Shown: positions 1 through 22,603 of the stretch, piece by piece
How positions within the stretch are numbered: position 1 is the stretch's first letter
Layout: every line of letters begins with the position of its first letter
Origin: a virus
DNA: 22,603 nt
Virus record (IMG/VR): IMGVR_UViG_3300037202_000071
Coordinates: 1 to 22,603 of that record
Direction: 5' to 3' (one strand)
Made by a program: the position numbers and the translations under genes
The notes under the pieces: model-generated
Database searches by the model: none
The model's input: only the letters and a program-made list of their open reading frames with translations
Told to the model about the DNA's origin: nothing

Positions 1-256
1 TATTGATAATATAATCAATAGACCCAATGCGGCCAGCAAGCACGGACGAAATAGGCGCAGTAAGGTCATGAGTGTAGACATAGGTTCTAGCCTTCCATTC
101 TGGATGTTCACGAAAGATTTCGGTGATACGATCCGTCCAGCCTTTATGGCGGAACGAGTCCAGGGCCACAACCTCCCAGTCCGTTTTCTTCATAAGGTGA
201 GCTAGGACGTGGGCGCCAATGGAGCCACCAGCACCGGTCAAGAGAACTCGTCGCAT
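1..256 (-). CDS. NAD-dependent epimerase/dehydratase, N-terminal part (gene runs off the window)
   Basis: About 85 residues of the N-terminus are present and the rest lies beyond base 1. The protein opens with a Rossmann nucleotide-binding loop (VLLTGAGGSIGAHV, pattern GxxGxxG), followed by a strand ending in an acidic residue (VVALDSF). This is typical of short-chain dehydrogenase-type sugar-nucleotide epimerases and dehydratases, which act on NDP-sugars with bound NAD(P). Two ATGs are adjacent (259 and 256). The AGGAGG site at about 261-267 lies 2 nt from the first and 5 nt from the second, so the second is preferred. It is last in a minus-strand run with a glycosyltransferase-like gene, a methyltransferase and a GT2 fusion, which supports a role in making or modifying a sugar. 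The substrate cannot be read from this fragment. Confidence 0.85.
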   Translation of the reverse strand, partial: MRRVLLTGAGGSIGAHVLAHLMKKTDWEVVALDSFRHKGWTDRITEIFREHPEWKARTYVYTHDLTAPISSVLAGRIGSIDYIIN

Positions 257-265
257 CATACCCTC

Positions 266-937
266 CTAGTAGTTCGTCAGCATGGTGGCATTATGGCCGG
301 CAAGATACCAGCGGATTGGCAGAACATCTTTCTCTTCAACACGGGCCCAATTGTTTACGTCCCACAGAACGTGTCCGGTTGTCACAAGATGCTTTAGGAT
401 CTCTTTCTTGACTTCGAAATTCAAATTCTCGACCTGGTTAGCGGGGCATACAAACATTGACCCGAGAAAGCGCCAGCACGGGTCGTTCTCGGGCACGGGA
501 CCCTTGCCCCAAAGCCCAGGGAACGCAAGATCGTTCAGGCGAACCCGCTTAAAGAAATCCGACACGAGCTCTTCGGTGAAACCTTCCTGGTGGAAAATCC
601 CATAATCCATCCACACATAAACATCGGCCGCGGGATCCTTCTCAAACGCTTGGGAGAGCCATTCTGTCTTCTGGGCCAATACAGTCATGTAGTCAACCGT
701 ATCTTTGGCCGGATTGCCCTGTGCCGACAACGGCACAGTAACGGCGCCGCCGATTAAATTGTCGCAAATATGCGGATAAAGCCAGCAGCTCTGCACGGAC
801 ATTTCCTCGAACACCGTCTTAGGAATATCCTGTGTCGCCGCGAACAACCGCTTGCCATAGGCTCGAAAGTCATCGGGCGACCGATAAAAATCCGCGCTGG
901 GAAGGCGCACGTGTCCAGTTACGAGGCGTATGTTCAT
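266..937 (-). CDS. Putative glycosyltransferase, HtrL/YibB-like
   Basis: A 223-residue soluble protein with no signal peptide or membrane segment. The central segment (KTEWLSQAFEKDP, then YVWMDYGIFH near residues 107-116) resembles the nucleotide-diphospho-sugar transferase-like HtrL/YibB group, where an aromatic-rich strand ends in a W-(I/M)-D motif acting like a DxD metal site. A later GSMFVCP segment also fits that fold. Its start overlaps the stop of the methyltransferase gene by 4 nt (ATGA), so the two are translationally coupled. The downstream epimerase begins about 10 nt after its stop. Family assignment rests on motif resemblance, and donor and acceptor are unknown. Confidence 0.6.
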   Translation of the reverse strand: MNIRLVTGHVRLPSADFYRSPDDFRAYGKRLFAATQDIPKTVFEEMSVQSCWLYPHICDNLIGGAVTVPLSAQGNPAKDTVDYMTVLAQKTEWLSQAFEKDPAADVYVWMDYGIFHQEGFTEELVSDFFKRVRLNDLAFPGLWGKGPVPENDPCWRFLGSMFVCPANQVENLNFEVKKEILKHLVTTGHVLWDVNNWARVEEKDVLPIRWYLAGHNATMLTNY

Positions 938-1629
938 AGCATTTTCCTAAACAACAGGTTCATAAAGGTGTACTCCAAGCCGGCCCAAGCGATGATTTTT
1001 TCATCACACTTCGTATTCACGATCTCACTATCCACCAGTAGCCCACAATCTGCCGCATCGTCAAGTATGTCCATCACGTTTTTAGTTGAGAAGATGTGGA
1101 TCGGGGCATCATGGGTTCGTAGACCGGTAGTATCAAGATGGTCAGACCAAAAATCAAACGAAACGAACAAGTGGCCACCCGGCTTCAAGATGCGCGCCAT
1201 TTCAACCAGAAAGGCGGGCACGTAAACCCCATGCTCGATCACGCTTAGACAGGAAATGAACTGGAACGTGTCATCCGGGAAGATCGTATTTGTGATATCG
1301 CCATATCCGTAGCGTATCCCACTCGCTATGTGTGCAGTAAAATCGTCGTTCCGGTCAAGATTGATAGCGACCAGATTGGTGTACCCTAGTTTCTTGAGCC
1401 CAGGGAGATACGCTGACTCATCGCCGGCGCCGGCATCGAGAACCGGATCAGACGGTAAAAGCTGGGTATAGGTGTGATACACAGCAAGAAAATTGTCCCA
1501 ATTTTTATTATGGTCTGGATGGAGGGGAAGCCCTCTATCGAGCAACGCGCGCACAGCAAACTGCACATCACGAACAGACCGAAGAGCCGTGTTCGTATTC
1601 GAAAGTATCCAAGAGATGGGATTGATCAT
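934..1629 (-). CDS. Class I SAM-dependent methyltransferase
   Basis: 231 residues with the ordered motifs of a Rossmann-fold methyltransferase. Motif I is VLDAGAGDE at 63-71, the acidic residue after strand 2 is in INLDR (89-93), GDI is at 110-112, and a motif IV-like SCLSVIEHG at 126-134. The post-motif segment LKPGGHLFVSFDFW is at 148-161, a hallmark of the small-molecule and sugar methyltransferase group. It shares 4-nt overlaps with both neighbours (start over the stop of the GT2 fusion, stop over the start of the YibB-like gene), so all three are one translational unit. By context it probably methylates a sugar or a glycan end. The sequence does not show the acceptor. Confidence 0.88.
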   Translation of the reverse strand: MINPISWILSNTNTALRSVRDVQFAVRALLDRGLPLHPDHNKNWDNFLAVYHTYTQLLPSDPVLDAGAGDESAYLPGLKKLGYTNLVAINLDRNDDFTAHIASGIRYGYGDITNTIFPDDTFQFISCLSVIEHGVYVPAFLVEMARILKPGGHLFVSFDFWSDHLDTTGLRTHDAPIHIFSTKNVMDILDDAADCGLLVDSEIVNTKCDEKIIAWAGLEYTFMNLLFRKML

Positions 1630-3611
1630 ACTAAGCCCCCGAGTAGGTGTGATACATCATACCAATCGATTGTGGCAAGCCACGCCTCACAATCCCGGAT
1701 CCCGTAAGAAATTACAAGTCTCTTATGATTAGAGTGCCAAGCCAGACCAGCGGCAAACTCGATCTGCCGATCATGGAACAGAAACGCGGGACTGATCTGT
1801 CGCAATACGCCGGCCGTATCCCACCACACGAACCTGTGCTGATAATACCGCTTGCCGCCCGGCATAACGCGAGCCTCATGCACAAGTGCAATCCAGCCGC
1901 CTTTGAACGGGATCACCTGGGAGCCGCCGCTTAAGCGCTCAACCGCGTATGGCACGGGAACGCGCGGCGGTCGAACACCTTCGCTATCGATCGTTTCGCC
2001 TAACCGATATATCCACTTCAACCGGTCGCCCTCAGGCCACGGCATCCAGTTCTTTTCGTGCGCCCTCGGTTGGGACTGTATAACGTGCCACTGGGCCAGT
2101 CTGTAACCCGTAGTATGGGGCTCAACTCGGGCTAGTGTCTGTTCACACCATCCTTCTGCATTTAATTCCCGAACAGTCGATGATGTCCACATTTCTCCCT
2201 GCCACTCGAACAGGCGCATGTCTTCAAACCCTACCACTAAATTATACATAGGCGCAGGTAAATCGCCAGGCGGTAAAATTTCTATCGCCGTATTAACCCG
2301 TAAATCGTCCGTAAGCGCCACTAAATAGTTGCGCGTATGAATGGGATTGGTGCCATTTGCTTCACCGTTGGTACCCTTAATGAGGTATCGGCCAGCTTCA
2401 TCCATCGTGTAATTGACTGACCGGACAATTACGTACAGTCTGTCCCTGATCGTTGCAATCGACGGGTTCATCGCAATGTACCCGTCCTTCGGCGTAAAAT
2501 CAATACGCTTCGGCGTGAACGAGGAGCACAATTCTTTCAACGGCTGGATATAGTGGAACAGGTTGCTGCGCGCTAGTTCACGAGATCCCTCAGTAGCCCG
2601 TAGATCGATCGCAAGATCGCTACACATATGGTAGCCCTGTTTACGGTAGATAGGATTATAGAACGCACAGATCGCAAACTCCTCACGCAATCCAGTATGA
2701 TAGACATGATCGGTAACAAACAAACTATCAGACGGGTAAGGGATCTTCATCCCCTCTACTGAAAAGAGCAAGCTAGTTTTTTGCTCGCCTATCTCACGGT
2801 AGTATTTGGCTAAGTCATAGAGGGTTTCTGCGCGCGTCGGACGAAAGTTATATGCCACGAGCAGTTCTCGCACGAACCCATCTTTATCACCTAGGGCATT
2901 CAGGCAATGGGCATAATTCATGCGAGCGCTCCAGACTTCCTCGTCCCACCCGCCGGCATCGGCCCGGCGCTGATACATGCTCGCTGCAAGTTCCATCTGC
3001 CCTGCGTCCCGGTAGGACTGGGCTAAATAGTACATATAACGGCTATTGGTGGGCTCTTTCTTTAGAGCTGCACGAAGAAGCTTGATATCGCGCCGGAACT
3101 TGTCCTTTCGATTGGTACCGTCGGCATGATCGACGAAGAAAACTCCAGGCAGGTGCTCCGCGCCACCCACATCAAGATACTCATGGGTCACGCCAATGTA
3201 CAGACCTGTCTGGTCCCGACGCACAAGGCGGGTATTGAAATAGGAGGTGCCGCCGGCTTTCTGGATGACGTTGTAGGCAGGTGCGGTTAGCTTGTCACGA
3301 AACTGCTTGTCTATGACTTCCAGTACCATATCAGCATCAAGAAGGAAGAGATAGTCAAAAGACCAAGGAGAAGTCCGCGCAGCTTCAAGCCCAGCGTTGC
3401 GTGCTTGTTCGAAGTTAACGAACTGTACGTCCGTGATCGTACCGGCGATTGATTTCGCGGCGAAGAACGCTTCGATTGTTGCTTTGGTAGCATCTGTTGA
3501 CCCCGTGTCTACTATCGCATAACAGTCGATATAGGGTGCCACGCTCGCGAGGCACCGAACGATTTTGTCCGCTTCATTACGGACTATCATGTTTAATAGC
3601 AACTTAGCCAC
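1626..3611 (-). CDS. Three-part GT2 glycosyltransferase, TPR repeats and GH130-like beta-propeller
   Basis: 661 residues in three segments. Residues 1-150 are a GT-A fold family 2 glycosyltransferase: MIVRNEA at 8-14, VDTGSTD at 34-40, RNAGLE at 71-76 and the metal-binding LDADM at 91-95. Residues about 172-290 are TPR-like helical pairs (MYYLAQSYRDAGQMELAA; TLYDLAKYYREIGEQ). Residues about 345-655 resemble the five-bladed propeller of GH130-like glycosidase/phosphorylase proteins: AMNPSIA 380-386, GFEDMRLF 461-468, EKNWMPW 519-525, GGSQVIPF 562-569, SYGIRD 635-640. The transferase part probably transfers a sugar from an activated donor. The propeller may bind or cleave glycans, but its catalytic acid is not confirmed. 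It heads the glycan operon and its start overlaps the HNH gene by 8 nt. Start ATG at 3611 fits the conserved first strand (MAKLLLNMIVRNEA). Confidence 0.85.
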   Translation of the reverse strand: MAKLLLNMIVRNEADKIVRCLASVAPYIDCYAIVDTGSTDATKATIEAFFAAKSIAGTITDVQFVNFEQARNAGLEAARTSPWSFDYLFLLDADMVLEVIDKQFRDKLTAPAYNVIQKAGGTSYFNTRLVRRDQTGLYIGVTHEYLDVGGAEHLPGVFFVDHADGTNRKDKFRRDIKLLRAALKKEPTNSRYMYYLAQSYRDAGQMELAASMYQRRADAGGWDEEVWSARMNYAHCLNALGDKDGFVRELLVAYNFRPTRAETLYDLAKYYREIGEQKTSLLFSVEGMKIPYPSDSLFVTDHVYHTGLREEFAICAFYNPIYRKQGYHMCSDLAIDLRATEGSRELARSNLFHYIQPLKELCSSFTPKRIDFTPKDGYIAMNPSIATIRDRLYVIVRSVNYTMDEAGRYLIKGTNGEANGTNPIHTRNYLVALTDDLRVNTAIEILPPGDLPAPMYNLVVGFEDMRLFEWQGEMWTSSTVRELNAEGWCEQTLARVEPHTTGYRLAQWHVIQSQPRAHEKNWMPWPEGDRLKWIYRLGETIDSEGVRPPRVPVPYAVERLSGGSQVIPFKGGWIALVHEARVMPGGKRYYQHRFVWWDTAGVLRQISPAFLFHDRQIEFAAGLAWHSNHKRLVISYGIRDCEAWLATIDWYDVSHLLGGLV

Positions 3612-3975
3612 TATGGGCCTCCAAATACTCTGCTAACCTTCGCAGGTTTTGGATATCTTGTCGAGTGCCTTTCTTAGCAGAATGGTTACAATGCAAGCAG
3701 AGAATACCGCGTATGTTATCCTTTGTACATGGGAGTGGCCCACCATGATCGGTGTGCCACCCCATTTTACTGCCCGGCTTATCGGTCCCACACACAGCAC
3801 ACCGATATCCTTGAGAAGCAAAAAGTACGTCCCATTCAACCGGAGTAATCCCATATTTTTTGAAGCGGTGGTGACCGCGCATATACGTTTGCGTATGCTC
3901 CAAGTTGGCATCGCGCCATTTCTTAGAACTTGCTCGTGCAGCAGCTACGCGATCTTCACACGAATAAAAAGCCAT
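3604..3975 (-). CDS. HNH endonuclease of the recombination endonuclease VII type
   Basis: 123 residues. A basic N-terminal helix region leads into YGITPVEWDVLFASQGYRCA, then zinc ligands CAVCG (74-78), the HNH core WHTDHGG, and a second pair in IRGILCLHCN. This order is that of T4 endonuclease VII-like proteins (Endonuclease_7 family), which occur as free-standing homing-type nucleases between phage genes. All expected Cys and His residues are present, so it looks intact. It sits between the GT2 fusion and a collagen-like gene and overlaps the former by 8 nt. No strong ribosome site precedes the ATG. A similar gene lies at 5403-5753, so two such nucleases bracket the collagen-like pair. It could act as a mobile nuclease or assist recombination. 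Confidence 0.87.
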   Translation of the reverse strand: MAFYSCEDRVAAARASSKKWRDANLEHTQTYMRGHHRFKKYGITPVEWDVLFASQGYRCAVCGTDKPGSKMGWHTDHGGPLPCTKDNIRGILCLHCNHSAKKGTRQDIQNLRRLAEYLEAHSG

Positions 3976-4014
3976 GGGGAATGGCTTACCCGATCCGAAT
4001 TAGGGTGTCAAGTC

Positions 4015-4749
4015 CTAGCCGTGGCTGATTTTCAATGGACCGACGCCACCGGTTTGACTGCCCACGCCAGTGGCATAGAACGTGCCAGTTATGCCAGTTG
4101 GACCAGCAACACCGCGGCCTGTGGGACCCGAAAGGAAGTAGGTCGAAAGGACGGTCTGACCAGCATTGAAGACAGCACCCTCAATATGCGGATCCCCAAT
4201 TGGCGCAACGAAATAGGAACCAGTTGTCCCAACTGGACCCGGCAAGCCAGGGAGCCCAAGAGGACCAGTTATTCCGGTTGCACCAGCCGGGCCCGAGGGG
4301 CCGACCGCGCCGGCCGGACTAATACGAACCGGCCCAGTGGGCCCTGTTGCACCAGTTAGGCCGCCAGCACCGATAAACGTGGGACCCTGCGAACCTGCGG
4401 GGCCAATGGATGACCCGAACGGACCTTGCGCGCCAGTGACGCCAGGGCCAGTGGCGCCTGTGGCGCCTGTGGCGCCCTGTGGGCCTTGAAGACCCGGAAG
4501 GCCCGGATCACCTGTCCGGCCAACCGGGCCAACAAGAACATCGGCCGGGGGACCAGTGAGTTGCGGGCTCGCACCTGTTGGACCAGTAACCCCACCCAGC
4601 AGATCGGTGGGGCCCGTGGGGCCAGCGGTACCGAGTGGCCCGCTGATATTACCAGCGTTAATCCGGTCAACCACCCGCTTAAGAATGCTCGGAATACGCT
4701 CATCATCGTAGGTAGATGGGCGATCCGGATCAGGCTTAATCGAAGCCAT
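4015..4749 (-). CDS. Collagen-like protein A (Gly-X-Y repeats), putative virion fibre
   Basis: 244 residues. Residues 1-36 are non-repetitive and include an amphipathic helix ([16 protein letters not shown]). Residues about 37-200 are nearly continuous Gly-X-Y triplets rich in Pro and Thr (GPTGPTG type), with short interruptions. The C-terminus (about 200-244) is another mixed segment ending in [10 protein letters not shown]. Such proteins form triple-helical trimers; in phages they are usually tail fibre or head decoration components. The N-terminal helix matches that of the next gene (4768-5376), so the two are paralogues with a common anchor and different shafts. GAGAGGG precedes the start by about 7 nt. 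Assignment to the virion is an inference from family precedent. Confidence 0.85.
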
Positions 4750-4767
4750 TGGAAATCCCTCTCGTTA

Positions 4768-5376
4768 TTACGTACCTGGCCCTGCCGAAACAGTCAGCAC
4801 ACCAGCATTGAGCCAGACGGCGCCGGTAAGACCGGGGCTCGTGGTCTGCGGAATGAAGAGGTAGGACGGCGCAGGACCGGTTGCACCGGTGGCGCCTTGT
4901 CCACCAGTTGGACCTTGCCCAACCGGCCCTGTAGCGCCAGTGGGACCTTGTGCGCCGGTGGCCCCAGTATTACCGATGGGACCAGCCGGACCCACAGCAC
5001 CTGTACTGCCACCAGTTGGACCCTGGATACCGGTGACGCCAGGAGACGCGCCAGTGGTACCAGCGGGGCCAGTTGAACCCGCGGGGCCAGCCACAGCGGT
5101 CGGGCCGACGACACCAGCAGGACCGGTAGGACCCGTATTGCCTACGTTACCAGGAGCACCTTGTGAACCTTGAGCACCAACCGCGGGGCCAGTCGGACCC
5201 GTTGGACCCGTATTGCCGGCAGGGCCAACCGGGCCCGTAGTGCCACCAGTTGGACCCGTTGGCCCTAGACCACCAGTTGGACCACCAATGCCACCGGCAT
5301 TAACTGCGTCCACTACCTCTTTTAGGACCTCACCAATTCGGTTTCGGTCATAATCTTTGCTTGAGAGAATAGCCAT
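4768..5376 (-). CDS. Collagen-like protein B (Gly-X-Y repeats), paralogue of protein A
   Basis: 202 residues. N-terminal helix ([16 protein letters not shown], about residues 12-27), then GIGGPTGG leading into a long run of Gly-X-Y triplets with Thr in the Y position and Pro in X, and a non-repetitive C-terminal tip with aromatics and small residues ([20 protein letters not shown]). The shared N-terminal pattern (R-I-x3-L-K-x-V-V-D-x2-N-A-G-x-I) with protein A points to duplication and probably a common attachment site or trimerisation motif. The tip differs and could carry adhesion specificity. Many proline codons are CCA or CCG, the codons served by the tRNA at 14964-15040. A GAAGGG site lies about 10 nt upstream. 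Confidence 0.85.
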
Positions 5377-5402
5377 GGTCCAGATCCCTTCACAGGAGAA
5401 TT

Positions 5403-5753
5403 CTAGTCATTGATACCGTGAGTGTCTAAATATTTGATTAACGCCCTTAAATGAGCGGGGCGGTCCTTAACTTGCCCAAGGGCCACATTACATGGCTGGC
5501 AGATAATCCCCCGAACTACGTTAGAGGTATGGTCATGATCCACAACAAAACCCCACGTATTTCCCGGTTCAAGACTCCCGCAACAGGCACATTTATTATC
5601 CTGGGCACTAAACAATATGTTCCGTTCCTCAATTGTTATGTCATAATTTCCAACGTAGTGGCGCTTCCGGGCGTTAAAATTGATTGTGTCGCGGCCCTTT
5701 TCGACCTGGCATAACGTTGGTTTGCCGTTAACGCTCGCTCTTCTTTTGTCCAC
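5403..5753 (-). CDS. HNH endonuclease, recombination endonuclease VII type, short N-terminus
   Basis: 116 residues from a GTG start at 5753. The core is clear: [23 protein letters not shown] centre [20 protein letters not shown], and a helical C-terminus ([10 protein letters not shown]). The two CxxC pairs and the D-H-D-H motif match the endonuclease VII family. The frame stays open far upstream but only inside the portal gene, so I begin it just after the portal stop at 5758. No ATG is available near there, and GTG 5753 or TTG 5768 are the options. The upstream segment ([14 protein letters not shown]) lacks the usual first zinc pair, so the N-terminus may be shortened. It fits a mobile nuclease inserted between portal and fibre genes. 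Confidence 0.78.
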
Positions 5754-5757
5754 CGCT

Positions 5758-8034
5758 TCATCCAACACCACCTTTAACAGGCATAGCATTAGGACCGGGT
5801 TGATTGCCAACGACCGCGGTCTGTGGGCCCATCGATTGCGAGGTCTTACTGGCCTGATTTCCCTGGCCTTGAGCAGCCAAGTGGGAAAGATCGCCGGTCG
5901 GTGGCGCACCGCCGGGGGGAGCACCACCTGGCGGTGTTCCAATATGCACTGGGGGTCCCTCAGGCAGTCGGGCACGGGTCGCCAAGACACCGGCAGTGAG
6001 CTCCGTGGCGATCCGTTGAACACCAGCCTCGACACCCTTCTGAATGCCTTCTTCGACCTTCTGCTCAAGCGCCGCCTGATTACCTTGCGCCTGGGCATTC
6101 TTTTCATCACTAACCATTTTGTCGATATCTTGCTCATCGGGGACGATCTCTTCACCATCCAGGCCGACATTACTCGACACAGAGCGGAGAAGATTGGCAC
6201 GGCCCTTGATCCCCATGATCTTTTGGTCAACCGGGTTCATGGTATGCTGCAGGAGTTCAATCTGGCGCTGGCGCTGGGTTTCGCGCTGGATTGCAACGTT
6301 GACACCCTGGACACTGACCTCTTCTTCGCCGGTCAATAAACCCGAAGTATCAGTCAACAAAATCATATCAACCAATTGAAGCAATGAGTCTTCCACGACG
6401 TCACCGTCAATATTTGCACTGACCGTCTGCAATATCTTGGAAGCATTGCCCATCAGCATCGCCAGCCCGGAGGCCGTCCGGCCAGCTCCACCGCCCGCCT
6501 GTCCACCGACATATTTCGGTATCGCTGACACATCGTCCGCAATATCGACAAACTTTTGGAAGACCTCGATCAACGACTGGGCGTTCGAAGTCGGCATGAA
6601 GAACTTGATCGGATCCCCGACGTTGCTCCCCATCGGGTTGTCTACTACGTGCCATCGTTTCCATGCGTATAACTCCTCACCGTTTTCTTCCGGAGCCAGG
6701 CGGCTGTCGTTAACCACCACTTGCGGGCCCGAGGCAATCGACATGTTATTAACCAACGCACGAAGGGCGGCATTAGCCACTTCCTGAATGTCAGCGAGAA
6801 GATCGGATAACCCGTTGCCGATCGATGTCCCGGGAACTTTTTCGAAGGAAGTAATGAAATAAGGATGACGCTGCCGGGGGCTAGGGGAAAGATGCGCTTT
6901 AATGACGTGTGATCCGATAACCCATGCCTGGATATTATAATCTCGTAGCTCGTCAGGCACTCCGAGTCCGTACTCTTGAAGTACTCTTCCTTGAACATTC
7001 CCATTGAACTCCATCATGCTGATTAGACCCGACCGGTTCCACATCGGATTTTCGCGGCTCTCTAGTACCGCTCGTTCGGCGTCGGTCGTATCCCAGTTGT
7101 CATATAGACCGCCGCGGCCATATTCATCGAGTACAAGCCGGACCTCGTCGTGATTGTAGCCAGGCAGATCCAGCAGATCATTAATTTCAGCGCGCGTCAG
7201 GCGCAGCTTTTCGATCATATTTGCGTTTGCAATATCGGAGACACCGGGAGTCCACCACAGGTCGAAGGGGGACACACGGTTCCATGTCATCATCGGAGTT
7301 TGCTGGACAGTGGGTTGACCGCCACCATCCGGCCAGGTCACCTTAGGCATAACCTTAACGACGGGCCCCTTGATACAAGCGAACACGAAAATAGGCAGGT
7401 CAACCAAAAACTCGGCCAGAGCGTGGTACCAACCGCCATCCCGCAGGAGCTGTTCTATCTTGTCTTCGGAGTCCCGGGCCTGCTGGCCGGCTTTCTTTTT
7501 CGCGGCCTCTTTGGCGCTTTCCAAAAGAGCGGTCTTGCGTTCCTGGATCTGGTCTGGCGGCGGCGGTTTCCCACCTTGCCCCATTTGTTGTTCAGATTGG
7601 ATCAATTGGTCGATACTGGATAGGATCTGAGGCGGAATCTTCGGATCTTTTGGGGGGCGAAGGCCCCAGGGCTGATCCTGGCCCAGGTAGATATCCCGCA
7701 GCAAAGAGCTCGCCGCGCGGCACTTTTGAGCCGTAATACGGGCATATACAGCAGACCCGCCAAATTTCTTGATTTCTGCGAGTTTTGACGGACTGTACTG
7801 GCCATTGAACACCCGCAAGGCCTCAATCAGCCGATTTGACCAGCCGCCCTGGGTGTTTCTGTGGTTACGGAAGATCTCGTATTGACCTCTAATATAACTG
7901 GCCAAAGAAGAAATATCAGGCACCGGCGGGGCGTTCGCCGCAGCCTTGGCCGTTGCCTGCTGCTGGAGCTGCTGTTCAAGAGCGGCCGGTGGGATGACCT
8001 GGAGTACGCCTTGAGAACCTAGGGAGTCGGCCAT
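5758..8034 (-). CDS. Portal protein
   Basis: 758 residues from ATG 8034. An alternative ATG at 8076 adds 14 residues but has no ribosome site, while GAGG lies 4 nt before 8034. The portal is a dodecameric ring at the capsid vertex through which DNA is packaged. The N-terminal half has the conserved segment around YIRGQYEIFRNHRN and WSNRLIEALRVFNGQY. The middle has NRVSPFDLWWTPGVSDI and the clip/stem-like region FEKVPGTSIGNGLSDLLADI with RALVNNMSIASGPQVVVN, then YVGGQAGGGAGRTASGLAML, all typical of large podovirus-type portals. The C-terminus is Gln-rich, coiled and finally Pro/Gly-rich. It lies divergent from the terminase genes, whose first start is about 85 bp away. Confidence 0.88.
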   Translation of the reverse strand: MADSLGSQGVLQVIPPAALEQQLQQQATAKAAANAPPVPDISSLASYIRGQYEIFRNHRNTQGGWSNRLIEALRVFNGQYSPSKLAEIKKFGGSAVYARITAQKCRAASSLLRDIYLGQDQPWGLRPPKDPKIPPQILSSIDQLIQSEQQMGQGGKPPPPDQIQERKTALLESAKEAAKKKAGQQARDSEDKIEQLLRDGGWYHALAEFLVDLPIFVFACIKGPVVKVMPKVTWPDGGGQPTVQQTPMMTWNRVSPFDLWWTPGVSDIANANMIEKLRLTRAEINDLLDLPGYNHDEVRLVLDEYGRGGLYDNWDTTDAERAVLESRENPMWNRSGLISMMEFNGNVQGRVLQEYGLGVPDELRDYNIQAWVIGSHVIKAHLSPSPRQRHPYFITSFEKVPGTSIGNGLSDLLADIQEVANAALRALVNNMSIASGPQVVVNDSRLAPEENGEELYAWKRWHVVDNPMGSNVGDPIKFFMPTSNAQSLIEVFQKFVDIADDVSAIPKYVGGQAGGGAGRTASGLAMLMGNASKILQTVSANIDGDVVEDSLLQLVDMILLTDTSGLLTGEEEVSVQGVNVAIQRETQRQRQIELLQHTMNPVDQKIMGIKGRANLLRSVSSNVGLDGEEIVPDEQDIDKMVSDEKNAQAQGNQAALEQKVEEGIQKGVEAGVQRIATELTAGVLATRARLPEGPPVHIGTPPGGAPPGGAPPTGDLSHLAAQGQGNQASKTSQSMGPQTAVVGNQPGPNAMPVKGGVG

Positions 8035-8057
8035 GCTGCCTCGACTGAAAACGGTGC

Positions 8058-8086
8058 TTGACAACCCTACTGGCATTAGGCTAAGG
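8058..8086 (+). promoter_or_regulatory. Candidate promoter for the packaging operon
   Basis: A perfect sigma-70 -35 hexamer TTGACA is at 8058-8063 on the plus strand, upstream of the terminase block. A weak -10-like CTAAGG follows at 17 bp. The region lies between the divergent portal and packaging genes, where a promoter must exist. The -10 match is poor, so this is only a candidate. Confidence 0.3.
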
Positions 8087-8118
8087 CTTTATTAACGTAT
8101 ATCATCGATGATCAGGCC

Positions 8119-8658
8119 ATGGCAAAGAAGTTGAAGGTGCTGCCCGTAACCGTAGCTCTACCGTTACCGGCCAACATACCTGTGGTCATTGAGGGGCTTT
8201 CCATCACCCCGATCCGCCTTGCTATGCTGGCGAATGAAATCGCCATGGATATGAAAGAGCTGGCTGACATCCTAAAGCTATACAAATTGAGTGAAAGTGA
8301 CTACCTAAAGATATCCAAAATTCCCTTCTTTACAAACGCCTTAGAAACTGCTACCATTGAATGGCAAAGTCCCCTTGGCACTCATGCCCGGATCCGGATC
8401 GAATCTGCGGCCATCCTCGAGGAAGCGCTCCCTGGACTAAGCGCCCGTATGAAGAGCAAAGATGAGGCCTTTCCAGCCGCCATAGAAGCTGGTAAGCTAT
8501 TCGCCAAGATCGCCGGCCTAGGTGAACCTGATAAAGCAGGCGCATCATCTGGCGAAAAGTTCACTATAAATATTGATCTGGGCCAAGACAAGAAGCTGAC
8601 CTACGAGAAGGACGTGTCTCCCATCATCCCCGTCATTGAACAGGACCCCGAACAATGA
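8119..8658 (+). CDS. Putative terminase small subunit
   Basis: 179 residues, first gene of the plus-strand packaging block. A helical N-terminal region (PIRLAMLANEIAMDMKELADILKLYKLSESDYLKI, about 32-66) could be a DNA-binding helix-turn-helix where positions 40-55 resemble a recognition helix. A second helical part (ARIRIESAAILEEALPGLSARM) could be for oligomerisation. The C-terminus is charged and acidic. Small terminases recognise the packaging site and sit just upstream of the large subunit, as here, although an exonuclease gene lies between. No sequence signature proves the role, so it is inferred from position, length and predicted helices. Its stop overlaps the next start by 4 nt (ATGA). 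Confidence 0.55.
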   Translation: MAKKLKVLPVTVALPLPANIPVVIEGLSITPIRLAMLANEIAMDMKELADILKLYKLSESDYLKISKIPFFTNALETATIEWQSPLGTHARIRIESAAILEEALPGLSARMKSKDEAFPAAIEAGKLFAKIAGLGEPDKAGASSGEKFTINIDLGQDKKLTYEKDVSPIIPVIEQDPEQ

Positions 8659-9413
8659 GTGCTCCCCGCGTAGCCTTTTTCGATGTTGAAAATGCACCAA
8701 GCCTCGGATATTTTTGGGGGCACCTCTGGGAAACCAGTATCATCGGTGTAACCAATCCCTGGTACATGCTTTCATTCTCGTACCGCTGGCAGGGGGAAAA
8801 GAAAATTCATTGCCACGCACTTCCTGACTATCCGCTGTACAAGAAAGACAAAGAAAATGATAAGCACCTTATCGAGGACCTGCACGACCTCTTTGACGAG
8901 GCAGATGTGCTTATTGCACATAACGGGGACCGATTTGATATCCGTAAGGCCAATGCCCGTTTCATCATGCAGGGATTACGACCACCCGCGCCATACAAGT
9001 CAATCGACACCCTCAAAGCCGCAAGACGGTTCTTTCATTTCCAGAGCAACAAACTTGACGATTTGGGACAATACCTCGGCGTAGGGCGCAAGTTGCCACA
9101 TACTGGGTTCGATCTATGGAAGCGCTGTATGGTGGGTGATAAGGGCGCTTGGAAAACAATGCGTGACTATAATATGCATGATGTAGAGCTGCTCGAGCGC
9201 GTCTATGAAAAACTGAAACCATATATCAGCAACCACCCCGATTTAACGATCTACACAGACTCTGTTGGCTGTCCAACATGCCGATCGACCAAAGTACAGC
9301 GCCGGGGGTTCCTGGTAAGCCGGAAGCGCAAGTATCGCCGGTACCATTGTCAAAGCTGCGGATCCTGGTTCCAAGGCGCCGTGATTAAGGTAGGAGAAGA
9401 TGGCAGGCATTGA
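8655..9413 (+). CDS. DEDD-type 3'-5' exonuclease (RNase H-like) with C-terminal zinc ribbon
   Basis: 252 residues. The exonuclease part has ordered acidic motifs: FFDVENAP with D10 and E12, AHNGDRFDIRKANARF with D95, and YNMHDVELLERVY with D176, as in the YprB-like/DnaQ-like RNase H superfamily. Residues about 204-240 form a zinc ribbon (CPTC at 206-209, CQSC at 232-235) in a very basic region, probably for DNA or RNA binding. The enzyme would remove nucleotides from 3' ends with two metal ions. Its place between small and large terminase genes, overlapping both (4 nt and 14 nt), suggests a function during packaging or DNA end processing. A replication or nucleotide-scavenging role is also possible. 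Confidence 0.8.
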   Translation: MSAPRVAFFDVENAPSLGYFWGHLWETSIIGVTNPWYMLSFSYRWQGEKKIHCHALPDYPLYKKDKENDKHLIEDLHDLFDEADVLIAHNGDRFDIRKANARFIMQGLRPPAPYKSIDTLKAARRFFHFQSNKLDDLGQYLGVGRKLPHTGFDLWKRCMVGDKGAWKTMRDYNMHDVELLERVYEKLKPYISNHPDLTIYTDSVGCPTCRSTKVQRRGFLVSRKRKYRRYHCQSCGSWFQGAVIKVGEDGRH

Positions 9414-10857
9414 GTTCAAAGCACCACCAACCTGTGCAACCTTTCAAAAGTCAGAAGCGTTCGGCCGGGTCATAGCAGGCCCGGTCGGCTCTGGTAAGAC
9501 GACGTCTTGCATCATGGAGCTGTTTCGCCGGGCTCTCGAACAGAAGCCGGGCATAGATGGTATCCGGCATACGCGCTTTGCAATCGTCCGGCAGACATTG
9601 AAGCAGCTGAAAGACACGGTCCTGAAAGACGTACAAGGGCGCCTCGGGCAGGTGGGCCATTGGATGGTCAGTAATAACACGTTCTATGTAGAATTTGGTG
9701 ACGTGCAATCAGAGTGGATGTTTGTCCCCCTGGAGAATTCCGAAGACCAGGCGCGCCTGCTATCCATGCAATTGACGGGTGCCTTCCTTTCCGAGTGCAT
9801 CGAAATGGATTTCGACATCATAGGGCCCGTAAGCGGTCGTATCGGTCGTTATCCCGCTGGTGATCAGGGAAACTGCACATGGTACGGGATCATCGCAGAT
9901 ACCAACATGCCAACGGAAATGACCCCCTGGCACCAGTTCATGACAAACCCGCCGCTCGACTGGCAGGTCTTCTTTCAACCATCCGGCCTCGCACCCGATG
10001 CAGAGAACCTAAACTATTTATTGCAGACCGATGAAACGAGGGCATTGAAATTTAATGACCCGGTGCGAGTCGCGCAAGGCCGAAAATACTACGAACGCTT
10101 CGTGTCGATGTACGGGGAGAACAGTGACTGGGTCAAGAGATACGTCTATGCCCAGTTCGGCGACGACCCCTCAGGCATGGCGGTCTTCCGTGAAACATTC
10201 CGTAGTGACTTCCATGTCACGCCCGATACGCTACCGATACCAGGTTACCCGCTAATCATCGGTCAAGATTTTGGCCGCAACCCGTGGTCGCTCATCTGCC
10301 AATCTGATCATATGGGAAGGCTGTTAGTCCATGAAGAAGTACCCGCCACCAACATGGGGTTGGAAAAGCACGTCCAGGAAAATCTTCGTCCTCGTTTGCT
10401 TAGTGATAAGTATTTGGGGTATCGCGTTGCCATTGTCGGTGATCCGTCTGGCGTCAACAAAGGCACAACTACGGAAGAGTCCTGTTTTGAATTGCTTAAA
10501 CGCTTGGGTATACCGGCGTTTCCGGCGATCACGAATGACACCGAACCGCGGCTCCGGGCAGTCGAGGCCTTGCTTGGCCGGCAGACGCAGGGGAAGGCAT
10601 CCCTATTGATCAGCGCTGCGGGCTGCCCAAAGCTTATACGCGGGCTGGGCGGCGGTTATCGCTTCACCAAGACAAAGGACGGCAAGACAAAGACGGCGCC
10701 CGACAAGAACGACAAAGAAGGGTTCTCGCACGTTCAAGATTGCCTGCAGTACGTATGCCTGGTGGTGAACGGGGGCCTGGTGCCAGTGATCTCACGGATG
10801 CTGTACCCGCGCCCAAAGAAGGTGCGACAGCCGTTTACTTCAGAAGCTTGGACATAA
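9400..10857 (+). CDS. Terminase large subunit (packaging ATPase and nuclease)
   Basis: 485 residues with both domains intact. ATPase: Walker A GPVGSGKTT at 27-35 and a Walker B-type strand GAFLSECIEMD at 127-137. Nuclease (RNase H-like): acidic residues D290 in GQDFGRN, D348 in VGDPSG and D447 in SHVQDCLQY. It drives DNA into the procapsid through the portal and cuts genome-length units. TAGGAG lies 4 to 5 nt before the start, within the 3' end of the exonuclease gene. The 3' end converges with, and overlaps by 23 nt, the minus-strand gene ending at 10835. Length is normal for the family. The three-acid pattern and the N-terminal FKAPPTCATF segment fit podovirus-like large terminases. Confidence 0.95.
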   Translation: MAGIEFKAPPTCATFQKSEAFGRVIAGPVGSGKTTSCIMELFRRALEQKPGIDGIRHTRFAIVRQTLKQLKDTVLKDVQGRLGQVGHWMVSNNTFYVEFGDVQSEWMFVPLENSEDQARLLSMQLTGAFLSECIEMDFDIIGPVSGRIGRYPAGDQGNCTWYGIIADTNMPTEMTPWHQFMTNPPLDWQVFFQPSGLAPDAENLNYLLQTDETRALKFNDPVRVAQGRKYYERFVSMYGENSDWVKRYVYAQFGDDPSGMAVFRETFRSDFHVTPDTLPIPGYPLIIGQDFGRNPWSLICQSDHMGRLLVHEEVPATNMGLEKHVQENLRPRLLSDKYLGYRVAIVGDPSGVNKGTTTEESCFELLKRLGIPAFPAITNDTEPRLRAVEALLGRQTQGKASLLISAAGCPKLIRGLGGGYRFTKTKDGKTKTAPDKNDKEGFSHVQDCLQYVCLVVNGGLVPVISRMLYPRPKKVRQPFTSEAWT

Positions 10858-11023
10858 CCTGGTCCACGGTTTCCTGCACACCGTGCATGCCGCCCCCGGT
10901 CATAATCGTTGCCCGTACTGTTCGCTCCATACCGATCGGCCGCGATACCGAAATAACGGAGCCGGCGGATATATAAACCGGATGCCCCTCAGGATCAGTA
11001 AACGTGAGTAGGTCAGTAGCCAT
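10835..11023 (-). CDS. Small FlbD-like protein
   Basis: 62 residues. The pattern of a short N-terminal strand (LLTFTDPEGHPVYI), a second strand near VISVSRP, a hairpin (TVRATIMTGGG) and a terminal helix (VQETVDQVMSKLL) matches the small FlbD-like family, whose founding members are encoded in flagellar operons and which recurs in phage genomes with unknown function. It is the last gene of a minus-strand chain starting at 11949. Its start overlaps the previous stop by 11 nt, and its 3' end lies opposite the end of the large terminase gene by 23 bp. The phage role is unknown; a flagellar function should not be assumed. Confidence 0.6.
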   Translation of the reverse strand: MATDLLTFTDPEGHPVYISAGSVISVSRPIGMERTVRATIMTGGGMHGVQETVDQVMSKLLK

Positions 11024-11150
11024 AGAAGTCTTTCACAACTTTCTCGTGCTTGATCCAATCAGTATCAGGCTCCCGCAAGAGCGCATGAAGAACACGGTGA
11101 CGGGCAATAGCCCAAGCCCGCATGATGTGCCAAATTCCTTGTGGTGACAT
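11013..11150 (-). CDS. Small protein, 45 residues, unknown
   Basis: Begins MSPQGIWHIMRAWAIARHRV and is rich in His, Arg and Trp, mostly helical and soluble or weakly amphipathic. A GAAGGG site lies 5 nt before the ATG. The stop overlaps the start of the FlbD-like gene by 11 nt, and the start is 1 nt after the stop of the 41-residue gene. The tight packing in a coherent chain of overlapping frames is the main evidence that it is expressed. No family recognised. Confidence 0.6.
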   Translation of the reverse strand: MSPQGIWHIMRAWAIARHRVLHALLREPDTDWIKHEKVVKDFYGY

Positions 11151-11151
11151 G

Positions 11152-11277
11152 TTAACCCTTCTTTCCAGTTCTACGCTGCGCAAGCAGTCGCCGTTTAAAG
11201 TCCAACCTTGATACCTTGCGCCCGTTGAGCATACGCGCCTGAGTGCGCCGCCGCTTGGCAGTGGCCGTAACCGTCAT
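11152..11277 (-). CDS. Very basic small protein, 41 residues, unknown
   Basis: MTVTATAKRRRTQARM followed by further Lys/Arg-rich sequence ending RRTGKKG. More than a third of the residues are Lys or Arg, suggesting nucleic-acid binding. The start overlaps the stop of the 32-residue membrane protein (ATGA at 11274-11277), so coupling can replace its weak ribosome site. No family recognised, and the function cannot be stated. Confidence 0.55.
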   Translation of the reverse strand: MTVTATAKRRRTQARMLNGRKVSRLDFKRRLLAQRRTGKKG

Positions 11278-11372
11278 AACGGAAACCCCGCTAGGAACCC
11301 CATGATCAACAAAAGAATGATCAGCGGGAGCATGATAAAGATCGACTCGATGAAAGTGGGTTCTTCTTTCAT
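11274..11372 (-). CDS. Single-span membrane micro-protein, 32 residues
   Basis: Starts MKEEPTFIES and continues with about 20 hydrophobic residues (IFIMLPLIILLLIMGFLAGF) to the C-terminus, so it is one transmembrane helix with a short acidic N-tail. The frame is open farther upstream, but ATG 11372 is chosen because GGGG lies 5 nt before it and because it overlaps the stop of the 59-residue gene (ATGA). It may belong to a lysis or membrane-interaction cassette with the two membrane genes upstream, for example as a holin partner or antiholin. This is inferred from topology and neighbours only. Confidence 0.6.
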   Translation of the reverse strand: MKEEPTFIESIFIMLPLIILLLIMGFLAGFPL

Positions 11373-11548
11373 TTCTTCCCCAGTGAGACGCGCAGCGTAC
11401 AACCCCTTCGGGAGCAATGATGGAAGTGTTGCCGGTTGGAGTGGTGCAGGTGGGTCACAAACCAGCCAATACAAAAGGCAAGAAGGAGAGCGATGTGCCA
11501 TCCCACTAATTCAATTCCACTTTCATGGCCTACGAAAAATTCTTTCAT
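11369..11548 (-). CDS. Small membrane protein, 59 residues
   Basis: Starts MKEFFVGHESGIELVGW. One hydrophobic helix (about residues 18-32, IALLLAFCIGWFV) is followed by a His-rich and Cys-containing basic tail (HLHHSNRQHFHHCSRRGC). It is chained by ATGA overlaps at both ends: its start overlaps the holin-like stop at 11545-11548 and its stop overlaps the next start at 11369-11372. The two overlaps strongly favour translation. The His cluster could bind metal but no motif is recognised. It may be part of the lysis cassette. Confidence 0.6.
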   Translation of the reverse strand: MKEFFVGHESGIELVGWHIALLLAFCIGWFVTHLHHSNRQHFHHCSRRGCTLRVSLGKK

Positions 11549-11949
11549 CGCTTTCGTGCCTTTGCTGCCTTAGGCGCGTTTGCGGCGTCAATAATAGCCC
11601 GGGCTTCCATGCGCGCATTAGCAAGAACCTGTTCAGCCGCGGCAAGGGCGGGCGCGACATCTATTCGATTTGCCGGATGAGCAACCAACTCAAGAGCCTC
11701 CAAGCGAGCCATCTCAATCTTTAACTTGGCCAGCTGCCGCAGACGATGAGAACCACGCCACCGTTGAACCGGCCCGCATTCCCAAAGCTGTACGCTATAC
11801 CAGACTATGGCGAGAATAATTGCAATTGTAGGAAACCACCCAACGACCACGCCGACTATGGTAACCGGGGACAGAATGTTCCCGATCCACGCTGGAATAC
11901 TTAATTCAGTCATATCCGCCACGCTACCATTTGCCATCTTAGCGTCCAT
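11545..11949 (-). CDS. Holin-like membrane protein
   Basis: 134 residues. After a short N-terminus two hydrophobic segments lie around residues 24-55 (ILSPVTIVGVVVGWFPTIAI then ILAIVWYSVQLWE), followed by VQRWRGSHRLRQ and a charged, Ala-rich coiled-coil tail (about 75-134). The WFPTIA...IVWYSVQLWE pattern is like small podovirus holins, which form lesions in the inner membrane to release endolysin. The long coiled tail is unusual for a holin. ATG 11949 has no ribosome site, and an internal ATG at 11913 gives MTELSIPAW and may be the real start. No endolysin is visible nearby, so the lysis role is inferred. Confidence 0.6.
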   Translation of the reverse strand: MDAKMANGSVADMTELSIPAWIGNILSPVTIVGVVVGWFPTIAIILAIVWYSVQLWECGPVQRWRGSHRLRQLAKLKIEMARLEALELVAHPANRIDVAPALAAAEQVLANARMEARAIIDAANAPKAAKARKR

Positions 11950-12022
11950 AGCTAAAAAACAATCCCACCACCCACCTGACCAACCGTTATGTTCGGGTCG
12001 GCCCCCTAACCTACGCTAGGTG

Positions 12023-12042
12023 AAAACGGTTACCGATCCGTT
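12023..12042 (-). terminator. Weak hairpin after the 12075-12440 gene
   Basis: On the minus strand a 5-bp stem (AACGG with CCGTT, 7-nt loop) is followed by TTTTC, about 30 nt after the stop at 12075. The stem is short, so termination strength is doubtful. Confidence 0.3.
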
Positions 12043-12074
12043 AATACCCTAGCTAGTCTTTGATCATGAACCAT

Positions 12075-12440
12075 TTAGCTGATCTTATCCGTGGAGAGGG
12101 GGCACTGGGAGACTAACCGGGACTTATTTAGCAGCCCAATCCGTTCTGCCTCACAAACAGCCAATAGCTCTATGTCGGCCTCGGTAAGCTTTTCCGGGGT
12201 CAATTTTTGCGTCTTGTGGAGCTCGATTACCCTATTGATAAGATGCAGGCGACCCATATTGGTATGCAGCCCCAGCCCGGACGCCGTCAGCAGAATAAAT
12301 GGATCGCGCTGAATCTTCCGATCAAACCCGTCGACAATCGCAAGCATGGCGGCAGTTTGAAGCCGGTCTACCGTGCCTACACTGGCGGGGACATCAAGGG
12401 CCGCGAGAATATTCTGTTCGTTCAAAAATGGATCAGCCAT
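12075..12440 (-). CDS. Unknown phage protein, 121 residues
   Basis: Starts MADPFLNEQNILAALDV. Predicted all-helical: RLQTAAMLAIVDGFDRKI, HLINRVIELHKTQKL, EADIELLAVCEAERIGLL. No membrane segment, no zinc pair, no family recognised. AGGAGG lies about 8 nt before ATG 12440, and the start overlaps the end of the regulator gene by 8 nt, so it is co-transcribed with the regulator and could be its partner or target. A frame extension upstream to 12470 is disfavoured because the ribosome site lies inside it. Confidence 0.8.
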   Translation of the reverse strand: MADPFLNEQNILAALDVPASVGTVDRLQTAAMLAIVDGFDRKIQRDPFILLTASGLGLHTNMGRLHLINRVIELHKTQKLTPEKLTEADIELLAVCEAERIGLLNKSRLVSQCPLSTDKIS

Positions 12441-13026
12441 TATCCCCCTCCTGGGCATTGAGGCGGCCAATAAACTGTTCGAGCAGTAAATTGGCCTTCT
12501 TACGCATGTCCAGGGTCATGTAATAGCCAGATGCCCATTGCGTCTCTATCTCGAGCCCAAAGGGCACGAGGCGCTGACGTAGATGGCAGATAACCACGTC
12601 GACCATCTTCGGGTCAGTTTCTTCCTTGTTCGGCTTGCGCCGGCTTTCGATGACTTGATGCAGGGTTTCCTTTATGACCTCGGTGCGCTTGATTAACACC
12701 GAAAACAGGGCAGCCTGTAACTTTGTCACCTTGAACAGCCGGGAGATATTGAAGATGATCTTCTCATCGTCCAACCGCAGGGGGCCAACCCGATCGGGTA
12801 AGCGGTTGCCACGGCCGACACCGACGGGCCAGTCATCCCGCGGCATACCAACGATTTGGCCGAGATCCGTGGCCGTATGAATAATGTCCCGTATAACCTC
12901 GGAAGAGAGCTTCGTGGCCCGGGCGATCGCCCGAACGGGGATCCCTTCATCCGCGAGACGTACGACCGTATTCATGGTAAGGGCATCAACCGGTTCGTCA
13001 GAAGCCGGAATAGATGGGGTGGTCAT
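12433..13026 (-). CDS. Regulator: N-terminal helix-turn-helix plus OmpR/PhoB-like winged helix
   Basis: 197 residues without a receiver domain. Residues about 18-60 form a helix-turn-helix (TVVRLADEGIPVRAIARATK, then LSSEVIRDIIHTATDLG). Residues about 98-172 match an OmpR/PhoB DNA-binding domain. The start is FKVTKLQAALFSVLIKR, the recognition helix area KMVDVVICHLRQRLVPFGL, and the wing ETQWASGYYM corresponds to the T-V-x-G-x-G-Y wing of that family. It would bind DNA directly, unlike a response regulator whose activity depends on phosphorylation. AAGGA lies 8 nt before the ATG. Twin palindromes 77-119 bp upstream of the start (13103-13145) are plausible operators, suggesting autoregulation. 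The whole-fold call is by pattern match. Confidence 0.7.
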   Translation of the reverse strand: MTTPSIPASDEPVDALTMNTVVRLADEGIPVRAIARATKLSSEVIRDIIHTATDLGQIVGMPRDDWPVGVGRGNRLPDRVGPLRLDDEKIIFNISRLFKVTKLQAALFSVLIKRTEVIKETLHQVIESRRKPNKEETDPKMVDVVICHLRQRLVPFGLEIETQWASGYYMTLDMRKKANLLLEQFIGRLNAQEGDNG

Positions 13027-13102
13027 TCAACCGTCCTTTGCTAGAGGCTTCCACCGTAAACCTTTTCGGGTTAAAAATTAGTTAAGAACGGATTACCACA
13101 AA

Positions 13103-13118
13103 ATACGCTAGCGCGTAT
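13103..13118. promoter_or_regulatory. Palindromic operator candidate, copy 1
   Basis: ATACGC-TAGC-GCGTAT: 6-bp inverted arms around 4 bp, about 77 bp upstream of the regulator start. Copy 2 begins exactly 27 bp later, with arms identical and only one middle base different. Confidence 0.6.
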
Positions 13119-13129
13119 ATCCGACGCAT

Positions 13130-13145
13130 ATACGCTATCGCGTAT
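13130..13145. promoter_or_regulatory. Palindromic operator candidate, copy 2
   Basis: ATACGC-TATC-GCGTAT, the same arms as copy 1. Its last base is the final base of the stop codon of the 90-residue collagen-like gene. A 27-bp period is between two and three helical turns, so two dimers could bind on nearly opposite faces of the DNA. Confidence 0.6.
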
Positions 13146-13417
13146 CAGAAAGGCGGTGACGGATACGAACGCGGCGGATGCTCATCCGCTTCATTGAACC
13201 ACGGCTTATCCGCGGGACGAACGGGACCCGTTGTACCGGTTACCCCATAAGGACCGGTTCGACCATCGGGCCGGTTATATGGCCCAGTTCGACCATAGGG
13301 CCCAGTATAACCATCGGGTCCTGGATGCTCGTGTGGACCCGCAAGCGGTGGCTCGTCGTGCAGATGTGACGCGAGCCGTTTGTCGTCTTTGGCATTCTGT
13401 TCAGGCTTTAGTGCCAT
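13145..13417 (-). CDS. Short collagen-like protein with Tyr/Arg-rich triplets
   Basis: 90 residues. N-terminus MALKPEQNAKDDKRLASHLH, then a Pro/Gly segment of about 45 residues with GYTGPYGRTGPYNRP-type triplets, and a non-repetitive Pro-rich end (HPPRSYPSPPF). Gly-X-Y registration is good but short and Tyr-rich, unlike proteins A and B at 4-5.4 kb. AGGAGG lies 5 nt before the ATG, giving a strong ribosome site. It directly precedes the regulator operator. A possible minor virion or adhesive protein; function unknown. Confidence 0.78.
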   Translation of the reverse strand: MALKPEQNAKDDKRLASHLHDEPPLAGPHEHPGPDGYTGPYGRTGPYNRPDGRTGPYGVTGTTGPVRPADKPWFNEADEHPPRSYPSPPF

Positions 13418-13540
13418 AATAGCCTCCTAAGAGTTGTAGGTCCGACAGGGCACCCCCCATCGACAAGCCGCGCGAGCGGCGCCGGATGACCCCGCCGAAC
13501 CCGCTTTAACACTCTCACAGATACATTACCAAAGAATGAA

Positions 13541-13564
13541 GGGGCTGGCAAGTGTGCCAACCCC
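13541..13564. terminator. Hairpin after the 13617-13970 gene
   Basis: GGGG-C-TGGCA, loop AGTG, TGCCA-A-CCCC: nine paired bases with one mismatch. On the minus strand the stem is followed by TTCATTC then TTT, a moderate T-rich tail, and it sits about 50 nt after the stop of the gene ending at 13617. A second short hairpin (GCCGC-gcga-GCGGC) lies at 13467-13480. Confidence 0.5.
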
Positions 13565-13616
13565 CTTGGTTTCGACTGATGGGCGATCCGCTACTTATTG
13601 GCATTTTCGCGCAAGT

Positions 13617-13970
13617 TCACGGGCCGGTAGCTCCAGTCGTACCAGTGGATGTCGCCACAGTAACCGCCGGCGGGGCCACCTTGTTCGCCTCGGCCACCAG
13701 GGCCGCGGTAACATCATCAACAGCAGTCTGCGCGGCAGCCAGAGCTGCCGGGTCGTTAGCCGCAATGGCAGCCGCTAATTGGGCGGATACCGCAGCGAGC
13801 TGCGTAGTGGCCGCAGTAGATGCGGCAAGCAGCACGTCGACGTCAGCAACCAGCTGAACCTCGGCCGCTGTCAGTTTCGAGACATCAATAGCCATGGCAG
13901 TAACCCTCCTGTGGATTTGACCTAACACGTCCATGATACGGTCGAAGTGATGCTCAGTAAAGTCAAACAT
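13617..13970 (-). CDS. Coiled-coil protein with a C-terminal mini collagen tail
   Basis: 117 residues from ATG 13970 (GAGAGGGAC just before it); an ATG at 14069 would overlap the previous gene by 47 nt. N-terminus MFDFTEHHFDRIMDVLGQIH is a helical oligomerisation-type segment, then a long Ala/Val/Thr-rich coiled coil (DVLLAASTAATTQLAAVSAQ onward). The end is a run of Thr/Ala/Gly (TGTTGATGP), the start of a collagen-like shaft. Small phage proteins of this style usually belong to fibre or head-associated structures; no exact family is recognised. A second ATG at 13895 with AGGAGGG upstream could yield a shorter form. Confidence 0.7.
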   Translation of the reverse strand: MFDFTEHHFDRIMDVLGQIHRRVTAMAIDVSKLTAAEVQLVADVDVLLAASTAATTQLAAVSAQLAAAIAANDPAALAAAQTAVDDVTAALVAEANKVAPPAVTVATSTGTTGATGP

Positions 13971-14022
13971 GTCCCTCTCCCGCATCGGTGAGTATGGACC
14001 ATATACCCGATAGATTAAGAAA

Positions 14023-14220
14023 TCATGTAAGAAAGTCGGTAGGCCTGGCGGTCGAGGAACGGAACTCATACCGCAGTTGATGCCCGACTATCTCCCAGCG
14101 CAGGACCGGGGTGCGGCCCCTGACTTCTGGCGACATATCGAAATGATCCGCCCTTAACCCATGTTTATCGGCATAGGCGTGCAGGGCTTGACGCAGAACG
14201 CTCTCGAGATCTTCAATCAT
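14023..14220 (-). CDS. Unknown protein, 65 residues
   Basis: Begins MIEDLESVLRQALHAYADKH (helix), then a short beta region (PVLRWEIVGHQLRYEFRSST). Start overlaps the stop of the gene upstream (ATGA at 14217-14220), and GGAG lies about 9 nt before it. The pattern of helix then beta hairpin is common in small phage proteins. No family recognised. Confidence 0.72.
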   Translation of the reverse strand: MIEDLESVLRQALHAYADKHGLRADHFDMSPEVRGRTPVLRWEIVGHQLRYEFRSSTARPTDFLT

Positions 14221-14711
14221 GGCAGATTCTCCAATAATTCGTGCAACAACCCCATTACCTGGAGCCGGCTTAACCGGGCCACATAGAACGGATACTGCTC
14301 TGTGCCGTCCGGTGCGAATTCAACTGTAGCCACAATGGCGGCTTGAGGATGAATATGACCCGCTTCGATCTGATGCACCAAATCCTTTAACATAGCCAGG
14401 GGGCTATCGTCAAGTGGTGGCCCGGACCCTACTGCATTAACGGCATCGCGCGTCATGTCCCCTGGCACCGCGAGCTGCTTGAGCCGCGGCTTACTGTTAA
14501 GATATGACCGGAGCTCTAGCAGTTCCTCATCGGTTAAGTGATAGCGCTTGATCCTGTCCCCGGCCGGCGCGGGATCACCCGGCAGACGAATCTTAAGCGG
14601 CGGCGGGCGCTTGCCAAACGGGATAACGTTGTCGCCGCCCTTATTGGGGCCGTCACCGCCAAAAAAATCAGGCGGAAGCGGTAGCTCCGGTGGTTCCTTG
14701 GACTTTGCCAT
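14217..14711 (-). CDS. Unknown protein, 164 residues, Pro-rich N-terminus
   Basis: The first 50 residues are Pro/Gly-rich and disordered (PPELPLPPDFFGG; IPFGKRPPPLKI). The middle is basic and helical (YHLTDEELLELRSYLN), and the C-terminal 60 residues look folded (PLAMLKDLVHQIEAGHIHPQ, then YPFYVARLSRLQVMGLLHEL). No membrane segment and no zinc pair. The overlap with the next start is 4 nt and with the previous gene's end 44 nt. The order of a disordered tail and compact end suggests an adaptor or inhibitor; nothing proves it. Confidence 0.72.
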   Translation of the reverse strand: MAKSKEPPELPLPPDFFGGDGPNKGGDNVIPFGKRPPPLKIRLPGDPAPAGDRIKRYHLTDEELLELRSYLNSKPRLKQLAVPGDMTRDAVNAVGSGPPLDDSPLAMLKDLVHQIEAGHIHPQAAIVATVEFAPDGTEQYPFYVARLSRLQVMGLLHELLENLP

Positions 14712-14922
14712 AGTGTTTACCTACCTTCTCTTTCATACCTTTGAACCACTGCCAGACCAGACGCGAGCCGGCCGTGATCTTCGACGGATGACCGGTCCTA
14801 AACGCCGCGGCATGGGGCCGGTGTTTATTTACGTGCGTGTACAGCCGGACGGTGACCGCTTTCCCGCCTTTATGCTGGATCTGCCCCTCTTGGAGCTTTA
14901 CCAGCTGGCATTGACGTCGCAT
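14668..14922 (-). CDS. Basic protein, 84 residues, unknown
   Basis: Begins MRRQCQLVKLQEGQIQHKGG, then VTVRLYTHVNKHRPHA and a helix (SRLVWQWFKGMKEKVGKHYG), ending with QGTTGATASA. Very basic throughout, and may bind nucleic acid. AGGAAGG lies about 8 nt before the ATG, a good ribosome site. Its end overlaps the next gene by 44 nt, and its C-terminal TTGAT motif resembles the tail of the 13617-13970 protein. Confidence 0.68.
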   Translation of the reverse strand: MRRQCQLVKLQEGQIQHKGGKAVTVRLYTHVNKHRPHAAAFRTGHPSKITAGSRLVWQWFKGMKEKVGKHYGKVQGTTGATASA

Positions 14923-14963
14923 TTTGTAACCTTCCTGTGACGCTAGGGGGCCTTAGTGTAAAA

Positions 14964-15040
14964 TGGTCGGGGTCCTAGGATTTAAACCTAGAACCTTCCG
15001 GTCCCAGGCCGGATGCTCTATCTGGTTGAGCTAGACCCCG
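14964..15040 (-). tRNA. tRNA-Pro (anticodon TGG)
   Basis: A 77-nt cloverleaf on the minus strand, with CCA encoded. All four stems are perfect: acceptor CGGGGTC/GACCCCG, D stem GCTC/GAGC, anticodon TCCGG/CCGGA and T stem CTAGG/CCTAG. C1-G72, A73 and anticodon TGG are proline identity elements. The anticodon loop is CCTGGGA, so position 33 is C where U is normal. The T loop is TTTAAAT with U at 56 instead of C, and the D loop (AACCAGATA) lacks the normal GG. The tRNA could help read the CCA and CCG codons in the phage's collagen-like genes. It may also work poorly, given the odd tertiary positions. Confidence 0.88.
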
Positions 15041-15053
15041 GATACCTTTCGTT

Positions 15054-15320
15054 TTATGTGTCCTCGAGCTCCTTGATCAGCTGGGTCGTTTTGATCTGGA
15101 TCGCGGCATCCGTCGACCATTTATCTATTTCCTCGGCGGTCATATCCTCCTTAACCGACACCCAGACGTATTTCTCCTTGCTCCCCGGATAAGTAAAGCA
15201 CATGCTGAACCACAGCGTATCGTCCCCGGGCATAGTGGAGAGCCGGCCTGGCCCCGTGGTATAATACGAAGGCAATTTCTGGTCGATCTCTGCCTGCATG
15301 ATTTCGGGGGTTATTTTCAT
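15054..15320 (-). CDS. Unknown protein, 88 residues, possibly related to the 16116-16418 protein
   Basis: ATG 15320 overlaps the stop of the Acb2-like gene (ATGA), so the longer frame upstream is rejected. Starts MKITPEIMQAEIDQ. Central beta region TLWFSMCFTYP...KYVWVSV, then a helix (MTAEEIDKWSTDAAIQI). The end (TTQLIKELED) resembles that of the 100-residue gene at 16116 (SSIKELADDE) after a similar beta-helix pattern. It is directly downstream of the Acb2-like gene in the same overlapping chain, a position that makes another anti-defence role possible but unproven. Confidence 0.78.
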   Translation of the reverse strand: MKITPEIMQAEIDQKLPSYYTTGPGRLSTMPGDDTLWFSMCFTYPGSKEKYVWVSVKEDMTAEEIDKWSTDAAIQIKTTQLIKELEDT

Positions 15321-15535
15321 CGCGGCGCGCCGTCCGGATGGCGGGTTATAGCCACATTGATCCACATAGCCAAACTCCGAAGCGAGCGAATAATGTAGGT
15401 CTTATCTGGGCCATTGGGCAGGTTATTCTCGAGCTTGCCGGCATAATCCGCCGTGGCCTTGCGCAGATGGGCCATTTGCTGGAGTTGGGTATCCGAGGGT
15501 TTCAGATAGTCAAATGTCGACGGGGATAAGCTCAT
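15317..15535 (-). CDS. Acb2/Tad1 hairpin-family protein (putative anti-CBASS nucleotide sponge)
   Basis: 72 residues from ATG 15535. This start overlaps the previous stop (ATGA), and GAGG lies 6 nt before it. Residues near FDYLKPSDTQLQQMAHLRKA (about 8-27) and LPNGPDKTYIIRSLRSLAMW (about 39-58) followed by INVAITR match the pattern of Acb2-family proteins: an FxYxxP entry, an Arg-rich helix, LP-(x)G-x-D/E-K, a long second helix with a W near its end, then N-x-A-I-A/T-R. Family members bind and sequester cyclic oligonucleotides and so block CBASS (and related) signalling. The recognition is by motif order rather than by search, and ligand range is unknown. Downstream and upstream genes overlap it, so the trio is co-expressed. 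Confidence 0.72.
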   Translation of the reverse strand: MSLSPSTFDYLKPSDTQLQQMAHLRKATADYAGKLENNLPNGPDKTYIIRSLRSLAMWINVAITRHPDGAPR

Positions 15536-15909
15536 GTTGGCCTCACCACTATCAGTTTGGCACCCAGCCGGGTGCAAGGTAGATACTTATCAATGGTCAT
15601 TTTCCACGTAAGCGCTCCGGAGGCCCCTATTTCATAGGCCATTTCTCGCACGACCTGCTGTTTTACATAGTTCATATAGATGTCCGGGGGCGCATTGAGA
15701 TATTTAACCTCGTCGTTAATGGCCGCTGTTGACTGCAGCACCTGGATCCGGGCCTTTGCGATAACCTCAAATCCGGCCTCCCGGCAAATCTCTTTTGCCG
15801 TTTGGAGCCGGGACGCGCCATGGGGAAGCCCCGTCACTTTGTGAGAAATAGGCCCGGAGAACCCGTGCTGGGCCTCGGTGAACTCGACCACATCTTTCGC
15901 GGTTGGCAT
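15532..15909 (-). CDS. Unknown protein, 125 residues
   Basis: Starts MPTAKDVVEFTEAQHGFSGP. Mixed helix and beta: HKVTGLPHGASRLQTAKEIC, then EAGFEVIAKARIQVLQSTAA, YMNYVKQQVVREMAYEIGAS and a beta end (LTWKMTIDKYLPCTRLGAKL). No catalytic motif stands out. AGGTGA lies 6 nt before the ATG. Overlaps the Acb2-like start by 4 nt. Its place beside an anti-defence candidate makes it worth testing as an inhibitor, but there is no sequence proof. Confidence 0.78.
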   Translation of the reverse strand: MPTAKDVVEFTEAQHGFSGPISHKVTGLPHGASRLQTAKEICREAGFEVIAKARIQVLQSTAAINDEVKYLNAPPDIYMNYVKQQVVREMAYEIGASGALTWKMTIDKYLPCTRLGAKLIVVRPT

Positions 15910-15913
15910 AATG

Positions 15914-16138
15914 TCACCTGCAGGCGACGTTTGCCGCTATTTCCGCGTCGGTGCAGTTCAGTTTACCCCGCGGGCCGTTGTTGATGCCGCTAAAATAGAG
16001 GCCCACCCCGATCATGATCAGGAGGATCAGGATCAGCAGTCCAGTGTAACTCTTGGGCTTTTTTGGCAGTTTCGTGGCCATGCGGAATTTCGCGGGGCTA
16101 GACTTGGTGTTAAACCTAGGATATTTTCGCTTCGTCAT
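15914..16138 (-). CDS. Small single-span membrane protein, 74 residues
   Basis: A basic N-terminus (MTKRKYPRFNTKSS..., about residues 1-30) precedes one hydrophobic helix at about 31-50 (YTGLLILILLIMIGVGLYF). A short outside-type tail follows with two Cys (NCTDAEIAANVAC). Positive residues before the helix predict N-in, C-out topology, and the Cys pair could form a disulphide in the periplasm. AAGGAG lies 8 nt before the ATG, and the start overlaps the previous gene by 23 nt. It could be a superinfection-exclusion or membrane-modifying protein; no family is recognised. Confidence 0.72.
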   Translation of the reverse strand: MTKRKYPRFNTKSSPAKFRMATKLPKKPKSYTGLLILILLIMIGVGLYFSGINNGPRGKLNCTDAEIAANVACR

Positions 16139-16418
16139 CTGCTAACTCCTTGATACTGCTGGTGGTATACCCTCTAATTTTAGTAATGGCCACGTCGAGC
16201 CAGTCGTCCATATCCTTGCCCGATATTTTGCTCACAAAATAAATATAGTGGGCGTGGGGGTCGAACCCGGTCACTATCAGCATCTTAAAGACCTTTTCTG
16301 TGCCCTTGCTGGTGTGAATGAGCTGCAGCATCGGGTTCCGGCACGAATAGGCAGCGCCCAGCTTTGTCTGTACAACCATGCCAATATCGGTGGCCGTGAG
16401 ATCGTCGTACTTTGCCAT
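16116..16418 (-). CDS. Unknown protein, 100 residues, possible paralogue of the 15054-15320 protein
   Basis: Starts MAKYDDLTATDIGMVVQTKL. Beta-rich middle (PMLQLIHTSKGTEKVFKMLI) and a helix (MDDWLDVAITKIRGY), ending TTSSIKELADDEAKIS. The C-terminal half resembles the 15054-15320 product. AAGG lies 8 nt before the ATG. The leader upstream shares a CCACTTGACAACC and GGTAAAAAGGTC motif with the leader of the gene at 16431-16670 (see the repeat entries). Function unknown. Confidence 0.76.
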   Translation of the reverse strand: MAKYDDLTATDIGMVVQTKLGAAYSCRNPMLQLIHTSKGTEKVFKMLIVTGFDPHAHYIYFVSKISGKDMDDWLDVAITKIRGYTTSSIKELADDEAKIS

Positions 16419-16430
16419 GGTAGGACCTTT

Positions 16431-16670
16431 TTACCTTGCCACGGGGGGTGGGTTGTCAAGTGGTGTGGGCGCGCCGGGCCCGCCTGGCCACGCTCCCATA
16501 GCCGGGTTATTTTTTGCCTGGCGTCTTTTGTTAATTTGGGCACATGTAAGACACTCCGCATGGGCAGCATTACGGGGGGACACATGCCCATACGGACAAG
16601 GTATTCCAGTGAAATACCTGGTTAGTCCCAAGGCTTTAGCTTCTTTTGGAGTTTTTGGTAATTTTTCCAT
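16431..16670 (-). CDS. Truncated endonuclease VII-like zinc module protein
   Basis: 79 residues from ATG 16670 (AAGG 6 nt upstream). Residues about 1-22 are MEKLPKTPKEAKALGLTRYF, then TGIPCPYGHVSPR, followed by a C-x2-C ending (ECLTCAQINKRRQ). The C-x2-GH...C-x2-C module is the usual N-terminal zinc domain of phage HNH/endonuclease VII-like proteins. The H-N-H part that should follow is absent. Instead the C-terminus (AMGAWPGGPGAPTPLDNPPP) is encoded by a GC-rich repeat and by a repeated leader motif, so the frame appears to have lost its nuclease and run into a duplicated control region. It may be a decaying mobile nuclease, or a zinc-binding protein that has gained another use. Confidence 0.65.
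   Translation of the reverse strand: MEKLPKTPKEAKALGLTRYFTGIPCPYGHVSPRNAAHAECLTCAQINKRRQAKNNPAMGAWPGGPGAPTPLDNPPPVAR
16468..16497. repeat. 30-bp GC-rich direct repeat, copy 1
   Basis: GGCGCGCCGGGCCCGCCTGG then CCACGCTCCC. It is identical to the 30-bp copy at 16782-16811 and lies inside the 3' end of the 16431-16670 gene. On the minus strand it is followed within a few bases by CCACTTGACAACC. Confidence 0.85.
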
Positions 16671-16720
16671 GGCGACCTTGTTACCATATGTGCCCCAGGT
16701 AGTCAAGTGGAGGGGGGGTT

Positions 16721-16738
16721 AGGATTAAAATCCTTTTT
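16721..16738 (+). terminator. Hairpin with T-tract, plus-strand oriented
   Basis: AGGATT-AA-AATCCT followed by TTTT and AC then more T-rich sequence on the plus strand. It would stop transcription coming rightward from the end of the minus-strand block. The loop is tiny, so the stem is about 5 bp in practice. No rightward gene needs it here, so it may protect against read-through antisense transcription. Confidence 0.35.
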
Positions 16739-16781
16739 ACTTTATTTTTGGGCTATATATACCAGACTGCATCTATTGATA

Positions 16782-16811
16782 GGCGCGCCGGGCCCGCCTG
16801 GCCACGCTCCC
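16782..16811. repeat. 30-bp GC-rich direct repeat, copy 2
   Basis: Same 30 bp as at 16468-16497, 314 bp apart. On the minus strand it is followed, after about 75 bp, by the related motif CCACTTGACTACC (about 16699-16711) and the leader of the 16431-16670 gene, so that gene lies between two copies of a control module. Confidence 0.85.
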
Positions 16812-16954
16812 CCCCGGTAAGGTAATAGGGTGACAAGGTGTTAACCATACCTGCCCACATATGGTAAATAAAAACAGCAAAATTAAAATGTGTAATGATA
16901 TCATAATGTTACAATGCATATATGGCTTGCGTACCATGTCCCGGAGCGGCTAAT

Positions 16955-17060
16955 CATGGTAGCAAGGTGTAACCTTGCAACCCTAGCGTGTTGTAAGGGG
17001 CAATATGCATGGTAGCAAGGTGGAACCTTGCAACCCTAGCGTGTTGTAAGGGGCAATATG
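16955..17060. repeat. 53-bp tandem repeat, two copies
   Basis: Copies at 16955-17007 and 17008-17060 differ at one base (AAGGTGT against AAGGTGG). Each holds a 7-bp inverted repeat GCAAGGT-(3 nt)-ACCTTGC, followed by CAACCCTAGCG. A diverged third unit (CAAGGTGG ... CAACCCTAGGG) is near 17464-17501. Confidence 0.9.
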
Positions 17061-17075
17061 GAACTTTTACACCTT

Positions 17076-17103
17076 AATATGCGGCGGAAAGGCCTTTAAT
17101 ATG
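17076..17103. repeat. 28-bp inverted repeat, left arm
   Basis: AATATGCGGCGGAAAGGCCT through TTAATATG. Its reverse complement recurs at 17427-17454 with one mismatch, and the arms are 323 bp apart. Confidence 0.88.
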
Positions 17104-17426
17104 CATGGGAAATTATTTAATTAGTGTAATGATTACAAGGTGTTAGGTCTTAATATGTATATATGCACGCGAAAAAACAGTTTTCTATAGAATAATTCCC
17201 ACCCCCACCCCTGAAACCTTTTTGCCCGGAAGGCCTCGGCATATATGTGGCGAAAGCAAGCCGGGCTCTTATCTTATTTCTAGTAAATAGTGTATATTAT
17301 CATAATTACCCGCATACATTGCTGTACCTGGGGATAATCTCATAGAACGCTATTTGAAGCCGTGCATATATACATATTATCGATTAACCTGTTGATATCA
17401 TAGGGGAAAGATAATAATTTCGTAAA

Positions 17427-17454
17427 CATATTAAAGGCCTTTTCGCCGCATATT
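17427..17454. repeat. 28-bp inverted repeat, right arm
   Basis: CATATTAAAGGCCTTTTCGC then CGCATATT; partner of 17076-17103. The segment between the arms is gene-free and rich in TATATA-type blocks. Confidence 0.88.
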
Positions 17455-17557
17455 ATACATTATCAAGGTGGCAAAGTAACACGTTTACAACCCTAGGGCG
17501 CCTTTTGCTCCTTAAATTTGACCCTTAAATGCTATTTAAGCCAATGATGTATCCGAT

Positions 17558-17583
17558 ATCAATATTGATGTATTATACATCAA
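17558..17583. promoter_or_regulatory. Nested palindromes upstream of the rightward block
   Basis: ATCAATATTGAT (17558-17569) is a perfect 12-bp palindrome that overlaps TTGATGTA-TTA-TACATCAA (17565-17583), with 8-bp arms. A CAAGGTG box overlaps its end. Probably operator sites for early transcription, about 105 bp before the first rightward gene. Confidence 0.5.
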
Positions 17584-17686
17584 GGTGACAAGGCCTAGTG
17601 ATTTTAAGTCACCCCGTCATAATTGCGCCACATTATAAGTGCCTTAGTATCGATCGGCAATCATGCCGAATAGGAAAGATAACACA

Positions 17687-18316
17687 ATGTCCGCAGAAAT
17701 CGACACCTCCAATGGCCAGTACAATGTGGCATATCTTGGTAGCCGCAAAGACGTTTGGCACCGCTTAGGTCAAGAGATGCTAGCAGGGCAATCCCCGGTT
17801 AAGCTAGGCTACGTCAATCTGGAAATAAGGCCCGATGACTTTGGGGATCATGACTGCCCCATAGATAAAGAGCTTGTCAATGATGGCGTGATTTGGGCGT
17901 CTTTTGAGCGCAACAATACGCTGGCGGATTTCAATGAATTTGATAGTCCGGCCGACATTGCCCCGTTTGCAAAAAAGCATGGGTGGCAGGTATTCCCATT
18001 GCGTCGCTATGAGCACGGCCAAGTGATGTATTCCATATCTAGCGGCTATCCCTTTAATGATCAATGGGACGCATGCCAAGTTGGCGTGATATTAGTCAAA
18101 AAGTCGGCCTTCCGCGGAGAGAAACGGCGCCACGCGGTGGCTGAGTCCTGGTGCGAAGCGGTAACCCGCTGGTGCAATGGCGAATATTATGGGTACGTGG
18201 TCACAGATAAGCATGGCGTGGTACTCGATAGTTGCTGGGGCTTTGATGATATTGAGTACTGCAAGGAGGCCGGCCTTGTTCGGGCCGCGCGCTTGGCGAT
18301 CATCTTGTCCCCTTGA
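17687..18316 (+). CDS. DUF932-like N-terminus joined to a conserved phage domain of unknown function
   Basis: 209 residues from ATG 17687 (AGGAAAG about 9 nt upstream; an upstream ATG at 17663 has no ribosome site). The start NVAYLGSRKDVWHRLGQEML resembles the short motif of DUF932/phage-plasmid-like proteins. The rest has the pattern QVFPLRRYEHGQVMYS, then PFNDQWDACQVGVILV and YGYVVTDKHGVVLDSCWGFD, which fits a common phage hypothetical with a W-D-x-x-Q-V-G motif and a C-W-G-F-D end. First gene of the rightward early block, placed after the repeat region. Activity unknown. Confidence 0.72.
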   Translation: MSAEIDTSNGQYNVAYLGSRKDVWHRLGQEMLAGQSPVKLGYVNLEIRPDDFGDHDCPIDKELVNDGVIWASFERNNTLADFNEFDSPADIAPFAKKHGWQVFPLRRYEHGQVMYSISSGYPFNDQWDACQVGVILVKKSAFRGEKRRHAVAESWCEAVTRWCNGEYYGYVVTDKHGVVLDSCWGFDDIEYCKEAGLVRAARLAIILSP

Positions 18317-18327
18317 GTGAAGGGAAC

Positions 18328-18356
18328 TTCGGAATCCCTGCATTCGGAATCCCTGC
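18328..18356. repeat. Tandem 14-bp repeat, two copies
   Basis: TTCGGAATCCCTGC at 18328-18341 and again at 18343-18356, one base between. It lies in the gap between two rightward genes and may be an RNA structure or a protein site. Confidence 0.75.
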
Positions 18357-18407
18357 GAAGCTTACAAGGTCGCAGGTGCTCGAAAGTTTGAACCATTTAG
18401 GTGACCC

Positions 18408-18647
18408 ATGAAAGACGCAAAAGGACACGGCAGTGATCCACGCGGCAAGGCTATAGCCTCGGCACAAGTAGAGGCTAATCGCACAGGCAAGCCGATGTCG
18501 GTTCTCAACTTGAACACGGTCGGCCGAGCTATGCACGTCGTTCGGGATTACAGTCCCGGACACGAACAGGGGATGTATGCGCACCAATTCGTTGCGAAAG
18601 TTGATCCACAATTGAGCGGCGAACATAAAATCAAATCAAGACGTTAG
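18408..18647 (+). CDS. Unknown protein, 79 residues
   Basis: Starts MKDAKGHGSDPRGKAIASAQ, basic and probably partly disordered; the second half (NTVGRAMHVVRDYSPG ... YAHQFVAKVDP) looks beta-like. AGGTGA precedes the ATG closely, and a TTACAAGGT motif lies about 40 bp upstream (18362-18370). No family recognised. Confidence 0.65.
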   Translation: MKDAKGHGSDPRGKAIASAQVEANRTGKPMSVLNLNTVGRAMHVVRDYSPGHEQGMYAHQFVAKVDPQLSGEHKIKSRR

Positions 18648-18791
18648 AAGGTATACTGCAATGCCATTTCTTCATGGAAAACGTGAGTTAAAAGGTATAT
18701 AGTGTACCCATGCTCAAACCAGTATTTTCCAGCAGCAAAGGCCGAAACCGCCGCAAATTACCGTCACAGTAAACCCAAAGGAGCTTCCCCA

Positions 18792-19211
18792 ATGACTGAA
18801 ACCCGAGCGAAAGCACTGATCGAGATATGCAACGCCATCCTGGACGCCATCAAGGCGGCAGGGCAGCAAGGCGTTCCGGTTCACCCGGCAATGCCGCTTG
18901 TCGGCGCGAAGGATGCAGCCGGGCGCAATCTCGTTCCGGGCGGACAGGGGTTTGACCCCACGCACTCGAACAACCCGCTCGAAGCTGCCATCGTGGCGAA
19001 GGGCTACGCCTACAGCCATACGACGCCGATCCACATGCAAGACGGCTCGATCCAGATGCACCACACGTATGCGCAGGGCGAGCATAAAGTCGGCGTCTCC
19101 GGCAACAAGTGGGAGACGAAGGTTTCGTCCGGCAGCGGGCACAGCACACGCGGTGTAGGCGGCGATAGCTTGGCGAAGCATCTTGGCTCAAAGGCAAAGC
19201 GATATTGTTAA
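18792..19211 (+). CDS. Unknown protein, 139 residues, GC-rich codon use
   Basis: ATG 18792 has AAAGGAG about 9 nt upstream. N-terminal helix (ALIEICNAILDAIKAAGQQG), then a Gly/His-rich region (GGQGFDPTHSNN; SHTTPIHMQDGSIQMHH), ending TKVSSGSGHSTRG. Third-position GC is clearly higher than in its neighbours, which could mean recent acquisition. There is no catalytic motif I can name. The gap before it (18648-18791) carries no convincing gene. Confidence 0.65.
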   Translation: MTETRAKALIEICNAILDAIKAAGQQGVPVHPAMPLVGAKDAAGRNLVPGGQGFDPTHSNNPLEAAIVAKGYAYSHTTPIHMQDGSIQMHHTYAQGEHKVGVSGNKWETKVSSGSGHSTRGVGGDSLAKHLGSKAKRYC

Positions 19212-19226
19212 CCAAAGGGGTTGGTT

Positions 19227-19343
19227 ATGAGTTCTGGAGATCGAGTGATTGACTTTTGCGCATTAGCGTTTATTGTGCTGATTGCGCTGGTCACGTTCGC
19301 GTTGGCATGTTTGCCGATCATAGGAGTGATCTACAATGGCTGA
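19227..19343 (+). CDS. Membrane micro-protein, 38 residues
   Basis: Starts MSSGDRVIDF and continues with a hydrophobic helix (CALAFIVLIALVTFALACLP) and an IIGVIYNG tail. AAAGGGG lies about 7 nt before the ATG. Its stop overlaps the next start. Membrane micro-proteins of this kind often modulate host envelope functions; nothing more can be said. Confidence 0.6.
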   Translation: MSSGDRVIDFCALAFIVLIALVTFALACLPIIGVIYNG

Positions 19344-19450
19344 GGACAAAACGCCTAGCGTTCACAAGCTTGGCATGACCAAGGGCCAATGAAGCGGCGC
19401 GGCATTATGAGGCTACCCGTCCGGATATGTATGGCGCCTATGATCAATAG
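19336..19450 (+). pseudogene. Small gene apparently split by a +1 frameshift
   Basis: ATG 19336 (AGGAG 9 nt upstream) gives MAEDKTPSVHKLGMTKGQ and then a stop at 19390-19392. In another frame the sequence continues naturally as ANEAARHYEATRPDMYGAYD to a stop at 19448-19450. Skipping one G in the AAGGGCC stretch joins the two to a 37-residue protein with good composition. This may be a sequencing error, a real frameshift or programmed slippage. A third frame gives an overlapping MKRRGIMRLP start, less likely. Confidence 0.4.
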
Positions 19451-19510
19451 GCCTTAATTCGGCCATAATCAACGCGCAAGGTTACAAGGTCAAACGATAG
19501 GAGCTCTTAG

Positions 19511-20143
19511 ATGGCACTCACATTGAAAGCGGCGCGCGATATCGCGGGGTCGCTAGGCTATCCCTCAAAAATGCCGGGCACTAGCTACGGCTTAAGCGCC
19601 TACAAGTGCAAGACTGGCGCAAAGCTGGCAAAGGTTCCGGGCAGCGTCTGCTATGGCTGTTATGCCATGAAGGGCAATTATATCTATCAAAGCGTTGCAA
19701 CAGCACATATGCGGCGCCTTGCGTCGATCGATAAGCCACAATGGGCTATTGCGCTCGCAACCCAGATCAAGGCTAGCGGTTCAAAGTGGCATCGATGGCA
19801 CGATAGTGGCGACATTCAAAGCGTTGCACACCTAGCGCAAATTGCGCAGGTCGCCACGTTAACGCCCAATGTTCGCCATTGGCTACCAACGCGCGAATTC
19901 GCAATGGTCACAAAGTACATTGAAGCTGGCGGCGTTGTGCCGCGGAACCTAGTTATCCGCATAAGCGCCACGATGGTCGATGGTCCGGCTACCAAGCAAT
20001 GGCCGATAACGTCAACGGTTCACACCGTTGAAGCGCCGGCCGGCGCGCGGCTATGTCCGGCGCCCACGCAAAACAATGAATGCGGCCATTGCCGGGCATG
20101 CTGGAACCCGAATGTTGCGCAGGTCAGCTACCACAAGCACTAG
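19511..20143 (+). CDS. Gp88-family phage protein
   Basis: 210 residues, TAGGAG 8 nt before the ATG. Characteristic segments: MPGTSYGLSAYKCKTGAKLA, then VPGSVCYGCYAMKGNY (Cys-x2-Cys), WHRWHDSGDIQS, LTPNVRHWLPTREF and a C-terminal Cys cluster (CPAPTQNNECGHCRACW). These match the conserved phage 'gene product 88' family, widespread in mycobacterial, alphaproteobacterial and other phages, whose function is unknown but whose Cys pattern suggests a metal or Fe-S cluster. A TTACAAGGT motif lies about 20 bp upstream. Complete by length. Confidence 0.82.
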   Translation: MALTLKAARDIAGSLGYPSKMPGTSYGLSAYKCKTGAKLAKVPGSVCYGCYAMKGNYIYQSVATAHMRRLASIDKPQWAIALATQIKASGSKWHRWHDSGDIQSVAHLAQIAQVATLTPNVRHWLPTREFAMVTKYIEAGGVVPRNLVIRISATMVDGPATKQWPITSTVHTVEAPAGARLCPAPTQNNECGHCRACWNPNVAQVSYHKH

Positions 20144-20153
20144 GAGCTAGGCT

Positions 20154-20450
20154 ATGTCAAAGGAACTGTACATCGCGGCCCATGAAGAGCTCATAGGGCG
20201 CTATCTCGAGGACCACCCAGAGGCTAGCGAAGCGGAAGCCTATGACCTATGCGCCGATCGCGCCTATGATCATATGGTCGACAAGCTGGCCGATCGCGCG
20301 GATAACCTGCGCAAGGAACGCCAGGAAAACGGATATGCCAGCAGGTATCGGCGGCAGCTGGAGGCTACTGAGGACACCTGCGGCGATTGTGGCGTGGGCG
20401 CCGGCGAGCATGATCCCAATTGTGAGCGCTTGGCGGGGTATGACGATTGA
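20154..20450 (+). CDS. Acidic small protein with Cys end, 98 residues
   Basis: Starts MSKELYIAAHEELIGRYLED. Long charged helices (EAEAYDLCADRAYDHMVDKL; RADNLRKERQENGY), then a Cys-rich end (DTCGDCGVGAGEHDPNCE) with a C-x2-C...C pattern that could bind zinc. TAGGAG lies about 6 nt before the ATG. It follows the Gp88 gene by 10 nt and is probably co-transcribed. Unknown function. Confidence 0.72.
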   Translation: MSKELYIAAHEELIGRYLEDHPEASEAEAYDLCADRAYDHMVDKLADRADNLRKERQENGYASRYRRQLEATEDTCGDCGVGAGEHDPNCERLAGYDD

Positions 20451-20516
20451 TGCCTTAATTAGAACACAATCAGGGAGTAGTCTGTTTTTGTACGTTGGTT
20501 CAACCTAGGAGGTCCC

Positions 20517-20564
20517 ATGCAGGCTGCTAGAGTGAAAGCCCTAGCGCCCATGGCCCACAGATAG
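20517..20564 (+). CDS. Possible micro-gene, 15 residues
   Basis: MQAARVKALAPMAHR with an excellent AGGAGGT only 3 nt before the ATG. Too short to prove, but the strong ribosome site in an otherwise empty 120-bp gap makes it worth keeping, for example as a leader peptide for the next gene. Confidence 0.3.
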   Translation: MQAARVKALAPMAHR

Positions 20565-20573
20565 GAGCATGCG

Positions 20574-20876
20574 ATGGAATGCAAGATTGAGCACACACTC
20601 GAGGGCGCAATCCCGCAAGCGCTTTGCTTGTGCTGTAATCCGCGGCCCATGGCCGAGACACACCCATTTGCGGCGGCAATAGATAGCGCTGCGGCCGGCG
20701 CCACAGGCCCCGATAGCCACTATGATCGAAAGACAAAACGGGCGCTTAAGGCCGAGGTCAAACATTGGCGCGAACGTGTCGAGGCCCTGGAACGCCACAC
20801 AATGGCCGGCGCCACGCTTACGCGCGCCCGCGATATCCTACGCAAGGCTGAAACCGATCTGTACATGGTGCTATGA
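20574..20876 (+). CDS. Unknown protein, 100 residues
   Basis: Starts MECKIEHTLEGAIPQALCLC with a C-x-C-C group, followed by a long helix (RKTKRALKAEVKHWRERVEA, then LTRARDILRKAETDLYMVL). AGGAG lies about 8 nt before the ATG. An internal ATG at 20649 with no good ribosome site is less likely. The end overlaps the next start by 4 nt. Could be a DNA-binding or coiled-coil regulator. Confidence 0.68.
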   Translation: MECKIEHTLEGAIPQALCLCCNPRPMAETHPFAAAIDSAAAGATGPDSHYDRKTKRALKAEVKHWRERVEALERHTMAGATLTRARDILRKAETDLYMVL

Positions 20877-20974
20877 TGAGCATTCCACTGCGGCCACGCG
20901 CCTGTATTCTGCATAACGATGCCGCAGACCCGGTGAATTACGAAATCCGCGATGGCCGCGCGGTGTCGCTATGA
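20873..20974 (+). CDS. Small protein, 33 residues, unknown
   Basis: MMSIPLRPRACILHNDAADP and DGRAVSL at the end. It overlaps the previous stop by 4 nt and the next start by 4 nt (ATGA), which is good evidence for a coupled micro-gene. No family recognised. Confidence 0.55.
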   Translation: MMSIPLRPRACILHNDAADPVNYEIRDGRAVSL

Positions 20975-21489
20975 GATACAAAATCGGTCAGCAGGTCTAT
21001 CATGCAACATGGGACACGCGGCCGGCAACGGTCACTTGTCCCGATTGCGGGGGCACAGGGCGCCTGCGGGTAACCTTTCACGATGATACACAGGTGTCTA
21101 TTGCTTGTCGTAATTGTGCGGTTGGCTATGATCCGCCGACTGGCAATGTGCGGATCTATGAGCGCCAAGCCCGCGCGGACCTCTGCACCATTACCGGCTG
21201 TGATATCGATGGCACGAAGGTCGAATGGCGTCTTGATAATCATTATCGCGTGGCCGAAGAGGATTTGTTTACCTGCCACGATGTCTGTTATGCCACCGCC
21301 CAAGCAAAGGCTGCTGCTGCAGATAAAGCGGAGCTCGAGAAGGTGAACAACAAAGAGAAAGATACGCGGACCTGGGCATGGAACGCGAGCTATCATCGCA
21401 AGTGTATCAAGGAGGCCCAGCGCCAGATCGCCTATCATTCAGCCGCGCTTGCGGTGGCCGTAGTGAAAGCAAAGGAACCACAACTATGA
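20971..21489 (+). CDS. Zinc-finger protein (DnaJ-like CxxCxGxG pairs), 172 residues
   Basis: Residues 23-30 are CPDCGGTG and 46-49 are CRNC, a DnaJ-type cysteine-pair module that binds zinc. The C-terminal half is a helical, Lys/Ala-rich region (YATAQAKAAAADKAELEKVN). The N-terminus MRYKIGQQVYHATWDTRP forms a small beta domain. Phage members of this pattern have no known role but may hold nucleic acid or unfolded partners. The start overlaps the previous stop (ATGA); the end overlaps the next start. Confidence 0.75.
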   Translation: MRYKIGQQVYHATWDTRPATVTCPDCGGTGRLRVTFHDDTQVSIACRNCAVGYDPPTGNVRIYERQARADLCTITGCDIDGTKVEWRLDNHYRVAEEDLFTCHDVCYATAQAKAAAADKAELEKVNNKEKDTRTWAWNASYHRKCIKEAQRQIAYHSAALAVAVVKAKEPQL

Positions 21490-21692
21490 AACCGCTCTAT
21501 AACAAGGACCACGATCAGCGCGTGATAGTGGGTCCGCATGGGTGGTACATTGCCCAGAAGACTAACCATAGCGTTGGCCGCAAGGCGGATCCCAGTGCCA
21601 AGCCGCCTGTAGCCCATAATGATCCCTGGAGCCCCATACGGCGCCCGACGCCCAACCTGCTATTGGCTATCGAGCAAGCGGGGATCAAATGA
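21486..21692 (+). CDS. Unknown protein, 68 residues
   Basis: Starts MKPLYNKDHDQRVIVGPHGW. Soluble, basic, with PRO-rich middle (PPVAHNDPWSPIRRP) and a short helix at the end (LLLAIEQAGIK). AAAGGA lies about 9 nt before the ATG, which overlaps the zinc-finger gene stop. The longer upstream frame to 21378 belongs to the shadow of that gene. No family recognised. Confidence 0.65.
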   Translation: MKPLYNKDHDQRVIVGPHGWYIAQKTNHSVGRKADPSAKPPVAHNDPWSPIRRPTPNLLLAIEQAGIK

Positions 21693-21784
21693 AGTGGCTA
21701 TTGCGGCTATATGTCGCCCAAATGGTGCTTGGTTTCGCGGTGGGGTTCACAATCCCGTGGCTCCAATGGTTCGGAGTGCTGTGA
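21689..21784 (+). CDS. Membrane micro-protein, 31 residues
   Basis: MKWLLRLYVAQMVLGFAVGF then TIPWLQWFGVL; nearly all hydrophobic, one helix. It is coupled by a 4-nt overlap (ATGA) to the previous gene, with GGGGAT upstream. Second membrane micro-protein of the rightward block (after 19227-19343). Confidence 0.6.
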   Translation: MKWLLRLYVAQMVLGFAVGFTIPWLQWFGVL

Positions 21785-21785
21785 T

Positions 21786-22052
21786 ATGGCTGGATTAGCA
21801 ATGGGGACCATGACCAAGGATCCCCAAAAGACCAAGAAGGCAGGCAAGAGTGCCAAGGCCGGACGCCATAAGGCGAGCGGCCAGCGCTACATGCTGTCGC
21901 ATGCCTATGAGATCAACAAGTGCCGGCGCCTGCGCAAGGCCTTAAAGCGTAACCATACTGACGCGAATGCGTTGACCGCGCTTCGCGTTTGTGCGCAAGC
22001 TTTGTCAGGCCGGCAACACGAAGCGCTGGGCATTCAGGAGTATCTCGCATGA
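21786..22052 (+). CDS. Basic protein, 88 residues, unknown
   Basis: Starts MAGLAMGTMTKDPQKTKKAG; Lys/Arg-rich throughout (GKSAKAGRHKASGQR; CRRLRKALKRNH), then a helix (NALTALRVCAQALSGRQHEA). Likely binds nucleic acid, perhaps as a histone-like or nucleoid-modifying protein. GGAG lies about 9 nt upstream, in the previous gene's end. A second ATG at 21801 is possible. Confidence 0.68.
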   Translation: MAGLAMGTMTKDPQKTKKAGKSAKAGRHKASGQRYMLSHAYEINKCRRLRKALKRNHTDANALTALRVCAQALSGRQHEALGIQEYLA

Positions 22053-22231
22053 CAACCCCCGAGGTACTGGCCTTCCTTAAGGGCGATCGGCAGTGGTTCC
22101 GTGAACACCGGATAGCCCACGCGCGCCTGCAGGTGGCAAAGGCATCGCCAGATGATATCATGTTTTGGCTTGACGTACTTGAAGCGTTGGGCGATAGTGC
22201 GGCCCGCACAGGAGCTAAGAATGTCAACTAA
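22049..22231 (+). CDS. Unknown protein, 60 residues
   Basis: MTTPEVLAFLKGDRQWFREH then HARLQVAKASPDDIMFWLDV; helical, balanced charge. AGGAG lies 8 nt before the ATG and the start overlaps the previous stop by 4 nt. No family recognised. Confidence 0.65.
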   Translation: MTTPEVLAFLKGDRQWFREHRIAHARLQVAKASPDDIMFWLDVLEALGDSAARTGAKNVN

Positions 22232-22409
22232 CCTAGCGATCACTACCTACATTATCATATCCGGTGATCCCGAGAATGGGTTTTGGTACATGGGCCCATT
22301 CAAGACAACGGAACGTGCCCATGCCCATGCAATTTGTCATATGCGCCCCGAGAATACCTGGTGGATTGCGGAGCTCTTGACACCAGATAAGCATGAGGGT
22401 AGGATCTAA
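22221..22409 (+). CDS. Unknown protein, 62 residues
   Basis: MSTNLAITTYIIISGDPENG and then GFWYMGPFKTTERAHAHAIC form a beta hairpin and helix, ending WWIAELLTPDK. AGGAG lies 7 nt before ATG 22221; the start overlaps the previous gene by 11 nt. Resembles a small alpha/beta domain with aromatic face; no family recognised. Confidence 0.66.
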   Translation: MSTNLAITTYIIISGDPENGFWYMGPFKTTERAHAHAICHMRPENTWWIAELLTPDKHEGRI

Positions 22410-22413
22410 GCTT

Positions 22414-22493
22414 GGGGTTGCGCTGGAGGGGCTCATCTGCGCCCCAGTGCTGCGACCCTGGTGGGCCGGCGGGTGCGCTCCTCCCTGCCGGCC
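22414..22493 (+). ncRNA. Strongly structured RNA region with two GC-rich hairpins
   Basis: First structure at 22415-22458: outer stem GGGTTGC/GCGACCC and inner stem GGGGC/GCCCC. Second at 22464-22493: GGCCGGCGGG with CCTGCCGGCC, ten pairs (one G-U) and a 10-nt loop. There is no T-run after them, so it is not a classical terminator. It occupies most of the gap between 22409 and 22585 and may be a structured leader, processing site or small RNA. Confidence 0.5.
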
Positions 22494-22537
22494 TGCCCCA
22501 AATAGGATACCCGATGCTGGGTTCTTTCGGTCGGTAA

Positions 22538-22564
22538 GCGTGGTTAAAGGTGATCAAACCACGC
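22538..22564. promoter_or_regulatory. Inverted repeat upstream of the last gene
   Basis: GCGTGGTT-(11 nt)-AACCACGC, perfect 8-bp arms, about 20 bp before the gene starting at 22585. Could be an operator or an attenuator stem. Confidence 0.45.
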
Positions 22565-22584
22565 ACTAATTAACGGAGAGAGTG

Positions 22585-22603
22585 ATGCATACCATTGAAG
22601 CCG
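22585..22603 (+). CDS. Start of a gene cut by the window edge
   Basis: ATG 22585 with GGAGAGAG directly upstream gives MHTIEA before the window ends. The ribosome site makes it a likely gene. No function can be stated. Confidence 0.5.

Follow-up and report, generated by a model that had tools for sequence, protein, structure and literature searches.

A small gene in a 22,603-base stretch of viral DNA, which is a whole virus record and is referred to here as the window, raises the question of whether its product is a sponge for cyclic nucleotide signals and, if so, whether it has kept the binding pocket of the sponges already known. The gene is Acb2-like (PF24729) on the evidence of the family profile and of its relatives, and is a candidate for such a sponge. 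It lies at 15317-15535 on the minus strand, a detail absent from the original prediction, and consists of 72 codons and a stop, with the ATG at 15535-15533 and the TGA at 15319-15317. The motifs FDYLKP, LPNGPDK, and INVAITR that had been read in its 72-residue product are all there. A GGTGAGG stretch stands ahead of the ATG, and the gene overlaps both its upstream neighbor (15532-15909) and its downstream neighbor (15054-15320) by ATGA, confirming the proposed chaining to two adjoining genes.

That this frame is a real gene under selection is evident from its relatives. A scan of viral contigs with 14 sequences recovered at least 292 relatives of the window protein (P0001), and mismatches between its gene and ten relatives fall on codon positions 1, 2, and 3 at 34%, 20%, and 62%, a pattern from which it follows that the minus frame encodes a protein under purifying selection. 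The plus strand also carries an open frame across this region (15338-15529, open for 63 codons); nevertheless, given the relatives and codon-position bias of the minus frame, the notion that the latter is a chance ORF, or that the plus-strand ORF is the true gene, has next to no probability and was rejected. In an alignment of 70 distinct sequences taken from the extracted relatives, the window protein included, approximately one-third of the positions of P0001 are at least 95% conserved.

Scored alone against Pfam, P0001 has a sole match, to PF24729 (Acb2/Tad1 hairpin), which spans the whole profile (2-58 of 58) at 18.1 bits (E = 0.0031), under the curated cut-off of 27 bits; it also matches phrog_1454, a family of unknown function, at E = 2.6e-8. 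Every one of the 14 sequences in alignment A1, the close subfamily (54-65% identical to P0001), is matched by PF24729. Of ten relatives scored one at a time, six exceed the cut-off (L012 at 41.0 bits, L008 at 40.7, L217 at 38.8, L033 at 34.7, L031 at 31.5, and L069 at 29.9), the best of them with 41 bits and E = 2.3e-10, while the other four fall below it. Two proteins verified as sponges (PMC10097602, PMC12043709) are recognized by this model as well, T4 Vs.4/Acb2 at 71.4 bits and Pseudomonas phage Acb2 at 66.5 bits. The assignment to the Acb2/Tad1 family that had been proposed is therefore supported, a significant profile match being obtained with the relatives, although the window protein by itself stays under the cut-off.

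The nearest relatives among annotated phages are short PF24729 proteins of Gordonia, Arthrobacter, Lactococcus, and Paenibacillus phages (such as Syleon gp102 and LILY_72), which score 55-90 bits against PF24729 and are 27-30% identical to P0001 over most of their length. The order FxY...R...LPxG...MW.N.AI.R is common to both, whereas the turn reads 'GREKSLAIT.LEEA' in these proteins and 'GPDKTYILR..R..A' in P0001, and the DGxPR tail is found in P0001 only. When P0001 and two relatives were combined with five such intermediate phage proteins, the resulting profile matched the solved 'Acb2 homolog 43' (9ptq) at E = 6.7e-8, and its matches to Tad1 and Vs.4 were below significance. The turn and second helix of this 76-residue homolog, 'LPEGREKS...T.LEEAMFFA', resemble 'LPNGPDKTYIIRSLRSLAMWIN' in P0001; it lacks the helix-2 Trp and Asn, however, and is matched only by the profile that includes the intermediates. 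Direct comparison of the subfamily profile with a profile of relatives of the verified Acb2s is weak in hhalign (probability 9%, E = 0.0035, first helix only) and in HMMER, neither P0001 nor A1 found an Acb2 or Tad1 when searched against PDB sequences, and a search of NCBIfam gave no match. Given that P0001 is below the cut-off and that the bridging proteins and relatives score well, membership of the superfamily is supported at the level of sequence through the intermediates, not through P0001 alone. P0001 is thus a divergent member of an already known family rather than a new system; genes of the Acb2 family have already been annotated for many phages (e.g., PMC13348362, PMC11953737). Structures such as 9ptq, for which no paper was found, suggest that a survey of Acb2 homologues is apparently under way, and no assay of the P0001 subfamily was found in the open-licence literature.

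The AlphaFold2 monomer, modeled with a 14-row alignment, is a two-helix hairpin (helices 15-38 and 43-65, pLDDT 85.6) with a short N-terminal segment, a helix turn at 9-11, and no strand or beta-sheet. Aligned with the residues described for Vs.4 (PMC10097602), the N-terminal segment F8-K26 (15458-15514, minus strand) holds Y10, the helix cap S14, and R25; positions at least 95% conserved in this part of the protein are T7, Y10, L11, P13, Q17, M21, R25, and G42. The second helix, P43-R65 (15341-15409, minus strand) according to the alignment and the model, carries the near-invariant D44, K45, T46, R50, R53, M57, W58, N60, V61, T64, and R65, which, along with A56, also reach the 95% level. The C-terminal tail H66-R72 (15320-15340, minus strand) is specific to the subfamily and has low pLDDT, and its D68, G69, P71, and R72 are 97-100% conserved. 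In the VIA list, the top row is Vs.4 (Z 7.0, rmsd 3.9, 65 residues), and Acb2 (8h2x) has a Z of 6.0, values that unrelated hairpins nearly reach; hence, the comparison of predicted folds agrees with the Acb2 family without proving membership. Foldseek found no PDB entry at E <= 0.001 for the model, a null result that is common for two-helix hairpins.

Among proteins of known structure, T4 Vs.4 (PDB 7uq2) shares with P0001 the PF24729 domain, the hairpin with its short N-terminal segment, the Tyr, Ser/Thr cap, and basic residue at Y8/T12/K23, and the Met-Trp of helix 2; it differs in having a longer hairpin turn and no DGxPR tail, and the two are 13% identical. In Vs.4, Y8 and F82 stack on cGAMP, Y8, H11, K23, and R79 form hydrogen bonds or salt bridges with it, and T12 caps the helix (PMC10097602). 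Y10 of P0001 stands at the place of the stacking Tyr (Y8 in Vs.4, Y11 in Acb2) and is Tyr in 98% of the 70 sequences, R25 stands at that of K23 in Vs.4 and K26 in Acb2 (98% Arg, a different residue of the same charge), and S/T14 takes the position of the T12 cap. The spacing of Y10 and R25, 15 residues, equals that of Y8 and K23 in Vs.4 and of Tyr11 and Lys26 in Pseudomonas phage Acb2 ('p26'; 8h2j/8h2x/8ixz), which has PF24729 and the Ser cap as well, and differs from P0001 in its longer hairpin turn and, again, in an identity of 13%.

The remaining Vs.4 positions, H11, R79, and F82, are occupied by P13, V61, and T64 in P0001. Since the verified Pseudomonas Acb2 has Leu and Ala at the places of H11 and F82, and so, like P0001, no aromatic residue at the latter, these two are not defining. 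The helix-2 Arg, by comparison, is common to both verified sponges (R79 in Vs.4, R85 in Acb2) and is replaced in P0001, where, with Met-Trp fixing an ungapped alignment, V61 takes its place and the invariant R65 lies one turn beyond. As the intermediate PF24729 proteins likewise lack this Arg, it does not define the Pfam family; its replacement does mean that P0001 does not preserve the Vs.4 pocket intact. What the subfamily has instead are the near-invariant N60, T64, and R65 and the DGxPR tail. From these residues we infer a putative nucleotide pocket with a changed preference, and because two Vs.4 pocket residues are replaced, P0001 and Vs.4 probably do not have exactly the same ligand.

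With these data taken together, P0001 would be a cyclic-nucleotide sponge of a divergent Acb2 type, directed against CBASS or a similar signaling defense, a reading to which we give a probability of roughly two in three (0.66). Its oligomerization, ligand binding, and anti-defense effect are all proposed by analogy with Vs.4 and Pseudomonas Acb2: the chain would fold into a short N-terminal segment and a two-helix hairpin, the chains would assemble, probably into a hexamer, and cyclic oligonucleotide alarm signals would be bound between the subunits, such that CBASS or a related signaling defense could not trigger its effector during infection. A much less probable variant is a sponge chiefly for another signal, namely a Thoeris cyclic ADP-ribose isomer or a cyclic tri- or tetranucleotide in place of cyclic dinucleotides, with V61 and T64 and the invariant N60, R65, and DGxPR forming a different pocket. 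The absence of the invariant N60, R65, and tail from Vs.4 speaks for it, as does Tad1 (7uav, 8smd, 8kbe), which binds gcADPR besides cyclic nucleotides (PMC12043709), has the same Pfam domain in a C-terminal helical hairpin, and carries 'MWMN' in helix 2; in 7uav and 8kbe, 'ALMWMN' aligns with 'AMWIN' of P0001 under profile A3, at a non-significant E of 0.5. Nonetheless, Y10 and R25, positions of the dinucleotide pocket, are kept, and Tad1 places an antiparallel beta-sheet ahead of its hairpin (PMC12043709), giving solved chains of 123-138 residues, whereas P0001 has no such domain.

The weak direct similarity to the verified sponges and the two replaced pocket residues would also suit a hairpin of the same fold that has lost nucleotide binding and plays another phage role, such as in assembly, in regulation, or in binding a host protein; in diverse phages, relatives of the gene also often have packaging or replication genes close by. 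This we regard as improbable in view of the Pfam link to PF24729 and of the strong conservation of the polar residues R25, D44, K45, T46, R50, R53, N60, T64, and R65, which is more like that of a binding site than of a scaffold alone; an essential structural part is unlikely too, as the gene is missing from the equivalent slot in close relatives. If P0001 is a sponge of the divergent Acb2 type, a great many environmental phages (the 292 relatives from one scan) would have counter-defense of this type, and, since the pocket Tyr and the basic residue are kept and two others replaced, the subfamily offers a clean residue-level test of ligand choice in the hairpin fold. It is a rather unlikely further proposal that proteins with the pattern HxSTFxYLKPT...GPDKT...R..R..AMWxNVAITR.PDGxPR form a large sponge subfamily capturing a nucleotide not preferred by known Acb2; were it true, the rebuilt pocket would point to an unrecognized or little-studied alarm signal in environmental host bacteria. 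The general picture of phage CBASS evasion is unchanged by P0001.

The surroundings of the gene form a slot of variable content. Its edges are two fixed genes on the minus strand, 16116-16418 (predicted helix-3 strands-helix) and 14217-14711, both of which are kept in the related loci L214, L215, and L216. Between them, the closest related phage, L216, has an Acb2-like gene, shortly followed, as in the window, by a relative of the 15054-15320 gene, and other small genes, whereas in L214 and L215 the Acb2-like gene is missing and a small membrane-type protein is encoded there. The Acb2-like gene therefore occupies a slot of gain and loss, as expected of accessory counter-defense, which it fits without proving it. 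The other members of the window's slot, all on the minus strand, are the ATGA-coupled 15054-15320 gene (88 aa), a probable paralog of the 16116-16418 gene; the likewise coupled 15532-15909 gene (125 aa), an orphan with no family match or relative in profile and viral-contig scans; and 15914-16138 (74 aa), a small single-membrane-span-like protein with a weak L216 relative elsewhere in the slot. Other small slot genes, at 895-1074 in L215 and at 3522-3707 and 4078-4332 in L216, are candidates for accessory functions; they encode membrane-type proteins and, in L216, a 62-residue protein overlapping the Acb2-like gene at its end.

The claims that these genes mark an anti-defense island and that those starting at 15054, 15532, 15914, and 16116 are candidate partners or new inhibitors are not supported: the neighbors lack family matches, have few or no relatives, and differ between phages. 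Clustering of 1024 neighbor ORFs from 84 loci yielded no constant neighbor, which rejects a conserved partner gene; the most frequent cluster, of a terminase-like ORF, was present at 12 of the 84 loci. Relatives of 15054 and 16116 are kept together in only one of 87 loci, L015, which lies on the same contig as L216; the 15054 relative there came from locus comparison, and a direct scan of viral contigs gave no relatives of 15054 or 15532. The products of 15054-15320 and 16116-16418 look like paralogs (25% identity, pairwise E = 0.004; hhalign E = 0.014 with low probability), and their predicted fold had no significant match in PDB or BFVD. A tRNA-Pro(TGG) at 14964-15040 (minus strand) lies 13 bases past the end of the 15054 gene, a tRNA-Pro abuts the Acb2-like gene in L069, and a tRNA cluster encloses the PF24729 gene of Gordonia phages Syleon and Octobien14; a fixed tRNA is not the rule, since just 3 of the 87 loci have one no more than 3 kb away.

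Among the proteins encoded in the window are a portal-like protein, the large subunit of a terminase, and an exonuclease of the polymerase type. Since the terminase shares 50% identity with those of RHph_TM3_14A and related Rhizobium phages, the host is likely an alphaproteobacterium. A close relative of the Acb2-like gene is found in a prophage of a Rhizobiales genome, between the DnaB and terminase genes. While that genome had no SMODS match, 17 of the 151 genomes of its family contain CD-NTase (SMODS) genes that score above the cut-off, so that the target pathway is present in plausible hosts. Elsewhere in the window, an Endonuclease VII-like (HNH) protein is encoded at 3604-3975 (minus strand), and a similar second zinc-motif stretch lies in another frame at the end of ORF 5403-6230 (minus strand), behind the portal gene. 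Collagen-like GPTGPTG repeats occur in several predicted proteins, at 4015-5376 (minus strand), 13145-13417, and 13617-14069, near the portal gene and near an HTH gene.
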